From positions 1 to 64,000 of the forward strand of contig JAFUYT010000029.1 in NCBI GenBank assembly GCA_017470425.1: DNA of 64,000 bases. The letters are read 5' to 3'. Position numbers and translations under genes: made by a program. Shown piece by piece: positions 1 to 64,000 of this stretch. This DNA comes from Bacteroidaceae bacterium (lineage in GTDB: Bacteria; Bacteroidota; Bacteroidia; Bacteroidales; Bacteroidaceae). Numbering within the stretch: the first letter of the stretch is position 1; every line of letters begins with the position of its first letter. The notes beneath the pieces are model-generated. The model searched no databases. It saw only the letters and a list, made by a program, of their open reading frames with translations, and was not told where the DNA came from.

Positions 1-271
1 CATACCTCGCATTTTCTTTTGTTCATACCAACTCTGCATTTTAGGCTTTTGAAATGCCTGCAAAGTTAGTGGCTATCAGGCTTTGAAGGGTGGCAAATCC
101 TGCAAAATGAGCTATTGTCGGATTTCTGCCGTCGATTTTTCGCTCAAACGTTTGAATTGCTCAAAACACCAGAGACAATCGGCACTTCAGGAGTGTTCCA
201 TCCTGCAAAATGAGCTATAGGTCGGAATAAAGAACAGATAGTTTCATAACAACATCATCAATAAAAATCTG
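1..271. other. Region without a gene
   Basis: No convincing coding frame is visible. The stretch is less GC-rich than the genes that follow. It contains a 19-bp direct repeat (97-115 and 200-218) and ends at the terminator hairpin at 272-300. It could be a mobile-element remnant or the upstream region of a gene outside the window; nothing in it decides between these. Confidence 0.5.
97..218. repeat. 19-bp direct repeat pair
   Basis: The sequence ATCCTGCAAAATGAGCTAT occurs at 97-115 and again at 200-218, exactly 103 bp apart, and both copies are followed within a few bases by GTCGGA. The DNA between them is not coding. The role is unknown. Confidence 0.75.
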
Positions 272-300
272 CCGCCAATGCTCCTTTTGGGCATTGGCGG
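272..300 (-). terminator. Terminator hairpin behind the helicase
   Basis: A perfect 10-bp stem (CCGCCAATGC / GCATTGGCGG) with a 9-nt loop. Read on the minus strand it is followed by a T-rich tract (GATTTTTATT), so it is a plausible intrinsic terminator for the minus-strand DEAD-box helicase transcript. If so, the palindrome array at 357-641 lies inside that transcript's 3' untranslated region. Confidence 0.7.
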
Positions 301-356
301 CTGTGATGAGGAAGGTGGGGAAGGGAGTGCTGGCCTGGCACGATGGGACGTGGTGT

Positions 357-641
357 GGAGTACCATGCGTGGAACTCCGTCGGAAGCTCGCGAGGTTAGG
401 GGCATAAGCACGCGAGGTTAAGGGCATAAGCACGCGAGGTTAAAGGCATAAGCTCGCGAGCTTCTGGGCAGAGGCTCGCGAGGGTAAAATTGGCAGGTCG
501 GGAGGTGAAAGTTGGAGGGTCGCGAGGGGGAGGGAAGAAGGTGGTGAGATTGAGGGGAGTAGGGGGCGAGGTGAAGGGTGGATGGTCGGGGCGTTATGGG
601 CGGATGGTCGGGAGGTGAGGGGAGTATAGTGGCCAGATGTT
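357..641. repeat. 22-bp-period palindrome array A with head hairpin
   Basis: A hairpin centred at 367.5 (CCATGCGTGG core inside GGAGT/ACTCC arms) is followed 23 bp later by about 12 consecutive 22-bp units from 378 to the helicase stop codon. The first units keep a palindromic core (GCTCGCGAG or GCACGCGAG with flanking TAAG/GTTA). Later units decay to GGTCGGGAGGTGA-like sequence while keeping the exact 22-bp step. Array B at 60709-60951 has the same hairpin, spacing and core. There are no unique spacers, so this is not a CRISPR. Confidence 0.85.
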
Positions 642-2115
642 ACTCGGTTGGTTGGGGGCTTCCGGCGTTCGGCTCTTTGCTGGTGTTGGGCTCGTTGCTG
701 GTGCTCTGAGCTTTGCCGCCGCTGTTGCCTTGGCTGTTTCCTCTTTTCTTGCCGTGCCCGTGGCGGCGTTTCTTGTTGCGGCCAGGATTGCTGCTTGCTT
801 CGGGCGTGTTGCTTGCCTCGGGCTTGTTGTTGGTCTCGTGTCCGCGGCTTTTTCCGCTTTCGTGTACGTTCCCTCTTCCGCTTCCTTTTCCACGTCCATG
901 TCCTCGGCCGCGCCCTCTGCCGCGCCCGCGTCCTTTGCTGTCGCGGGATGAGGAGCCGCGGCCGGTGTAGGCGGGTGCTTCGCCGAGGGCTTCGGGGACG
1001 GGTTCCTTGGGGACTTCCTTCTCGAGGAAACGTTCGATGGCGGCGAAGAGGGGCTGGTCTTTCTCGCTGACGAGGGTGATGGCGCGGCCGTCGCGGCCGG
1101 CACGGGCGGTGCGGCCGATGCGGTGGACGTAGTCTTCTTCGTCGTGGGGCACGTCGTAGTTGATGACGAGCTGTATGTCGTCGATGTCGATGCCGCGGGC
1201 TACAATGTCGGTGGCCACGAGGATATCGACTTGTCCGGTCTTGAAGCGGTACATGACGTCGTCGCGCTGGGCCTGGAGGAGGTCGGAGTGCATGGCTTCG
1301 GCGTTGTAGCCGTGGCGCTTGAGGGTGATGGCGACGTCCTTGGTGTGGGTCTTCTTGCCCACGAAGATGATGACGCGCTCGGGCTTGCGTTCGTGGAAGA
1401 GGTGCTCGATGATGCGCATCTTCTGTGCCTCGTAGCATACGTAGGCGCTCTGCTGGATGCCTTCGGCGGGTTTATTGAGGGCGATCTTGACTTCTACGGG
1501 GTCGGTGAGGATGGTCTTGGCGAGCTCCACAATCTTGTCGGGCATGGTGGCTGAGAACATGATGGTCTGCCGCTGCTTGGGCAGGAAGGAGACGATCTGC
1601 ATGATGTCCTCGGAGAAACCCATGTCGAGCATACGGTCTGCTTCGTCGAGGATGAAGAAGCTGACGCGGGAGAGATCGACGTTGCCGAGTGAGAGGTGGC
1701 TGATGAGGCGGCCGGGCGTGGCGATGACGACGTCGGCGCCGAGGGCGAGGGCTCGCTTCTCCTGTTCGTAGCGGATGCCGTCGTTGCCGCCATAGACGCT
1801 GACGGAGGAGATGTCGTCGAGGTAGTAGGAGAAGCCTTCCATGGCCTGGTCGATCTGCTGGGCGAGTTCGCGCGTGGGGGCCATGATGACGCAGTTGATG
1901 GCGTCGCGCGGGAAGCCGCCGTCGCGGAGCTGGGAGAGGACGGGTAGGAGGTAGGCGGCGGTCTTGCCGGTGCCGGTCTGTGCTACGCCGATGAGGTCGC
2001 GGCCGTCGAGGAGGGGTGGGATGGCTTGCTCTTGTATGGGTGTGCACTCGGTGAAGTGCATGTCGTCGAGTGCGTCGAGGACGTCGTAGTTGAGGTCTAA
2101 TTCTTCGAATTGCAT
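640..2115 (-). CDS. DEAD-box ATP-dependent RNA helicase (RhlE-like)
   Basis: A cytoplasmic RNA helicase that unwinds short RNA duplexes with ATP, probably in ribosome assembly or RNA decay. The 491-residue protein shows the Q-motif region (about 21-35, TPIQEQAIPPLL), Walker A AQTGTGKT (45-52), PTRELAQQ (80-87), DEAD (157-160), SAT (188-190) and HRIGRTARAG (about 330). The last roughly 115 residues are an Arg/Gly-rich, then Asn/Ser/Lys-rich basic tail, typical of RhlE-type proteins, where such tails bind RNA. The gene lies 32 bp downstream of the LptF/G permease gene and may be read from the same transcript. Its stop codon touches the palindrome array at 357-641. The family call is firm; the exact paralogue is not. 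Confidence 0.93.
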   Translation of the reverse strand: MQFEELDLNYDVLDALDDMHFTECTPIQEQAIPPLLDGRDLIGVAQTGTGKTAAYLLPVLSQLRDGGFPRDAINCVIMAPTRELAQQIDQAMEGFSYYLDDISSVSVYGGNDGIRYEQEKRALALGADVVIATPGRLISHLSLGNVDLSRVSFFILDEADRMLDMGFSEDIMQIVSFLPKQRQTIMFSATMPDKIVELAKTILTDPVEVKIALNKPAEGIQQSAYVCYEAQKMRIIEHLFHERKPERVIIFVGKKTHTKDVAITLKRHGYNAEAMHSDLLQAQRDDVMYRFKTGQVDILVATDIVARGIDIDDIQLVINYDVPHDEEDYVHRIGRTARAGRDGRAITLVSEKDQPLFAAIERFLEKEVPKEPVPEALGEAPAYTGRGSSSRDSKGRGRGRGRGRGHGRGKGSGRGNVHESGKSRGHETNNKPEASNTPEASSNPGRNKKRRHGHGKKRGNSQGNSGGKAQSTSNEPNTSKEPNAGSPQPTE

Positions 2116-2147
2116 AATGATGTTGTGGGGTTATAGGGCTACTGGAG

Positions 2148-3263
2148 CTATCTTTGGGATTTGTGGTAGAGCCAGAGGGCTATGAGGGTGAAGAGGAGGT
2201 TGGGCAGCCAGGCAGCGAGGATGGGCGGCCAGTTGCTGTTGATGGCGAAGGTGGCGCTGACGGTCTGGAGCATGATGTAGGAGGCGGAGAGGGCGAGGCC
2301 GAGTCCGAGGGCGGTGCCCATGCCGCCTTTGCGCTTGCGGAAGGAGAGGGAGAGGCCGATGGCGGAGAGGATGAAGGCTGCGAAGGGGGCTGCGAAGCGC
2401 TTGTGGTACTCGACCTCGAAGACCTTGACGTTGCCGGAGCCGCGCAGTCGCTGCCGCTCGATGTAGTCGAGGAGCTCGGGGTTGGTGAGGGTCTCCTGCT
2501 GGTTCTTGGTGGCGAGGAAGTCCTTGGGTTCCATGAAGATGACGCTATCGACGAAGTTCTTCCGCGAGATCTCCTCGCGCAGACCTTGTAGGGTACGTAT
2601 CTTGACGTCGTAGAGTTTCCAGTGGTAGCGCTCGTCGGCGAGGGTGTCGTACTGGATGCGCTGTGCGGTGAGGTGGCTGACGAGCTCCTTGTTCTGGAAC
2701 TTGTCGAGGGAGAAGCGGTAGCCGCTCTTGTACTGCCCGTCGAAGTGGTCGATGTAGGCGATGACGCCGGTATCTACCTGTAGCTGGACATGCTCTGCCA
2801 TCTGCGGTTTCTTGCGGCTCTTGTACTGCATCTCGAACTCCAGGCGGTTGACGGAGCCGCGGGGGATGACCTCGGAGCCGAGGTAGAAGCTGAGCGTGGC
2901 GATGAGGACTGCGGAGAGCATATAGGGGCGCAGGAGCCGGCCGAAGCTGATGCCGGTGCTCATCATGGCGATGATCTCGGAGTTCTCGGCCAGCTTCGAG
3001 GTGAAGAAGATGACGGAGATGAAGACGAAGAGGGCGGAGAAGAGGTTGCTGTAGAAGGGGATGAAGTTGAGGTAGTAGTTCACGAGTCCCATGAAGGATG
3101 CATGGTTCATGGTGAACTTGTCGGAGTTCTCGGAGAAGTCGAAGACGACGGCGATGGAGATGATGAGGATGATGGAGAAGAAGTACGTCCCCAGGAACTT
3201 CGCGATGATGTAGCGGTCGAACCTGGAGAAGAAGTTGCGGCGGATAAGGTGGAAAACTTTCAT
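2148..3263 (-). CDS. lptG: LptF/LptG family permease (lipopolysaccharide export)
   Basis: Inner-membrane permease of the LptB2FG transporter, which extracts lipopolysaccharide for passage to the outer membrane. The start at 3263 (MKVFHLIRRNFFSRFDRYI) gives 371 residues; an upstream in-frame ATG would add unrelated residues read out of frame from tgt and is rejected. There are hydrophobic segments near 20-42, 60-85 and 100-120, a central soluble region typical of the periplasmic jellyroll, and three hydrophobic C-terminal segments. Start and stop codons overlap by 4 bp with tgt (ATGA), so the two are translationally coupled. YjgP/YjgQ-family membership is clear; LptG rather than LptF is a less certain choice based on similarity to single-copy Bacteroidales genes at this position. 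Confidence 0.85.
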   Translation of the reverse strand: MKVFHLIRRNFFSRFDRYIIAKFLGTYFFSIILIISIAVVFDFSENSDKFTMNHASFMGLVNYYLNFIPFYSNLFSALFVFISVIFFTSKLAENSEIIAMMSTGISFGRLLRPYMLSAVLIATLSFYLGSEVIPRGSVNRLEFEMQYKSRKKPQMAEHVQLQVDTGVIAYIDHFDGQYKSGYRFSLDKFQNKELVSHLTAQRIQYDTLADERYHWKLYDVKIRTLQGLREEISRKNFVDSVIFMEPKDFLATKNQQETLTNPELLDYIERQRLRGSGNVKVFEVEYHKRFAAPFAAFILSAIGLSLSFRKRKGGMGTALGLGLALSASYIMLQTVSATFAINSNWPPILAAWLPNLLFTLIALWLYHKSQR

Positions 3264-4390
3264 AGCCGTTGACTCAATCTTGGTATCATCAGGTCTTTCC
3301 ACGCTCTGAAGTCGCCCTCGATGATGTGGCGGCGTGCCTCGCGGACGAGCCAGAGGTAGAAGGCGAGGTTGTGGATGGTGCCGAGCTGGAGGGCCAGCAG
3401 TTCCTGCGCCTTGTAGAGGTGGTGCAGGTAGGCGCGGGTGTAGAGGTGGTCGATGGCACTGGTGCCGTTGGGGTCGATGGGCGTGAAGTCGGTGGCCCAC
3501 TTGGCGTTGCGCATATTCAGGGTACCCTCGCTGGTGAAGAGCATGGCGTTGCGGCCGTTGCGGCTGGGCATGACGCAGTCGAACTGATCGACGCCGAGGG
3601 CGATGGCCTCGAGGATGTTGGCAGGTGTGCCCACGCCCATGAGGTAGCGGGGGCGGTCCTTGGGGAGGATGCCGTTGACGAGCTCGATCATCTCGTACAT
3701 CACCTCGGCGGGCTCTCCTACGGCGAGACCTCCGATGGCGTTGCCCTCGGCATTCTTCGATGCCACGAACTCGGCGCTCTCGGTGCGCAGGTCGCGGTAG
3801 GTGCAGCCCTGGACGATGGGATAGAGTGCCTGATGATAGCCGTAGCGGGGCTCCGTCTCATTAAAGCGACGGATGCACCGATCGAGCCAATGGTGGGTGA
3901 GCGTCAAGCTCTTACGGGCGTAATCGTATGGCGCTGTACCCGGGGGGCACTCGTCGAAGGCCATCATGATGTCGGCGCCGATGCTGCGCTCGATGTCCAT
4001 GACGCCCTCGGGGGTGAAGAAGTGCTTGCTGCCGTCGATATGGCTGCGGAACTCGCAACCTTCCTCGCGCAGCTTTCGGATGCCGGTGAGGGAGAAGACC
4101 TGGAAGCCGCCGCTGTCGGTGAGCATGGGGCGGTCGAAGCCGTTGAACTTATGCAGTCCTCCAGCGGCTTCGAGCACGGCAGTGCCGGGGCGCAGGTAGA
4201 GGTGGTAGGTGTTGCCGAGGATGATCTCGGCGTTGATGTCTTCCTTCAGGTCGCGCAGCTGAACGCCCTTCACGGAGCCCACGGTGCCTACGGGCATGAA
4301 GATGGGTGTGTGGATGTCGCCGTGGTCGGTGTGTATGATGCCGGCGCGGGCGGAGGATAGGGGGTCGGTATGTTGGAGGGTAAAGGTCAT
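3260..4390 (-). CDS. tgt: tRNA-guanine transglycosylase
   Basis: Exchanges guanine-34 of GUN-anticodon tRNAs (Asp, Asn, His, Tyr) for a 7-deazaguanine on the way to queuosine. The 376-residue protein has the TIM-barrel motifs LTDSGGFQVFSL (Asp92), FDECPPG (146-152), GGLAVGEP and the nucleophile region QFDCVMPSRNGRN (Asp271). Oddly, the zinc-site cysteines expected just before the RAYL helix are absent: the segment at 307-318 reads DPNGTSAIDHLY, while the histidine of TIHNL (340) remains. Neighbours are lon (4-bp overlap upstream) and lptG (4-bp overlap downstream), so the three form a coupled operon. Confidence 0.95.
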   Translation of the reverse strand: MTFTLQHTDPLSSARAGIIHTDHGDIHTPIFMPVGTVGSVKGVQLRDLKEDINAEIILGNTYHLYLRPGTAVLEAAGGLHKFNGFDRPMLTDSGGFQVFSLTGIRKLREEGCEFRSHIDGSKHFFTPEGVMDIERSIGADIMMAFDECPPGTAPYDYARKSLTLTHHWLDRCIRRFNETEPRYGYHQALYPIVQGCTYRDLRTESAEFVASKNAEGNAIGGLAVGEPAEVMYEMIELVNGILPKDRPRYLMGVGTPANILEAIALGVDQFDCVMPSRNGRNAMLFTSEGTLNMRNAKWATDFTPIDPNGTSAIDHLYTRAYLHHLYKAQELLALQLGTIHNLAFYLWLVREARRHIIEGDFRAWKDLMIPRLSQRL

Positions 4391-6834
4391 TTCTCTTCCT
4401 CTTCTAACTTGAACTGAATGGGGTGCGCTACCTTTTCCTTGAGGAGCGCGAAGTCGAGGACTTCGAGGACGTTATCGACGTAGTGGAAGGTGAGGCCGCG
4501 GAGGTAGAGCTCGTCGATGGCCTCGATGTCCTTGCGGTTGTCGCGGCAGAGGATGATGTCGGTGATGCCGGCGCGCTTGGCGGCGAGAATCTTCTCCTTG
4601 ATGCCGCCCACGGGGAGCACCTTGCCGCGGAGCGTGATCTCGCCCGTCATGGCGATGCTGTGACGCACCTTGCGCTGGGTGAGTGCCGAGACGATGGAGG
4701 TGGCCATCGTGATGCCGGCGCTGGGGCCGTCCTTGGGCACGGCGCCCTCGGGGACGTGGACGTGGAGGTTGTAGTGCTCGAAGATGCGCATATCGATGCC
4801 GATGTCCTCGGCGTGGGCCTTGATGAACTCCAGGGCGAGGACGGCGCTCTCCTTCATCACGTCGCCGAGGTTGCCGGTGAGGGTGAGCTTCTGTCCCTTG
4901 CCGCGGCTGAGGCTGCTCTCGATGAAGAGAATCTCGCCGCCGACGCTGGTCCATGCCAGCCCTGTGACGACGCCCGCGAAGCCGTTGCCCTGGTAGCTGT
5001 CGCGCTGGTATTTGGGCTTGCCGAGCAGGTGCTCGATGTCGGCGACATGGATGCTGGTGGCGGGGAAGGCGCCGGTGCGTTCGTGGGCAAGCACCATCTT
5101 GCGCAGCAGGCGGTCGAGTTCCTTCTCCAGTCCGCGCACGCCGCTCTCGCGGGTGTAGTGCTCGATGATGTACTCGAGGGCGTCCTTGCCGAGCTTCAGC
5201 TCCTTCTCGTCCTTCAGGCCGCAGCCTTCCTTGACGCGCGGCACGAGGTGGCGCTTGGCAATCTGGATCTTCTCCTCGGTGATGTAGCCGTTGACCTCGA
5301 TGAGCTCCATGCGGTCGAGCAGCGGGTGGGGGATGCTGCCGATGGTGTTGGCGGTGGCGATGAACATGACATCGGAGAGATCGACATCGACCTCGAGGAA
5401 GTTATCGTGGAACGCCTTGTTCTGTTCGGGGTCGAGGACTTCGAGCAGGGCGCTAGCGGGGTCGCCGTTGTGGGTGCTCTCGGTGATCTTGTCGATCTCG
5501 TCGAGGACGAAGACGGGGTTGCACGACTCGGCCTTGATCAGGCTCTTGACGATGCGGCCGGGCATGGCTCCGATATAGGTGCGGCGATGTCCGCGGATTT
5601 CTGCTTCGTCGTGGAGGCCGCCGAGGGATGCGCGCACGTACTTGCGCCCCATGGCATCGGCGATGCTGCGGCAGAGCGAGGTCTTGCCCACGCCGGGAGG
5701 GCCGTAGAGGCAGAGGATGGTGGGGCGGGCGGCATCGTGGCTGTAGTAGCGCACGGCGATGTGCTCGAGGATGCGCTCCTTGACCTCCTTCATGCCGTAG
5801 TGGTTCTTTTCGAGGATGCGCTCCGCCTTGCGGAGGTCGTAGTTGCAGCGTGTGCGCTTGTTCCAGGGGAGCTTCACGAGTGTCTCGAGATAGGTGAGCT
5901 GCACTTGGTAGTCGGGGCTCTGGGGGTTCATGCGCTCGAGCTTGTCGATCTCATCGTAGAAGGTGGCCTCCACTTCCTCGGTCCAGAGGAGGCCTTCGGC
6001 GTGGCGGCGGAGCTTGGTGATGTCGTTGGTGGCGGAGTTGCCGAGCTCCTCCTGGATGTTCTGTAGCTGTCGCTGTAGGAAATAGTCGCGCTGCTGTTTG
6101 TCGATATCGACCTGCGTCTTCTGGCGGATGTCGCTGCGGATGCGGGCGAACTGCGTCTCGCGGGACACCTCGCGCAGGAGCGCCGTGGCGCGCAGGATGG
6201 GGCTCATCTCGCGCAGCAGATTGATGCGCACGGGCGTCTCCAGAGGCATGTTGGCACAGACGAAGTTGACGAAGAAGCGCATCGCGGCGGCGTTGTTCAG
6301 CGCAGCCATCATGTCGTTGGTCGGCGCGTAGTCGCTGAGCTGCACGTACTCGCGCAGCTGCTCCAGGAGTGTCTCGGTGATGGCGCGGTAGTGCTTGCTC
6401 TGCATCTCCTCGTAGTGCTCGGTGAGCTGTTCCACGTGCCCCACGAGGGTGCCGGCGACGGCGTGTACCTCCAAGAGGCGCACGGGCGCGAAGCCCTGGA
6501 TGACGGCCGTCGTGGTGTCGTTGGGTGTCTCGAAAATACGGATGACACGCGCCACGACGGCGATGTCATAGAGATCGGTCGGTTGGGGAGTATCTACGTC
6601 GGGCTCGCGCTGCGTGGCGCAGATGATGAAGGAGCCTTCTTCGTAGGCGTTCTTGCAGACGCGGATGGAGCCGAGGCGGCCTACGGTGATGGGCAGGATG
6701 ACGCCGGGGAAGAGGGCGGTGTCGCGGAGCGGCATCAGCGGCAGTGTATCGTCGAAGTGAACCTCGTAGATAGCTTTCTCGTCGCCGTCGTATTCGGCCA
6801 CGAAAGAGAAGGGATTCTGGTTGTCTGAACTCAT
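4387..6834 (-). CDS. lon: ATP-dependent Lon protease
   Basis: Cytoplasmic AAA+ serine protease that degrades misfolded and regulatory proteins. The 815-residue protein has the N-terminal substrate-binding LON domain (about 30-230), a coiled helical region, an AAA+ module with Walker [10 protein letters not shown] and Walker [10 protein letters not shown], and the proteolytic domain with catalytic Ser705 (PKDGPSAG) and Lys748 (GGIKEK). The length is normal. A minus-strand promoter box lies just upstream (6856-6863), in the 95-bp gap after trmN6, so lon, tgt and lptG probably have their own promoter in addition to any read-through. Confidence 0.98.
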
Positions 6835-6855
6835 GTGATAGCCTTAAAAAGCGCG

Positions 6856-6863
6856 CAAAGGTA
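6856..6863 (-). promoter_or_regulatory. Probable promoter -7 box for lon
   Basis: Read on the minus strand this is TACCTTTG, matching the Bacteroidota -7 consensus TAnnTTTG, 22 bp before the lon start codon. A clear TTTG -33 box at the expected 19-21 nt is not visible; the nearest candidate is TTTC. Confidence 0.5.
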
Positions 6864-6929
6864 CGCAAAAGAATTCAGAAATGAAAATAATAAGATAAAA
6901 ATGAGCTGTTTCACTTCTCATTTCATGGT

Positions 6930-7676
6930 TCACCAGAGGTAAAAGTCGCGCGTGAGTGCAGCATAGGCGCTGCTGCGCTGTCCGTTCTCGGTCAGCGTGA
7001 GGGTGTCGTTGCGGCGTGTGGTGGCGGTGTCCTTGCGGAAGCAGGCGAGGGTGCGCTTGGGTGGTTTCTGGGGCGTGGTCTTCACGTCGCAGCGTGCCTC
7101 CAGCGTCAGGCCGTGGTCGAAGCATAGGAGGTGGAAGGCATCGAAAGCCGTCGTGGGCAGGATCACGCAGAAGCAGCCGCCGGGGCGCAGCAGGCGTGCG
7201 CTGTCTGCTGCGAGCTCGGGGAAGGGGAGCGATGTGGTGTGGCGGGCGTCGCGCCGCCGGGCGTCGGGCGGCAGCAGGGATTCCTCGAAGAAGGGGGGAT
7301 TGCAGACGACGGCGTCATACAGCTCTTCAGGCGCGAGCGCATTTTGTACGCCCGTTGCCGATGCAGCCTGCTGGATGATGCTGTGCAGCGTGCTGCATCG
7401 CGCTGTGCAGCGTGCTGCGTAGGGGGATGCGGCGATGTTCTCCTGTGCTTGTGCGATGGCGGCCGCGTCGATGTCGATGCCCTCGACGGTCGCTGTGGGG
7501 AAGCGCTGCGCCAGCATCAGGGCGATGACGCCGCTGCCCGTGCCCACGTCGAGGATACGGGCAGGATGGTCGAGCGGCGCCCACGCGCCGAGGAGCACGC
7601 CGTCCGTGCCCACCTTCATGGCGCAACGGTCATGGTGGATGGTGAACTGCTTGAACTGGAAGTAGCTATTGGCCAT
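6930..7676 (-). CDS. trmN6: tRNA1(Val) (adenine37-N6)-methyltransferase-like protein
   Basis: SAM-dependent N6-adenine methyltransferase of the YfiC/TrmN6 family, which modifies A37 of a valine tRNA. The start at 7676 (MANSYFQFKQFTIHH) fits the family; an upstream ATG at 7730 would overlap the gene before it. Over 248 residues it shows the SAM-binding motif ILDVGTGSGVIALML (41-55), the acidic GIDID (67-71) and the catalytic NPPFF (126-130). Residues about 85-106 are encoded by three 22-bp palindromic repeat units and look like an insertion between two Rossmann strands. The gene is 13 bp downstream of the large amidase/golvesin gene. Confidence 0.88.
   Translation of the reverse strand: MANSYFQFKQFTIHHDRCAMKVGTDGVLLGAWAPLDHPARILDVGTGSGVIALMLAQRFPTATVEGIDIDAAAIAQAQENIAASPYAARCTARCSTLHSIIQQAASATGVQNALAPEELYDAVVCNPPFFEESLLPPDARRRDARHTTSLPFPELAADSARLLRPGGCFCVILPTTAFDAFHLLCFDHGLTLEARCDVKTTPQKPPKRTLACFRKDTATTRRNDTLTLTENGQRSSAYAALTRDFYLW
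7359..7424. repeat. 22-bp palindrome array D inside trmN6
   Basis: Three copies of a GCAGCnTGCTG core start at 7363, 7385 and 7407, exactly 22 bp apart. Together they span 66 bp, or 22 codons, so the reading frame of trmN6 is kept. The same core, GATGCAGCAnGCTGC on the other strand, makes up array C at 35024-35089. Confidence 0.8.
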
Positions 7677-7689
7677 GTACAACAGTGCG

Positions 7690-10635
7690 TTACGGGCACA
7701 GGAACTGAAGGATTCCGCGAAGGATGTCAATGCGCATGGGCGTGTCCTTGATGGACTCCAGCGGGAAGCCGAGCGTGAACGCGCGGTAGTCGCTGCCCTG
7801 GTAGGCGACGGCGGCGGACTGACCCGTGGGGCTGTAGGTCATGGCGCAGAAGCTCTCGCCCGACGGCGCCAGGCAATCCACGGCGGGCACGCAGTAGCGC
7901 TCCTCGTTGAGCTGACGGAAGATGTCGAAGGTTGTGCCGAGGCCGCTGACGGCGGTGATGGAGTCGGCGTCGAGGGCACCGGCATACTCGTATTTCAGGA
8001 TGGAGCGCGTGAAGAGGCGGTCGCTCTCGCTGGTCATGTCGGAGCCCACGAAGGCACCGCTCACGAGGAGGCTGCCGCCGCCGCGCACGAACTCGGCCGC
8101 GGTCTGCGTCAGCTGCTGGCCGAAGACCTTGCTCTGGCGGGTGCTGTAGCCATCGACCTTGTCCAGACCGAAGATGATGTCGATCAGGTCGATGGCGCGG
8201 GCGTCGAAGTAGGCGCGCCCCACGGCGCTGTGGGCGCAGCTGCTGAGGGTGACGTGGCCGTCGGTGGCGGCGATGATGTCGCGTGCGTGGCGGGTGCTCC
8301 AGTCGAGAGTGTTGCCTGCGATGACGCGTCCTTCGAGCTCGGCGGTGCTGTAGCCGAGCGCCCCGGGACCCTCGCGGCCCATCGTGGCTTTGTCGAAGCA
8401 TTGCTGCTGGCCGCAGAAGCCGGGCATACGGCCCATCGGCACGCCCGGATCGGCGGCGAGGTCGAAGCCCTGGAGGCTGTCGTTGTCGAGGCTCTGCGGC
8501 GCGGCCAGACGGTCAAAGGCGTCGATGAGGAGCAGGTGGCGCGAGCCGCGCAGCGGGATGTAGGCGCAGACCTCGGTGGAGGGCATACTCTGTCCGCCGC
8601 TGTTGCAGGCGGTGATGCGGAAGCGGTGGAGCTGCTCGGGGGCGGCATCGCTGAGGGTGTAGTGGGCATCGCGCACGAGGGTGCCGTTGTCGAAGTCGCC
8701 GTCGCCCTCGGCGTGATAGACGACGAAGGCCGTGGGCATGGCCGAGGGCTCCAGGGGATCCTCGACGGCGAGCCAACTCAGCTCAATCTCGCGGCGGTTG
8801 GGGACGACGTAGGCGGCGGGCGCCGTGACGGGCAGCGGCTGCACGACGGGCGAGCGGTCGCCGTGCAAGGCGGCCGACGCGCGCAGGATTCCTTTATAGA
8901 CAGCGCGCGCGAGCGTGAACTTCACGTTGGGATCGTGTCCCAGCCGCAGGTCGGCGAAGTTCTGGTGGGACATCATCTCCAGGATCATCGAGGGGACGGC
9001 GGGTTCGCGCGTCTCGCTATAGTTGCGGTCCCACATCTGGCGGCGCGTCCAGCGTCCGTAGGTGGTCGTGAGGTCGTGCTCCACTTGCGTGAGGACGAGG
9101 TCGCAGAGGTCGCGCGAGGTCAGCCGCGAGAGCCCGGCAGGGTAGTGGCCGTCGGTGAAGTCGGTGGTGTAGATTCCGAGGGTGCCGATGATGTGGTTCT
9201 CGGCGTTGGCACCGGCGTCGGTGTGCACGGCGATGCTCATCTCGATGGGCACGTGGAGGCCGGTGTCGGAGGGCAGGTAGGCGGAGCCGCCCGCGAGGTA
9301 GTTGGTCATGAGAGAGCGGGCATTGATGTCCTCGGCGTAGTCATTCTTGAACTCCTTGTTGGCATAGACTGCGGGCTCCATGCCGGCCCATTGCGCGGCG
9401 TAGCGGGCGCCCTCGAGGAAGCGGGGCAAGCCGCTGACGTGCTCACTGCCGGCGGCGCCGCGTGCGATGTTGCCCATGCCGCCGCCGAAGCGCACGGCAT
9501 CGGCGGTGACCTCGCCCTTGTGGTCGCTCTGGTTGCTGAGGATGACGCAGTTGTCGAGGCTGTTGCCGACGGCGAAGTCGAAGGTGCCGAGATAGACCCA
9601 TGTGCCGCCGCCCATCTGCTGGTTGACGAGGAAGGTGGTGTTCACGCCGCGATGGCGCACGGTGTAGCGGGCATCGGGGACGCTCGACGGCAGCGTGGCG
9701 TAGGAGACATAGACGGCGTAGAGCCCGTCGGCGGGGATGTCCGGCGTCCATTCGGCGGTGCTCTGTCCGCCGTGGCGCTGCTGGGTTGCGACGCGGCGCG
9801 CGGTGCCGTCGCGGAAGGGGTTCTCGCCGTTGCGATAGACGGCCTTGCGGTGTGCGAAGCCCTCGCCGGCATCCTGCCAGGCGTGGGTGCCACGGGTCTC
9901 GGTGTAGTTGCCCGCCTGCTGGGGCTGGTCGTTGTCAATGACGGCCTCGTGCTTCTGCCAGTCGCGCTCGCGGGGCGAGAACACGATGGCGCCGGCGTTC
10001 TCCAGCATCGGGATGAGATAGGGGACGACGAAGGTCTGCGAGAACAGGTCCTCGGTCGTGGAGAACAGGCGCGGGCGCTGCCAGCGCCAGGTGTGCTCGC
10101 TGATGGAGTAGAATTGCCCGTGGCTGGCCCAGACGCTGAGGTGGCGCCCTTCAAGGCCGTCGGCGGTGCTGTAGGGGCGGTCGGCGGGTGTCACCCATGC
10201 GGGTTCCTTGTTCTCCTGACGCCAGTGGCGCTGCGGCGCGGTGCCGTCCTTCCAACCTCCGATGACGAGGTCTTCGAGGAGGATTCCCTTGGCGTAGATG
10301 AGTTGGCGGTAGGTGTTGTAGGGCTCGGGCAGCAGGGCGCCGAGGGCGGCGTGGATGCTGTCGATGCGGGCCTGGGTGAAGGGTTGTGCGGAGAATGTCT
10401 CGTTGAGGAAGATGCGCAGCTCGCGCTCTTTGTCATAGACGGCGGTCTTCTCCACGCGCACCGTCTCGCCGCGTGCGCTGCACGCCAGCGGATAGGTCGT
10501 GAAGTAGCCCGTCAGGACGCCTTGCAGCGAGGCGTTCTGTACCGGTTTGTTGTTCTGTGCAAAACAAACGGCTTCTGCGATGAACAGAAGCCAAAACACG
10601 AGGAGGGAACGGCGACTATTGATGATATTGGACAA
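7690..10635 (-). CDS. Secreted amidase / golvesin-domain protein (often annotated xanthan lyase)
   Basis: Large exported protein, probably acting on peptidoglycan. The start is taken as a TTG at 10635, giving 981 residues and a normal signal peptide (SNIINSRRSLLVFWLLF... ending CFAQ); no ATG lies between the preceding gene and this point. Features in order: an amidase_3-like zinc fold with candidate ligands in SHGQFY, STTEDLF and AVHTDAG, and the acidic motif ILEMMSHQNFADLRLGHD; nested in it a golvesin C-terminal-like beta domain (AEWTPDIPADGLYAVYVSY, then TADAVRFGGG); an Ig/FnIII-like segment (ELSWLAVED); and a C-terminal Rossmann-like region starting LLLIDAFDRL. The start codon lies inside a short repeat (10630-10670), which may have displaced an original ATG. 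Xanthan lyase is a database label I would not trust. Confidence 0.75.
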   Translation of the reverse strand: MSNIINSRRSLLVFWLLFIAEAVCFAQNNKPVQNASLQGVLTGYFTTYPLACSARGETVRVEKTAVYDKERELRIFLNETFSAQPFTQARIDSIHAALGALLPEPYNTYRQLIYAKGILLEDLVIGGWKDGTAPQRHWRQENKEPAWVTPADRPYSTADGLEGRHLSVWASHGQFYSISEHTWRWQRPRLFSTTEDLFSQTFVVPYLIPMLENAGAIVFSPRERDWQKHEAVIDNDQPQQAGNYTETRGTHAWQDAGEGFAHRKAVYRNGENPFRDGTARRVATQQRHGGQSTAEWTPDIPADGLYAVYVSYATLPSSVPDARYTVRHRGVNTTFLVNQQMGGGTWVYLGTFDFAVGNSLDNCVILSNQSDHKGEVTADAVRFGGGMGNIARGAAGSEHVSGLPRFLEGARYAAQWAGMEPAVYANKEFKNDYAEDINARSLMTNYLAGGSAYLPSDTGLHVPIEMSIAVHTDAGANAENHIIGTLGIYTTDFTDGHYPAGLSRLTSRDLCDLVLTQVEHDLTTTYGRWTRRQMWDRNYSETREPAVPSMILEMMSHQNFADLRLGHDPNVKFTLARAVYKGILRASAALHGDRSPVVQPLPVTAPAAYVVPNRREIELSWLAVEDPLEPSAMPTAFVVYHAEGDGDFDNGTLVRDAHYTLSDAAPEQLHRFRITACNSGGQSMPSTEVCAYIPLRGSRHLLLIDAFDRLAAPQSLDNDSLQGFDLAADPGVPMGRMPGFCGQQQCFDKATMGREGPGALGYSTAELEGRVIAGNTLDWSTRHARDIIAATDGHVTLSSCAHSAVGRAYFDARAIDLIDIIFGLDKVDGYSTRQSKVFGQQLTQTAAEFVRGGGSLLVSGAFVGSDMTSESDRLFTRSILKYEYAGALDADSITAVSGLGTTFDIFRQLNEERYCVPAVDCLAPSGESFCAMTYSPTGQSAAVAYQGSDYRAFTLGFPLESIKDTPMRIDILRGILQFLCP

Positions 10636-10670
10636 TGGACAGTGGATAATGAACAATGGATAATGATTAT
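10630..10670. repeat. TGGACAATGG-type junction repeat
   Basis: Imperfect tandem units (GGACAATGG, GAACAATGG, GTGGATAATGA) fill the junction between the acyltransferase stop codon (10667-10669) and the start of the amidase gene. The same unit family recurs at 14497-14550 and, in variant forms, at 17107-17141, 17930-17966 and 36668-36721. Confidence 0.7.
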
Positions 10671-11209
10671 GTGAGGAAGTTCTCGGGGTGCTTGCCGCGG
10701 AAGGGGCGGAAGTAGTCCTTGATCTCGGCCATCTGGGCATCGATGTCGCCGGAGGGAATGATCTGGCGAGTGCAGACGATGCGCTTCTGCCCGTAGTCGA
10801 GGCCGAAGAGGAGGATGGGGAGCTCCGCCTTGAGGGCGATGTAGTAGAAGCCGTGCTTCCACTCGGCAGTGGGCTTGCGGGTGCCTTCGGGGGTGACGCA
10901 GAGGCCGAAGTGGTCGCGCTCGCGGGCGATGGTGGCGAGCTGGTCGGTCATGCTGGTGTGGCGGCTGCGCTCTACGGGGATGCCTCCGAGACGGCGGAAC
11001 AGCGGCCCGAGGGGCCAGAAGAACCATTCCTTCTTCATGAGGAACTCACAGCGGAAGCCCTCGGCACGGCTGTAGAGGAGACCCATGATGAAGTCCCAGT
11101 TGCTGGTGTGGGGCGCCAGCGCGATGACGTACTTCGGGGGGAAGGCTACGGTCACGTCGGCCGTCCACCCCATCAGCCGATAGAGCAGGAAGCGTAGGAA
11201 GTGTTGCAT
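10667..11209 (-). CDS. PlsC-like 1-acylglycerol-3-phosphate acyltransferase family protein
   Basis: Small membrane-associated acyltransferase of 180 residues. It carries the HX4D catalytic motif (HTSNWD, about 33-38) and the substrate motif VTPEGTRK (about 105-112). A hydrophobic, positively charged N-terminus (MQHFLRFLLYRLMGW) should place it at the inner membrane. The protein is shorter than a typical PlsC (about 240 residues), matching the short Bacteroidota members of the family; phosphatidic acid synthesis is possible, but another acyl acceptor cannot be excluded. The neighbouring upstream gene is a small conserved protein 14 bp away. Confidence 0.8.
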   Translation of the reverse strand: MQHFLRFLLYRLMGWTADVTVAFPPKYVIALAPHTSNWDFIMGLLYSRAEGFRCEFLMKKEWFFWPLGPLFRRLGGIPVERSRHTSMTDQLATIARERDHFGLCVTPEGTRKPTAEWKHGFYYIALKAELPILLFGLDYGQKRIVCTRQIIPSGDIDAQMAEIKDYFRPFRGKHPENFLT

Positions 11210-11223
11210 CTTGTCGCGCGGGG

Positions 11224-11493
11224 TTAGGTCAAGTGGTAGATGTGGTCGATGATCTCGTTGGTGCTCACGCTGAGGTCGTCCTGCAACTGCTCGAAGAAGC
11301 GGCGCACCTGATGCTTATCGACGTGGCTGAGGCGGCTGACGAAATCGTTCTGCATCGTGAGGATGCTCTGAGCGATGTTCTCGATGTCCTCCTGCGCAAT
11401 CTGCGGGTTCATTTGCTTCGTGGCGAGAAGCTCTAAAAGGAGGTCGGCGCTGACCTCGTTCATAGCTTTTTTTAATGTTCTTCTTTTAGCCAT
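11224..11493 (-). CDS. Small conserved hypothetical protein
   Basis: An 89-residue, mostly helical and charged protein (MAKRRTLKKAMNEVSADLL...). There is no signal peptide or membrane segment, and I recognise no catalytic motif. It is probably the first gene of the minus-strand run that continues into the acyltransferase 14 bp downstream. The 108-bp gap between it and the antiporter gene (11494-11601) carries no other frame. I take it as real because of its clean start, strand-consistent spacing and protein-like composition. Confidence 0.65.
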   Translation of the reverse strand: MAKRRTLKKAMNEVSADLLLELLATKQMNPQIAQEDIENIAQSILTMQNDFVSRLSHVDKHQVRRFFEQLQDDLSVSTNEIIDHIYHLT

Positions 11494-11601
11494 AGTGGTA
11501 TTCTCTTTAGAAATTCGGCGCTAATGTAACGATTATTCGCCGTGTGACCAAAACAATTCAGAACTTTTAACTACATTTTTAAGATGGTGACGAAAGGGAC
11601 G

Positions 11602-13014
11602 TCATCGTAGCCACAGGTCCACGAGGAAGTAGATGCCCAGGCCGACGCCCCATCCGAGGAAGACTTTCGGCATGATGTGGCGCGCATACCACGAGATGCT
11701 GACCTCCTCGGCCTTCATCAGCGTGAAGCCGCTCACATTGCCGATGGGCAGCAGGCAACCGGCGACACAACCGCTATATATAATAAGGTGCCAGTACTGC
11801 CCGTTCTGCAGGAAGGCATCGGCGTAGGACGGGTCGAGGGTGGGGGAGAGCGAGGCGATGCTCTCGGCGACGGGGTAGATGTTGATGGCCGTGAGCACGA
11901 GGGCGATGTTGTCGAGCACGGCGCTGATGGCACCGATGGCGATGCTCATGATGTAGATGTTGTGGATCCACTCGTCGCACCATGCGGAGATGGAGCCCAT
12001 CACGCCCGTCTCAATCAGCAGCGCCACGCAGAGGAAGATGCCCACGAAGTACATGACCGTCTGCAGTGCAGCGAACTGGAACTGGCGGTCCTCTGCGGTG
12101 AACAGGGGCTGGTTGCTCTTGATGCGGCGGTGGTTCATCACCTCATGCAGCACCCACAACACGCCCAGCACGCACAGCGCGCCGAGGAAAGGCGGGAGCA
12201 GTGTGATGCGATGGAACGTAGGGATGAACCAGAGTCCTCCGAGCCCCACGACGAGCATTGCAATCTTCTGCCACAGGTGCAGCGTGCTCTGGTCACCGCG
12301 GTAGTAGGTGGAGGGGCGGATGATGTCGATGTGCGAGGGCAGCGCGCGGGAGATCAATGCCGTGGGGATGACGGTGGCCACGAGCGTGGGCAGGATGAGG
12401 GCTGCGGTGAAGTCGGTGGGCGTCACGGCGCCCTTCGTCCACACGACCAGCGACGTCAGGTCGCCGATGACGGACGTGGCGCCGCCGCAGTTCGCTGCAA
12501 TCACAATGGCAGAACCGATCCAGGCGCGCCAGCGCGTCTGCTGCACGATGCGGCGCATGATCATCAGCATGAGCACCGTCGTCGTGAGGTTGTCGAGGTT
12601 CACGGACAACAGCCACGTGAAACCCACGAGCCCCCAGAGGAGCACGCGGCTGTCCTTCGTGCGGACGGTGTCGGTGATGAAGTCGAAGCAGCCATTGGCG
12701 TTCAGCACATTGACGATGTTCATCGTGGCCAGCACGAAGAGGACGATGCTGCACAGCTGCGCGCCGTAGCCGATGAAGACGTTGGAGGCGATGAACTGCT
12801 TCACCGTCTCCGAGGTGAAGGCGCCGCCGCCCGTGAACTCCGCGAACTCCGGCCCGTGCATCTTCAGCACGAAGTCCGTGCCCGTGCACATGAAGAGAAT
12901 CCAGCCCACCACGGCGGCGAAGAGCGCGATGGTGGCCTTGTTGATATGCGTCAGGTGCTCGTAGGCGATGAGCACGTAGCCGAAGAGGATGAGCGAGAGG
13001 ATGGCGTAGGTCAT
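11602..13014 (-). CDS. nhaD: NhaD-type Na+/H+ antiporter
   Basis: Inner-membrane sodium/proton exchanger of the ion-transporter superfamily. With the start at 13014 (MTYAILSLILFGYVLIAYEH) it has 470 residues and about 12 hydrophobic segments. Signature stretches are NLDNLTTTVLML, ANCGGATSVIGDLTSLVVW and SAVLDNIALVLTAI, which carry the polar residues typical of NhaD. The longer in-frame extension upstream of 13014 runs over the tRNA gene on the other strand and is rejected. It is transcribed alone and divergently from the tRNA-Gly/rarA unit, with a -7 box at 13043-13050. Confidence 0.9.
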   Translation of the reverse strand: MTYAILSLILFGYVLIAYEHLTHINKATIALFAAVVGWILFMCTGTDFVLKMHGPEFAEFTGGGAFTSETVKQFIASNVFIGYGAQLCSIVLFVLATMNIVNVLNANGCFDFITDTVRTKDSRVLLWGLVGFTWLLSVNLDNLTTTVLMLMIMRRIVQQTRWRAWIGSAIVIAANCGGATSVIGDLTSLVVWTKGAVTPTDFTAALILPTLVATVIPTALISRALPSHIDIIRPSTYYRGDQSTLHLWQKIAMLVVGLGGLWFIPTFHRITLLPPFLGALCVLGVLWVLHEVMNHRRIKSNQPLFTAEDRQFQFAALQTVMYFVGIFLCVALLIETGVMGSISAWCDEWIHNIYIMSIAIGAISAVLDNIALVLTAINIYPVAESIASLSPTLDPSYADAFLQNGQYWHLIIYSGCVAGCLLPIGNVSGFTLMKAEEVSISWYARHIMPKVFLGWGVGLGIYFLVDLWLR

Positions 13015-13042
13015 GGGATGCTTGGATTCGTTGATATGGGCG

Positions 13043-13050
13043 CAAAGGTA
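13043..13050 (-). promoter_or_regulatory. Probable promoter -7 box for the antiporter
   Basis: TACCTTTG on the minus strand, 28 bp before the antiporter start codon. No good TTTG is seen at 19-21 nt upstream, so the -33 part is unassigned. Confidence 0.45.
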
Positions 13051-13101
13051 CGCAATATATATGAAAATTGCACCGCACAAAACATTAAAAAGCCTTAAAA
13101 G

Positions 13102-13133
13102 TTTGCGTGAATCGACAAAGGTTCGTATCTTTG
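13102..13133 (+). promoter_or_regulatory. Promoter of tRNA-Gly and rarA
   Basis: TTTG (13102-13105), 20 nt, then TATCTTTG (13126-13133): a full match to the Bacteroidota sigma-70 consensus. It lies 12 bp before the mature tRNA 5' end. Confidence 0.85.
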
Positions 13134-13145
13134 CAGCCGCAAAAC

Positions 13146-13218
13146 GCGATAGTAGCTCAGTTGGTAGAGCATTGGCTTCCCAAGCCGAGGGTCGCGGGTT
13201 CGAGTCCCGTCTATCGCT
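13146..13218 (+). tRNA. tRNA-Gly (CCC anticodon)
   Basis: A complete 73-nt cloverleaf: acceptor stem GCGATAG/CTATCGC, D stem GCTC/GAGC, anticodon stem TTGGC/GCCGA around loop TTCCCAA (anticodon CCC), T stem GCGGG/CCCGT with loop TTCGAGT, discriminator T. The 3' CCA is not encoded. The rarA start codon follows only 10 bp later, so one transcript probably gives both the tRNA and the rarA message. Confidence 0.96.
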
Positions 13219-13228
13219 CCTTTCCCCC

Positions 13229-14500
13229 ATGAAGCCCTTAGCAGAAAGAATGAGACCCGTGACATTGGACGGGTATATCGGCCAGCAGCATCTTGTCGGC
13301 CCCGATGCTGTGTTGCGCCGCATGATAGACAGCGGACGCATCTCCAGCTTCATCCTCTGGGGCCCTCCCGGCGTGGGCAAGACGACGCTGGCGCAGATCA
13401 TCGCTCACACGCTGGAGACGCCCTTCTACACACTCTCGGCGGTGACGAGCGGCGTGAAGGAGGTGCGCGAGGTCATCGAGCGGGCGAAAGGGAATCACTT
13501 CTTCAACCAGCACAGCCCAATTTTGTTCATCGACGAAATCCACCGCTTCTCGAAGTCGCAGCAGGACTCGCTGCTCGGCGCCGTGGAGCAGGGAGTGGTC
13601 ACGCTCATCGGTGCCACGACGGAGAATCCTTCGTTCGAGGTCATCCGTCCGCTGCTCTCCCGCTGTGCCGTCTATGTGCTGAAGCCGCTGGGCAAAGAGG
13701 ACTTGCTGACGTTGGCCGAACGTGCCATCCACGAGGATACCGAGTTGCGGCAGAAACAGATTACTATCAAGGAATCTGATGCGCTGCTACGCTACAGCGG
13801 CGGCGATGCCCGCAAGCTGTTGAATATCCTGGAACTGGTGACAGACGCGGGGAGCGAGGTGCGGCCCGTGGAGATCACGGATCAGCTGGTGGCCAGTCGC
13901 TTGCAGCAGAACCCGTTGGCCTACGACAAGGGCGGCGAGATGCACTATGACATCATCTCGGCTTTCATCAAGAGTATCCGCGGCAGCGACCCCGACGCAG
14001 CCATCTACTGGCTGGCGCGCATGATAGAGGGCGGCGAAGACCCGGCGTTCATTGCCCGGCGGCTGGTCATCTCGGCATCGGAGGACATCGGCCTGGCCAA
14101 TCCCAACGCGCTGCTGCTGGCTAACGCTGCCTTCGACACGGTGATGAAGATCGGGTGGCCCGAGGGGCGCATCCCCTTGGCGGAAGCGACCATCTATTTG
14201 GCCACGTCGCCCAAGAGCAATTCAGCGTATATGGCAATCAATGAGGCGCTCTCGTTTGTCAAGCAGACGGGCAACCAGCCCGTACCGCTGCACCTGCGCA
14301 ATGCGCCCACGGAACTGATGCAGGAGCTGGGCTACGCGAAGGACTACAAGTACGCCCACGACTACGAAGGCCACTTCGTCAACCAACAGTTCCTGCCCGA
14401 CGGCATCACACAGCGCTTCTGGCACGCACAACAGAACCCCGCCGAGAACAAACTGCACGAGCGGATGATTCAGCTGTGGGGAGAGAGGTATGGGAATTGA
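13229..14500 (+). CDS. rarA: Replication-associated recombination protein A (AAA+ ATPase)
   Basis: MgsA/RarA-type AAA+ ATPase that acts at stalled replication forks and is related to clamp-loader subunits. The start at 13229 (MKPLAERMRPVTLDGYIGQ) matches the family; the frame is open further upstream only across the tRNA gene. Over 423 residues it has Walker [10 protein letters not shown] (45-53), Walker B ILFIDEIHRF, a sensor ATTENPSFEV, and the C-terminal tetramerisation region with PLHLRNAPTELMQELGY. It has no ribosome-binding space beyond the 10 bp after the tRNA, so its translation depends on tRNA 3' processing. Confidence 0.96.
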   Translation: MKPLAERMRPVTLDGYIGQQHLVGPDAVLRRMIDSGRISSFILWGPPGVGKTTLAQIIAHTLETPFYTLSAVTSGVKEVREVIERAKGNHFFNQHSPILFIDEIHRFSKSQQDSLLGAVEQGVVTLIGATTENPSFEVIRPLLSRCAVYVLKPLGKEDLLTLAERAIHEDTELRQKQITIKESDALLRYSGGDARKLLNILELVTDAGSEVRPVEITDQLVASRLQQNPLAYDKGGEMHYDIISAFIKSIRGSDPDAAIYWLARMIEGGEDPAFIARRLVISASEDIGLANPNALLLANAAFDTVMKIGWPEGRIPLAEATIYLATSPKSNSAYMAINEALSFVKQTGNQPVPLHLRNAPTELMQELGYAKDYKYAHDYEGHFVNQQFLPDGITQRFWHAQQNPAENKLHERMIQLWGERYGN

Positions 14501-14550
14501 CCATTGACAATGGATAATTGGCAATGGACAATGGACAATGGACAATGGAT
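14497..14550. repeat. CAATGGA tandem repeats between rarA and the GT2 gene
   Basis: About six imperfect copies of ATTGACAATGG/CAATGGACAATGG fill the convergent 49-bp junction, touching both stop codons. They belong to the same family as 10630-10670. Confidence 0.75.
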
Positions 14551-15425
14551 CAGAGGCAGAGGTAGTAGCCGAGCTTGTAGAACTGGAACAGGGGCAGGAG
14601 AGGATGCTGGCTGAGGAGGTTAGCACGGATGGGACGGCGCAGTAGCTTGAAAACCACTTTTACAGGACCGCGCAGATGCCATTTACGCAGCAACCTTGAT
14701 GTGCCCACGATGCCTCCGCCGTTGCGGGGCATGATATTCGAGATCTTATACAACGAACGCATGGCCATTTCGCTCTTCGCGAGGAATTCATCGTTGTCGT
14801 CGATGCCGATGTGTATGAGCGGGTTGTCGATGTGGGCCACTGCAATGTGATGCCGCCCCAGCTCCACGCCAAAGAGGGCGTCCTCGTAGCCGTACTTGTC
14901 GCATTTCTCGTTGAAGCGACGATGCAGGAAGACTTCGCGATAGACCAGCAAGTTGAACGTCGCGAGGCGGCGATGGGGGTGCTTCATGCGTTGTGCTGCC
15001 GAACGTTTCTTATCGGCCGCACGCTCGTATTTATATCGCAGGGTGCCCCTGGGATTGGGGTTTTCTGCGGGGTGGTACAGGCCGCAGCACACTACAGGCG
15101 ACAGCGCAGCTGCCGACAGGCCGGCTTTCAGGGAAAACTCTGCAGGCACCTCGGCATCGGCATCGATGAACCACAGCCATTTGCCCGTGGATTGCAGTCC
15201 GAGATGGTTGCGGATGGCGGCACGGCCGAGATTGGTGTTTTCGCGCAGGATGGTCACCCCCGGCAGCTGTGCAGCTTCCTGCATCCACTCGGTCTCGCTG
15301 GTGGAGGCGTCGTCGCCGATGATGATTTCCGCTTCAATGCCCTCTCGGACGGCCAGCTGGTGCAGGGCTTTCACGAGCGTGAGCGCGTTGTAGTTATAGG
15401 TGGGAATGAGAATAGAGAGTGTCAT
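14550..15425 (-). CDS. Family 2 glycosyltransferase
   Basis: A GT-A-fold glycosyltransferase of 291 residues, with the family start MTLSILIPTYNYN, nucleotide-binding IIGDDAST (about 34-41), NTNLGRAAIRN and the metal-binding DAD of FIDADAE (about 92-98). A C-terminal acidic GYEDALFGVELG corresponds to the ED catalytic region. There is no signal peptide; the basic C-terminus may be membrane-associated. The gene is 34 bp downstream of the epimerase-like gene on the same strand. The donor and acceptor sugars cannot be told from sequence; surface polysaccharide or LPS is the usual role. Confidence 0.88.
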   Translation of the reverse strand: MTLSILIPTYNYNALTLVKALHQLAVREGIEAEIIIGDDASTSETEWMQEAAQLPGVTILRENTNLGRAAIRNHLGLQSTGKWLWFIDADAEVPAEFSLKAGLSAAALSPVVCCGLYHPAENPNPRGTLRYKYERAADKKRSAAQRMKHPHRRLATFNLLVYREVFLHRRFNEKCDKYGYEDALFGVELGRHHIAVAHIDNPLIHIGIDDNDEFLAKSEMAMRSLYKISNIMPRNGGGIVGTSRLLRKWHLRGPVKVVFKLLRRPIRANLLSQHPLLPLFQFYKLGYYLCL

Positions 15426-15459
15426 GATTGTCTTTGGGGTTGTGGGCGCAAGGGCGTGC

Positions 15460-16344
15460 TCACTCGATGATGATCTTGTAGGTGGTACTCCATGTCTCGC
15501 CGGACGCCACGGTCTCCACGAAGTGACGGCGCGCGAACTCGCCCTCGTAGCCTGTCGGGTCGCAGCAACCGTGCCACGGCTCGATGCAGATGAAGGGTGC
15601 GCAGCCGCCGCACGGCGACCACAGCGCTGTCACGGGCATCGTGTGCTCCACGGTCACGAAGGGGCGCCCGTTGCGGTCGTGAAGCGTGATGCGGTTGATG
15701 CGTCCGGTGGTGTCCAGAATCGTGTCGCAGTGGAAAGTGTCATTCGTCAGTGGGAGCAGACCATCGGCGGGAATCTCCACGTCGAACGTCTCGCTGTCGG
15801 CGAAGCCACCGGGAGCGATGCGGGTACTCACGAGCGGCCCGTCGGTGTTGAAGGAGAGGAAACCGTGCACAGCATCGTCCGGCTTGAAGCGGGGGTAGAG
15901 GAAGGCTGGGTGTGCGCCAATCTGGAAGGGCATCACGCGGTGGTCATGGTTCGTGACGCTCCATCCTACGGTGAGCACATTGCGCAGCAGCGTGTAGTCG
16001 ATGCGCAGCTCGAAGTCGAAGGGCCACACGGCGCGGCTCGCCTCGGTGGCACGCACGCTGAAGGCCAGGTGACGGTCTTCATCCACCACCTTCGTGAAGG
16101 GCATATCGCGCACGAAACCGTGCTGCGTCAGCGTGCAGCATTGCCCGTCGATGCAGGCTGTGTTGTTCCATACCTTACCCGTGATGGGGAACAGCACGGG
16201 CGCGCGGCGGTTCCAGTAGGCCGGGTCGCCCTGCCAGAGATACTCCGTGGGAGCCGCAACGCGGCGGATGCTCTGCAGTTCCGCGCCGATTGTGGCCACT
16301 TCTATCTCAAGGATGCCGTTGGAGAGAAAGACGTTCGGTTCCAT
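15460..16344 (-). CDS. Aldose 1-epimerase family protein
   Basis: A 294-residue galactose-mutarotase-like protein. The start at 16344 (MEPNVFLSNGILEIEVATIGAEL) is chosen because the longer frame crosses the promoter at 16381-16410. Family features are the N-terminal GAELQSIRR, WNRRAPVLFPITG, the histidine stretch QHGFVRDMPF and GAHPAFLYPRF, and the acidic IEPWHGCCDP near the C-terminus. It should interconvert anomers of a hexose or hexose phosphate in the cytoplasm. It resembles the LacX subgroup. The gene heads a two-gene minus-strand unit with the GT2. Confidence 0.85.
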   Translation of the reverse strand: MEPNVFLSNGILEIEVATIGAELQSIRRVAAPTEYLWQGDPAYWNRRAPVLFPITGKVWNNTACIDGQCCTLTQHGFVRDMPFTKVVDEDRHLAFSVRATEASRAVWPFDFELRIDYTLLRNVLTVGWSVTNHDHRVMPFQIGAHPAFLYPRFKPDDAVHGFLSFNTDGPLVSTRIAPGGFADSETFDVEIPADGLLPLTNDTFHCDTILDTTGRINRITLHDRNGRPFVTVEHTMPVTALWSPCGGCAPFICIEPWHGCCDPTGYEGEFARRHFVETVASGETWSTTYKIIIE

Positions 16345-16380
16345 GTCGTCTGAAGCTTGATGTTGTCCGATAATTTCGTG

Positions 16381-16410
16381 CAAAGGTAGTGATTTCTCTA
16401 CAAACACCAA
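16381..16410 (-). promoter_or_regulatory. Promoter of the epimerase-GT2 unit
   Basis: On the minus strand: TTG (16410-16408), 19 nt, TACCTTTG (16388-16381), 36 bp before the start codon. Confidence 0.7.
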
Positions 16411-16500
16411 CATTCTCGGCTTTTTTTTAGAGAAAAAGAAGCTTTCATGCGTGAGTTCCCCTTTTTTTGTGTAATTTCGCGCCGCATTTTCGGACACATG

Positions 16501-17934
16501 ATGGCATCCATGAGCAAGAAAGACATCCTTCTGTTGCGTATTCGCGAACATGGCAAGTTGTCAACCGCAGAGCAGCTGCAGCTGACGATGCTGCTGTCCG
16601 TGCCCGCCATTCTGGCGCAAGTGTCCACGATTCTGATGTTCTATATCGACGATGCAATGGTGGGTAGCCTCGGCGCGCAGGCATCTGCCAGCATCGGTCT
16701 GATTGCCACGACGACGTGGCTCTTCTGGAGCATCATCTCGTGCGTGGCCACAGGTTTCTCGGTGCAGGTAGCGCACCGCGTCGGTGCCAATGACTTGGCG
16801 GGTGCGCGCGACGTGTTCCGGCAGAGTATGCTCTCGGCGCTGGTGCTCTCCCTGGTGACGATGGCGGTCGGCGCGCTCATCTCCGACCCGCTGCCGCGCT
16901 GGCTGGGCGGCGATGCCACCATCAACGGCGATGCCTCGCTCTACTTCCTCATCTTCGTCCTTGGCGCGCCCTTCGCCATGATGGATATGCTCGCCAGCTC
17001 CATGCTACGCTGCGCGGGCAACATCAAGGTGCCCTCGTGGGCCAATGTGCTGATGTGCGTGCTCGACGTGGTCTTCAATTTCTTCCTCATCTTCCCCTCC
17101 AGAACCATCAACTGTCAACTGTCAGCTATCAACTTTCAACTATATCTCCCCGGTGCAGACCTGGGTGTGGCGGGTGCAGCTCTTGGCACGCTCACGGCTG
17201 AGGCGCTGATCGCCAGCTATCTGCTGTGGTATGCCGTTGTGCGCTGCCCGGAGCTGCGGCTGATTCAGTCGCGTGGCTCCTTCATCCCGCAGCGTGCCAC
17301 GCTTCGCAAGGCCACCGACATCGCGGGACCCATCTTCCTCCAGCGTGTGCTGATGAACATGGCGCAGATTACTATCACGGTGATCGTCGCACCGCTGGGT
17401 GCTGTCGCCATTGCCGCCAATGCCCTCGGCGTGACGGCAGAGAGCCTCTGCTACATGCCCGGCTATGGCATCGGAGAGGCTGCCACGACGCTGGTGGGGC
17501 AGAGCTTTGGAGCAGGGCGCCGAAGGCTGACGGAGCGCTTCGCGTGGATGACGACGCTACTCGGCATCGGCGTGATGACCGTCATGGGTGCGGTCATGTA
17601 CATGGCGGCACCGTTGATGATGGCATCGCTGACACCCGACGAGGCGGTGCGGCAGTTGGGAACCGAGTGCCTGCGCATCGAGGCATGGGCAGAACCCGGC
17701 TTCGCTGCCAGCATCGTCGCCATGAGCTGCTTCGTCGGGACAGGCGACACGCGCCGTCCGGCACTCCTGAACCTCCTCTCCATGTGGGGCGTGCGCGTCA
17801 CGCTGGCAGCCCTGCTGGCACCTCACTACGGCCTGCATGGCGTGTGGCTCGGCATGGCCATTGAACTGACCTTCCGCGGCTTCATCTTTCTCGTGCGGCT
17901 CTGGCGAGGACGGTGGATGAAAAAGAAAGATTGA
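16501..17934 (+). CDS. MATE family efflux transporter
   Basis: Multidrug/toxin extrusion transporter of the inner membrane with about 12 hydrophobic segments; it exports cationic compounds against Na+ or H+. A start at 16501 (MASMSKKDILLLRIREHG) is preferred, with 16498 and 16447 also in frame. Typical stretches are LSVPAILAQVSTILMFYIDDAMVG, GMMD-like PFAMMDMLASSMLR and GYGIGEAATTLVGQSFGAG. Residues RTINCQLSAINFQLY, encoded at 17101-17145, are not typical of the family: this is a junction-type repeat read in frame in the loop after LIFPS. The downstream DUF3737 and PatB genes follow on the same strand, probably as one operon. Confidence 0.93.
   Translation: MASMSKKDILLLRIREHGKLSTAEQLQLTMLLSVPAILAQVSTILMFYIDDAMVGSLGAQASASIGLIATTTWLFWSIISCVATGFSVQVAHRVGANDLAGARDVFRQSMLSALVLSLVTMAVGALISDPLPRWLGGDATINGDASLYFLIFVLGAPFAMMDMLASSMLRCAGNIKVPSWANVLMCVLDVVFNFFLIFPSRTINCQLSAINFQLYLPGADLGVAGAALGTLTAEALIASYLLWYAVVRCPELRLIQSRGSFIPQRATLRKATDIAGPIFLQRVLMNMAQITITVIVAPLGAVAIAANALGVTAESLCYMPGYGIGEAATTLVGQSFGAGRRRLTERFAWMTTLLGIGVMTVMGAVMYMAAPLMMASLTPDEAVRQLGTECLRIEAWAEPGFAASIVAMSCFVGTGDTRRPALLNLLSMWGVRVTLAALLAPHYGLHGVWLGMAIELTFRGFIFLVRLWRGRWMKKKD
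17107..17141. repeat. TCAACTGTCAACT repeat inside the MATE gene
   Basis: Four imperfect TCAACT/TCAGCT units at about 9-10-bp spacing lie within the coding frame between two predicted membrane segments. The frame stays open. The units resemble the noncoding junction repeats at 14497-14550. Confidence 0.7.
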
Positions 17935-17966
17935 AACATTGAAAGATTGGAACATTGAAAGATGGA
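17930..17966. repeat. ATTGAAACATTGAAAGATTGG junction repeat
   Basis: Imperfect units of ATTGAAAGATTGG and ACATTGAAAGAT run from the MATE stop codon towards DUF3737. This is a variant of the short junction repeat family. Confidence 0.6.
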
Positions 17967-17986
17967 AGATATAAAATAAGAATAAT

Positions 17987-18835
17987 ATGGAACTGATTAA
18001 AGACCAAAGCTTCGGAGGCGAGCGCCCCCTGTTCGCCATCCATGACACACGACTCGAGAACGTCACCATCACGGAGGGTGAGAGCGGCATCAAATGCTGT
18101 CGCAACATCGAGGCCGACCACTGCCGTTTCATCGGGAAATATCCGTGGTGGCACGTCGATGGCTCGCTCATCACCAACTGCTTCTTCGAGGCAGGCTCCC
18201 GCTCCGCTATCTGGTACAGCAACGACATGACGATGCGCGACTCCATCATCGATGCTCCCAAGTTCTTCCGCGAGATGCGGGGCTTGACGCTCGAAAACGT
18301 ACAGCTCAATGATGCCGATGAGACGTTCTGGAAGGTCACCGACCTGACTGTCCGCAACGTTCGGCTCCGCGAGGGAACCTACCCGTTCATGTTCTGTGAG
18401 AACGTGGATGTCGATGGCCTCGACAGCGATTCGAAGTACGTCTTCCAGTACGTGAAGAACGCTGTCATCCGCCATGCACATATCATCACCAAGGACGCCT
18501 TCTGGGAGACCGAGAACGTTACCATCTACGACTCAGTTCTTGATGGAGAATATCTGGGATGGCACTCGAAGAACCTGCGCCTCGTGCGCTGTCATATCGC
18601 GGGCGAGCAGCCCCTCTGCTACATCGATGGTCTCACGCTCGAAGACTGCACCTTCGATGCCGCCTGTGACCGCGCCTTCGAGGACAGCTCCCAGATCAAT
18701 GCCGACATCCGCGGAGCCATCACCCACATCAAGAACCCCATCAGCGGCCGCATTATTGCCGACAGAATCGGTTCTATCACCCTCGACGAGAACATCAAGC
18801 AACCTGCGAACTGCGAGATACTCACCCGTTCCTAA
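17987..18835 (+). CDS. DUF3737 family right-handed beta-helix protein
   Basis: A 282-residue cytoplasmic protein built from short repeated strands (for example LENVTITEGESGIKCCRNIEADHCRFIG, then CFFEAGSRSAIWYSNDMTMRDSIID), as in a right-handed beta-helix. No signal peptide is seen. It matches DUF3737 as I know it; the biochemical function of that family is not established. It lies 52 bp after the MATE gene and 54 bp before the PatB-like gene. DUF3737 genes often sit beside PatB-type lyases, which suggests a shared process, but the sequence alone does not say which. Confidence 0.85.
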   Translation: MELIKDQSFGGERPLFAIHDTRLENVTITEGESGIKCCRNIEADHCRFIGKYPWWHVDGSLITNCFFEAGSRSAIWYSNDMTMRDSIIDAPKFFREMRGLTLENVQLNDADETFWKVTDLTVRNVRLREGTYPFMFCENVDVDGLDSDSKYVFQYVKNAVIRHAHIITKDAFWETENVTIYDSVLDGEYLGWHSKNLRLVRCHIAGEQPLCYIDGLTLEDCTFDAACDRAFEDSSQINADIRGAITHIKNPISGRIIADRIGSITLDENIKQPANCEILTRS

Positions 18836-18889
18836 TCCCCGTTTCGTGTGCGTCGCTGTTTTGCAACGACCCTCTCATCCAACTACACT

Positions 18890-20092
18890 ATGCACTACGA
18901 TTTTAACAGAGAAGTTATCCGCCGCGGCACCGACTGTGTGAAGTGGGACGAGGCCGAGGACGGCGTGCTCCCGCTCTGGGTCGCCGACATGGACTTTGAG
19001 ACAGCACCCTGCATCCAGGAGGCTATCCTGCGCCGTGCCCGCCACGGTGTCTTCGGCTATAACCTGATCCCCGAGAGCTTTTACGAAGCCATTATCTGCT
19101 GGAACAGCCATCGCCACGGTTGGACACCGCGTCGCGAGTGGATGCTCTACACCTCTGGTGTCGTGCCCGCCATCTCTGCCATCATCAAGGGGCTCTGTCG
19201 CCCGGGCGACGGCGTACTTTTCTTCACGCCCGCCTACAATTGTTTCTTCTCCTCGGTGCGCAACAACGACTGCCGCCTTGTGGAGTTCCCGCTGACGTGG
19301 TCACCTGCCGCCGAGCGCTACAGCATTGATTTCGGTGCGCTGGAGCAGACGCTCGACCGCGAGCAGCCTCGGTTGTTGTTGCTCTGCAACCCGCACAACC
19401 CTACGGGGCGCGTGTGGACGCATGAAGAGCTTACTCGTATCGCCACCCTCTGCGCAGCCCGTGGCATCGTGGTGCTCTCCGATGAGATTCATTGTGAGTT
19501 CGTCGATCCCGCGTTGGGACGTCCCTATCTCCCCTTTGCGCCGATCGCAGATGTAGCAGGCTGTAAGTGGGTCATCGCCAATGCGCCCAACAAAGCCTTC
19601 AATATTGCGGGGCTACAAACGGCATACATCGTCACCGCAGACGACGACTTTCGGACCCGCATCGACCATGCCATCAATGTCAATGAAGTCTGCGACATCA
19701 ACTGCTTCAGCTTCGTGGCGCTTCAAGCGGCCTATACGCCGGAGGGTGAAGAGTGGTTGGACCAGCTCGTCGCCTATATCTACGAGAACTACCGTTACTT
19801 CCGTGCCACCCTCAAGGCAGCCTTCCCCGACGGCGACACGAAGCCGCAGCTCCCCATTGCTCCCCTCGAAGGCACCTACCTTGCGTGGGCTGACGTCAGC
19901 GCTTTCGTTGCATCAGCACCCTTCAACGGCAGCAGCGAACGCCTTGCCGCGCAACTGCGCAGCAAGCAGCGCGTATGGATCAATGGTGGCGAGATGTATG
20001 GTCAGGCAGGCTTCCTGCGCGTGAACCTGGCCACCCAGCGCAGCCGTCTCGAAGAAGCCCTCCGTCGGATAATTGAAGGGATGCAAGGCTGA
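18890..20092 (+). CDS. patB: PatB/MalY-type PLP-dependent C-S lyase
   Basis: Fold-type I PLP enzyme of the MalY/PatB group, usually cystathionine beta-lyase activity (cystathionine to homocysteine, pyruvate and ammonia). The start at 18890 (MHYDFNREVIRRGTDCVKWD) gives 400 residues, the family length. Marks: LPLWVADMDFETAP near the N-terminus, NPHNPTGRVW, SDEIHCEFV, and the PLP lysine Lys235 in NAPNKAFNIAG. It ends the MATE-DUF3737-PatB run just before a strong bidirectional terminator. PatB and MalY cannot be told apart here. Confidence 0.92.
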   Translation: MHYDFNREVIRRGTDCVKWDEAEDGVLPLWVADMDFETAPCIQEAILRRARHGVFGYNLIPESFYEAIICWNSHRHGWTPRREWMLYTSGVVPAISAIIKGLCRPGDGVLFFTPAYNCFFSSVRNNDCRLVEFPLTWSPAAERYSIDFGALEQTLDREQPRLLLLCNPHNPTGRVWTHEELTRIATLCAARGIVVLSDEIHCEFVDPALGRPYLPFAPIADVAGCKWVIANAPNKAFNIAGLQTAYIVTADDDFRTRIDHAINVNEVCDINCFSFVALQAAYTPEGEEWLDQLVAYIYENYRYFRATLKAAFPDGDTKPQLPIAPLEGTYLAWADVSAFVASAPFNGSSERLAAQLRSKQRVWINGGEMYGQAGFLRVNLATQRSRLEEALRRIIEGMQG

Positions 20093-20094
20093 AG

Positions 20095-20145
20095 CATATA
20101 TAGAGAGGAGGGTGCGTTATTGACGCACCCTCCTCTCTATATATG
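20095..20145. terminator. Bidirectional terminator between patB and the FGGY kinase
   Basis: A perfect 23-bp inverted repeat (arms 20095-20117 and 20123-20145) around a 5-nt loop. A/T-rich arm ends on both sides allow termination of the convergent genes in both directions. Confidence 0.9.
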
Positions 20146-20155
20146 TGATAGTTGC

Positions 20156-21745
20156 TTACTTTTTGTACTCTACAGCAGCCTTCTCAATGGGGAGGTTCTG
20201 CTTGTAGTTCTCGATGTAGCGGTTGAAGCCAGCCACCTCCTCAGCGGTGGGAGCTACCTCTACGCCCGTGTTGCCAGCGAAGACCACCTGGTCGAGGTAG
20301 TCGGGCAGGGCAAGGCCGCGGGTGTCTGCAGCGTAGGCCGCCAGCAGGGCGATGCCCCATGCGCCACCTTCGCCTGCGGTCTCCATGACGGAGATGGGCG
20401 AGTTGAGGGCGGCGGCGAGCATACGCTGACCCACCTTCGGCGTGGTGAAGTAACCGCCGTGGCCCGTGATGCGATCCACGCGGATCTTCTCCTCGTTGAG
20501 CAGGATGTCGTTGCCGATCTTCAGCACACCGATGGCACCGTAGAGTTGGGCGCGCATGAAGTTGGCGAGAGAGAACTTGTCATTCGCTGAGCGCACGAAC
20601 AGCGGGCGGCCATCAGCCAGACCCGTGACGGGCTCGCCGGAGATGTAGTTGTAGGCCATCAGACCGCCACAGTCGGCATCGCCGTCCATCGCAGCATTGA
20701 AGAGGGTGGAGTAGAGGTCCATCGTGCTCTGCTTCACGCCGAGCAGCTCCTGGTACTCCTTGAACATCTTCACCCATGCGTTGATCTCGCTCGTGCAGTT
20801 GTTGCAGTGCACCATTGCCACGAGGAAACCGTCGGGTGTGGTCACGATGTCGATGGGCTCGTAAGGCTTCGAGAGGGGCTTCTCCAGCACAATCATCGAG
20901 AACGACGAGGTGCCGGCGCTCACGTTACCCGTGCGCTCACGGACTGCATTGGTGGCCACCATGCCGGTGCCGGCGTCGCCCTCGGGCGGACATACGGGAA
21001 TGCCTGCTTTCAGGTGGCCGCTGACATCGAGCTTCAGGGCTCCTTCGGGCGTGAGGAAGCCCGCGTTCTCGCCAGCTACCAGCACCTTGGGAAGGATGTC
21101 CAGCAGCTTCCAGGAGAAGCCGCGCGGCTCGATGAGCTTGTCGAACTTGGCGACCATCGTGACATCGTAGGTCTTTGTGAAGGGATCCACGGGAATCATG
21201 CCGCTGGCATCGCCTACGCCCAGCACTTTCTGGCCTGTCACCTGCCAGTGCACGTAACCGGCGAGCGTGGTCAGGAAGGTGATGTCACCCACGTGTTCCT
21301 CGTTGTCGAGGATGGCCTCGTAGAGGTGCGAGATGCTCCAGCGCAGGGGGATGTTATAGACAAAGAGCTCCGAGAGTTCGGCAGCGGCCTTCGCGGTATT
21401 GGTATTGCGCCATGTGCGGAAGGGCACCAGGATCTCACCCTTGTCGTTGAAGGGCATGTAGCCGTGCATCATGGCTGAGAAACCGATGGCGGCGAGTGTC
21501 TCAATCTCGCAGTCGTACTGCTCGAGGACGTTCTTGCGCAGGTCGGCATAGCAGTCCTGTAGCCCATACCAGATGGCCTCGGTGGAATAGGTCCAGAGAC
21601 CATCCACGAGCTGGTTCTCCCAGGTGTGGGAACCCTGTGCAATGGGGTTGTTCTCGGGGTCGATGAGAACTGCCTTGATACGTGTGGAACCGAACTCAAT
21701 GCCGAGCACGGCCTTGCCGGAGGTAATGATGTTTTTTGCGTTCAT
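20156..21745 (-). CDS. FGGY-family carbohydrate kinase
   Basis: A sugar kinase of the actin-like ATPase fold, 529 residues. The N-terminal phosphate-binding strand is VLGIEFGSTRIKAVLID (13-29). Further marks are IGFSAMMHGYMPF, GNVSAGTSSFSMIVLEKP and, near the C-terminus, the adenosine-region VMETAGEGGAWGIALLAAY. The substrate is probably a pentulose or deoxy-sugar ketose, as in xylulokinase or rhamnulokinase relatives, but no sugar catabolic gene is adjacent, so the substrate stays open. It has its own promoter (21777-21808), lies 139 bp from the sulfotransferase, and ends at the strong terminator 20095-20145. Confidence 0.88.
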   Translation of the reverse strand: MNAKNIITSGKAVLGIEFGSTRIKAVLIDPENNPIAQGSHTWENQLVDGLWTYSTEAIWYGLQDCYADLRKNVLEQYDCEIETLAAIGFSAMMHGYMPFNDKGEILVPFRTWRNTNTAKAAAELSELFVYNIPLRWSISHLYEAILDNEEHVGDITFLTTLAGYVHWQVTGQKVLGVGDASGMIPVDPFTKTYDVTMVAKFDKLIEPRGFSWKLLDILPKVLVAGENAGFLTPEGALKLDVSGHLKAGIPVCPPEGDAGTGMVATNAVRERTGNVSAGTSSFSMIVLEKPLSKPYEPIDIVTTPDGFLVAMVHCNNCTSEINAWVKMFKEYQELLGVKQSTMDLYSTLFNAAMDGDADCGGLMAYNYISGEPVTGLADGRPLFVRSANDKFSLANFMRAQLYGAIGVLKIGNDILLNEEKIRVDRITGHGGYFTTPKVGQRMLAAALNSPISVMETAGEGGAWGIALLAAYAADTRGLALPDYLDQVVFAGNTGVEVAPTAEEVAGFNRYIENYKQNLPIEKAAVEYKK

Positions 21746-21776
21746 TGTGAGTTATTAGTTTATAGGGTTCTGTCGG

Positions 21777-21808
21777 CAAAAGTAATGACTTTCCTGTAAA
21801 TGGCCAAA
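21777..21808 (-). promoter_or_regulatory. Promoter of the FGGY kinase
   Basis: On the minus strand: TTTG (21808-21805), 20 nt, TACTTTTG (21784-21777), 31 bp before the start codon. This is a full consensus match. Confidence 0.85.
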
Positions 21809-21884
21809 CATTTTCAGAGGTATTTTGCCATGCGAGCGAAAATCGGACACCGCGAGGCGGAAGCGAGGACGCGACGAGCCGGGG

Positions 21885-22994
21885 CTATCTCCGCTCGTAG
21901 CCCCAGTCATCGATGGCCTGGCCCCAGTGCTCGTTGACGAGCTGGATGGTGCGGGGCTTGTACTCGTACTGGTTCTTCTTGTAGCCTCGCTTGCTGTCAA
22001 TGTACTTGCGGATGGCGGGTTCAGACTCCTCCCATCCCGGAAGCTGGAGTTTGGCATAGATGTCCTTGGTGGTGGCATAGGCGTCGCGCTCGAACTCCTC
22101 GAACTTCACCTCGTAGAGATTGCCCTCGGGGATGAACTTCTTCTGCTCCTGATAGGCGCGGTAGAGACGGGGATAGGCCTCGATGGCGTTCATCTCGATC
22201 TGGTCGTCGCTGATGTCTTGCAACTTCAGCGGAGCGATGGTCTGTGTAAAGAACGAGCGTGTGCTCTCGAAGACGGTGTAGGGGTTACGCATCAGATAGA
22301 TGAACTTCGCGTTGGGGAACATCTCCACGAGGGCCTGCACGTGCCCCGTGTGGGGCGGGTTCTTAGATAGATACTGCGTGCCGCCAGTGTTCCACAGCGA
22401 GATCTTCACGATCTTCATGAAGGCCTCCTGGAAGGCGCGCTTCTCCTCTGGGGTGATTTTCTCGAAGGTGAGGTAGCGGTCGCAGTATTCGAGCATCCGC
22501 TTGGGAAAGAACCAGAAATGGTAGTATGAGAAGGGCGTCATGTTGGTGAGCGCAAACTCCTCTTCCTGCGGCAGGTCGGGTGTGAGCTCCATCTTGTCGG
22601 TGGGGCGCTGCGAGGGGATGAAGATGTTCATCCAGAACTTGAAGAACGGCTGTCCGAACATCATCAGATGGGGGAAAACGGTCTGGTAGGTCGTCGTGTG
22701 AGCGAAGTGCTCGTCCTGGGCGAAGATGTTGTGGACGAAGGTGGTGCCCGATCGCCAATGGCCGAGGATGAACAGCGGGTCGTGCTCCAGAGGCTTGTCG
22801 GCGAGCAGACGCTGGTAGCGGCGCTCCTGGATGGGCGCCAGCGTGGAGAGCAGACGGCAGAGCGCCTTCGTGAGGTGGTATTTCGTGCGGTAGCCCTTGT
22901 CGATTTCCTGATGGGCGGTAATCGTCTTGAATGTCTTCCAGTCAGCGCCTACGAGGGTGTTGACAGGTAGCTTGTCAAATTGTAAGAGTCCCAT
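21885..22994 (-). CDS. PAPS-dependent sulfotransferase
   Basis: Transfers sulfonate from PAPS to an unknown hydroxyl acceptor. Over 369 residues it shows the 5'-phosphosulfate loop FILGHWRSGTTFVHNIF (75-91) and the 3'-phosphate region NAKFIYLMRNPYTVFESTRSFF (about 228-249). There is no signal peptide, so it acts in the cytoplasm, perhaps at the membrane. It is the last gene of the sulfate-activation operon, 9 bp after cysN. Bacteroides thetaiotaomicron carries a comparable cluster of PAPS-making genes with a sulfotransferase (BT0416) reported to sulfonate steroids, so a lipid or sterol acceptor is a reasonable guess, not a proof. Confidence 0.9.
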   Translation of the reverse strand: MGLLQFDKLPVNTLVGADWKTFKTITAHQEIDKGYRTKYHLTKALCRLLSTLAPIQERRYQRLLADKPLEHDPLFILGHWRSGTTFVHNIFAQDEHFAHTTTYQTVFPHLMMFGQPFFKFWMNIFIPSQRPTDKMELTPDLPQEEEFALTNMTPFSYYHFWFFPKRMLEYCDRYLTFEKITPEEKRAFQEAFMKIVKISLWNTGGTQYLSKNPPHTGHVQALVEMFPNAKFIYLMRNPYTVFESTRSFFTQTIAPLKLQDISDDQIEMNAIEAYPRLYRAYQEQKKFIPEGNLYEVKFEEFERDAYATTKDIYAKLQLPGWEESEPAIRKYIDSKRGYKKNQYEYKPRTIQLVNEHWGQAIDDWGYERR

Positions 22995-23003
22995 AGTAGT
23001 TGC

Positions 23004-24482
23004 TTAGTATTTTACTTTCACCTCAATGCCTTGACGGCTGAGATCCTTGACGGCGGCATCGATGGCATCGTAGTGCTCCTCGCTGATGCCGAGACGCTTG
23101 AGGTCGAGGGTAGGCACGAGGTCGTTCTCCAGGGCGCTTTCGTCGAGCGGCGCCAGGATCATGCCGACGGCGGAGGTGTTGTTGGTGATGGGGTCGATGA
23201 GGATGAAGGAGCCTGTCTGACGGTTCTGGGTGTAGGCATCGAAGAACAAGGTCTTGGCCGTCAGGATATCGACCTGCCCGATCTCGTTGAGATGGAACGG
23301 CTGTCCAGGCTTCTCCTCCAGCGTGTTCACATCCACGCGGTTGCGCAAGGCACAGATGGTGGCGCGGGTGGTGTTGGTGTTGTGCTTGAGGAAGAACTGC
23401 TTGCCGGTGTCCATCGGTTCCTCGTCCATCCACACGAGCATCGTTGTGAAGTGGCGCCCGATGTGCGGGAGATTATCAGGATGTACGATCATCTCGCCAC
23501 GGCTGATGTCGATTTCGTCTTCGAGGGTCAGGCAGACAGATTGAGGGGGGAAGGCGAAGCCCCCCTTAGCCCCCCGGTGGGGGGCGTCAAGAGAACTGGA
23601 ATTGTCCCCCGCCGGGGGACCATAGGGGCTCACAATCCCTTTCACGTGGCTGCGCTTCATGCTTGGCAGAGCCATGACTTCGTCCCCCACGTGCACGATG
23701 CCGCTGGCCACCTTGCCGCAGAAACCGCGGAAGTTGAGGTCTGGGCGCAGCACATACTGCACGGGATAGCGGAAGTCGTCGAAGTTGCGGTCGGCATGGA
23801 TGGGTACCGTCTCGAGGAAGTGGAGTAGGGCGGGGCCGTCGTACCACGGGGTGCGGTCGCTCTTCTCCACGACATTGTCGCCTTCTCGGGCAGAGAGGGG
23901 GAAGCAGGTGACATCGTCGATGCCGAGATGGTCGGTGAGCTTGCGGTACTCAGCCACGATGTCGTCGAACACCTTCTGGCTGAAATCCACAAGATCCATC
24001 TTGTTCACGGCCAGCACGATGTGCTTGATGCCGAGCAAGGAGACGAGGAAGGTGTGGCGGCGTGTCTGTGTGATGACGCCCTTGCGCGCATCAATGAGGA
24101 TAATGGCCAGGTTGGCCGTGGAGCCGCCCGTGATCATGTTGCGGGTGTATTGCTCGTGACCCGGTGTGTCGGCGATGATGAACTTGCGGCGGTTGGTGGA
24201 GAAATAGCGGTAGGCCACATCGATGGTGATGCCCTCCTCGCGCTCGGCTTTCAGTCCGTCGAGCAGCAGGGCGTAGTCGATGCTGTCACCTGCGTTGCCC
24301 ACGCGCTTGCTGTCGCGTTCGAGGGCGGCGAGCTGGTCGTCGTAGAGCTTCTTGGAATCGAAGAGGAGACGTCCGATGAGGGTACTCTTTCCGTCATCGA
24401 CAGAGCCGGCCGTGAGCAGGCGTAGCAAGTCCTTCTTCTCGTCGGCATCGAGGTATGCTTTGATGTCTAATTTCTTGTCCAT
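23004..24482 (-). CDS. cysN: Sulfate adenylyltransferase subunit 1 (GTPase)
   Basis: The GTPase subunit of ATP sulfurylase; GTP hydrolysis drives formation of adenosine phosphosulfate with CysD. The 492-residue protein has the G motifs GSVDDGKST (26-34), DTPGHEQY and NKMD, followed by EF-Tu-like beta-barrel domains. Residues about 285-308 are a foreign, Gly/Pro/Ser-rich stretch ([20 protein letters not shown]) encoded by two inverted GC-rich palindromes at 23559-23629, in frame, in domain 2 before [16 protein letters not shown]. It lies 24 bp after the DUF4011 helicase. No APS-kinase fusion is present; CysC is separate. Confidence 0.95.
23559..23629. repeat. Inverted pair of GC-rich palindromes inside cysN
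   Basis: Palindrome 23559-23585 (CCCCCCGGTGGGGGG core) and palindrome 23604-23629 (CCCCCGCCGGGGG core) stand in opposite orientation around an 18-bp spacer. The outer parts also match each other imperfectly. The whole is translated without a stop. Confidence 0.75.
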
Positions 24483-24506
24483 ATTGTTGAGGTTTTATTG
24501 TTAAGG

Positions 24507-27500
24507 TTATTTGAGTTTAATGGTTTCGCCGTCGTTGAGGAGTTGTCCGCTCTTGATGAGGCGTGCGACGCTGCGAGTGATGGCATTGTCAATGCGGGTG
24601 GTGCGGCGCTGATAGCCGAGCAGGCGGTTGGCAGCGAGCTTGATGGCATCGAGGGGCAGGGCCACTTGTTCGGTGACCACTTGCAGGACCGCCTTGTCAA
24701 TAGCATCGTCGGCAATTTCGTCGATGTCGCGCTTCTCGCCGTTGCTTTTCAGCGCCACGGGCTTCACGGCCTTTGGTTTTTCTTCTACGATACGGGGTGC
24801 AGCGAGGCTCTGTGGCTGGCGTGCTTTCCCGTCTGCCGTTCCTTCGATGGCCTGCACGATGGCGTCGAGCGTGCGCTGGCGGTGTTGCAGCCAGTCCACG
24901 CTCCAGACGCGCACCACCTTCCATCCGAGTCCCTGTAGTACGGAGGGCTGCGTCAGCTCGCGGTCGCGCGCAATCTTTGTCTCGTGGCGGGCGGGGGTGT
25001 CGATGAGGATGGCTATCAAGTAGCGGTTTGGATCGTGAGGATCAACCACTGCGACATCTACTTTAAACTTAGAACGGCCCACGTTGAGGGCGGTCTCATA
25101 GCCGAGGTTGTTGAGGGATGCCGCAATAGAAGGAGCTACTCCATCAATCACATTCTCCGCGCCAGCCTTCTCTCCTCCCTCACAGGAGGGGGCGGGGGTG
25201 GGGCTTCCTTCGGCATACTTGAGGAACTTCTGCAAGCCCTCGACACCGGCAGCCTTGCTGCGCTTGAGATCAATCTGTTCGGGACGCAGGGTGGAGAAGA
25301 CGAGCATTTCGTAGCGGGCACGTGAGACGGCCACGTTCAGGCGCCGTTCGCCGCCCCGGTTGTTCAGCGGACCGAAGTTCATCGAGACATTGCCGTCCTT
25401 ATCGGGGCCGTAGCCTACGCTGAAGAGGATCACGTCGCGCTCGTCGCCCTGTACGTTCTCCAGGTTCTTGATGAAGACGGGTTCCTCTGCCGAGAAGGCG
25501 CGTGCCTCCAGTTCAGGCTTCTTGCTGAGGGCTTCCATGAGGACATCCTCGATGAGGTTCTGTTGTGCCACCGAGAACGCCACGACGCCGATGCTGTGCT
25601 GCGAGAGTTCCTCGTCAGCGAGGCGGCGCAGGATCTCGCCCACGACAGCCTCGGCCTCGGCGCGATTGCTGCGCTTGCCACCTTTGTCATAGACGCCTTC
25701 GACGTGCACGAGCGATACCTTCTTCTGGCGGTCATCGGCTGAGGGGAAGGTGAAGAGGCGACCATCGTAGTACTCCGCATTGGAGAATGCGATGAGCGAC
25801 TCGTGCTTCGAACGGTAGTGGAACGAGAGGTAGTGGTCGGGTAGTGACAGTGCCTGGCAGTCGTCGAGGATGCTGTCAAGGTCGTCGATCTCGGCATCCT
25901 CGTCATCGACCTGCTGGACGTCGAAGAAGCTGGTGGGCGGCATCTGCTTGTTGTCGCCCACGACGATGAGGGCCTTGCCGCGCCCGATGGCGCCGACGGC
26001 TTCTGAGGTGGGCATCTGCGAGGCTTCGTCGAAGATGACGAGGTCGAACTTCGGCTGTTCCAGGTCGATGAACTGAGCTACGGAGATGGGGCTCATCAGC
26101 ATACAGGGGCACAGCTTCGGCATTAGGTTCGGGATCTGATCGATGATGGCACGGATGCTGGTGCCGCGGCCTCCGTTGGCGATGTTGCGCTTGAGGATGT
26201 TCACCTCGGAGCCTGCGGCGGCTTCGATGGTGATATTGGGGATGCGCGCCGCGAGGCGGCAGTAGAGTTCTTTCTGTGTGAGGAGCTGGAAGTGCTCTGT
26301 GAGCTGGCGATAGCGCGCGATGACGTCCTCAAAGACGAGTCCGCTGAACTGACGCAGCCGGTCGTCGGCATCGATCATCTCGAGCGTCCATTCTTTATAT
26401 AATGTACGCGCGAGCGCACGCGAGGCTTCCAGTCCGCTGTGTCCAGCCTCGATGTAATCTACAGCGCAGGAGTAGCCGCCGGCCATGAGGTCTTCGCGCT
26501 GGCTGGACCACTTGTACCAGTCGCGCCATGCTTCCTTGTGTCGCAGCCATTCATCGCTGACGGCAGGCGCGTTCACCTGTGCGAGGTCGCCAATGAAAGT
26601 GGGAATGGTGCTCTTAGTCAGGGAGGCATTGATGTGCTGAAGACGCTTGAGGAAGGCGTTAGTGGCAAAGAAACGAGGCAGGAACCATTTCTGCTGAAGC
26701 GCCTCCCATTGTGAGATGAGGGCTGCGGGCTGCTCGGCGGGCGCCGCCTTGAGCTGTTGCAGCAGCTGCTCCAGACGGGCAAGGTCATCGCGGCGGTCAC
26801 TCTTGGGTGCAAGACCTGTCAGGGGGTGCTGGTGGGGATGGCCGGTGACCTGGAAGACGGCATCAAGCTGGGTCAGCGTGCTCTCCAGCGTGGCAAGGTC
26901 CGTCTTCGTGCGGCTCTTTGCGAAGTCAAAGGGCAGATCGATGCTGTCAGCATCCGACAGGGCGAGGTAGCCTTCGATGCAGTCATAGACCGAGAGACCG
27001 CATGAGCCGGGCGTGTGCACGGCCTGCATATAGCCGTTGAGCTGCTGGCGCAGGGCGAACAGCTCCTCGGAACGCTGCTGGAAATCCTCGCTGACATGGC
27101 CGTGGGTGATGTCCAGGGCCTGCTGCATCTGTTGCAGGAAATGGGTCTTGGTGACTTTGTTGGAGTGGAGCTCCAGACAGAACGGATCGAGACCGATCTT
27201 GGCCAGACGTTTCTGCACCACCTGCAGGGCCGCCATCTTCTCGGCCACGAACAGGACGCGCTTGCCCTTGTAGAGGGCATTGGCAATCATGTTGGTGATG
27301 GTCTGCGACTTACCCGTTCCGGGAGGACCGTAGAGGATGAAGCTCTTGCCCTCGCCGCTCTCGATGACGGCTTCGAGCTGTGAGGAATCCACGCTGATGG
27401 GCGTGGCGACATCGGCGGGTGGCACGGTGAGGTCGAAGTGCCGGACATCCACGGGCGTGCCTTCCTCTTCGAGCACGAGGCGGCGCTCCACCAGGCTCTG

Positions 27501-28307
27501 TACGATGGCGTTCTGTTGGAGGAGGTCTGCATGGGTGTGGATATCGTTCCACATGACGAACTTATTGAACGAGAACAGCCCCAGTATGCTTTCTTCCAGC
27601 ACCTCCCAGCGCTCATGCTGCTCCACGACCTTGCGCATCGTGGCAAGCACCCGCGGCACATCCACGCCGCTCTCATCCTGTGGCAGCGGATTCATGGCGG
27701 GCACGAGGAGTTTGTACTGCTGGCGCAGGAACTCTACGAGGGTGATGTTCAGGATGCTCTCTTCGTCGCGCATCCGCACGAGGTAGCCGCCTCCATTGCG
27801 CACGATGTTCACGGGCAGCAGCAGGATGGGCGCGTAGCGGGGTTGATCGCTCTTCTCGGTGACATACCACTTCAGCATCCCCACGGCGATGAACAGCGCG
27901 TTGGCGCCGTTCTCTTCCAGCGCCGTGCGAGCTCCGCGATAGAGGCTGGTGAGTACGGGCTTCAGCTCCGATGGCGTGAGGTCTGTGTGCAGTTCTCCCT
28001 GCGGCATCTCTTCCTTCTCGCTCTTAGGCTGCACGGTGAAACTGTCACCCGTTTGCAGCCTGTCTTCTAAGTTGCTGATGTCCGTGACGTGCAACTGCAC
28101 GGCTCGCTTGCCAAGGCGTGTGTTCAGCAGGTTGTTGCGCAGGGAGAAGTCCAGGAGCTTGCGCTCCCAGAGCGCCTGCCGCGTGAGCTTTTGCTCATCG
28201 ACCAGCAGCGCGGCTTCGTCAAGGGACTCACCCCCAGAAGACTCTCCCCCCTTCCTCCCTATAAGGGAGGGAGCTGAATGTATTTGACCGGCAGTATTTT
28301 TTTCCAT
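24507..28307 (-). CDS. DUF4011 / superfamily 1 helicase / Vsr-like nuclease / DUF3320 protein
   Basis: A 1266-residue multidomain DNA/RNA helicase-nuclease. In order: a repeat-derived N-terminus (residues 12-23), a DUF4011-type region (about 40-300, starting RQALWERKLLDFSLRNNLLN), SF1 helicase Walker A GPPGTGKSQ (327-335), Walker B VIFDEASQ (about 757), motif III VVGDNKQMPPTS, the C-terminal motifs VQGDERDVI and RRLNVAVSRA, a PD-(D/E)xK Vsr-like nuclease region (about 1055-1150: KVDVAVVDP...YLIAILID) and a C-terminal DUF3320-like domain. Proteins of this build are often suspected of antiviral defence. A second repeat-derived stretch (SPTPAPSCEGGEK) lies before the nuclease. Its place inside a sulfate-activation operon is unexpected. 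Confidence 0.88.
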   Translation of the reverse strand: MEKNTAGQIHSAPSLIGRKGGESSGGESLDEAALLVDEQKLTRQALWERKLLDFSLRNNLLNTRLGKRAVQLHVTDISNLEDRLQTGDSFTVQPKSEKEEMPQGELHTDLTPSELKPVLTSLYRGARTALEENGANALFIAVGMLKWYVTEKSDQPRYAPILLLPVNIVRNGGGYLVRMRDEESILNITLVEFLRQQYKLLVPAMNPLPQDESGVDVPRVLATMRKVVEQHERWEVLEESILGLFSFNKFVMWNDIHTHADLLQQNAIVQSLVERRLVLEEEGTPVDVRHFDLTVPPADVATPISVDSSQLEAVIESGEGKSFILYGPPGTGKSQTITNMIANALYKGKRVLFVAEKMAALQVVQKRLAKIGLDPFCLELHSNKVTKTHFLQQMQQALDITHGHVSEDFQQRSEELFALRQQLNGYMQAVHTPGSCGLSVYDCIEGYLALSDADSIDLPFDFAKSRTKTDLATLESTLTQLDAVFQVTGHPHQHPLTGLAPKSDRRDDLARLEQLLQQLKAAPAEQPAALISQWEALQQKWFLPRFFATNAFLKRLQHINASLTKSTIPTFIGDLAQVNAPAVSDEWLRHKEAWRDWYKWSSQREDLMAGGYSCAVDYIEAGHSGLEASRALARTLYKEWTLEMIDADDRLRQFSGLVFEDVIARYRQLTEHFQLLTQKELYCRLAARIPNITIEAAAGSEVNILKRNIANGGRGTSIRAIIDQIPNLMPKLCPCMLMSPISVAQFIDLEQPKFDLVIFDEASQMPTSEAVGAIGRGKALIVVGDNKQMPPTSFFDVQQVDDEDAEIDDLDSILDDCQALSLPDHYLSFHYRSKHESLIAFSNAEYYDGRLFTFPSADDRQKKVSLVHVEGVYDKGGKRSNRAEAEAVVGEILRRLADEELSQHSIGVVAFSVAQQNLIEDVLMEALSKKPELEARAFSAEEPVFIKNLENVQGDERDVILFSVGYGPDKDGNVSMNFGPLNNRGGERRLNVAVSRARYEMLVFSTLRPEQIDLKRSKAAGVEGLQKFLKYAEGSPTPAPSCEGGEKAGAENVIDGVAPSIAASLNNLGYETALNVGRSKFKVDVAVVDPHDPNRYLIAILIDTPARHETKIARDRELTQPSVLQGLGWKVVRVWSVDWLQHRQRTLDAIVQAIEGTADGKARQPQSLAAPRIVEEKPKAVKPVALKSNGEKRDIDEIADDAIDKAVLQVVTEQVALPLDAIKLAANRLLGYQRRTTRIDNAITRSVARLIKSGQLLNDGETIKLK
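25172..25204. repeat. Solitary GC-rich palindrome inside the helicase gene
   Basis: A diverged single copy of the [12 protein letters not shown]-type element (CTCCCTCACAGGAGGGGG core), translated as SPTPAPSCEGGEKAG in the linker before the nuclease domain. Confidence 0.65.
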
Positions 28308-28382
28308 AAATCAGGAAAGTGTAATCAATTCTTGAAATGTAATCACTTCCCTCCCTGTTCAAGGCTGGGTTGTGGGAGAGTC
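28240..28382. repeat. Inverted palindrome pair around the helicase start codon
   Basis: A 35-bp palindrome (28240-28274, beginning GACTCTCC) faces a decayed copy (28346-28382, ending GGGAGAGTC). The helicase start codon (28307) lies between them. The left copy differs from one arm of the ABC-F element (42121-42258) at only two positions. Confidence 0.75.
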
Positions 28383-28383
28383 C

Positions 28384-29406
28384 TTAGAAATACCCTTCGC
28401 GTTTTTTCTGTTCCATGGAGGCTTCCTGGTCGAAGTCGATGACGCGGGTGGTGCGCTCGCTCTTCGTGGTGGTCATCATCTCCTCGACGATTTCCTCAAT
28501 GGTCGTGGCGGTGCTCTCGACGGCGCCCGTCAGCGGCCAGCATCCGAGGGTGCGGAAGCGGACCATGCGAGGCTTGATGAGGGGGCGATACTGCTCGGGC
28601 AGGCGGTCGTCGTCGGCCATGATGATGTTGCCGTCGATCTCCACGCAGGGGCGTTCCTTGGCGTAGTAGAGGGGTACGATGGGGATATTCTCGAGGCGGA
28701 TGTACTGCCAGATGTCGAGCTCCGTCCAGTTGGAGAGGGGGAACACGCGGATGCTCTCGCCCTTGTGGATGCGGGCATTGTAGATGTCCCAGAGCTCAGG
28801 GCGCTGGTTCTTGGGATCCCATTGCTGGAACTGGTCGCGGAACGAGAAGATGCGTTCCTTGGCGCGGCTCTTCTCCTCGTCGCGGCGGGCACCGCCGAAG
28901 GCGGCGTCGAACTTGTACTTGTTCAAGGCGTCGAGCAGGGCCTTGGTTTTCATCAGGTCGGTGTGTACCTTGGAGCCGTGGGTGAAGGGACCTACACCGG
29001 CGTTGAAGGCTTCCATATTGCTCTCGACGATGAGGTTCCAGCCGTACTTCTTGGCGTACTCGTCGCGGAACTGGATCATCTCCTTGAACTTCCACTTCGA
29101 GTCGATGTGCATCAGGGGGAAGGGTACCTTGCCGGGGGCAAAGGCTTTCTCAGCCAGGCGCACCATGACGGAGCTGTCCTTGCCGATACTGTAGAGCATG
29201 ACGGGGTTCTCGAACTCAGCCGCCACTTCGCGGATGATGTGGATGCTTTCGGCTTCGAGTTCTTGGAGGTGGGATAGGACCCCACCCCCCTGCCCATGAA
29301 GGTGAGTAGCGACCCCACCCCCCTGCCCCTCCCGAGGGAGGGGAGTAGATACTTTTGATAGATTAGATAGATTATTATCCATGTTATTATTCATATTATT
29401 GTCCAT
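28384..29406 (-). CDS. cysD: Sulfate adenylyltransferase subunit 2
   Basis: The catalytic ATP-pyrophosphatase subunit of ATP sulfurylase; with CysN it makes adenosine phosphosulfate. The 340-residue protein has the PP-loop region [14 protein letters not shown] (about 69-82), conserved [12 protein letters not shown], and the family C-terminus [13 protein letters not shown]. CysD normally begins a few residues before [13 protein letters not shown]; here about 46 residues precede it. They consist of an Asn-rich run ([12 protein letters not shown]) and repeat-derived peptides ([13 protein letters not shown] at 20-32, then HGQGGGV). The start codon lies inside the 600-bp DUF559 unit. It is 7 bp after the DUF559 gene. 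Confidence 0.95.
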
Positions 29407-29413
29407 TTATCAT

Positions 29414-29788
29414 TTATTGTTCGATTAAATCATATATTTGGTCAAGCACGGCATCGATATCTGTAAATATCTCTTTATTGGTGAAGCGAATTACAGTGAA
29501 GCCCATTGCATTGAGGTCTTTCGTTCGGAGAGTGTCAGCCTCTTGCTGTTCAATTTCGTCGTGATATTCACCATCGACTTCTATTACAAATTGTTTTTCC
29601 AGGCAGACGAAATCAACGATATAGTCTCCAATGATATGTTGTCGATTGAACTTAACACCCAACTGTTTACTCTTGATATGTTCCCACAAAATACTCTCTG
29701 CATCGGTAGGAAACTTTTTTTGCCTTTTTGCGAACTCCTTTAGCAGTAAATAGCGATCAGGTGCTGCTGTGTTATATGCCTGCTTCAT
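29414..29788 (-). CDS. DUF559 (Vsr/PD-(D/E)xK-like) endonuclease-domain protein
   Basis: A 124-residue stand-alone protein of the DUF559 family, related to very-short-patch-repair and restriction nucleases. Key stretch: ESILWEHIKSKQLGVKFNRQ, then the probable active-site region DYIVDFVCLEKQFVIEVDGEYH (Asp, Glu-x-Asp), then NAMGFTVIRFTN. No signal peptide. The gene is clearly more AT-rich than its neighbours, a sign of recent arrival. It stands between cysC and cysD and is framed by near-identical 38-bp inverted palindromes. It may be the protein that mobilises or maintains those palindromes, or only a passenger. Confidence 0.88.
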   Translation of the reverse strand: MKQAYNTAAPDRYLLLKEFAKRQKKFPTDAESILWEHIKSKQLGVKFNRQHIIGDYIVDFVCLEKQFVIEVDGEYHDEIEQQEADTLRTKDLNAMGFTVIRFTNKEIFTDIDAVLDQIYDLIEQ

Positions 29789-29820
29789 CCTTATGATGCT
29801 GTGTTATATGCCTGCTTCAT
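29766..29820. repeat. 23-bp direct duplication over the DUF559 start codon
   Basis: GCTGTGTTATATGCCTGC plus TTCAT occurs at 29766-29788 and 29798-29820, 32 bp apart. On the minus strand both copies begin with ATG. The upstream copy starts a frame that stops after nine codons, so only the second start yields the nuclease. Confidence 0.8.
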
Positions 29821-29872
29821 TCTTAAGAGCAATTTGCAGTTTGACAAGACCTTGCAATAGTTTTATAGGTAA

Positions 29873-30493
29873 CTACTCCCCTCCCTCGGGAGGGGCAGGG
29901 GGGAGGGGTCTCCGTTCAATCAGTTCCACCACCCGCCCCACGCTCACCTCCAGCGGCAGCTGACTTGTATCAATGTCGAGCGCTGGATGCTTGGGCGCTT
30001 CGAAGGGGGCGCTGATGCCGGTGAAGTCTTTCACTTCACCGCGGCGGGCGCGGGCATAGAGCCCTTTGACATCGCGGCGCTCACATTCCTCCAGCGGGGT
30101 AGAGATGTAGATCTCAAAGAAGTCGTCGGCGCCGATGATGTCGCGTGCCAGCTGGCGGTACTCGTTGGTGGGCGATACGAAGGCGGCGAGGGTGACGATG
30201 CCAGTATCCACGAAGAGCTTGCCCACCTCGGCGATGCGGCGGATGTTCTCGCGACGATCCTCAGCACTGAAGCCGAGGCCAGCGTTGATGCCCGTGCGGA
30301 TGTTGTCGCCGTCGAGGATGCGGCAGAGGATGCCGCGCCGGTGCAGCTCGCGCTCCACACCTATGGCCACGGTGCTCTTGCCCGAGCCGGACAAGCCCGT
30401 GAACCAGATCATCATGCCGCGCTGGTGAAGCAGTTGCTCCTTATCCTCGCGCGTCATCATGCGATCGTATATGGGATAGATGTTGTTGTCCAT
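29873..30493 (-). CDS. cysC: Adenylylsulfate kinase (APS kinase)
   Basis: Phosphorylates adenosine phosphosulfate at the 3' position to give PAPS, the donor used by sulfotransferases. 206 residues with the P-loop GLSGSGKST (about 33-41), RILDGDNIRTGIN, FVSPTNEYRQLARDIIG and DVKGLYARARRGEVKDFTGI. The last 12 residues ([11 protein letters not shown] after ELIERR) and the TAG stop come from the inverted palindrome of the DUF559 unit, so the native C-terminus was replaced or cut. It starts on the stop codon of the SLC13 gene (1-nt overlap, TAATG), showing coupling of sulfate uptake and activation. Confidence 0.96.
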   Translation of the reverse strand: MDNNIYPIYDRMMTREDKEQLLHQRGMMIWFTGLSGSGKSTVAIGVERELHRRGILCRILDGDNIRTGINAGLGFSAEDRRENIRRIAEVGKLFVDTGIVTLAAFVSPTNEYRQLARDIIGADDFFEIYISTPLEECERRDVKGLYARARRGEVKDFTGISAPFEAPKHPALDIDTSQLPLEVSVGRVVELIERRPLPPAPPEGGE

Positions 30494-32151
30494 TATATCA
30501 GGTTATAGAAAAGAGGTATCAAGAGGACGCTCAGCACGAAGACGATGAGGTTCATCGGCAGGCCTACCTTCACGAAGTCCGTGAACTTATAGCCGCCGAC
30601 GCCTTGCACGATGAGGTTCGTCTGATAGCCGATGGGCGTGGAGAAGGCGGAGCTGGCGGCGAAGCAGACGCAGACGACGAAGGGCATCGGGTTGGCACCC
30701 AGTTTCTCCGCTACGGCCAGTGCCAGCGGGAAGGCCAGTGCGGCGGCAGCGTTGTTGGTGATGAGCTCGGTGAAGATGTTGGTGATGAGGAACAGGGCGG
30801 CCAGGATGATGTAGATGCCGTAGTCGCTGCCCTTCACGATGTCCGTCAGCGAGATGATGTAGCCTGCGATGAAGTCGGCGAAGCCGCTCTTGGTCATCGC
30901 GGCGCTGATGGCGAAGGCGCAGGCGATGGTGATGAGGACGTCCCACGAGAAGAACTTCGTGTATTTCCGGGGCGAGAACATCCGCGTCCATGCCATGATG
31001 ACGGTGGTGACGCAGGCGAAGAAGAACATATCGAGCTTCAGCGCCGGCATGTGGGCCTGCACGAACTCGTTGTGTGCCAGCCACTGCTTCACGGGCTCCA
31101 GCTCGCCTACGGTGGCACCGATGATCATCAGGATGAGGAGCACGATGGCCAGCCAGCGCTTCTTGTTGCTGAGGGGCGGCTCGTAGTCGCCCACGCGGTT
31201 GATCATCCAGAAGACGCGGCTGTCACCCCATGCCCGCATGAACGATTCGTCGGCATCCACGATGAGGGTGTCCTCGTGGGTGAGGCGCTCGTTCATGTAG
31301 TCGCCTTCGAGGATGCTGCCGCCGCGGCGGATGGCGCGCACGTGTACGCCGTACTTACGATAGAAGTCGAACTGGTGGAGTGTCTTGCCCAGGCCGGGGA
31401 AGCGGTTGCCGAGCAGGATCTCGTGGCGGATCATGCCGGGGGCTATGTTCTCCTCGGCGGCATCCTCCTCGGAGGTGCGCTCGTCGGGCAGCAGGTACTG
31501 CGAGAAGAAGATCAGGTAGATGAGTCCCGCGAGGGCGATGAAGATACCCACCTTCGTGAGCTCAAACATCGACATACCGTCGATGCCGAACTTCATCAGG
31601 ATGCCCTCTGTGGCTCCCTCTGCGGCGGCTGCCACCTCGTCCTTCTGCTCCTGGATGAGCATACCGTGCAGCACCAGGTTGGTGGTCGTACCGATGAGCG
31701 TGCAGATACCGCCGATGACGGTGGCATAGCTGAGGGGGATGAGGAACTTCGTGGGCGGCAGTTTCATCTTGCGTGCCCAGTTTTTGATCATCGGGGCGAA
31801 GATGACCACCACGGGGGTGTTGTTGAAGAACGCCGAGATGAACGACACGATGGGGTAGAAGCGCAGCCCCGCCGAGGTGACGGTGGCATTCTTCTTGGGC
31901 AGCATGTGGAACACGATGCGCTCCAGGATGCCGCTCTTGCGCACGCCCTCCGAGACGAGGTAGAGCAGTGCCACGGTGATCATGCCCTTGTTGGAGAAAC
32001 CCTTGATGGCCTCCTCGGGCGTGATGATGCCTGCCACCAACAGCAGCACCACGGCCGTGAACAGGATCAGGCCGGGGCGCAGATATTCCTTCATCAATGC
32101 TGCAAGCATGAAGATGAGGATGATGGCTACGTAGATAATCGGAAAGGACAT
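30493..32151 (-). CDS. SLC13 family (sulfate) permease
   Basis: Inner-membrane divalent-anion permease, here most likely for sulfate because it heads the cysC-cysD-cysN-sulfotransferase operon. The start at 32151 (MSFPIIYVAIILIFML) gives 552 residues; the longer frame enters the promoter. About 10-12 hydrophobic segments flank a soluble RCK_C/TrkA-C-like domain (about 215-300, HEILLGNRFPGLGKTLHQFDF...LIVDADESF). Family stretches: FFNNTPVVVIFAPMI, ATVIGGICTLIGTTTNL and SAFSTPIGYQTNLIV. Transcription should start at the promoter at 32195-32226. Confidence 0.9.
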   Translation of the reverse strand: MSFPIIYVAIILIFMLAALMKEYLRPGLILFTAVVLLLVAGIITPEEAIKGFSNKGMITVALLYLVSEGVRKSGILERIVFHMLPKKNATVTSAGLRFYPIVSFISAFFNNTPVVVIFAPMIKNWARKMKLPPTKFLIPLSYATVIGGICTLIGTTTNLVLHGMLIQEQKDEVAAAAEGATEGILMKFGIDGMSMFELTKVGIFIALAGLIYLIFFSQYLLPDERTSEEDAAEENIAPGMIRHEILLGNRFPGLGKTLHQFDFYRKYGVHVRAIRRGGSILEGDYMNERLTHEDTLIVDADESFMRAWGDSRVFWMINRVGDYEPPLSNKKRWLAIVLLILMIIGATVGELEPVKQWLAHNEFVQAHMPALKLDMFFFACVTTVIMAWTRMFSPRKYTKFFSWDVLITIACAFAISAAMTKSGFADFIAGYIISLTDIVKGSDYGIYIILAALFLITNIFTELITNNAAAALAFPLALAVAEKLGANPMPFVVCVCFAASSAFSTPIGYQTNLIVQGVGGYKFTDFVKVGLPMNLIVFVLSVLLIPLFYNLI

Positions 32152-32194
32152 ATCAGATAGATGCGTATGAAGTTGACAGCACATTTTTGCGTGG

Positions 32195-32226
32195 CAAAAA
32201 TACACTAATCCGCCGAGACTGCCAAA
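32195..32226 (-). promoter_or_regulatory. Promoter of the sulfate-activation operon
   Basis: On the minus strand: TTTG (32226-32223), 20 nt, TATTTTTG (32202-32195). A full consensus match, 43 bp before the chosen start of the SLC13 gene. Confidence 0.85.
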
Positions 32227-32296
32227 TTTGTGAACGTCTTTTCGGTCTCAAACCGACGAAGAGAACAATAATATGGCAGAAAATGAAGGGTAACGC

Positions 32297-33988
32297 CTAT
32301 CTTGTCTTCATCTTCAGGATGACACCGCCGTAGGCGGGCACCTTCACGTGGGAGGGCATCTCGTGGGAGAAGCTGGTGGCCTGCGCCTGTCCGGTGAGCA
32401 GATCGACGGCGCGCATCCGCTTGCGGGCATGCATCCGGTAGAGGCGGAAGGCGTGTTCCGGGATGTGGACGTCGAGCTCGGCAGCCTGACTATCAAAGTT
32501 CACGACAATGAGCAGCGTCGTGCGGTCGTAGTGCCGCAGGAAGGCGTAGTGCTTGTGGGGATTGAAAGTGTCGGAGTGCGGGTTCACGTACATCAGGTCA
32601 TAGAACTCGCCCATCTCAATAGCACTTTCGTTGGAGCAGAGGTTGAGGAGTGAACGGTAGAACGACTGGAGCTCAACTTCTTGTGGCGTGAGCTTGCGGC
32701 CATCGAAAAGACCGCCGTTGCGCCAGCGGTAGATGGTGTTGACGGTCCAGTAGTCGAAGATGGTGGTGCGGCCGTCGTGACCGCTGAAGCCCTCCGTCTC
32801 CATGCCCCGTTCGCCGAGTTCCTGACCGAAATAAATCATGACAGGACCCGTGCCGAGTGCCGTAGCGATGATCATGCCTGCGCGACCGCGCTCAGGCTCT
32901 CCGGCGAAGAAGTCGGAGGCGATGCGCTGCTCATCGTGGTTCTCCAGAAAAGAGAGCATGTGGGGGCGGATGTCATCGACTGCCTGCCAGCACTGCGTGA
33001 TGGCGTCGGCGTTGGCGTTGCCGCAGATGACGGCGCGGAGCGTGTCGTAGAGTCCCACTTTGTCGTAGAGGAAGTCGAAGCGTCCCTCGCTGATGTAGCG
33101 GCGGTACTCGCCCGGGTTATAGACCTCGGCGATGAAGATGAGGGTGGGGCGCAGCGCCTTCACCTGCGGGATGGCCCATCCCCAGAACTCGGCGGGCACC
33201 ATCTCCGCCATGTCGCAGCGGAAGCCGTCGATGCCCTTTGCAGCCCAGAAGAGGAGGATGTCGAGCATTTTCTTCCATGTCGAGGGCACGGGGTCGAAAT
33301 GGGTGGCGCGGCCGCCCAGGTAATCAACGCCGTAGTTGAGCTTCACGGTCTCGTACCAGTCGTTGCGTCCGGCGAAACTGGAGAATACATCGTTGCCGGT
33401 GGTGCGGGCGGGCTGCTCGCAGTAGGGCTCCGGCTCGCCCTGCTGGAGGTCGAAGTCGGTGTGGAAGGTCTCGCCGGGGAAGTAGTAGAAGTTGTTGTCG
33501 GGCGAGAAGTGCTGTGTCGCATCATCGCCTGCGCCCAGGTCCTCCACGCCGTCGGGGCAGACGTCGCTGTGGTACTGGCGTGCCACGTGGTTCGGCACGA
33601 AGTCGATGACGACCTTGAGGCCTGCCTGGTGAGTCCGCTCCACGAGCGCCTCAAACTCCTTCATGCGTGCCGGCACGCTGGTGGCCAGGTCGGGATCCAC
33701 GTCGTAGTAGTCCTTGATGGCATACGCCGAACCTGCCTTGCCCTTGACGACGGCGCGGTGGTCGCGTGCGATGCCGTAGGCAGAGAAGTCGGTTTGCGTG
33801 GCATGTTCGATGATGCCTGTGTACCAGATGTGCGAGGCTCCTAAAGCCTTGATCTGCGACAGTGCTTCGGGCGTGAAATCAGCCAGGGTGCCGCAGCCGT
33901 TGACGGCGCGGTCACCATGAGGCTGATTGACGTTCTTGTCGTTGCCGAAGAGCCGGGTGAAGACTTGGTAGATAACCGGTTTGCTCAT
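32297..33988 (-). CDS. GH13 alpha-amylase family glycoside hydrolase
   Basis: Alpha-glucan-active TIM-barrel enzyme of 563 residues without a signal peptide, so it is probably cytoplasmic and works on glycogen or imported maltodextrins. GH13 regions: VVIDFVPNHVAR, DGFRCDMAEM with nucleophile Asp259, FIAEVYN with acid/base Glu288, and FLENHDEQRIA with Asp352. The C-terminal roughly 90 residues form the usual beta domain. It follows fabD by 24 bp on the same strand. Subfamily and exact bond specificity are not readable here. Confidence 0.92.
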   Translation of the reverse strand: MSKPVIYQVFTRLFGNDKNVNQPHGDRAVNGCGTLADFTPEALSQIKALGASHIWYTGIIEHATQTDFSAYGIARDHRAVVKGKAGSAYAIKDYYDVDPDLATSVPARMKEFEALVERTHQAGLKVVIDFVPNHVARQYHSDVCPDGVEDLGAGDDATQHFSPDNNFYYFPGETFHTDFDLQQGEPEPYCEQPARTTGNDVFSSFAGRNDWYETVKLNYGVDYLGGRATHFDPVPSTWKKMLDILLFWAAKGIDGFRCDMAEMVPAEFWGWAIPQVKALRPTLIFIAEVYNPGEYRRYISEGRFDFLYDKVGLYDTLRAVICGNANADAITQCWQAVDDIRPHMLSFLENHDEQRIASDFFAGEPERGRAGMIIATALGTGPVMIYFGQELGERGMETEGFSGHDGRTTIFDYWTVNTIYRWRNGGLFDGRKLTPQEVELQSFYRSLLNLCSNESAIEMGEFYDLMYVNPHSDTFNPHKHYAFLRHYDRTTLLIVVNFDSQAAELDVHIPEHAFRLYRMHARKRMRAVDLLTGQAQATSFSHEMPSHVKVPAYGGVILKMKTR

Positions 33989-34012
33989 GGGGCAGGGGGA
34001 TGTGTGAGAAGA

Positions 34013-34915
34013 TTAGAGGTCGGTGGCGCCGCGCACGACGAGACCCTCGACGCCCTTGGCGATCTTCGCTATCATGCCTTGCAGCGCCTTGCCGGGGCCG
34101 CACTCGGTGAACTCCGTGGCACCGGCGGCGAGCATGGCCTGCACTTCCTGTGTCCAGCGCACGCTGGCGGTGAGCTGTGCGATGAGGTTCTGCTTGATCT
34201 CGGCGGGCTCGGTGTGGGCCTGGCCATCGACGTTCTGATAGACGGGGCACTTGGGCGTGTGGAACTCCGTGGCCTCGATGGCTGCCTGCAGTTCGTCCTT
34301 GGCGGGCTGCATGAGGGGGCTGTGGAAGGCGCCGCCCACGGGGAGGGGCAGTGCGCGCTTGGCGCCCGCTTCCTTCAGCTTCTCGCAAGCCTTGTTGATA
34401 GCCTCCACGCTGCCGCTGATGACCAGCTGGCCGGGATTGTTGTAGTTGGCAGGCACGCAGACGCCGCCCTCGGCGGCCACCTCGGCGCAGATGCGCTCGA
34501 CGATTTCGTCGTCGAGACCGATAATGGCAGCCATCGTAGAAGGTTGTGCCTCGCAGGCTTTCTGCATGGCCTGTGCACGGGCGCTCACCAGCTTCAGACC
34601 ATCCTCGAACGAGAGGGCACCGGCGGCTACCAGGGCGCTGAACTCACCCAGCGAGTGGCCACCCACCATGTCCGGCTGGAACTTGTCGCCCAGACAGATG
34701 GCGGTGATGACGCTGTGCAGGAATACGGCGGGCTGTGTGACACGTGTCTGCTTCAGCTCGTCGGCTGTGCCCTCGAACATAATCTTCGTGATCTCGAAAC
34801 CGAGAATCTCATTGGCTTTGTCGAAGAGAGCCTTCGCTTCGGCGTTGCTCTCGTAGAGGTCCTTGCCCATTCCGGGGAACTGGGCGCCCTGACCGGGGAA
34901 TACAAATGCTTTCAT
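34013..34915 (-). CDS. fabD: Malonyl CoA-acyl carrier protein transacylase
   Basis: Loads malonyl groups onto acyl carrier protein for fatty-acid synthesis in the cytoplasm. The start at 34915 (MKAFVFPGQGAQFPGMGKDL) gives 300 residues, the family length; the open frame upstream is low-complexity and non-coding. Marks: the nucleophile Ser88 in GHSLGEFSALVAAG, QPAVFLHSV, and the catalytic histidine in GGAFHSPLM. A TACTTTTG -7 box on the minus strand lies at 34953-34960, 38 bp upstream, without an obvious -33 box. The gene is far from other fab genes in this window. Confidence 0.96.
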   Translation of the reverse strand: MKAFVFPGQGAQFPGMGKDLYESNAEAKALFDKANEILGFEITKIMFEGTADELKQTRVTQPAVFLHSVITAICLGDKFQPDMVGGHSLGEFSALVAAGALSFEDGLKLVSARAQAMQKACEAQPSTMAAIIGLDDEIVERICAEVAAEGGVCVPANYNNPGQLVISGSVEAINKACEKLKEAGAKRALPLPVGGAFHSPLMQPAKDELQAAIEATEFHTPKCPVYQNVDGQAHTEPAEIKQNLIAQLTASVRWTQEVQAMLAAGATEFTECGPGKALQGMIAKIAKGVEGLVVRGATDL

Positions 34916-35408
34916 AATTAGTATAATAACGTTTGTTTTGTCTTTCGAGCTGCAAAAGTAGTAATAATAATCCGAAGAGCCGCCTTTTTTCTTCATTTTT
35001 CTGCTTTTCGCGCTCATTTTCGCGATGCAGCAGGCTGCGTGGCGTGATGCAGCAGGCTGTGTCGGCCGATGCAGCAAGCTGCGTCCCCTGCGTGTGCGCG
35101 CCCGCTCCACACGCACGCCCGGGTATATCTGCGCGCCTGCGGTTGTCGTCGTCGTCGTTTTTCTCTTTCTTTCTTTTTTCTTTCTCTTGGAAGGATGAGG
35201 GTGCAGGGAGAAGGGAACATTCTCTTTCGTTGTTCTTTCATTCTCTTTTTGCTTGAATTTCTTCAATCCTGTTCTGTATTTCCGTTTCACCCTTGTTATG
35301 CCTTTTCGCTTCTTCCCTGTCCTGCATTTTCATATCGTCGTTCTGCCTCATTGTCAGCAACTTCCTCTACGACCCTGCTGGTGGAATAGTTAATCTTCGC
35401 TAAAGTGC
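34916..35408. other. Intergenic region between fabD and the Tyr-rich protein gene
   Basis: No gene is supported. It holds a possible fabD -7 box (34953-34960, minus strand), T-rich runs, the triple 22-bp palindrome array C (35024-35089) and a pyrimidine-rich stretch (about 35150-35300). Open frames here are low-complexity readings. Confidence 0.6.
35024..35089. repeat. 22-bp palindrome array C
   Basis: Three units begin at 35024, 35046 and 35068 with GATGCAGCAGGCTGCGT, GATGCAGCAGGCTGTGT and GATGCAGCAAGCTGCGT. The 22-bp step is exact. The core is the same as in array D inside trmN6. Confidence 0.85.
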
Positions 35409-35439
35409 TTGCAGGACACAGAGATAATTCCTATCTTTG
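35409..35439 (+). promoter_or_regulatory. Upstream promoter of the Tyr-rich protein gene
   Basis: TTG (35409-35411), 20 nt, TATCTTTG (35432-35439). A near-perfect Bacteroidota promoter about 130 bp before the start codon. Between it and the second promoter is an imperfect hairpin (GGGAAAT / ATTTTCCC). Confidence 0.75.
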
Positions 35440-35506
35440 CCGCATCAAAGGAAGCGTCTGGTGTGCATGAATAGGGAAATCTCCCCCGAAAAGTAGGATT
35501 TTCCCC

Positions 35507-35537
35507 TTGTACAGCTCCAGGGAACACGCTACTTTTG
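35507..35537 (+). promoter_or_regulatory. Proximal promoter of the Tyr-rich protein gene
   Basis: TTG (35507-35509), 20 nt, TACTTTTG (35530-35537), 32 bp before the start codon at 35570. Confidence 0.8.
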
Positions 35538-35569
35538 CACCGTCGAAACCTATCAAACAGAACAGCGAT

Positions 35570-36667
35570 ATGACGAACAAGAAGATTTTATGGGCAGCAA
35601 TGCTGCTGGCGCTCCCCCTCTCAGGGTGGGGGCAGAGTGGAATGTATTCCATGTCGCAAAAGAAGAAAAAGAGCACCGCGGTCGCTCCCGCGAGCGTGGC
35701 AGCCGCATCGCAGCTCGACGACGTGGAGATCATCTATGTCGATGACGACGAGTTGCCCGTCACCACGGGACCCGTCCGCGACATTGATGAGTACAACCGT
35801 CGTGGTATGACGGCCTACCCCTACGCCGCCGACTCCCTCACCGAGCAGACCGTCCCGCAGCAGGAGCTCCTGTCCTCCAGCCTGGCCACGAGTGCCTACG
35901 AGCAGGGCTACCGCGAGGGCTACACCGACGGCGAGGACTACGCCATCACGCGTCGCCTCGGCCGTTTCAGCTACGCCAGCATCTACAGCTCGCCCTGGTA
36001 CTGGGGCTGCTACGGTGATCCGTACTACTACGACTGGTACTGGGATGATCCCTTCTGGTACCGCAGCTACTACGGCTATGGCTACTACGGCTGGCATCGT
36101 CCCTACTGGGGGTACTACGGCCTCTACTGGTACGGCAGCTACTACCGCCCCTATTGGTATGGCTATGGTTACTATGGTCATCATCCCCACTATGGCTACC
36201 ACAACTGGGGCCGTCCCGGTTACAGCTCCCGCGGCACTCTCAGCGGTCGCCGTCACGGCCAGACAGGTCGCAGCGCCGGCTATGGCTCCGGCTATTCTGG
36301 CGGTCGCACGAACATCGGTGGTCGCAACACAGGGCTCCAGGGTGGCCGCGTCTCCGGCTCCTCCAGCTCCCGCACGGGTCGCATTGGCTCCTCCCGCGCC
36401 TCCGGCTCCGCTTCCACGCGCAGCGGTTCCACCTCCAGCGGCAGTTCCCGCAGCGGTGCCGCCTCCTCTCGCAGCGGCTCCACCTACAGCGGCAGCAGCT
36501 CCACGCGTTCCTCTTCGACGTCCTCCTACAGCGGCAGCTCGCGCAGTAGCAGCAGTAGCAGCGGTGGCTTCAGCAGCGGCGGCTTCAGCGGCGGTTCCCG
36601 CAGCAGCGGCGGCGGTGGCGGCTTCACCGGCGGTAGCCGGGGTGGCGGTGGTGGCCGTGGCAGATAA
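35570..36667 (+). CDS. Secreted Tyr/Trp/Gly/Ser-rich low-complexity protein
   Basis: A 365-residue exported protein of unknown function. The signal peptide is MTNKKILWAAMLLALPLSGWGQ. An acidic region follows (DDVEIIYVDDDELP), then a region very rich in Tyr, Trp and Gly (about 140-230: repeated WYWG, YGYGYYG, YWYG), and finally a long Ser/Gly/Arg-rich tail (about 230-365) ending GGSRGGGGGRGR. There are no cysteines beyond the middle segment and no known fold. Such composition suggests a self-assembling or matrix protein. Two promoters in tandem suggest strong or conditional expression. The gene for an outer-membrane protein follows 60 bp later. Confidence 0.75.
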   Translation: MTNKKILWAAMLLALPLSGWGQSGMYSMSQKKKKSTAVAPASVAAASQLDDVEIIYVDDDELPVTTGPVRDIDEYNRRGMTAYPYAADSLTEQTVPQQELLSSSLATSAYEQGYREGYTDGEDYAITRRLGRFSYASIYSSPWYWGCYGDPYYYDWYWDDPFWYRSYYGYGYYGWHRPYWGYYGLYWYGSYYRPYWYGYGYYGHHPHYGYHNWGRPGYSSRGTLSGRRHGQTGRSAGYGSGYSGGRTNIGGRNTGLQGGRVSGSSSSRTGRIGSSRASGSASTRSGSTSSGSSRSGAASSRSGSTYSGSSSTRSSSTSSYSGSSRSSSSSSGGFSSGGFSGGSRSSGGGGGFTGGSRGGGGGRGR

Positions 36668-36721
36668 GAATTGGAAATTGAGAATTGTGAATAGAAAATC
36701 AGCGAAGCTAAAATTGAGTAT
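36668..36721. repeat. AATTGGAAATTGAGAATTGTG junction repeat
   Basis: Imperfect AATTGAGAATTG-type units between two same-strand genes. Another variant of the short junction repeat class. Confidence 0.5.
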
Positions 36722-36727
36722 TTGGAT

Positions 36728-38398
36728 ATGAAAAAGATATTGATCCTTTCCTTCTTGTCCTTCGCCATCGCCTCGGCACAGGCACAGGACACCTACATGA
36801 ACGACCGCCTCACGATCACGTCCGACATCAACGGCACGGCACGCTACGTGGGCATGGGTGGTGCCGTCGGCGCCCTCGGCGGTGAGATCTCCGGCATCTC
36901 GCAGAACCCCGCCGGCATCGGTGGCTTCTCCCGCAGCTGGATCAGCCTCGGCATGGGCGGCTATGCGCAGGCCGCAAAGCCCCTGGAGGGTGACAGCCGC
37001 GCCCACTACAGTTTCGACCAGGTGGGTTTCGTCGTGGTGCTGCCCTCCGATGACGGCAACCGCTTCAACTTCGCCATCAACTACCAGCGGAAGCTCAACT
37101 TCGGGCGCTCCTTCATGGCAGAGAACAAGTCGCTCGGAGGACTCTCCCAGGCCGCGCAGCTCGCGGGGCTCGCCAGCCTCGAGTACTCCCTCGATGGCGC
37201 ACTGCCGTACTGCTCACCCTACATGGGTCTCTACGATGTCTATCGCAACGACGGCTCCTTCTACGGCTTCCGCGCCAATGACAACTCCTACTACCGCACG
37301 ACCAGCGGCAACCTGAGCTCCCTCGACATCAACGCTTCCGGCGCCGTCAACAACCGCTTCTTCTGGGGCGCCACCCTCGGCATCGACTTCCTCAACTACA
37401 AGAGCGAGTCCTCCTATGTGGAGTTCCGCGACGGCTACCTCCTCCAGGAGGATGCAGCAGGCAACATCACTGGCGACGTCATCCCCGTCGATGGCACGGG
37501 CGGCATCCAGGACTACACGCTCGAAGCGCTGCAGAAGGTCACGGGTGCGGGTATCAACTTCAAGGTCGGCACCATCATCAGCCCTATCGAGGACAATCCC
37601 TTCCGCTTCGGCCTCACCATCGAATCGCCGACGTGGTACACCCTCACGCAGAAGGATGCCTACTGGACTGTCTATTCCCGCTACAAGAACCTCGGCGAGA
37701 CGCTTCCCGGCTCCGAGCAGTGGAGCTATAACTACCTGAGCGGTTCGGGCAACTATGAGGCTTACGACAGCCCCGATGACAACTACATGGAGTTCAACCT
37801 GCGCACACCGTGGAAGTTCCGCGTCAGCCTCGCTGATGTCCACGAGGGCTTGCTCGCCTGGGATGTGGAGTATGAGTACTCCCTCAACAACCAGACGAAG
37901 ATGGGGTATCCCACCCGCGAGAGCAATGGATGGGGCAACCAGAGCACGCGCACCGACCAGGACCGTGGCATGAACACGATGACGGAGAACATCGCCCGTG
38001 GCGTCCACAACCTCCGCATGGGTCTTGAGGTGCTGCCCTCCGAGCACTGGGCACTGCGCGCCGGCTATAACTTCTATAGCTCGCCCTTCAAGAGCACCGC
38101 GCGCTACGACCAGAGCATCAACTCCTTCGCCATGAACAAGACGCTCGGCACGGACTTCACCAACTTAGGCGCAGCACACATCATCACCTTCGGCTTCGGC
38201 TACCACATCAAGGGCTTCTACGCCAACGCTGCCTATAAGTACCGGATGCAGAAGGGCGACTTCTACGCCTTCGATGACTACTATCAGCGCAAGCTCACGC
38301 CCGAGGCACAGTTCATCACCGACGCTACCTCCCTGAAGCCTGTCTCTGTCAACCTCGACCGCCACGACTTCACCTTCACGCTCGGTTACGAGTTCTGA
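36728..38398 (+). CDS. FadL/OmpP1-like outer-membrane beta-barrel protein
   Basis: A 556-residue predicted outer-membrane protein. Signal peptide MKKILILSFLSFAIASAQAQ. The mature N-terminus (TARYVGMGGAVGALGGEISGISQNPAGIGGFSRS) has the NPAG pattern of FadL/PorV-like barrels that fill their pore with an N-terminal hatch. The rest is a series of amphipathic strands and ends in an aromatic residue (TFTLGYEF), as needed for barrel assembly. The transported compound, if any, is unknown; hydrophobic substrates are usual for FadL. It ends at the terminator 38401-38449, convergent with rho. Confidence 0.8.
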   Translation: MKKILILSFLSFAIASAQAQDTYMNDRLTITSDINGTARYVGMGGAVGALGGEISGISQNPAGIGGFSRSWISLGMGGYAQAAKPLEGDSRAHYSFDQVGFVVVLPSDDGNRFNFAINYQRKLNFGRSFMAENKSLGGLSQAAQLAGLASLEYSLDGALPYCSPYMGLYDVYRNDGSFYGFRANDNSYYRTTSGNLSSLDINASGAVNNRFFWGATLGIDFLNYKSESSYVEFRDGYLLQEDAAGNITGDVIPVDGTGGIQDYTLEALQKVTGAGINFKVGTIISPIEDNPFRFGLTIESPTWYTLTQKDAYWTVYSRYKNLGETLPGSEQWSYNYLSGSGNYEAYDSPDDNYMEFNLRTPWKFRVSLADVHEGLLAWDVEYEYSLNNQTKMGYPTRESNGWGNQSTRTDQDRGMNTMTENIARGVHNLRMGLEVLPSEHWALRAGYNFYSSPFKSTARYDQSINSFAMNKTLGTDFTNLGAAHIITFGFGYHIKGFYANAAYKYRMQKGDFYAFDDYYQRKLTPEAQFITDATSLKPVSVNLDRHDFTFTLGYEF

Positions 38399-38400
38399 GG

Positions 38401-38449
38401 CAGATACAAGAATCCCCGCCAGTAGCGCTGGCGGGGATTCTTGTATCTG
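38401..38449. terminator. Bidirectional terminator between the outer-membrane protein gene and rho
   Basis: A perfect 22-bp inverted repeat (38401-38422 / 38428-38449) with a 5-nt loop. It serves the plus-strand outer-membrane protein gene and the minus-strand rho, whose stop codon is at 38458. Confidence 0.88.
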
Positions 38450-38457
38450 TATCTTCC

Positions 38458-40428
38458 TTATGAGTTCATGGAGATGAGGAACTCTTCGTTGGTCTTGGTG
38501 CCTTCGAGGCGGCTCTTCAGCTCGTTCATGGCTTCGATGGGATTCATGTCGGAGAGGAACTTGCGGAGGATCCACATACGGTCGAGCGTCGTCTTGTCGT
38601 GCAGCAGGTCGTCGCGGCGCGTGGAGCTGGCCACGATGTTCACGGCAGGGAAGATGCGCTTGTTGGCCAGTGTGCGATCCAGCTGGAGCTCCATGTTGCC
38701 CGTACCCTTGAACTCCTCGAAGATCACCTCGTCCATCTTCGAACCTGTGTCGATGAGTGCTGTGGCGATGATGGTGAGCGAGCCGCCGCCCTCGATGTTG
38801 CGGGCTGCACCGAAGAAGCGCTTCGGCTTCTGCAGCGCGTTGGCATCCACGCCACCCGTCAGGATCTTGCCGCTGGCAGGCGCTGCCGTGTTGTAGGCAC
38901 GTGCCAGACGCGTGATACTATCAAGGAAGATGACCACGTCGTGGCCGCACTCGACCATGCGCTTGGCCTTCTCCAGCACGATGCCGGCGATCTTCACGTG
39001 GCGGTCGGCGGGCTCGTCGAAGGTGGAGGCGATGACCTCGGCGTTGACGCTGCGAGCCATGTCGGTGACCTCCTCCGGACGCTCGTCGATGAGGAGCATC
39101 ATCAGATAGGCCTCGGGGTGGTTGGCAGCGATGGCGTTGGCGATCTCCTTCATCAGAATCGTCTTACCCGTCTTGGGCTGTGCCACGATGAGGGCACGCT
39201 GTCCCTTGCCGATGGGGGAGAAGAGATCCACGATGCGCACGCTCGTGGGGTCGTTGTGGCCGCGGCAGAGCGTGAACTTCTCGTCGGGGAACAGCGGCGT
39301 GAGGTGCTCGAAGGCCTGGCGGTCGCGGATGCGGGCTGGGTTGACACCGTTGACGCTCTGGATGGTCGTGAGGGGGAAGTATTTCTCACCTTCGCGCGGC
39401 GGACGGATGTTTCCTTCCACCACATCGCCGGTCTTCAGACCGAACTGCTTGATCTGTTGCTGGTTGACATAGACGTCATCGGGGCTGGCCAGGTAGTTGT
39501 AGTCGCTGGAGCGGAGGAAACCCCAGCCGTCGGGAGTCACTTCCAGCACGCCCTCGGCTTTCACGAGGTCGCCGAAGTCGTACTCCTTGGCTTGTGTGCT
39601 CTCGTGGGCGGGCTCCTGCTTCTTGCCTGCGGGGGTGATGTCGGTCAGCTGGTTGATGAAGTTGGGTGCCTTGGTGCCCTTCGTGTTGGTGACAGCCATG
39701 TTGCCGGCATCGGGGATGGACTGTAGGATGATGAAGTCGGGCTCGTCGGCCTTGAAGAAGGCTTCGATGGCTTCGGGCGTCAGGGGAGCTTCTTCGGGGG
39801 AGGCGGCGGGGGATTCGACGGGGCTTTCGACGGACGGACCGTCGAAAACAGGGCTGGGGGAGGGAGATGCGCTGCGGGAGGATGCGGCGAGGGAGGAGGC
39901 TTCGGCGCGGGAATCTGCATTGCGGGGAGATTCGGGGGCTTCGGCGGTGGCGGGCTGTCCGGCTTCGTCGAACAGGGCGGGTTCCTGTGCCTTGGCGGCA
40001 GCGGCCTCGGCTTCCTTCTCGGCCTTGGACTTGCGGCCGCGCTTCTTGGGAGCGGGTTTCTCAGCAGCTGCCGGAGCCTCTGCCGGCTTCTCGGCTGCCG
40101 GCTTTGCCAGCTCCTCGGAGGGATTCACAGGCTCTTCAGCCGCGGGCTTCGCGGTCTTCTCCGCGCCCTTTGCAGCCTTTGCTGTTTTCTTGGACGTCTG
40201 TTCCTTGGCAGTGGCCTCGGCTTCCTTCTCGGCCTTGGACTTACGACCGCGCTTCTTGGGCGCTACATTCTCTTCCGCCGGGGCGGTGCCCTGTGCCAGT
40301 TCCGCTTCAATGATACTATAGATAATATCTAACTGAGGCGTGTCGCCTTTCACGGAGATCTTCAGGGATTTTGCAATCTCTTTCAACTGCTCGATGCTCA
40401 ATGCTTCGAGTTCACTTTTCGTGTGCAT
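38458..40428 (-). CDS. rho: Transcription termination factor Rho
   Basis: Hexameric RNA-dependent ATPase that ends transcription. The 656-residue protein is about 240 residues longer than E. coli Rho because of an insertion rich in Lys, Ala, Glu and Pro (about 45-200) after the N-terminal helix bundle ([18 protein letters not shown]). The region contains two copies of [15 protein letters not shown]. The RNA-binding domain follows ([15 protein letters not shown]), then the ATPase with QPKTGKT (near 420), [10 protein letters not shown] and [10 protein letters not shown]. Such inserts are normal in Bacteroidota Rho. It is a single gene with its own promoter at 40503-40533. Confidence 0.97.
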
Positions 40429-40502
40429 AAATAAGATATAAAAAGAGGAAATAGGAGTGAGTTAACCACGTTTTCGGGGGTAACCCTTCTAAAAATCGAG
40501 TG

Positions 40503-40533
40503 CAAAGGTAGTGATTTTTGACTATTCTGCAAA
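40503..40533 (-). promoter_or_regulatory. Promoter of rho
   Basis: On the minus strand: TTTG (40533-40530), 19 nt, TACCTTTG (40510-40503), 75 bp before the rho start codon. The space allows a leader for autoregulation. Confidence 0.8.
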
Positions 40534-40612
40534 CAAATTCCAACTTTTTTTGCTACTTTCGCCGCGAAAATCCCGTGAGCGGCTGCGCTCGTCCTCCTCA
40601 ATATCGTATTCT

Positions 40613-42481
40613 ATGGCTGCTGTCAACCCTTTTCTGCAAGTAGATAACCTCACGTTCGCCGTGGGCGATAAAGTGCTGTTCCGTGATGTCAGCTTCGGCA
40701 TCGCCGAGGGGCAGCGTGTGGGGCTGATTGCACAGAATGGGGCAGGGAAGTCGTCGCTGCTGAAGCTCATCGCGGGCGAGGAGGAGCCGGAGAGCGGCAG
40801 TGTCACCTTCCGTCGCGACCTGCGCGTGGCTTACCTCGAACAGACGCCCGTCTATCCACAGGAGATGACGGTCATGGAGGCTTGTCTCTGGCAGTGCCGC
40901 GAGGAGCCGCGACGCATCCAGGAGTACCTGACAAAGCTCCACATCACCGACCACGACCAGCCCATCAGCCACCTCTCCGGTGGACAGCTGAAGCGCGTGG
41001 CGCTGGCCAACGTGCTGTGCCGCGAGCCGGATATGCTCATCCTGGACGAGCCCACGAACCATCTGGACCTGACGATGATCGAGTGGCTGGAGACCTATCT
41101 ATCGCGGTCGAGCATGACGCTCCTCATGGTCACCCACGACCGCTACTTCCTCGACCGCGTCTGCAACCTCATCCTGGAACTCGACAACCAGACGCTTTAC
41201 ACCTATCGCGGCAACTACGCCTACTATCTGGAGAAGCGCCAGGAGCGCATCGACGTGACCAATGCCGCCATCGCGCGCGCGAATAATTTATATAGGAGTG
41301 AACTGGAGTGGATGCGGCGTATGCCACAGGCGCGCGGTCACAAGGCGCGCTACCGCGAGGAAGCCTTTGAGGATCTGGAACGGCGCGCCAAGCAGCGCGT
41401 CGAGGAGAAAGCCGTCTCGCTGCAGGTGAACAGCACCTATATCGGCTCGAAGATCTTCGAGGCGCAGTACGTCTCCAAGACATTCCCGCCGCGACCCGAG
41501 GAGCCCGCCTCCGTGGAGCGCGTTATCCTGAAGGACTTCTACTACAACTTCTCGCGCTACGAGAAGATGGGCATCGTGGGCGCCAACGGCACCGGCAAGA
41601 GTACCTTCATCAAGATGCTCCTCGGGCTTGTGTCGCCGGACAGCGGGCGCTTCGTCGTCGGTGAGACTGTCCGCTTCGGTTATTTCTCGCAGGAAGGGAT
41701 GCAGTTCAACCAGGAGATGAAGGTCATCGATGCCGTGCGGCAGGTGGCGGAGTACGTAGATCTCGGCGGTGGTCGCCATCTCACGGCCATGCAGTTCCTG
41801 CAGCACTTCCTCTTCACGCCCCTCCAGCAGCAGAACTACATCTACAAGCTCTCCGGCGGCGAGCGTCGCCGCCTGTACCTGTGCACCGTGCTGATGCAGA
41901 ACCCCAACTTCCTCATCCTCGACGAGCCTACCAACGACCTCGACATCGTGACCCTCAACATCCTCGAGGACTATCTGAAGAACTTCCGCGGCTGCGTCAT
42001 CGTCGTCAGTCACGACCGCTACTTCATGGACAAGGTGGTCGATCACCTCCTCGTCTTCCAGGGTGACGGTGTCGTAAAGGACTTTCCGGGGAATTATACG
42101 CAGTATAAGGAATGGGAACGGACTCTCCCCCCGCCCTCCCTTTTAGGGCGGGAGCAGAATCCGTCAAGAAATAGAGGCAAAGAGAAAATCCCAAGTAATG
42201 ATAGCCGCTCTGGTCAGGTAACCGCTCCCTCCCTTATAGGGAGGGCGGGGGGAGAGTCTTCTCCTCGCCGTCTCACCTTCAAAGAGCGCAAGGAGACGGA
42301 AGCCTTGGAGACCGATATTGCTGCCCTTGAGGCAGAGAAGAAGTCGCTGGAGACGGCTCTCTGCAGCGGCACCCTCTCCGTGGCTGAGCTCACCGAGAAG
42401 AGCAAGCGCCTCCCGCTGCTCCAGGAAGAGCTCGATGAGAAAGAGATGCGCTGGTTGGAGCTGTCGGAGATAGGAGGGTAG
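40613..42481 (+). CDS. ABC-F family ATP-binding cassette protein
   Basis: Soluble protein with two ABC ATPase domains and no membrane part, of the kind that acts on the ribosome (Uup/EttA-like). The start at 40613 (MAAVNPFLQVDNLTFAVGD) gives 622 residues. Domain 1: Walker A GQNGAGKSS-like AQNGAGKSS, signature LSGGQLKR, LDEPTNHLD. Linker with RARGHKARYREE. Domain 2: ANGTGKST, LSGGERRR, LDEPTNDLD. Residues about 503-549 are a 46-codon inserted palindrome element (TLPPPSLLGREQ ... APSLIGRAGGESS) between domain 2 and the C-terminal coiled coil (ALETDIAALEAEKKSLETAL). A TACTTTCG box at 40554-40561 may be its -7 element. Confidence 0.93.
   Translation: MAAVNPFLQVDNLTFAVGDKVLFRDVSFGIAEGQRVGLIAQNGAGKSSLLKLIAGEEEPESGSVTFRRDLRVAYLEQTPVYPQEMTVMEACLWQCREEPRRIQEYLTKLHITDHDQPISHLSGGQLKRVALANVLCREPDMLILDEPTNHLDLTMIEWLETYLSRSSMTLLMVTHDRYFLDRVCNLILELDNQTLYTYRGNYAYYLEKRQERIDVTNAAIARANNLYRSELEWMRRMPQARGHKARYREEAFEDLERRAKQRVEEKAVSLQVNSTYIGSKIFEAQYVSKTFPPRPEEPASVERVILKDFYYNFSRYEKMGIVGANGTGKSTFIKMLLGLVSPDSGRFVVGETVRFGYFSQEGMQFNQEMKVIDAVRQVAEYVDLGGGRHLTAMQFLQHFLFTPLQQQNYIYKLSGGERRRLYLCTVLMQNPNFLILDEPTNDLDIVTLNILEDYLKNFRGCVIVVSHDRYFMDKVVDHLLVFQGDGVVKDFPGNYTQYKEWERTLPPPSLLGREQNPSRNRGKEKIPSNDSRSGQVTAPSLIGRAGGESSPRRLTFKERKETEALETDIAALEAEKKSLETALCSGTLSVAELTEKSKRLPLLQEELDEKEMRWLELSEIGG
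42121..42258. mobile_element. 138-bp inverted-repeat element in frame inside the ABC-F gene
   Basis: Arms 42121-42155 and 42224-42258 (35 bp, 32 identical when one is reversed) begin GACTCTCCCCCC. Each arm is itself palindromic (CCCTCCCTATAAGGGAGGG type). The 68-bp interior is more AT-rich. The total length is a multiple of three and no stop is present. It resembles a short non-autonomous transposable element or a REPIN doublet. Confidence 0.7.
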
Positions 42482-42501
42482 TGCGCCTTTTTATGTTTCA
42501 T

Positions 42502-42535
42502 AACATATTTTGTAAAAATGTTCTCAAAATATGTT
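42502..42535. promoter_or_regulatory. 11-bp inverted repeat upstream of the FAS1-SusCD promoter
   Basis: AACATATTTTG (42502-42512) and CAAAATATGTT (42525-42535) form a perfect inverted repeat with 12 bp between. The right arm occupies the -33 region of the promoter whose -7 box is at 42557-42564. It suits a dimeric regulator; it could also be a weak terminator for the ABC-F gene. Confidence 0.5.
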
Positions 42536-42556
42536 CGCGTGTATTGGGATTTATTG

Positions 42557-42564
42557 TACCTTTG
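42557..42564 (+). promoter_or_regulatory. Promoter -7 box of the FAS1-SusCD operon
   Basis: TACCTTTG, with TTCG instead of TTTG 20 nt upstream (42534-42537). A weak -33 box together with the inverted repeat suggests activation by a regulator. The leader of about 95 nt to the start at 42666 holds two small hairpins (TCGGA/TCCGA and GTGCC/GGCAC). Confidence 0.65.
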
Positions 42565-42665
42565 ACACCAATACATCGGAAATCATCCGAATTCACTAAC
42601 TGACAAGAGTGCCGAGCGGGCACGATAACCAAAAGGAAATCAAGTAAATCAACATTTAATAACTG

Positions 42666-45647
42666 ATGGAAAACAGTATTCTCAAACGAAGACTCGCCAA
42701 AGGCGCGAGTTGCACGTTTGCTGCTCTTCTGCTACTCGGTGGCACGATGGGCGTTTCGTCGTGTAAGGACGAACTGCTCACCGGTATGCCGGAGTGGTTA
42801 GGTAGCAGCATTTATGAAGAGCTGGAGGAACGAGGTCAGTTCACGCAGACCCTGGCGCTGATCAATGACCCCGACCTCGCAGATGCTCATTATCCAGAGC
42901 TGCTGCGCCTGACGGGTAGTATGACGATCTTCGTGGCCGATGATGCCGCGTGGGGTCGCTACCTCTCCAAGCGCGGACTCTCATCGGTGTCGCAGCTGAG
43001 CAAGGCCGAGAAGCGTACGCTCCTGAAAGCCGCCATGATCAACAGCGCCTATCTGATTGAGCTGTTGGACGATGAGGCCAGCACGACGACCGATCCCTCC
43101 AACGGTGCCTCGATGCGCCGCGCATCACGTATGGAGCTCGACGACTCCATCCCCGTGCTTTATGCAGCCGACTATCCCGCCATCAACCCGGCACGCGTTA
43201 CCGAGGACGGTGTCCAGATTGACTACTGGGCCGATGTCCGTGAGAAGCCGTCCATCAAGCTCTACCAGGATGCTACGGTGCGCCCGATGGTGCATTTCCT
43301 GCCGCAGTACATGTCGCAGAATGCCATCTCCGACGATGACCTCAGCCGCCTCACAAACGGTGCCTCCAGTTCCACCGAGCGCAGCTACATCAACGGCTGT
43401 GCCATATCGCTGAACGACGGCCAATGGTCGAAGGATGCCGGCAAGACCTATCTCCAGGACATCACCTGTCAGAACGGTTACATCCACATCCTCGACGAGG
43501 TGCCGGAGCCCCTGCCCAACATGGCTGAGATCATCAACTCAAAGCCCCAGTTCAGCACGTTTGCCAAGTTGCTGGAGCGCTTCAGCTATCCCGCTCTGTA
43601 CAACATCCTCACCAATGAGGACGGTACGCGTGATACCTTCTACCAGAAGCGCTACTTCAATGCCTCTCTGAACCACGGCCTGGAGAAATACACCCCCGAA
43701 GGCGGCGTAGAGACGACCGTCTCCTATCGCTTAGGTCCCACAGGTTCCAGCGGCGGCTTCGACCCCGGATGGAATATGTACCAGCTCTATACTGGCGATG
43801 GTCATGTCTCAATGGCCAATGACGGTGCGGCGATGTTCGTGCCCACCAACGAGCTGATGCAGCATTATCTCCACAATGACGGTTCCGTCATCGGTGCCAA
43901 GTACGACTACGACTGGGAGAAGGTGCCCGACAACCTCGTGGTTCCTTTCCTCTACAACTGTATGCAGTCCAGCTTCCGCAGCACGGTGCCGAGCAAGTTC
44001 TCCTCTGTTAAGAACACCGCTGCCGACGACATGGGTCTGACGGCCGCCGACGTAGATAGCTGTTTCCTCGCCTGCAATGGTGCTGTCTATGAGTTGACCA
44101 GCGTCTTTGCAGCTCCCGACCATCAGTCCGTCAGCTTCCCGGCTCTCCTCTTCGCCGATGAAACCGACGAGGCCAAGAAAATGACCATCTCCAACCGCAT
44201 CATCACCTACTCACCGCCGATGTATGTTAGCGGCACGACGACTGAGCATGAGTATCATAAGGCATGGAAGCTGAATGAGTTCCAGGCTTACCTCAGCTCC
44301 ATGAGCAGCACCTACAGCTTCCTGCTCGGTGTCGATCAGGCATTTGCATACTACGTTGATCCGTATTCTTACGTGGAGAACCGTCCTGCTGCATTTATCT
44401 TCTATATCGATGCGCGCAGCCAGTTGCCACTTCGTGCCTATGCCTATTATCTGGACGATGAAGGTAATATCACGACTACACGTGCCACGACTCCCGACCT
44501 GCGCACCATCGCCAACCGCCTCTACGATGTGATGGATAACAGCATCGTCGTCCACGGCCAGCGTCCCTCTCAGGCGATGCACCCCGGACAGACCGTCTAT
44601 CAGACCAAGGCAGGCGGTCCCATTATCGCGGAATTCTCTGGTAACACCGTCACGGGTCTTGCCGGTTCCGGCCAGTACGAGCGTGGTGAGTTCATCAGTG
44701 TTTCTCCGGAACTGACTTTCGACATGACGGAGAAAGGTAATGGTGTCACCTACGTTCTGAACGCGCTGCCCCAGAGCACCCTCACCGCTCCCTATCAGCT
44801 GATGACCGACATCGAGGGTCATCCCGAGTACGAACAGTTCGCGCGTCTGCTCTCCGAAGCCTCCTTCGTTGAAGCTACCAATAGCCTCGACGGCCATCCC
44901 ACGATCGGCAACCCCATCAGCCTCTTCGGTAACTACCACTACACGGTCTATATCCCCAAGAACTCTGAGATCGAGACCCTCGTGTCAGCCGGTAAGCTGC
45001 CCACGAGCGACCAGCTCAAGGAATGGACGACCTTCGTCGAAGCCCTCGACAACTACACCCTGACGGAGCTTCCCCTCATTACCGATCCCGACGCACAGGA
45101 TGCGCGTAAGGCGGAGATTGATGCTCTCGCCGAGGAAGCCGATGCCCGAGTTCAGGAGTTGCAGGATGTCATCGACAACTTCCTCCGCTTCCACTTCCAG
45201 GACTGCTCCCTCTACATTGGCGGTGCCGACACGACCGGCGTCTTTGAGACTTCCGCCATCGACCTGGAACTTAACCGCTTCCGCCGCGTCAACGTCACGC
45301 TCACCAACAGCAACTTCCAGCTGCAGGTGCCTGGCACCGGCATCACGGCTCACGTCATCAACGACGGCGTACATAGCAACCAGATGTCCCGCCAGTATCT
45401 CTTCGGTTCCAGTGAAAGCACCCGTGACATCTTCAGCTCCTCCTACGTAGTGACCCACCTTATCGATAAGGCTCTCATCTATTCCGACAGCCAGTTCCTG
45501 CGCAGTGACTTCCCCGCGCCCGTCTATCCCGACTGGCTTCCCGTGCCCAGCGATGATCCCGATCCCACGCCTGATCCGGATCCCTCATCCGTGAAGGTGA
45601 AGCGGACTCTCCAGAAAGTATTAACCCATAAGCAGACGAGAAGATGA
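42666..45647 (+). CDS. FAS1 (fasciclin) domain lipoprotein A
   Basis: A 993-residue surface lipoprotein. Lipobox VSSC with the cysteine near residue 33 (GTMGVSSCKDELLTG). At least three FAS1-like units can be seen: about 45-150 (TLALINDPD...MTIFVADDAAWGRYLSKRGLSS), about 290-480 (FSTFAKLLERFSYPALYNIL...AMFVPTNELMQHYL) and about 720-960 (EYEQFARLLSEASF...YTVYIPKNSEIETLV...HLIDKALIYSD). The C-terminus is acidic and proline-rich (DDPDPTPDPDPSS). FAS1 domains usually mediate adhesion or ligand binding; the ligand is unknown. Its stop codon overlaps the next SusC gene (ATGA), so it is translationally coupled to the transporter. Confidence 0.85.
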   Translation: MENSILKRRLAKGASCTFAALLLLGGTMGVSSCKDELLTGMPEWLGSSIYEELEERGQFTQTLALINDPDLADAHYPELLRLTGSMTIFVADDAAWGRYLSKRGLSSVSQLSKAEKRTLLKAAMINSAYLIELLDDEASTTTDPSNGASMRRASRMELDDSIPVLYAADYPAINPARVTEDGVQIDYWADVREKPSIKLYQDATVRPMVHFLPQYMSQNAISDDDLSRLTNGASSSTERSYINGCAISLNDGQWSKDAGKTYLQDITCQNGYIHILDEVPEPLPNMAEIINSKPQFSTFAKLLERFSYPALYNILTNEDGTRDTFYQKRYFNASLNHGLEKYTPEGGVETTVSYRLGPTGSSGGFDPGWNMYQLYTGDGHVSMANDGAAMFVPTNELMQHYLHNDGSVIGAKYDYDWEKVPDNLVVPFLYNCMQSSFRSTVPSKFSSVKNTAADDMGLTAADVDSCFLACNGAVYELTSVFAAPDHQSVSFPALLFADETDEAKKMTISNRIITYSPPMYVSGTTTEHEYHKAWKLNEFQAYLSSMSSTYSFLLGVDQAFAYYVDPYSYVENRPAAFIFYIDARSQLPLRAYAYYLDDEGNITTTRATTPDLRTIANRLYDVMDNSIVVHGQRPSQAMHPGQTVYQTKAGGPIIAEFSGNTVTGLAGSGQYERGEFISVSPELTFDMTEKGNGVTYVLNALPQSTLTAPYQLMTDIEGHPEYEQFARLLSEASFVEATNSLDGHPTIGNPISLFGNYHYTVYIPKNSEIETLVSAGKLPTSDQLKEWTTFVEALDNYTLTELPLITDPDAQDARKAEIDALAEEADARVQELQDVIDNFLRFHFQDCSLYIGGADTTGVFETSAIDLELNRFRRVNVTLTNSNFQLQVPGTGITAHVINDGVHSNQMSRQYLFGSSESTRDIFSSSYVVTHLIDKALIYSDSQFLRSDFPAPVYPDWLPVPSDDPDPTPDPDPSSVKVKRTLQKVLTHKQTRR

Positions 45648-48600
45648 AAGCACTGAGAATATACATGACAATGGCCGCGCTGGTGATGACCGCGACGGTC
45701 ATGGCACAGATTACCCGCATCAGCGGTACCGTCAGTGACGACTTCGACGTGCTGCCGGGTGTGAACGTCGTGGAGATCGATGCCTCCAACCGTATGGTCA
45801 ACGCGACGGTCACAGATATGAATGGTAACTTCGTGCTCCCCATCAAGAGCCAGAAGAACAAGGTGAAGTTCAGCTATATGGGCTTCAAGCCTCAAGTCCT
45901 GCCCATCAACAAGACCGTCTTCAAGATCAAGCTGGAAGAGAACGCCAAGCAGATGGAGACCGTCAACGTCGTGGCCAAGAAGAAACTGAAGACCTCCGGT
46001 CTGGCCATCCCCGAGCGCGAGGTCAGCTTCTCCGCACAGAGCATCTCCGCCAAGGAGTTCGAAGGCCTCGGCATCACCTCCGTGGATGAAGCCCTCCAAG
46101 GTCGTATCGCCGGTCTTGATATCGTGGCCAACAGCGGTGACCTCGGTGCGGGTACGAGTATGCGCCTGCGCGGTGCCTCCACTGTCTCCACCCTCACCAG
46201 CAATGAGCCCCTCATCGTCGTGAACGGCAACGTCTGGAACGTCGATATGAGCGACTTCGACACCGCCACCGCCAACGATGAGAAGTTTGCACAGCTCCTC
46301 AACGTCAACACCGAGGATATCGAGGACATCAAGGTGCTGAAGGATGCTGCTGCCACTGCTATCTGGGGTTCCCAGGGCGCCAACGGTGTCATCGAGATTA
46401 CCACCAAGCGTGGTCACCGCGGCGCGCCGCAGGTGAGCTACTCCGTGAAGCTGACGATGACGCACCAGCCAAAGGGTATGGAACTTCTTACGGGTGACCA
46501 ATATACGATGCTCCTGAAGGAAGCTTACTTCAACCCGATGCAGCAGACGCTCATTTCCAAGATTCCCGAGCTTAACTACGTAGAGAGTGACTCCGAGTAC
46601 CTGATGTTCAACAAGAACACCGACTGGGTGGATCTCGTGCAGCAGAACGGTCTCCGCCAGAACCACTACGTCAGCATCTCCGGTGGTGATGAGAAGACCC
46701 TCTTCCGCATCTCCGGTGGTTACGACCACGAGACAGGTACCATCATCAAGCAGAAGCTCAACCGCCTCTCCACCCGCATGGCCCTCGACTACTACGTCAA
46801 CGACCGCATCAAGATCATGTCCAACTTCGCGCTGACCTACACGAAGAACAACCGTAACTACGACGGTCTCCTCGGTATCGCCCGCACGAAGATGCCGAAC
46901 CTCTCGCCCTGGCGCTACGACCGCGATGCCGACGGCAACGAATACAACACCGGCGAGTACTACATCGTTCCGCAGTACGCCTTCACGAATCACGGCGATT
47001 CGGAGATTGCCGGTGGCACGAATCCTTTCTCGAACCGCTTCAACGACCAGCGCAACTCCCACAACCCGCTCGCTTCTGCTGATAAGGCCGTCAATGACCA
47101 AACGACCTACGACATCACGCCGGAGCTGGAACTGGAGTACAAGCTCTTGGGTCTCGACGACAACTCCACGCAGCTGCGCTACAACGGCCGCGTCGTCATG
47201 AACGTCTATAACGACTACACCGACCAGAGCTTCCCGCGCTCGCTCGTCAGCACACCTTATTATGATAATGGTTCTGCCTACAGCTTCAGCCGCAAGAACC
47301 TGGCCTTCACGACCACCCACACGCTGACCTTCCAGCCGAAGTTCAAGAACGAGGACCACACGCTCCTCGCCCTCGGCCGCTTCCAGCTTGTCAGCGGCAG
47401 CTCCAGCAGCCAGAGCACCAATGCCTACCGTCTGCCGACCTCTCTGGAGACCGTCTCCTCCGGTGCCTATCCCAGTGGTATGGGCAGCGGCTTCAATGAG
47501 TGGCGTTCGCTCTACTACACCTTCTCCTCGCACTACGCCTACAAGGGTCGCTATATGCTGGCCTTCTCAATGCGTCTCGATGCTACGACCAAGTTCGGCG
47601 AGAACAGTCGCTGGGGTTGGTTCCCCGCCGTCTCTGGACGTTGGAACATCATCGACGAGCCCTGGATGAAGGTGATGCGCGACAAGGTGAAGATGACCAT
47701 GTTCAGTGTCCGTCCCGGTTGGGGATGGGTCGGAAACCCGCCCACTGCGGACTACCTCTACATGAACAGCTTCTCGCTCGGCGCACCCTATCTCGGCACC
47801 TACGCCATGAACCCCAACGGCCTGAAGCTTACCGAGCTCCGCTGGGAGAACAAGTACACGTTCAACATCGGCTTCGACCTCGGCTTCTTCGAGGACCGTC
47901 TGAAGTTCGTGCTCGAACTCTACCACCAGACCACCAAGGATATGCTCATGGCCAATGCAGGCATCCCGAGCTCCAATGGTTGGGGCAGTCTGCGCTATCA
48001 GAACGTGGGCGATATGCTCAACAAGGGTTGGGAGTTCCAGATCCTGGGTGAGCGCCTGCTCAAGAAAGGGAAGTTCTATGCCGATGTCAACGTGAACTTT
48101 GCCAACAACCGCAACGTCATCACCAAGATGGATCCCCTCATCCTCGAAGGTCTCAACATCGACTGGGAAGAGAAGAACCGCAGCGTCCTGCAGCGTGTGC
48201 AGGTAGATAACCCCTTCGGTGCCATCTATGGCTTCCGCAGCAAGGGCGTCTATCAGTACTCCTTCAACACCGCTCAGGATATCACCCGCGGCAAGATGCC
48301 GCAGGCACTGAAGAACCAGGGCTTCACCAACCTCCAGGAGTGCCTTGATGCTGGTATCACCTTCCCCGTGGCGGTGAATGAGAACGGTCAGTATGTCCGC
48401 GATGCTGAAGGCAATCCCATCCAGCAGCGCTTCGCCTACAAGGACGGCAACCGTCAGGGCTACGGCTTCAAAGGCGGCGATGCCATCTACGAGGATGTCA
48501 ACCACGATGGTAACATCAACCAGCTCGACATCGTCTATCTGGGTAACTCCCTGCCCAAGCTCACCGGCGGTTTCGGCTTCAAGCTCCACTATGAGCGCCT

Positions 48601-49057
48601 GACCCTGAACGCCCAGTTCAATTACCGTATCGATTACGACATCCTGAACATGGCCCGTTTAGACATGGAAGCCATGACCAGCAACGACAACCAGAGTCAG
48701 GCCGTCAACTATCGTTGGCGTAAGGAAGGCGATGTCACCACCATCCCGCGTGCCCTCAACGGCGGTGCCGAGAACTCGACGAACTACAACACCCTCGTCA
48801 GCGACCGCTTCGTGGAGGACGGCTCCTTCCTGCGTCTGAACTACCTGCAGCTCAGCTACAGCCTCGACCCGAAGCTTTTGAAGAAGTGGCATATCAAACA
48901 GCTCAACGTCTATGCCAGTGCCAACAACCTCTTCTGCCTGACGAAATATACGGGTGTGGATCCCGAAATCGGCTACGGCGGCTATGGCGTGACCACCGAT
49001 ACCAACAAGACTCCGCGTTCGAAGTCCTACACCGTAGGTCTCACCATTGGTTTCTAA
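45644..49057 (+). CDS. SusC/RagA family TonB-dependent outer-membrane transporter 1
   Basis: A 1137-residue TonB-linked outer-membrane transporter. Signal peptide MKALRIYMTMAALVMTATVMAQ; CarboxypepD_reg-like domain (about 26-100: ISGTVSDDFDVLPGVNVVEID...SYMGFKPQ); plug domain (about 125-260: VDEALQGRIAGLDIV, RLRGASTVS, EDIEDIKVLKDAAATAIWGSQGANGVIEITTKRG); and a 22-strand-type barrel ending SYTVGLTIGF. It should import a substrate captured by the SusD lipoprotein encoded 27 bp downstream. No substrate can be inferred from sequence; nearby genes contain no glycan enzymes. Confidence 0.95.
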   Translation: MKALRIYMTMAALVMTATVMAQITRISGTVSDDFDVLPGVNVVEIDASNRMVNATVTDMNGNFVLPIKSQKNKVKFSYMGFKPQVLPINKTVFKIKLEENAKQMETVNVVAKKKLKTSGLAIPEREVSFSAQSISAKEFEGLGITSVDEALQGRIAGLDIVANSGDLGAGTSMRLRGASTVSTLTSNEPLIVVNGNVWNVDMSDFDTATANDEKFAQLLNVNTEDIEDIKVLKDAAATAIWGSQGANGVIEITTKRGHRGAPQVSYSVKLTMTHQPKGMELLTGDQYTMLLKEAYFNPMQQTLISKIPELNYVESDSEYLMFNKNTDWVDLVQQNGLRQNHYVSISGGDEKTLFRISGGYDHETGTIIKQKLNRLSTRMALDYYVNDRIKIMSNFALTYTKNNRNYDGLLGIARTKMPNLSPWRYDRDADGNEYNTGEYYIVPQYAFTNHGDSEIAGGTNPFSNRFNDQRNSHNPLASADKAVNDQTTYDITPELELEYKLLGLDDNSTQLRYNGRVVMNVYNDYTDQSFPRSLVSTPYYDNGSAYSFSRKNLAFTTTHTLTFQPKFKNEDHTLLALGRFQLVSGSSSSQSTNAYRLPTSLETVSSGAYPSGMGSGFNEWRSLYYTFSSHYAYKGRYMLAFSMRLDATTKFGENSRWGWFPAVSGRWNIIDEPWMKVMRDKVKMTMFSVRPGWGWVGNPPTADYLYMNSFSLGAPYLGTYAMNPNGLKLTELRWENKYTFNIGFDLGFFEDRLKFVLELYHQTTKDMLMANAGIPSSNGWGSLRYQNVGDMLNKGWEFQILGERLLKKGKFYADVNVNFANNRNVITKMDPLILEGLNIDWEEKNRSVLQRVQVDNPFGAIYGFRSKGVYQYSFNTAQDITRGKMPQALKNQGFTNLQECLDAGITFPVAVNENGQYVRDAEGNPIQQRFAYKDGNRQGYGFKGGDAIYEDVNHDGNINQLDIVYLGNSLPKLTGGFGFKLHYERLTLNAQFNYRIDYDILNMARLDMEAMTSNDNQSQAVNYRWRKEGDVTTIPRALNGGAENSTNYNTLVSDRFVEDGSFLRLNYLQLSYSLDPKLLKKWHIKQLNVYASANNLFCLTKYTGVDPEIGYGGYGVTTDTNKTPRSKSYTVGLTIGF

Positions 49058-49084
49058 TCCCTCATCCTAAAGTAACAACGAATT

Positions 49085-50890
49085 ATGAAAAAGATATTTC
49101 AATCATTTCTCCACGGTGCGAACATCGCACTCCTCGGGCTTGCCCTTGGCAGCTGTGGCGATTTCTTGGAAATCACCCCTCGTGACATGGTCACGGAGGA
49201 CAATTTCTGGGATGAGAAGACCGATGTCGATCAGATGGTCACCGGATGCTACACTGCCATGCAGTCCAATGACTTCATCTCGCGCTGCATCATCTGGGGC
49301 GATATGCGTGGTCCTGATATTGATGGAGCCTCCAATGCCAGCGAATTCGATGACCTCTATCAGGCTCTCGTGAACAACCTGATGCCTTCCAACCAGTTCA
49401 CTGACTGGTCCTCCTTCTACTATGTCATCAATAAGTGTAATAACATTATCCACATGGCTCCTGAGGTGCATGAGAAGGATCCTTCCTACCGCCAGAGCGA
49501 CCTGCAGGCTACCATCGCCGAGATGACCGCCCTGCGCTCCCTCTGCTACTGGTATCTCATCCGTGCCTTCGATGCCGTTCCCTTCTCCCGCGAGAGCGTA
49601 CAGCAGGAAGACGAAGTACTGCGTCTGGCACCGTCATCCTTCGATGTGGTGCTGAACGAACTGATTTCCGATCTGGAGTCCGTGAAGTCCAGCGCCCTCG
49701 ACCATTATGCTTCGACGAGCAGCAACGACACGGAGCTGGGCACCTTCAACAGCAACTGCAACCGCATCACCCGCTCTGCCATCAATGCAATGCTCTGCGA
49801 CATGTACCTCTGGCGCGGCGACTACGACAAGGTCATTGCCTGTGCCGACGAGATCCTGGCCGTCAAGAAGGGCGACTACGAGCGCAACCACAGCCACACG
49901 ATGATGTCGGGTTCCTACGTTCCTGAGGTCGTGTCAGCCTCCTCTGGCAACTTCACCACCTATCTCTACAAGAACACCCAGTCCGAGGGTAACAATGTTT
50001 TCAATGCCATCTTCGGTGTCGGCAACAGTTTCGAGAGTATCTTCGAGCTGTCCTTCAACTCTACCAACAAGAGCAGTGCCTACATCTCCAGCTACGCGCT
50101 GGCGAATCTCTATGGCACGGGCAACGCGGATGATAAATACGGACCTGTCAACAAGGGCGCCGGTTATCTTGAGCCCATGGGTGCCATTGTGGCCGAGGCA
50201 CAGGGTACGACAGGTAAGTGGGAGGTCTTCCGTGGTTTCTCCGATACCCGTTATTATTGCAGCTTGATGGCTGATGACAGCTATACCGAGGGCACTATCC
50301 GCAAGGGTGTCGCTTCGGTCTTCCAAATCACGCAGTCGGGTAATAAGTACATCAACACAGAGACGACCACCGGAATGGCTCCTTTCGTCTTACCGACATC
50401 GATGAACCGCAACTGGATCTTCTATCGCCTGACCGATGTGATGCTGATGAAGGCGGAAGCCTACTTGATGAAGAGCACTGCCGAGGTCAATGATGCCAAC
50501 AAGGCGCTCTGGGCTAGTGCCTACGACCTGATTGAGGTTGTTGCCAACCGCTCCGTCACGACTACTGCACAGCAGCTCAAGAGCACCGATGCAGCCGCTT
50601 CGGATCGCGCGAAGCTGCAGGCTCTGCTGCGCAACGAACGCCGTGCTGAACTGATGTTCGAAGGCAAGAGCTGGTTCGACATGATTCGCTATGCCAAGCA
50701 GGCTGGCGGCGATATCAGCGGCTTCAAGGACGTCCCGGCCAAGTGCGGTTCACGTGGTTCTTCGAATCCTTTCCCCAGCTGGGCGCATCTATTCTGGCCT
50801 TACAACAAGCAAGAGGTCAAGAAGAATCCGAACCTCACGCAGAAGAGTATCTACAACAAGGACACTGAAGACTTTAGTATCAACAACTAA
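49085..50890 (+). CDS. SusD/RagB family surface lipoprotein 1
   Basis: The 601-residue lid partner of SusC 1. Lipobox LGSC (GLALGSCGDFLEITPRD), then the SusD N-terminus (ITPRDMVTEDNFWDEKTDVDQMVTGCYTAM), TPR-like helices (MTALRSLCYWYLIRAFDAVPFS; INAMLCDMYLWRGDYDKVIACADEIL) and the usual C-terminal block (LRNERRAELMFEGKSWFDMIRYAKQ). The length is normal for SusD/RagB. It sits on the cell surface and closes the SusC channel. The next FAS1 gene starts 15 bp downstream. Confidence 0.95.
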   Translation: MKKIFQSFLHGANIALLGLALGSCGDFLEITPRDMVTEDNFWDEKTDVDQMVTGCYTAMQSNDFISRCIIWGDMRGPDIDGASNASEFDDLYQALVNNLMPSNQFTDWSSFYYVINKCNNIIHMAPEVHEKDPSYRQSDLQATIAEMTALRSLCYWYLIRAFDAVPFSRESVQQEDEVLRLAPSSFDVVLNELISDLESVKSSALDHYASTSSNDTELGTFNSNCNRITRSAINAMLCDMYLWRGDYDKVIACADEILAVKKGDYERNHSHTMMSGSYVPEVVSASSGNFTTYLYKNTQSEGNNVFNAIFGVGNSFESIFELSFNSTNKSSAYISSYALANLYGTGNADDKYGPVNKGAGYLEPMGAIVAEAQGTTGKWEVFRGFSDTRYYCSLMADDSYTEGTIRKGVASVFQITQSGNKYINTETTTGMAPFVLPTSMNRNWIFYRLTDVMLMKAEAYLMKSTAEVNDANKALWASAYDLIEVVANRSVTTTAQQLKSTDAAASDRAKLQALLRNERRAELMFEGKSWFDMIRYAKQAGGDISGFKDVPAKCGSRGSSNPFPSWAHLFWPYNKQEVKKNPNLTQKSIYNKDTEDFSINN

Positions 50891-50905
50891 CACAACGATA
50901 GGACT

Positions 50906-53053
50906 ATGAAAAAGATTCTTTCATTCAAGATATATGCGCTGCTGACCCTTCTCACGGTCGCAGTCGCAGGGCTGACGTCCTGTAAGGATGACATCCCGGA
51001 GGACAGCCTCTACACCTATCAGTCGGAAATGCTGAGTGACTTCCTGCGCAACAACGAGAACTTCTCGCTGTTCGCCCGTATGGTGGAGAAAGCCGGTAAG
51101 ATGGATCTCTTCTCGACCTACGGCACCTACACCTGCTTCGCTCCCACGAACGACGCCGTGAACAGCTATCTGGCCGGTCTGGGCCTCTCATCGGTCGAGG
51201 AGCTCTCCGACAATGAGTGCGACACGCTGGTGTGCACGATGACCATCGCCAGCAAGGTGTTCTCCCTCACAGACCTGGAAGGCTACACCTTCTTGGAGGA
51301 TAACAACATGCTCGGCCGCGCACTGAAGCTTCAGGAGGTGCCGATGACTATCCAGACGGAGTACGGCGAGCAGGAGGTTTCCACCTTCATCGTCAATGGC
51401 TCCGGACAAGTCATCTACGAACTCGCCAACGACTCCGTGGAGAACGGTATCGTGCATCCCATCGGCGGCAGCGTCGTCAGGGCTTCCAGCGACTTGCTCC
51501 CCGACGTCATCCGCAAGGATCCGGCCGTCAGCATCTTTGCCGAGGCAATGGTGCTCACCGGTCTCCACGACCAGATGGTGCGCCGCGAGGATGTCTCCTA
51601 CAACTACCATGACTACGAGGATCTGGAGGGTGAATATCATTCTGATAACCATGATAACTGGTGCTGGGTTCCCCGCACGCGCCGCTATCGCTACACTGCT
51701 TTCTGCGTCACGGATGAGGTGCTGAACCACTACAGTGAGTACGATGATGTGGGCTACAACAAGAACATCTACACGTGGGAAGACCTCTACGACTACGCCT
51801 GCACCGTCTATCCTGAAGGCGCCGGGCAGAGCTACTATGCCAAGACCGAAAGCGCCCTCAAGGACGAGCGCAACCCGCTGCACAAGCTGATTGCCTACCA
51901 TCTGCTGGATCGCCTCGGCATCTACGAGAAGCTCTATTCCAACTGTACCATCCTGCGCACGCTCATCAACCCCACAGAGTGGTATCCCACGATGAACCCC
52001 TATTCCACGATGAAGGTAGAGTGCGTCTATTCAGCCAACAAGTTCCACAAGGACGGCGAGGATCTCACAGCTGTTGACGGCATCAACGACGGCGTCGTCT
52101 ATCTGAATCATATCTATGACCCCGACCGTGGTATCTACCACCGTGGTGCCATCGTCTATCCCGATGTCTCCGAGGAGATGGCCAACAACCAGAACTGCGA
52201 GAACGGTATCTACTACTACATTGACCGCCTCATCGACTACGGTCAGACCACGCAGAACACCGTCTTCAACGCCCGTATGCGCATGGACCTCTATACCTTC
52301 TGGCCTGAGCTGATGAACAATGACATCCGCACCACGCAGACCAATCTCCACGATGCAACGACCAGCAAGACGACCAACTGCAAGAACTATATCTTCCCGA
52401 CGGGCTATCTGGACCATGTAGAATCCAGCGACGATGGCGACTTCATCTATCAGGGTGCCCGCAACTACTATTGGAGCTATGAGGGCGATGAGTTCAACCT
52501 CCGTTCCGATAAGGGTCTCTATGACTTCACCTTCGAGCTGCCGCCCGTGCCCGCTGGTCAGTACCAGGTTCGTCTGGGCTTCGCGCTCATCCCGAGCCGC
52601 GGTATCGGTCAGTTCTACCTCGACGGCAAGCCCCAAGGTATTCCGCTTGATATGCGAATCACCGGATGGGAGGATAAGACCGGTTGGAAGGCGCTCTATA
52701 CCGCCAACAATAATGCCACCCTCCGCGCCAATGCCGAGCAGAACAAGAAGGACCTCCACAACCAGGGATGGTACCACGGCCCTGCCAGCATCCGCTGCGT
52801 CGCCAGCTCATCGAGCAATGCCCCGACGGACAATGACCTGGCTCTGAGTAACTCCACGCCCTTCTGCAACATCGCCAACACCATCCGCCGTGTCATCTAC
52901 ACCGGTCCCCTGGGCGGCGACAAGCGCAATAAGATCCGCATCCGCAGTGTGTGGTCCGAGGGCGGCGCCGAGCTGATGTTCGACTACATCGAGATCGTGC
53001 CCAAGAGCGTCTATGGCCTCGATACCGCCGGTTCTGCCGAGGACGACCTATAA
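50906..53053 (+). CDS. FAS1 domain lipoprotein B (DUF5108-like)
   Basis: A 715-residue surface lipoprotein. Lipobox LTSC (VAVAGLTSCKDDIPED). FAS1 units: about 40-190 (NFSLFARMVEKAGKMDLFSTYGTYTCFAPTNDAVNSYL) and about 195-420 (VSIFAEAMVLTGLHDQMV...LLDRLGIYEKLYS). The last third is a beta-sandwich-like domain (YDFTFELPPVPAGQYQVRLGFALIP, FYLDGKPQGIPLDMR), which resembles a carbohydrate- or ligand-binding module, plus a final strand block (IRIRSVWSEGGAELMFDYIEIVP). It may act as a SusE/F-like accessory of the two SusCD pairs. I recognise it only as the Bacteroidota FAS1/DUF5108 type. Confidence 0.8.
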   Translation: MKKILSFKIYALLTLLTVAVAGLTSCKDDIPEDSLYTYQSEMLSDFLRNNENFSLFARMVEKAGKMDLFSTYGTYTCFAPTNDAVNSYLAGLGLSSVEELSDNECDTLVCTMTIASKVFSLTDLEGYTFLEDNNMLGRALKLQEVPMTIQTEYGEQEVSTFIVNGSGQVIYELANDSVENGIVHPIGGSVVRASSDLLPDVIRKDPAVSIFAEAMVLTGLHDQMVRREDVSYNYHDYEDLEGEYHSDNHDNWCWVPRTRRYRYTAFCVTDEVLNHYSEYDDVGYNKNIYTWEDLYDYACTVYPEGAGQSYYAKTESALKDERNPLHKLIAYHLLDRLGIYEKLYSNCTILRTLINPTEWYPTMNPYSTMKVECVYSANKFHKDGEDLTAVDGINDGVVYLNHIYDPDRGIYHRGAIVYPDVSEEMANNQNCENGIYYYIDRLIDYGQTTQNTVFNARMRMDLYTFWPELMNNDIRTTQTNLHDATTSKTTNCKNYIFPTGYLDHVESSDDGDFIYQGARNYYWSYEGDEFNLRSDKGLYDFTFELPPVPAGQYQVRLGFALIPSRGIGQFYLDGKPQGIPLDMRITGWEDKTGWKALYTANNNATLRANAEQNKKDLHNQGWYHGPASIRCVASSSSNAPTDNDLALSNSTPFCNIANTIRRVIYTGPLGGDKRNKIRIRSVWSEGGAELMFDYIEIVPKSVYGLDTAGSAEDDL

Positions 53054-53095
53054 TCAACCCATTCTTTATCAACGAATATAATCTACATTCCTGAT

Positions 53096-55027
53096 ATGAA
53101 AGCCAAACAATATTTGAAAATGCTCACCGTGCTCGCCGCACTGCCCGCACTGGCGCTCTCCTGCACCGATGCATGGGACGACCACTACGGCGACGGCACG
53201 GGTGCCGGCACCAACGTGGATGCGCCGACACTGCTGGAGCATGTGCAGGCGGATGCAGAACTGTCACAGTTCCTGCGCGTCGTGAAGCACGTGGGCTACG
53301 ATGCCGTCCTGGCATCGCCGCAGTCGTTCACGCTCTGGGCACCCGTCATCACGGAGAAGCAGGCGGACAGCATCATCGCCGTCTATGAGGCGCAGAAGCT
53401 CCTGGTCGATAACAACGGCAACCTCCGCAAGGACAAGGACAACTATGCCATCACGCAGTTCATCCAGAACCACATCGCCCTCGCCGGGCGCTCCGCCAGT
53501 TCGCTCACCAAGGACTCTGTGCGGATGTGGAACGGCAAGTACATGGTGATGACCGACAAGGACCTCGACGGCGTGCCGTATCTCGACAAGAACATCGTGG
53601 CCTCCAACGGCATCATGTACAAGCTTCGCGAGAAGGAGACCTTCTTCCCCAACCTGCGCGAAGTGCTGGAGCTGCAGGAGCGCATGGACAGTGCGTCGCA
53701 CTTCTTCAAGATGTTCGATGAATACACCCTCGACGAGCAGCAGTCCGTCATGCAGGACATTGTCGATGGCGAGATTGTCTATGCCGACTCCGTCATGACG
53801 CTCTCCAACAGCCTCTATCACGCACTGGGGTATATCCAGCGTGAGGACAGTGCCTACATCTACCTGGCACCCAGCAACGAAGAGTGGAAGCGGGAGTACG
53901 ACAAGTACTACACCTGGTTCAACTATGTCAATGACTCGCGCATGGCCAACCGCGACTCGCTCATCCAGCTCAACGCCCGCTTCGCCATCGCCCGCGGCCG
54001 CTTCTTCAACATCAACACGCAGAAGAACGAGTACAAGGACTCCATCACCAACACGTATTACGTGAGGTCCAAGGACTACTACGGTCTGAACCGCTTCCTC
54101 AAGCCGAAGGACGAGAAGGGAATCCTGTATGGCCTGACGCCCGTCAAGTGTTCCAACGGCTACCTCTATGAGGACGCCGAAGGCCGCATCCCCGACAGCC
54201 TGACCTTCAACTACAAGCGCTACCTCTCACCCCTCTCGCGCAGCAACTGGAAGGCCCGCCTGATTCAGAACAAGAGCCTCACCGACACCTACAGCCCGCA
54301 GGTCACCGTGACGACGCGCAACATCGTGGAGTCCGTCACGCTGAAGACGCAGACCGGCACCGAGGTGGATCCCGAGAGCGGCGAGGAAGTGCCGACCTAC
54401 GACGTGCAGGTCGTCAAGTTCCCGGAACTGAAGGATAAGCAGTACGTGGAAGTGGAGCCCGCCACCTACTCGGGTACGACCAACACCACGTCGAACATCT
54501 ACTACTATCTGCGCAACACGTTCTCGAACCTCTACTACAATGTCTATGTGGTGATGGTTCCTGAGTTTGCCCGCGAGAACTACGACGCCACCAAGGTGCT
54601 GCCCGTTCCCTTCCGCGTCAGCTTCAGCGAGCGCACCGAGAACACTGGCAAGGGTATCGTCTCGCGCGAAGACCCCGAGTCGGGCGAGTTCTCACGTGAG
54701 GTGAACCTGACGACGGACAACACCGATGACGCCCACAAGACCAATGCCTCCACCTTCCTGGCCACGGGCACGGGCGTGGATCTCATCTGTATTGACAAGG
54801 CACGTAAGTTCAACTTCGCATCCTACAATGCCTTCGCATCCCTCGACGGCACACAGCGCTATCGCTTCTATAGCCAGGCCAATGCCACTCAGCTGAGAAA
54901 CAACGTCTATTCCAACATCCTCCGCATCAACCGGATCATCTACATCCCGTTCGAGACGGAGGAAGAGGCAAAGGCATTCGACTTGCAGCTGTCCGATTTG
55001 TCTAACCTGAAAGAATACAAGCAATGA
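53096..55027 (+). CDS. FAS1 domain lipoprotein C
   Basis: A 643-residue surface lipoprotein. Lipobox ALSC (LPALALSCTDAWDDHYG). Two FAS1-like units: about 45-200 (SQFLRVVKHVGYDAVLASPQSFTLWAPV...HIALAGRS...IMYKL) and about 215-420 (SHFFKMFDEYTLDEQQSV...YIYLAPSNEEWKREYDKYY). The C-terminal part is beta-rich (YYYLRNTFSNLYYNVYVVMVPEFARE...VDLICIDKARKFNFASYNAF). Its stop codon overlaps the start of SusC 2 (ATGA), mirroring the coupling of FAS1 A to SusC 1. The repeated pairing of a FAS1 protein with a SusC suggests a shared complex. Confidence 0.82.
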   Translation: MKAKQYLKMLTVLAALPALALSCTDAWDDHYGDGTGAGTNVDAPTLLEHVQADAELSQFLRVVKHVGYDAVLASPQSFTLWAPVITEKQADSIIAVYEAQKLLVDNNGNLRKDKDNYAITQFIQNHIALAGRSASSLTKDSVRMWNGKYMVMTDKDLDGVPYLDKNIVASNGIMYKLREKETFFPNLREVLELQERMDSASHFFKMFDEYTLDEQQSVMQDIVDGEIVYADSVMTLSNSLYHALGYIQREDSAYIYLAPSNEEWKREYDKYYTWFNYVNDSRMANRDSLIQLNARFAIARGRFFNINTQKNEYKDSITNTYYVRSKDYYGLNRFLKPKDEKGILYGLTPVKCSNGYLYEDAEGRIPDSLTFNYKRYLSPLSRSNWKARLIQNKSLTDTYSPQVTVTTRNIVESVTLKTQTGTEVDPESGEEVPTYDVQVVKFPELKDKQYVEVEPATYSGTTNTTSNIYYYLRNTFSNLYYNVYVVMVPEFARENYDATKVLPVPFRVSFSERTENTGKGIVSREDPESGEFSREVNLTTDNTDDAHKTNASTFLATGTGVDLICIDKARKFNFASYNAFASLDGTQRYRFYSQANATQLRNNVYSNILRINRIIYIPFETEEEAKAFDLQLSDLSNLKEYKQ

Positions 55028-58000
55028 AAACACTGAATATATTTTGTCTCTCATTGCTCTGGTTGCTCCCCACGGTGACTTGGGCACAGGACGATATGGA
55101 CTATGGCACCGACGAGGCCGACACCGTAGCCGTGCGCCACATCCGCAAGGAGAAGAAGCAAGAGCCCACGCGTGAGATCACGGGTAGGGTAGTGGGGCAG
55201 CAGGGCCACGCGCCGCTCGCCGGTGTACTGGTGCAGTCGATGATCGGCGACGGCTATTCGACGCTGACCGACGAGGAAGGTAACTTTACCATGAAGGTGC
55301 CCCTCTACTGCACCGCCATCAACGTGACGCTGCCGGGCTACAACACGGTGCGCGTAGGTCTGAGCAAGAACAGCCAGCTCCGCGACATCATCCTGCACAA
55401 CGAAGCCGGCCCCGCCTTCTACGAAAGTGAGGACAACATCATGAATGTGGCCCGTGCCGACAACTTTGAGTTCTCCAACGCCATCAACGTGGCCAGCGAG
55501 ATCCAGAACCAGCTGGGGGCCGACGTGCTCACCAACCAGCGTAGCGGACTCTCCGGCGTGGGCAGCTACATGCAGATTGCCGGCGTGGGCAGCTACATGG
55601 TCAACGCGCAGCCTCTGGTGGTCATCGACGGTGTCATCACCGATATGCAATACGGTCGTGAGATGCTGCACTCGGGATTCTACAACGACATTCTGGCCAA
55701 CATCAACGTCAATGACATCAAGACCGTGGAAGTGCTCAAGAACGGAACGGCGCTCTACGGCTCGAAGGGCGCCAATGGTGTGATCCTCATCAACACCAAG
55801 CGCAACACGTCGCTCGCCACCCGCATCGCGGCCACCGCCAACGTAGGCGTGGAGCTCATGCCGCGTCACTACAGCGTCATGGACGGCTCGCAGTTCAAGT
55901 CCTACGCCAGCGACCTGCTGAGCACGACGGGCACGACGCTGCAGACTTTCAAGTTCCTGCGCTCCGACGATCCCAACTACTATTGGATCAACAAGTACAA
56001 TAATAATACGGACTGGACCGACGGTGTCTTCCAGACAGCTGTCAAGCAGAGCTACGGTCTGAGCGTGCAAGGTGGTGGCGAGGTGGCCAACTATATGCTC
56101 TCCATCGGCTACAACCACGCCACGGAGACCATCGAGGAGGCTAACTTCAACCGCCTGAACATCCGCTTCAACACCGACATCAAGATCTCCGACTGGGTCG
56201 GCGTGCGCTTCGACGCCTCCTTCAGCAACACTACCCGCAAGCTCTACGACACGGGCACTCCCACGGACTATGACAACGGCACCATCACATCGCTCAACTT
56301 CCTGAGCTACGCCAAGTCGCCGATGCTCAGCCCCTACAGCTTCGTGGCGGGCACCAACGGCCCCGGCATCATCAGCAATGCCCACCTGGACATCACGCAG
56401 GAGGACTACCTCGCCGAGGTCACGCAGATCAGCTCCGACAACTATGAGCTGGCCAACCCGCTCGCCATCCTGGAGTACGGTACGGCACAGAACAAGAACT
56501 ACTACGACAATTCCTACCTGAACCTGAGCATCACGCCGTCGTGGCAGCCCAACAAGCACCTGAAGTTCTCGTCGCTCTTCAGTTATTCTCTCGTCAACAC
56601 CAACGAGAAGTACTACATCCCGACGAACGGCGTGCCCACCTTCCGCGTGGCCAGCCTGAACGTCGGCACGGAGAAGATGTCCAACATGATCGGTTCGCTC
56701 TACAGCAAGCAGAACAGCGTGCTCAGTGACACCAAGATTGAGTGGAAGAACCGCTACGACGGCCACAGCATCAACCTCCTCGGCGGCTTCCGCTTCATGA
56801 ACGAGAGCTACTCACTGACGCGCCAGACGGGTTACAACACGGGTAACGACAAGACGCCGCTCATCTCCAGCACCGAAGAGCGCTACCGCCGCATCGTGGG
56901 CTCGGTGGAGAACTGGGCAACGCTCGCCTGGTACGCACAGGCCAAGTACAACTTCTCCAACCGATACTACCTGCAGGCCGACTTCTCGATGGATACGAGC
57001 TCGCAGTTTGGCCACGATGCCAAGAGCGGTCTGAAGCTGTTCGGCGTGGCATGGGGCCTCTTCCCCAGCATCCAGGCTGGCTGGCTCGTGACCAACGAGG
57101 ACTGGTTCGACGTGAACGGTATCGACTACCTGAAGGTGACCGCCGGCTTCAACATGAGCGGTAATGACGCCCTTCCCTACGACGCCTCCCACAGCTACTT
57201 CAAGAGTTCGCTCTATCTGGGACAGATCCCCGGCCTGAGTCTGGAGAACATCGGTAACACCGAGCTGCAATGGGAGACCACGCGCCGCTTCAACGTCGGC
57301 CTCGAGGGGCGCTTCCTGAACAACCGCCTCTCCGCAGGCATCAACTACTTCAAGAGCTGGACGGACAACCTGCTGACGATGCAGAGCCTGAACTTCCTCT
57401 CCGGTATCGACCAGAGCTGGAGCAACGGCGGCAGCCTGGAGAACCAGGGCTTCGACGTGCACGCCTCTGCACACCTCTATTCCAGCAACGACTGGAACTG
57501 GAGCCTTGGCGCCAGCGTCGGACACTATGTCAACAAGCTCACGGCGCTGCCCGATAACGCACCCTACGAGGACCATCAGGTGCTCGGCGCTACCATTCGC
57601 AGTGAGGTGGGTCGCAGCATCAACAGCTTCTACGGCCTGCAGACAGCTTCGACCGATAACGGAACCATCGTCTATGCCACTGCCGAGGAGGCCCAGCGCG
57701 ACGGCCTCTACCGCCTGCGCGCCGACGGTGAGACGAAGGACTACTTCACCAGTGGCGACGTGAAGTATGTCGATCAGAACGGCGACGGCAAGATCGACGA
57801 CAGCGACCGCGTGTTCATCGGCGATGCCAACCCCGACATCTACGGCAACATCTGGACCAGCCTGAGCTACAAGCGCATCACCCTCGACGTGGGCTTCAAC
57901 TACAGCCTCGGCGGCGACATCTATAACTACACGCGCCAGCAGCTCGAGAGCGGCAGCCGCTTCATGAACCAGACCACTGCGATGCTCAGCCGCTGGAGCC

Positions 58001-58320
58001 ATGAAGGCCAGGTGACCGACATACCGCGCGCCTACTATGGCGACCCGATGGGCAACAGCGCCTTCAGCGACCGCTGGATTGAGAACGGCAGCTACCTGCG
58101 CCTGAAGAACGTCACGTTGAGCTACAAACTCCCCATCAACAACACCTACATCCAGGGTATCACCGTCTGGGCACAGGGCACCAACCTGCTGACGCTCACG
58201 AAGTACCTGGGCTCCGATCCGGAGATGTCCATGGGCAACAGCGTCTTCTATCAGGGCATCGACCGTGGCTACCTCTCATCAGGCCGTATGTTCAATGTCG
58301 GTGTGAAAATCAACCTCTAA
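55024..58320 (+). CDS. SusC/RagA family TonB-dependent outer-membrane transporter 2
   Basis: A 1098-residue TonB-linked transporter. Signal peptide MKTLNIFCLSLLWLLPTVTWAQ, a short acidic linker, then a CarboxypepD_reg-like domain (about 50-125: REITGRVVGQQGHAPLAGVLV...INVTLPGYNTV). Plug: about 150-265 (ASEIQNQLGADVL, PLVVIDGVITDMQYGREML, NDIKTVEVLKNGTALYGSKGANGVILINTKR). Barrel end: GRMFNVGVKINL. It is clearly diverged from SusC 1 in the linker and plug, so this is not a recent duplication. The SusD partner starts 12 bp downstream. Confidence 0.95.
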   Translation: MKTLNIFCLSLLWLLPTVTWAQDDMDYGTDEADTVAVRHIRKEKKQEPTREITGRVVGQQGHAPLAGVLVQSMIGDGYSTLTDEEGNFTMKVPLYCTAINVTLPGYNTVRVGLSKNSQLRDIILHNEAGPAFYESEDNIMNVARADNFEFSNAINVASEIQNQLGADVLTNQRSGLSGVGSYMQIAGVGSYMVNAQPLVVIDGVITDMQYGREMLHSGFYNDILANINVNDIKTVEVLKNGTALYGSKGANGVILINTKRNTSLATRIAATANVGVELMPRHYSVMDGSQFKSYASDLLSTTGTTLQTFKFLRSDDPNYYWINKYNNNTDWTDGVFQTAVKQSYGLSVQGGGEVANYMLSIGYNHATETIEEANFNRLNIRFNTDIKISDWVGVRFDASFSNTTRKLYDTGTPTDYDNGTITSLNFLSYAKSPMLSPYSFVAGTNGPGIISNAHLDITQEDYLAEVTQISSDNYELANPLAILEYGTAQNKNYYDNSYLNLSITPSWQPNKHLKFSSLFSYSLVNTNEKYYIPTNGVPTFRVASLNVGTEKMSNMIGSLYSKQNSVLSDTKIEWKNRYDGHSINLLGGFRFMNESYSLTRQTGYNTGNDKTPLISSTEERYRRIVGSVENWATLAWYAQAKYNFSNRYYLQADFSMDTSSQFGHDAKSGLKLFGVAWGLFPSIQAGWLVTNEDWFDVNGIDYLKVTAGFNMSGNDALPYDASHSYFKSSLYLGQIPGLSLENIGNTELQWETTRRFNVGLEGRFLNNRLSAGINYFKSWTDNLLTMQSLNFLSGIDQSWSNGGSLENQGFDVHASAHLYSSNDWNWSLGASVGHYVNKLTALPDNAPYEDHQVLGATIRSEVGRSINSFYGLQTASTDNGTIVYATAEEAQRDGLYRLRADGETKDYFTSGDVKYVDQNGDGKIDDSDRVFIGDANPDIYGNIWTSLSYKRITLDVGFNYSLGGDIYNYTRQQLESGSRFMNQTTAMLSRWSHEGQVTDIPRAYYGDPMGNSAFSDRWIENGSYLRLKNVTLSYKLPINNTYIQGITVWAQGTNLLTLTKYLGSDPEMSMGNSVFYQGIDRGYLSSGRMFNVGVKINL

Positions 58321-58332
58321 TCTGCTACGGAC

Positions 58333-60585
58333 ATGAAACAGTTCAAATATATCTTACCTGCCCTGCTGATGGCGTGCGGCGCCACCACCTTCGTATCGTG
58401 CGACGATATGCTCGATCTGGGCAACGAGAACATCCTCTACACCGGCGACAATACGCTGCAGAGTGCCAACGACTCGGTGAACACCTTCGTCGGCATCCTG
58501 GCACAGCTGCAGAAAGTGGCCGTGCGCACGAACCTCTTCGGCGAGCTGCGCGGCGACCTGTCGGAGGTAGCCTCTACGGCCAGCACCGACCTGAAGGACA
58601 TCGCCGACTTCAACGTGTCGGACGACAACCCCTACAACGTGCCGCGTGACTACTACGCTGTCATCAACAACTGCAACTTCTTCCTGGCCAACGCGAACAC
58701 GGAGCTGTCGGAGAAGCGCTACCAGAACGGTGCTGCACAGGCTTACTTCGTGCTCCGCGCCGAGGCGCTGGCCGTGCGCAGCATCCGTGCGTGGCTCTAC
58801 CTGCAACTGGGACAGATCTACGGCACGAACATCCCCGTCGTGAAGGAGCCCATCCTCTCGATGGAAGATGCTGAGAGCCAGCTGGCGAACGCCCAGAAGA
58901 TGGATCTGCGACAGATCTGCACGGAGTTCATCGCCGACCTGGAGCCCTATCTCTCCTGGGCGGTGGAGTATCTCTATCCGTTCCACGGCAACCCCGGCCG
59001 TGCCGGCTACAGCGGCTCGATGCCGTCGCGCATGAGCGTGATCCCCATCCAGCTGGTGCTCGGCGACCTCTACCTGTGGAAGGCATCGCTGGAGCAGAAC
59101 CCCGACCTGGCCTTCCAGGCTGCGAAGTACTACTACGACTATATCGTGTGGAGTCCCAACGCGCAGGGTTCCAATATCCAGAACACCGGCTATAAGTTCG
59201 TGAACGTGACCGGACCGTATCGCGACCGCTGGCCCTTCTCTGCCGGCAACTTCGATACCACGTATCCGTATTCGTATAGTAGCATCTTCTACCGTACCAC
59301 CCACTTCGGTGGCTACGGCGATGAAGTCATCTCAGCCATCGCGATGGACTCCGTGGCCAATGAAGGTCACTACAACCAGCTCCTGCAGCTCTACTGCCTC
59401 AACGCCGAGACGCAGGCTCCCGCCAGCATTGTCCCCTCGAAGCCCTGTATCGACTACAGCACGAATCAGTCCTACGGCGATGTCTATATGGCCGCCGGTA
59501 CCACCACGGCGCAGTTCGTGAAACTGGAGCCTGATGCCGTCACCGAGGAGATGAAGCAACGCTACTACGGCGGCGACTTGCGCTTGGGTAGTAACTATTC
59601 TACCTTGACCGTGGATGGCACGGAATACACGGGCATCCTGAAGTTTGCCAGCATTGGCCGCCAGAGCGGTCGCCTGGCCATCAGCGCCACCACGCGCGAT
59701 GTGATCCTCTATCGCACCGGCGATGTCTATCTCCGCATGGCAGAGGCCCTCAACTATGCAGGTCTGAACCATCCCGGCTACCAGAAGATGGCTTACTACA
59801 TCCTGGCGCTGGGCTTGGACGAGACGGTCATGGAGAACTTGGTCAAGCCGATTTGTAACAAGACCGACTCTACGGCCATCAGCTACTTCCGTTTCCCCGG
59901 CGACCTGTTCCGGACGCAGCTCTCCTCCACGTTGACGACACAGAATCATGCGTCGGTGACCTACTATGCCTCAGAAACCGCCTTCTCTGATGCCGTCAAG
60001 CAGATTGGTATTCACCAGCGCGGCAGCGGCTTCCCGCTTCGCAACCCGGATTATTATCCAACGGATGCTGACCCGGATGTGACGCTTGAGAGCTATCCGA
60101 TCCGTCCGGCACAGTATGTCGTCAGCTCCGGTACGGGTTCGGCGCTTCTGAGGAGCATCGTCAGCAACAACCCCACGCTGGTCGATTCCCTGGAGAACAG
60201 AGAGGGCATCCCCGTTCCGGAGACCACCGGCTTGGCGCCTGCCGAGATCATCCCGCTGGTCAACGAGTACCAGGCACAGATGATGGCATACAGCGCTCGC
60301 TATCAGGCAAACTGGCAGCGTCGCGAGAAGGCCTGGTACATCAACCAGACGGCGCAGCTGAAGGATCGCCAGTATGAGGTTGTAGATAGCCTCCTCAACG
60401 TGGAGTCGGCGCTGGAGACCTGCTTCGAAGGCTTCCGCTTCGGCTACCTGATGCGCGATGCCTATCGCCACGGCGATCCCAGCATCCTGGCCAACCGCGT
60501 GGGCCAGCGCAACGCATCGCTCACGGGCAAGCTGACCAACCCCGACAACTGGTTCATCAGCTGGAAAGGGCTCATCGGCAAGTAA
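58333..60585 (+). CDS. SusD/RagB family surface lipoprotein 2
   Basis: A SusD-type lipoprotein of 750 residues, about 150 longer than usual. Lipobox VSC (TTFVSCDDMLDLGNEN). N-terminal helices with LRAEALAVRSIRAWLYLQLGQIYGTNIPVV, and the typical TPR-like region IPIQLVLGDLYLWKASLEQNPDLAFQAAKYYYDYI. A long middle insertion (about 280-450) separates this from VILYRTGDVYLRMAEALNYAG and the C-terminal block ETCFEGFRFGYLMRDAYRHGDPSILANRV. It is the last gene of the 18-kb operon, before the hairpin at 60607-60644. Confidence 0.92.
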   Translation: MKQFKYILPALLMACGATTFVSCDDMLDLGNENILYTGDNTLQSANDSVNTFVGILAQLQKVAVRTNLFGELRGDLSEVASTASTDLKDIADFNVSDDNPYNVPRDYYAVINNCNFFLANANTELSEKRYQNGAAQAYFVLRAEALAVRSIRAWLYLQLGQIYGTNIPVVKEPILSMEDAESQLANAQKMDLRQICTEFIADLEPYLSWAVEYLYPFHGNPGRAGYSGSMPSRMSVIPIQLVLGDLYLWKASLEQNPDLAFQAAKYYYDYIVWSPNAQGSNIQNTGYKFVNVTGPYRDRWPFSAGNFDTTYPYSYSSIFYRTTHFGGYGDEVISAIAMDSVANEGHYNQLLQLYCLNAETQAPASIVPSKPCIDYSTNQSYGDVYMAAGTTTAQFVKLEPDAVTEEMKQRYYGGDLRLGSNYSTLTVDGTEYTGILKFASIGRQSGRLAISATTRDVILYRTGDVYLRMAEALNYAGLNHPGYQKMAYYILALGLDETVMENLVKPICNKTDSTAISYFRFPGDLFRTQLSSTLTTQNHASVTYYASETAFSDAVKQIGIHQRGSGFPLRNPDYYPTDADPDVTLESYPIRPAQYVVSSGTGSALLRSIVSNNPTLVDSLENREGIPVPETTGLAPAEIIPLVNEYQAQMMAYSARYQANWQRREKAWYINQTAQLKDRQYEVVDSLLNVESALETCFEGFRFGYLMRDAYRHGDPSILANRVGQRNASLTGKLTNPDNWFISWKGLIGK

Positions 60586-60606
60586 CATCCCCATTCCTTA
60601 TTCCCT

Positions 60607-60644
60607 CAACGAGGCTATGTCTTTCACCGGACATAGCCTCGTTG
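60607..60644 (+). terminator. Terminator hairpin of the FAS1-SusCD operon
   Basis: A perfect 14-bp stem (60607-60620 / 60631-60644) with a 10-nt loop, followed by CTTGTTAT. The U-tract is weak, but the position 21 bp after the last gene fits. Confidence 0.75.
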
Positions 60645-60649
60645 CTTGT

Positions 60650-60687
60650 TATACTCCACAAATGAGACTATACTCCACGAATGAGAC
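60650..60687. repeat. 19-bp tandem duplication
   Basis: TATACTCCACAAATGAGAC (60650-60668) is followed directly by TATACTCCACGAATGAGAC (60669-60687). One substitution separates the copies. It lies between the terminator and array B. Confidence 0.85.
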
Positions 60688-60708
60688 GTATTCAGGCGGC
60701 GACCTGAT

Positions 60709-60951
60709 GCAGATAAGGATGCATCCTTAAGCCGATAAGGAAGCATCCTTATGCCAGTAAGGAAGCGTCCTTATACTGATAGGGACGCGACCTTACGCAG
60801 GTAAGGAAACGACCTTATTTTGATAGGCCCACGGGCTTATGTCTATAACCTCGCGAGCTTATGCCGATAAGCACGCGAGCTTACACGGAAAACCTCGCGA
60901 GCTTACAGGCATAAGCTCGCGAGGTTATCATCCAGTTCCATGCGTGGAACT
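60709..60951. repeat. 22-bp-period palindrome array B with head hairpin
   Basis: Ten contiguous 22-bp units (60709-60928) are each a 4-nt spacer plus an 18-nt near-palindrome. Cores change along the array in matched arms: ATAAGGAAGCATCCTTAT (unit 2), ATAGGCCCACGGGCTTAT (unit 6), ATAAGCTCGCGAGGTTAT (unit 10). The last unit is followed, centre to centre 23 bp, by the hairpin AGTTCCATGCGTGGAACT (60934-60951), as in array A read in the opposite direction. Confidence 0.9.
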
Positions 60952-60973
60952 CCGCAACAGGTAATATCGTGGT

Positions 60974-62254
60974 TTAGTAGGCGAAGAGAGGGTAGCCCTT
61001 CATGGTCTCGTTGACCTCGGCGCGGACAGCGGCGATGACGCTCTCGTCCTCGGGTGCGTTGAGCACGCGCTCGATGAGTTCGGCGATCTTCACCATCAAG
61101 TCTTCCTTGGCGCCGCGCGTAGTGATGGCGGGCGTACCGAGGCGGATGCCGGAGGTCTGGAAGGCACTGCGGCTGTCGAAGGGTACCATGTTCTTGTTCA
61201 CGGTGATGTCGGCGGCGACGAGCGCCTTCTCGGCAACCTTGCCCGTGAGGTCGGGGTACTTCGTGCGCAGATCCACGAGCATGGAGTGGTTGTCGGTGCC
61301 GCCGCTGACGATGTGGAAGCCGCGCTTGATGAGTTCGTCGGCGAGGCAGGCGGCGTTCTTCTTCACCTGCAGTGCCCACTCCTTAAATTCGGGCTGCAGC
61401 GCTTCGCCGAAGGCGACGGCCTTGGCGGCGATGACGTGCTCGAGGGGTCCGCCCTGGATGCCGGGGAAGACGGCGCTGTTGAGGAGCGCAGACATCTTCT
61501 TCACCTCGCCCTTCGGTGTCTTCTTGCCCCACGGGTTGTCGAAGTCCTTACCCATGAGGATGATGCCGCCGCGCGGACCGCGCAGGGTCTTGTGGGTGGT
61601 GGAGGTGACGATGTGGGCGTACTTGAGCGGGTTGTCGAGCAGCCCTGCAGCGATGAGACCGGCGGGGTGTGCCATATCGACCATGAAGAGGGCACCGACC
61701 TTGTCGGCGATCTCGCGCATACGTTTATAGTCCCACTCGCGGCTGTAGGCGGAGCCACCGCCGATGATGAGCTTGGGCTTGTGCTCGAGGGCGAGCTGCT
61801 CCATCTCGTCGTAATCGACGCGGCCGGTCTCCCGGTTCAGGTTGTAGCCTACGGGGCGGTAGATGATGCCGGAGGTGTTGACGAGGGAGCCGTGGGAGAG
61901 GTGGCCGCCGTGGTCGAGGTTCAGGCCCATGAAGGTGTCGCCGGGATTCAGGCAGGCGAGGAAGACGGCGGCATTGGCCTGTGCACCAGAGTGGGGCTGC
62001 ACGTTGGCGTACTCGGCGCCGAAGAGCTCGCAGACGCGGTCGATGGCCAGCTGTTCCACCTCATCGACGACCTGGCAGCCGCCATAGTAACGGTGGCCGG
62101 GGTAGCCCTCGGCGTACTTGTTGGTGAGGGGAGAACCCATCGCCTCCATGACCTGCTGGCTGACGAAGTTCTCGGATGCGATGAGCTCGATGCCGCGCTC
62201 CTGGCGCGCACGCTCCTTCTGGATGAGCTCGAAGATGGTGTTGTCTCGTTTCAT
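60974..62254 (-). CDS. glyA: Serine hydroxymethyltransferase
   Basis: PLP enzyme that interconverts serine and glycine with tetrahydrofolate, the main source of one-carbon units. The 426-residue protein has the PLP lysine Lys222 in [15 protein letters not shown], with IELIASENF and YPGHRYYGG near the N-terminus and [12 protein letters not shown] (89-100). The start codon is 4 bp after the pyrI stop, so it is the last gene of a pyrB-pyrI-glyA run. Array B lies 22 bp beyond its stop codon. Confidence 0.98.
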
Positions 62255-62258
62255 AATC

Positions 62259-62867
62259 TTACTTTCTTAATTCCTGTTCGTGGTTGCAGTAGTGGCAGCG
62301 GATGATTCCCGTCTGCTTGTTGGTGACGTGGAAGAATGTCTGCATGGGCTCGTTGTTGGTGATGCACTTGGGGTTGTTGCATCGCACGATGCCGCGCAGC
62401 TCGTCGGGCAGGCATACCTGCTTCTTCTCCACGACCTCGTAGTCGCGGATGATGGTGAGCGTGACGTTGGGCGCCACGACGGAAAGTTGGTTCAGCTCAT
62501 CGTCGGTGAAGAAGCGGTCGGCAATCTTGATGATGCTCTTCGTGCCCATCTTGTGGGACTTGAGGTTGAAGCCGATCGTCACCTTGCTCGTCATCTGGTC
62601 GAGGTGCAGCAGGTTGATGACCTCAAAGAGGCGGTCGCAGGGGATATGGTCGATGACGGTGCCGTGATCGAGGGCGGAGACGATGAGAGACCGGGAAGCC
62701 CCACTCTCAGAGACCCCACCCCCTTGCCCCTCCCGGGGGAGGGGAGTAGAAGCAGAGACCCCACCCCCTTGCCCCTCCCGAGGGAGGGGAGTAGAAGCAG
62801 AGACCCCACCCCCTTGCCCCTCCCGAGGGAGGGGAGTAGTATGTGATTGACTAAGAGTTTTTTTCAT
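62259..62867 (-). CDS. pyrI: Aspartate carbamoyltransferase regulatory subunit with repeat-derived N-terminus
   Basis: Nucleotide-binding regulatory chain of aspartate transcarbamoylase. The normal protein (about 150 residues) begins near [20 protein letters not shown]; the zinc cysteines are in RCNNPKC and RCHYC. Here about 57 residues precede the conserved part, including three copies of [12 protein letters not shown] with period 15 residues (10-52), encoded by three 45-bp repeats at 62712-62839. The start at 62867 ([10 protein letters not shown]) is the only ATG upstream of the core, so the repeats must be translated unless a non-ATG start is used. The N-terminal extension is close to the allosteric nucleotide site. 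Confidence 0.93.
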
Positions 62868-63047
62868 TGCGTAGAAAATTATAATATCTATAATAAATTA
62901 ACAGTTGTAATAAATAAACAGTTCTTGAAAGGTATTTACTCCCCTCCCTCGGGAGGGGCAGGGGGGTGGGGTCTTACTCCCCTCCCTCGGGAGGGGTTGG
63001 GGGTGGGGTCTTACTCCCCTCCCTCGGGAGGGGTTGGGGGTGGGGTC
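62712..63047. repeat. Triple inverted palindromes around the pyrI start codon
   Basis: Three 38-bp copies with 45-bp period (62712-62749, 62757-62794, 62802-62839) face three inverted copies of 37-38 bp (62936-62973, 62974-63010, 63011-63047). A 96-bp AT-rich interior (62840-62935) holds the pyrI start codon. The copies match the inverted repeats of the DUF559 unit. Confidence 0.85.
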
Positions 63048-63058
63048 TGCTGGGGCCT

Positions 63059-64000
63059 TTATATGATCGTCTTGTCCTCCCTTACCTGTTCCAGCGTGAT
63101 GCCCAGCGCATCGCAGATGAGTGCCTGGCGGGCGAAGAGGCCGTTGCGGGCCTGCTGGAAGTAGTAGGCGTGGGGATCGTCGTCGATGCTGTACTCGATC
63201 TCGTTGACGCGGGGCAGGGGATGGAGGATGCGCATGTTCGGGCGCGCCTTCGACAGCATATCGAGCTTCAGGAGGTAGCGGTCCTTCACGCGCTCGTACT
63301 CCATGAGGTCGGTGAAGCGCTCGCGTTGCACGCGCGTCATATATAATATGTCCGCGCCCGCGATGACGTCGGCGTCGAAGTCCTGGTGCTCCACGTACTG
63401 AATGTCGTGCTGGCGGCAGTACTCCTTGTAGGTGTCGGGCATCGCCAGCTCATCGGGTGCGATGAAGTGGAAGGTGGGGTGGAAGTGGCGCATTGCCGTC
63501 AGCAGGCTGTGCACCGTGCGGCCGTACTTGAGGTCGCCGACGAGGTAGATGTTCAGGTTGTCGAGCGTGCCCTGCGTCTGGTAGATGGTGTAGAGGTCGA
63601 GCATCGTCTGCGAGGGATGCTGGTTGGCACCGTCGCCGGCATTGATGATGGGCACGGGGGCGATCTCGCTGGCATAGCGCGCGGCACCCTCGAGGTGGTG
63701 GCGCATGACGATGATGTCGGCGTAGTTGGAGACCATCATGATGGTGTCCTTCAGTGTCTCGCCCTTGGTGCCGCTGGTGACCTTCGGGTCGGCGAACCCG
63801 ATGACGCGGGCGCCCAGACGGTTGGCGGCGGTCTCGAAGCTCAGACGCGTGCGCGTGCTGGGCTCGAAGAACAAGGTGGCCACGATGCGGCCCTGCAAGA
63901 GCAGTCGGTTGGGTTGTTTCTCAAACTCCTGCGCCATTCGGATGAGATATTCGATTTTCTCACGCGAATGGTCGGCGATGGTGACAAGGCTTCTATTCAT
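63059..64000 (-). CDS. pyrB: Aspartate carbamoyltransferase catalytic subunit
   Basis: Condenses carbamoyl phosphate and aspartate in pyrimidine synthesis; partner of PyrI. The 313-residue protein has the carbamoyl-phosphate motif [13 protein letters not shown] (47-59), [28 protein letters not shown] and HPLPRVNEI. The start codon is exactly at the window edge (64000), and [19 protein letters not shown] looks like a complete N-terminus. It is separated from pyrI by 191 bp of palindromes and AT-rich DNA. Confidence 0.96.

Follow-up and report, generated by a model that had tools for sequence, protein, structure and literature searches.

A palindrome-framed DUF559 nuclease gene between cysC and cysD suggests mobile DNA of a type not yet described

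In the window analysed here (the whole stretch of 64,000 nucleotides from contig JAFUYT010000029.1 of a Bacteroidaceae bacterium, assembly GCA_017470425.1), cysC and cysD meet at a 600-bp unit in which a DUF559 nuclease gene is framed by inverted palindromes, and the locus raises the question of what this unit is and how it came to lie there. The arrangement itself is confirmed (Table 1). The preliminary description took the two 38-bp repeats to match at 37 positions in inverted orientation, which our comparison bore out (one difference in the core of arms that are 42 nt each), and to be themselves palindromic, which holds for 18 of the 38 nt, i.e. the hairpin CCCCTCCC-GA-GGGAGGGG carried by each arm (8-bp stem, 2-nt loop), and fails for the full 38. 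The sole DUF559 open reading frame between the arms belongs to the family by its profile score (119.5 bits against PF04480, curated cut-off 20.6) and is AT-rich as had been claimed (GC 0.39 vs 0.59 for the window). Likewise, cysC was found to end inside the unit (at 29873) and cysD to begin inside it (at 29406), so that the unit supplies, as first read, the stop codon and tail of the one and the start codon and new N-terminus of the other; relatives in which the junction is empty (e.g. L193) open cysD on its own codons.

Table 1. Features of the cysC-cysD unit and of related hairpins in the window.
Feature	Position	Strand	Remarks
Left inverted arm	29311..29352	+	Core 29311-29348, hairpin 29326-29343; 95% complementary to right arm
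Right inverted arm	29869..29910	-	Hairpin 29878-29895; 95% complementary to left arm
DUF559 nuclease gene	29414..29788	-	124 aa; PF04480 E 7.5e-35
cysD (PAPS_reduct domain)	28384..29406	-	Start codon and N-terminal extension come from the unit
cysC (APS_kinase)	29873..30493	-	Stop codon and tail come from the right arm
Degenerate extra outer copy of left arm	29278..29295	+	33 nt outside the intact arm
Nuclease-less unit at pyrI	62712..63047		Three arms one way, spacer, three arms the other way; PyrI domains found
Spacer of pyrI unit	62835..62935	-	Holds the ATG opening the extended pyrI; homologous to the L034 unit spacer
Single hairpin, in frame near start of DUF4011/AAA helicase ORF	28254..28270	-	Hairpin search and domain match
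Single hairpin, in frame in ABC-F-like ORF	42227..42245	+	Hairpin search and domain match

Two solved structures, 3hrl and 3r3p, matched the DUF559 profile (3r3p with E 7.8e-8 for the A1 profile); we take 3r3p to be I-Bth0305I. Judged by these similarities (the one to a characterised EDxHD/Vsr-like member running through 3r3p), the DUF559 nuclease, which has a conserved EVDG motif, is a relative of the Vsr/EDxHD-type enzymes, and the closest enzyme that has been characterised is a homing endonuclease. PADLOC returned a weak homing-endonuclease match. Among 25 nuclease pairs, the 13 that were unsaturated gave dN/dS values from 0.04 to 0.22, which indicates, at the level of sequence comparison, purifying selection on the nuclease.

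The framing of DUF559 genes by inverted palindromes extends well beyond this junction, as the preliminary description had anticipated. In the source genome all five DUF559 genes found are framed, each by its own matched pair, and across genomes matching inverted flanks were recovered at 119 of 166 loci, as compared to 6 of 886 control positions and, among mismatched left/right pairs, 207 of 2475 (counts that are not independent, since the set holds near-duplicate loci such as L113/L114 and L012/L132, and in which the 40 loci L072-L111 were chosen by hand among the matches listed, the named loci being the best 80 of 372). The 166 derive from 183 collected loci, 4 having been dropped for short flanks and 13 by failure of the motif search (L004, L022, L023, L048, L065, L068, L073, L133, L141, L150, L155, L165 and L181); of the six dropped loci that were scored, L004, L048 and L065 carry matched arms and L022, L023 and L068 do not. 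Hairpins were present in 209 of 232 arms (81 different stems) vs 76 of 1160 shuffled arms. A chance origin of the framing is ruled out by the pseudo-centre, mismatched-pair and shuffle controls. Furthermore, 10 of 18 loci from other phyla (Cyanobacteria, Deinococcus, Proteobacteria) are framed, which extends the association to four phyla, and in three Deinococcus species units occupy three different junctions of a single hpa gene cluster. In a phylum-wide sample 25 of 63 loci reached score 36, so many DUF559 genes possess weak arms or none; this, the 47 of 166 loci that score under the framing threshold and the unframed ycjD of Escherichia coli (L332, score 20) count against a mobile-element reading.

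The arms vary together with the nuclease that they enclose. For pairs of loci without shared neighbours (as judged within approximately 1.3 kb on each side of the locus), arm similarity and DUF559 similarity were correlated (Spearman coefficient 0.36 for 6565 pairs, where 999 permutations reached 0.136 at most), in keeping with the covariation previously suggested, and the use of such pairs rules out vertical inheritance alone as its cause. The loci L140 and L153 illustrate the pattern, having nucleases that are 83% identical, matching arms and different neighbours.

Hairpins of the same type are also dispersed without a nuclease. Allowing up to 3 mismatches, the 18-nt hairpin yielded 16 matches in the window (8 places, each on both strands) where 0.07 would be expected, and the pattern CCCCTCCC-N1-6-GGGAGGGG occurred 87 times in the whole genome vs 0 for the reversed control. 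The nuclease-less palindromes reported at pyrI were recovered as six hairpins (62727-63033), and the related ones reported in the ABC-F and large helicase genes as one hairpin in each. A second nuclease-less unit (L034) sits at a gene read as argB, and its spacer shares 59 of 67 aligned bases with that of pyrI (score 84, maximum 33 in 300 shuffles), a relationship that agrees with the short offspring of a parent element proposed earlier; among the five spacers compared this was the only clearly alignable pair, those of the nuclease-less units L035 and L197 showing no clear alignment to each other or to the window unit. The first 50 listed sites include nine close hairpin clusters; in seven of these the outer loops are exactly complementary, as compared to 47 of 1225 random pairs, and two of the seven are DUF559 units. 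Inverted palindrome pairs resembling those at the enzyme gene are dispersed, as in REPIN/RAYT systems, and terminal inverted repeats are common to gene-bearing and gene-less copies, as in classical IS/MITE families. A subterminal motif, TACCTTTCAAGA, common to nuclease and nuclease-less units was unsupported (7 of 75 vs 2 of 75 shuffled).

The numerical excess of hairpins over nuclease genes (87 vs 5) could reflect the spreading of hairpins by another agent, and counts against our reading. We regard it as unlikely, albeit the best of the alternatives, that the palindromes are mobile parts moved by such an agent (e.g. a RAYT-like enzyme) and that DUF559 is a passenger or homing parasite which landed in palindrome pairs. 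Besides that excess and the existence of nuclease-less pairs, this explanation can draw on Y1/RAYT-type genes reported for Bacteroidetes to have atypical secondary structures at their flanks (PMC6006769), and on Y1_Tnp matches in 4 of 15 same-genus genomes (strong in one, G013); however, the source genome (72% complete) gave no match to the Y1 transposase profile (PF01797), arm sequence follows DUF559 sequence across loci, and the association recurs in four phyla. Moreover, none of 209 arms carries a GTAG tag on the 5' side of its hairpin (17 have GTAG on the 3' side), by which membership among the GTAG-tagged REPs is rejected.

Empty sites in relatives, expected if the unit had been inserted, were found as predicted: among 26 cysC-cysD junctions, 2 hold full units, 1 a palindrome pair without nuclease, and 23 are empty. 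Similarly, MetH is filled in 6 and empty in 23 of 29 cases, RecG filled in 2 and empty in 34 of 36, and gmk filled in 5 of 30. Within the conserved genes LeuS, RecG and MetH the units lie in frame, the reading frame being continuous through both arms, and relatives without the insert exist for RecG and MetH; the unit ends translate as Pro/Gly/Ser-rich linkers. Inspection by eye revealed no target-site duplication at cysC-cysD, MetH or RecG, where target bases appear replaced. For each of RecG, MetH, HsdR and gmk, the copies fall together on one side of a branch. The rows of the two LeuS sites (A and B) and of ValS do not each group together. As the RecG and MetH copies each resemble a single clade, some sites may have been held for long without movement; the single-branch copies in RecG, MetH, HsdR and gmk fit an old insertion followed by descent as well as they fit homing, and count against our reading.

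The same-site groups, the choice of conserved genes as insertion sites, the 3r3p similarity and the PADLOC match would also suit ordinary homing endonuclease genes at conserved sites that spread between alleles through flank homology, the palindromes being tolerated linkers or terminators. We consider this improbable, given that related nucleases with matching arms stand beside different neighbours (L140/L153), that pairs with complementary loops but no nuclease are scattered through the genome, that in 67 of 98 pairs the similarity between the arms within a unit exceeds that of the same arm between species, and that neither the two LeuS sites nor ValS form one group each. That the arms are mere regulatory hairpins (terminators, attenuators or mRNA stabilisers) of any small AT-rich gene, without a mobile element, can be nearly dismissed: it accords with the gene-end position (shared with REPs and terminators), and the framing controls were positions and mismatched pairs rather than a separate small-gene set, but it is opposed by the 119 of 166 framed loci vs 6 of 886 control positions, by presence and absence at orthologous sites, and by frames that run through both arms in LeuS, MetH and RecG, positions at which termination would damage the host gene.

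Taken together, the comparisons across genomes show that orthologous sites either carry or lack the unit, that its arms and nuclease share a history, that nuclease-less pairs and single hairpins exist beside it, and that its ends are translatable, so that copies are retained both at the ends of genes and within them. The 600-bp unit is, in our view, probably a copy of a mobile element that combines a REPIN/RAYT-like logic with a homing-type nuclease; the overall interpretation of the preliminary description is supported, and that DUF559 itself moves the unit is what we infer. Such an element would consist of two inverted arms with C/T-G/A hairpins around the DUF559 gene, whose product may recognise its cognate hairpin or arm and cut or nick DNA at the target or at an older hairpin. 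Since a nuclease is unable to paste DNA alone, the copying step would require host repair, which may fill the break with a copy of the element in the manner of homing, and cognate palindrome pairs might be copied in trans by the same enzyme, as is thought for REPINs and RAYT. With a confidence just short of even, we suggest that a pan-bacterial class of mobile DNA, with C/T-G/A hairpin ends and its own nuclease-less offspring (the repeat beside E. coli ycjD included), has DUF559 nucleases as its enzymes, and that ends readable as flexible linkers allow it in-frame entry into essential proteins without splicing, the whole nuclease becoming an inserted domain of LeuS, RecG, MetH and others. The ycjD gene adjoins a dispersed palindrome, of which E. 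coli genomes carry a median of 16 to 17 copies, and as a related case in E. coli K-12 it makes the idea directly testable. If true, a large family still named for its unknown function would gain a role, dispersed palindromic repeats of several phyla would gain a candidate partner enzyme, and mobile DNA would be seen to spread by a nuclease instead of a transposase, surviving in essential genes as a translated, linker-framed domain. No treatment of palindrome-framed DUF559 was found among the open-access papers searched, as judged by title and beginning of abstract; the word DUF559 occurs in 14 of them.

Among known systems, inteins resemble the units in placing an endonuclease domain in frame within conserved proteins, but Pfam scans of 14 host ORFs gave no Hint/intein domain at E 1e-5, and the ends found here are the Pro/Gly/Ser-rich linkers. 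In-frame palindromes in coding genes are known from Rickettsia palindromic elements (RPE) and from intragenic REPs/MITEs (PMC3733652, PMC10969869); the likeness ends at the nuclease domain, which the full unit also encodes and RPE do not. CGTC-tagged repeats (RPE-4 and RPE-6 included) are described in PMC3733652 as having no associated transposase gene, and with this tag in 7 of 209 arms the units share the in-frame insertion of the Rickettsia palindromic elements and fall outside their membership. To EDxHD homing endonucleases such as I-Bth0305I, and to free-standing ones, the units are related through the nuclease (3r3p being listed as a 'mobile intron protein'), the conserved host genes and the coexistence of occupied and empty alleles; I-Bth0305I is described with an extended DNA-binding region (PMC3943268), which the 124-aa window protein lacks, and the units differ further by their palindromic arms and dispersed nuclease-less copies, no intron or intein having been found. 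In organisation the units resemble REPIN/RAYT systems and REPtrons (IS200/IS605-type TnpA_REP), where, following PMC3116915, PMC8266576 and PMC6006769, an enzyme gene also lies beside or between palindromes, pairs and singles are dispersed, and palindrome type matches enzyme type. The analogy originally drawn with these systems, with a different enzyme class, stands: the enzyme there is an HUH tyrosine transposase and here a DUF559 nuclease (PF04480), accompanied by dispersed inverted pairs and single palindromes. Moreover, REPtrons are said, in PMC6006769, not to transpose as a unit, whereas the nuclease and its arms appear here at many sites as one.

The 600-bp unit between cysC and cysD proved to be built as the preliminary description had it: its inverted arms, 42 nt each, are 95% complementary (37 of 38 positions over the core), and both carry the hairpin CCCCTCCC-GA-GGGAGGGG. 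They enclose a single gene, oriented like cysC and cysD (minus strand), which encodes a clear member of the DUF559 family (PF04480, profile match) and is AT-rich (GC 0.39 vs 0.59 in the window). The proposal that the unit supplies the stop codon of cysC and the start codon of cysD also holds, since the end of cysC with its stop codon falls inside the right arm and the start of cysD inside the unit. Strictly polar G/C-rich hairpins (i.e. with a C/T 5' stem and a G/A 3' stem) number 10 in the window vs 0 to 2 in each of 5 shuffles; of those outside the unit, six were located at pyrI, one where a large DUF4011/AAA helicase ORF begins and one within an ABC-F-like ORF, the three genes where further palindromes had been reported. 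DUF559 also matches the MTES_1575 family (PF18741), just under that family's cut-off, and a domain of the latter family occurs in the helicase ORF (see table).

Coordinates of the features in the window and in E. coli
Feature	Sequence	Position	Strand	Description
cysC-cysD unit	window	29311-29910		inverted arms and DUF559 gene
Tandem duplication	window	29762-29825		32-nt repeat (94% identical) spanning the DUF559 gene start and the stretch upstream
DUF4011/AAA helicase ORF	window	24507-28307	-	its start includes a hairpin translated in frame; its C terminus has an MTES_1575 nuclease domain (PF18741)
pyrI unit	window	62712-63047		nuclease-less; three tandem arms per side
ycjD locus (L336)	E. coli MG1655	1348500-1353500		palindrome pair at and behind the ycjD 3' end

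All five PF04480 matches in the genome of the window (2.4 Mb, 72% complete) are framed by inverted arms of 32-49 nt (87-97% complementary), which are matched inside each locus and different from locus to locus. Three sources supplied 183 DUF559 loci: this genome together with 40 relatives, a phylum-wide sample of 395 genomes, and named contigs (the best 80 of 372 matches). Of these loci 166 were analysable, and framing was scored by aligning the left flank with the reversed right flank. A score of at least 30 was reached by 119/166 loci, vs 6/886 pseudo-centres in the same loci and 207/2475 combinations of left and right flanks from different loci, in agreement with the expectation that DUF559 genes elsewhere would be flanked by inverted palindromes. 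At the stricter threshold of 36, framing was retained in 22/30 loci of near relatives, 25/63 of the phylum-wide sample and 45/73 of the named loci, and is thus common, not universal. Within the loci scoring at least 30, hairpins were present in 209 of 232 arms (81 different stems; 76/1160 in shuffled arms), with a mostly pyrimidine outward-facing 5' stem and a stem sequence that varies while its pairing is retained.

As regards the enzyme, the DUF559 profile matched four entries among solved structures: the endonuclease-like protein 3hrl (E 5e-33), the mobile intron protein 3r3p (E 8e-8), which we take to be I-Bth0305I, and two entries of PvuRts1I (E 0.01). PADLOC and PHROGs returned weak matches, one homing and one HNH endonuclease among them. 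The invariant residues include D59, E70, D72 and H76, which, judging by known families, presumably constitute a putative PD-(D/E)xK/Vsr-like active site.

The cysC survey (31 loci, i.e. 30 from a genus search and L112) contained 26 in which cysD adjoins cysC, and the empty sites sought in relatives are the rule there: the polar hairpin is absent at 23/26 junctions, a full unit occupies two (the window and L112, whose DUF559 is 76% identical), and one (L197) harbors two inverted palindromes and no nuclease. The right arm of L197 forms a perfect hairpin that belongs to a different sequence type, and its left arm bears a stem mismatch. At all three occupied junctions the unit supplies the cysC stop and cysD start, those of the empty relatives being gone, so that target bases were apparently replaced; no target duplication was recognised by eye at these junctions. 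Three junctions without the unit (L196, L200 and L201) carry other short tandem repeats (e.g. GCATAAGACATCTGAAA in L201), unlike the palindromes. Filled and empty sites were likewise found in the MetH linker (in one genus, unit in 6 and absent in 23 of the 29 loci with a readable linker, and one further locus unreadable), in a RecG loop (unit in 2/36, within a set where six loci, including one of the two filled, had been chosen by open-frame length) and at the start of gmk (5/30 read as filled). In four of the filled loci gmk is fused to DUF559 residues. The remaining one (L264, genome G020) contains multiple arm copies, and by coordinates a DUF559 match with an internal stop codon (L013) lies just upstream of them. 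Comparison of these loci shows a unit that is present or absent at orthologous sites, with linked arms and nuclease, and with nuclease-less derivatives.

Hairpins are much more numerous than genes for the nuclease: the exact motif CCCCTCCC-N1-6-GGGAGGGG occurs 87 times in the genome of the window (control 0) vs five DUF559 genes. Among the first 50 sites listed, 29 stand alone and the others group into nine close clusters. Exact reverse complementarity of the outer loops was found in seven of these nine (two of them DUF559 units) vs 47/1225 random pairs. The pyrI unit and the unit in L034, located where a gene read as argB begins, have spacers identical at 59/67 aligned bases, start codon included, indicating two copies of one nuclease-less element at two genes. 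Besides those of pyrI and gmk, stacked arms occur as nested pairs in cyanobacterial plasmids (L253, L325); stacking suggests that insertion may have been repeated at the unit ends, or that the ends may have slipped.

By an open-frame-length rule applied to 170 DUF559 ORFs (from non-random samples), 52 lie within a longer frame, 106 are free, 7 are fused only to the upstream frame and 5 only to the downstream one. A Pfam scan (14 ORFs) identified among the hosts RecG, methylmalonyl-CoA mutase, MiaB-type, MazG, ABC-F-type, GH31, UvrD-type helicase, HsdR and other restriction/methylase proteins, together with a class I tRNA synthetase read as IleS; MetH, LeuS, ValS and gmk are presumed from known motifs, LeuS being supported also by a LeuS model. 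On comparison, the reading frames of the host proteins run on through the unit, the arms being translated as linkers (e.g. SPSPSQREG-like, LPSGEVGGA). Four genomes that carry the insert in LeuS have no leuS above the cut-off other than the interrupted frame (1086-1251 aa), and this essential enzyme is therefore presumably made with the insert. The RecG insertion occupies one site in 17 loci. In the DUF559 tree (few columns, many unresolved forks) four hosts have all their rows on one side of a branch (support 93-99): RecG (17), MetH (8), HsdR (4) and gmk (3), a pattern that fits either homing to one site or an old insertion followed by descent. The rows of LeuS site A (4), ValS (3) and LeuS site B (2) are not grouped in this way, which fits repeated arrival. 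Purifying selection acts on the nuclease itself, with dN/dS 0.04-0.22 in all unsaturated pairs (13 of 25).

Palindrome and nuclease have a common history. The predicted covariation was recovered over 6565 locus pairs without a common detected neighbour gene (DUF559 identity vs arm similarity, Spearman 0.36; maximum 0.136 over 999 label permutations), and in a 66-locus subset lacking the recognised host genes it reached 0.40 (permutation maximum 0.28). Among four loci (L003, L015, L140 and L153) the DUF559 proteins are 75-83% identical and the arms 0.68-0.88 alike, with common neighbour genes in 0/6 pairs. Where different species have a unit at the same place, the arms within a unit are closer than corresponding arms across species in 67/98 pairs (medians 0.74 and 0.50), which suggests that both arms of one unit may be kept matched. 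L143 and L157 have the same neighbour genes with the sides of DUF559 exchanged, as would follow from an inversion of the unit between its two arms.

Beyond the phylum, a plasmid collection held 39 records with a DUF559 match, and among 18 loci hand-picked from 30 matches listed, ten were framed at score 30 (vs 5/126 pseudo-centres and 52/306 mismatched pairs): four in Deinococcota and three each in Cyanobacteriota and Pseudomonadota. Arm length reaches 56 nt (98%) in Deinococcus psychrotolerans and 114 nt (96%) in Sinorhizobium meliloti pSymB (L331), the latter with an inverted palindrome pair within each arm, as if the gene lay between two nuclease-less units. Six loci (L327-L330, L332 and L333) have an inverted repeat pair on one side of the gene; by a strict paired-hairpin definition such pairs occur in 5/18 loci vs 3/108 blocks elsewhere in the same loci. 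In the plasmids of three Deinococcus species, DUF559 sits at three different junctions of the hpa (4-hydroxyphenylacetate) cluster (L255, L326, L335). E. coli K-12 ycjD (b1289) is without framing arms, its neighbouring palindrome pair measuring 25 nt (80% complementary). Per E. coli genome, the K-12 fabI-ycjD stretch with the distal palindrome has a median of 16 matching places; for the proximal palindrome (56 nt) taken from a different strain the median is 17. We presume this repeat to be 'boxC'.

We consider it reasonably probable that these units are mobile elements of REPIN/RAYT-like logic served by a homing-type nuclease, with DUF559 as the inferred agent of movement. DUF559 would cut or nick DNA at the target or at an older hairpin, repair would copy the unit, or the palindrome pair alone, into the break, and the in-frame copies would be what remained after selection. 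That DUF559 proteins are the enzymes of a pan-bacterial hairpin-ended mobile class, the E. coli ycjD repeat included, is more tentative and not quite an even prospect; our confidence in both readings is slightly lowered by ycjD, which lies beside, not between, its palindromes. No paper on the DUF559-palindrome association was found in the open full-text literature, and as far as that literature goes we rate the association, with caution, as categorically new, its moving step staying conjectural. Among working analogues REPIN/RAYT (PMC3116915, PMC8266576, PMC6006769) comes closest; its palindrome pairs are associated with an IS200/IS605-type TnpA_REP, and the DUF559 units differ from it in enzyme class and in tag. 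In-frame insertion is a feature these units have in common with the Rickettsia palindromic elements (PMC3733652, PMC10969869).
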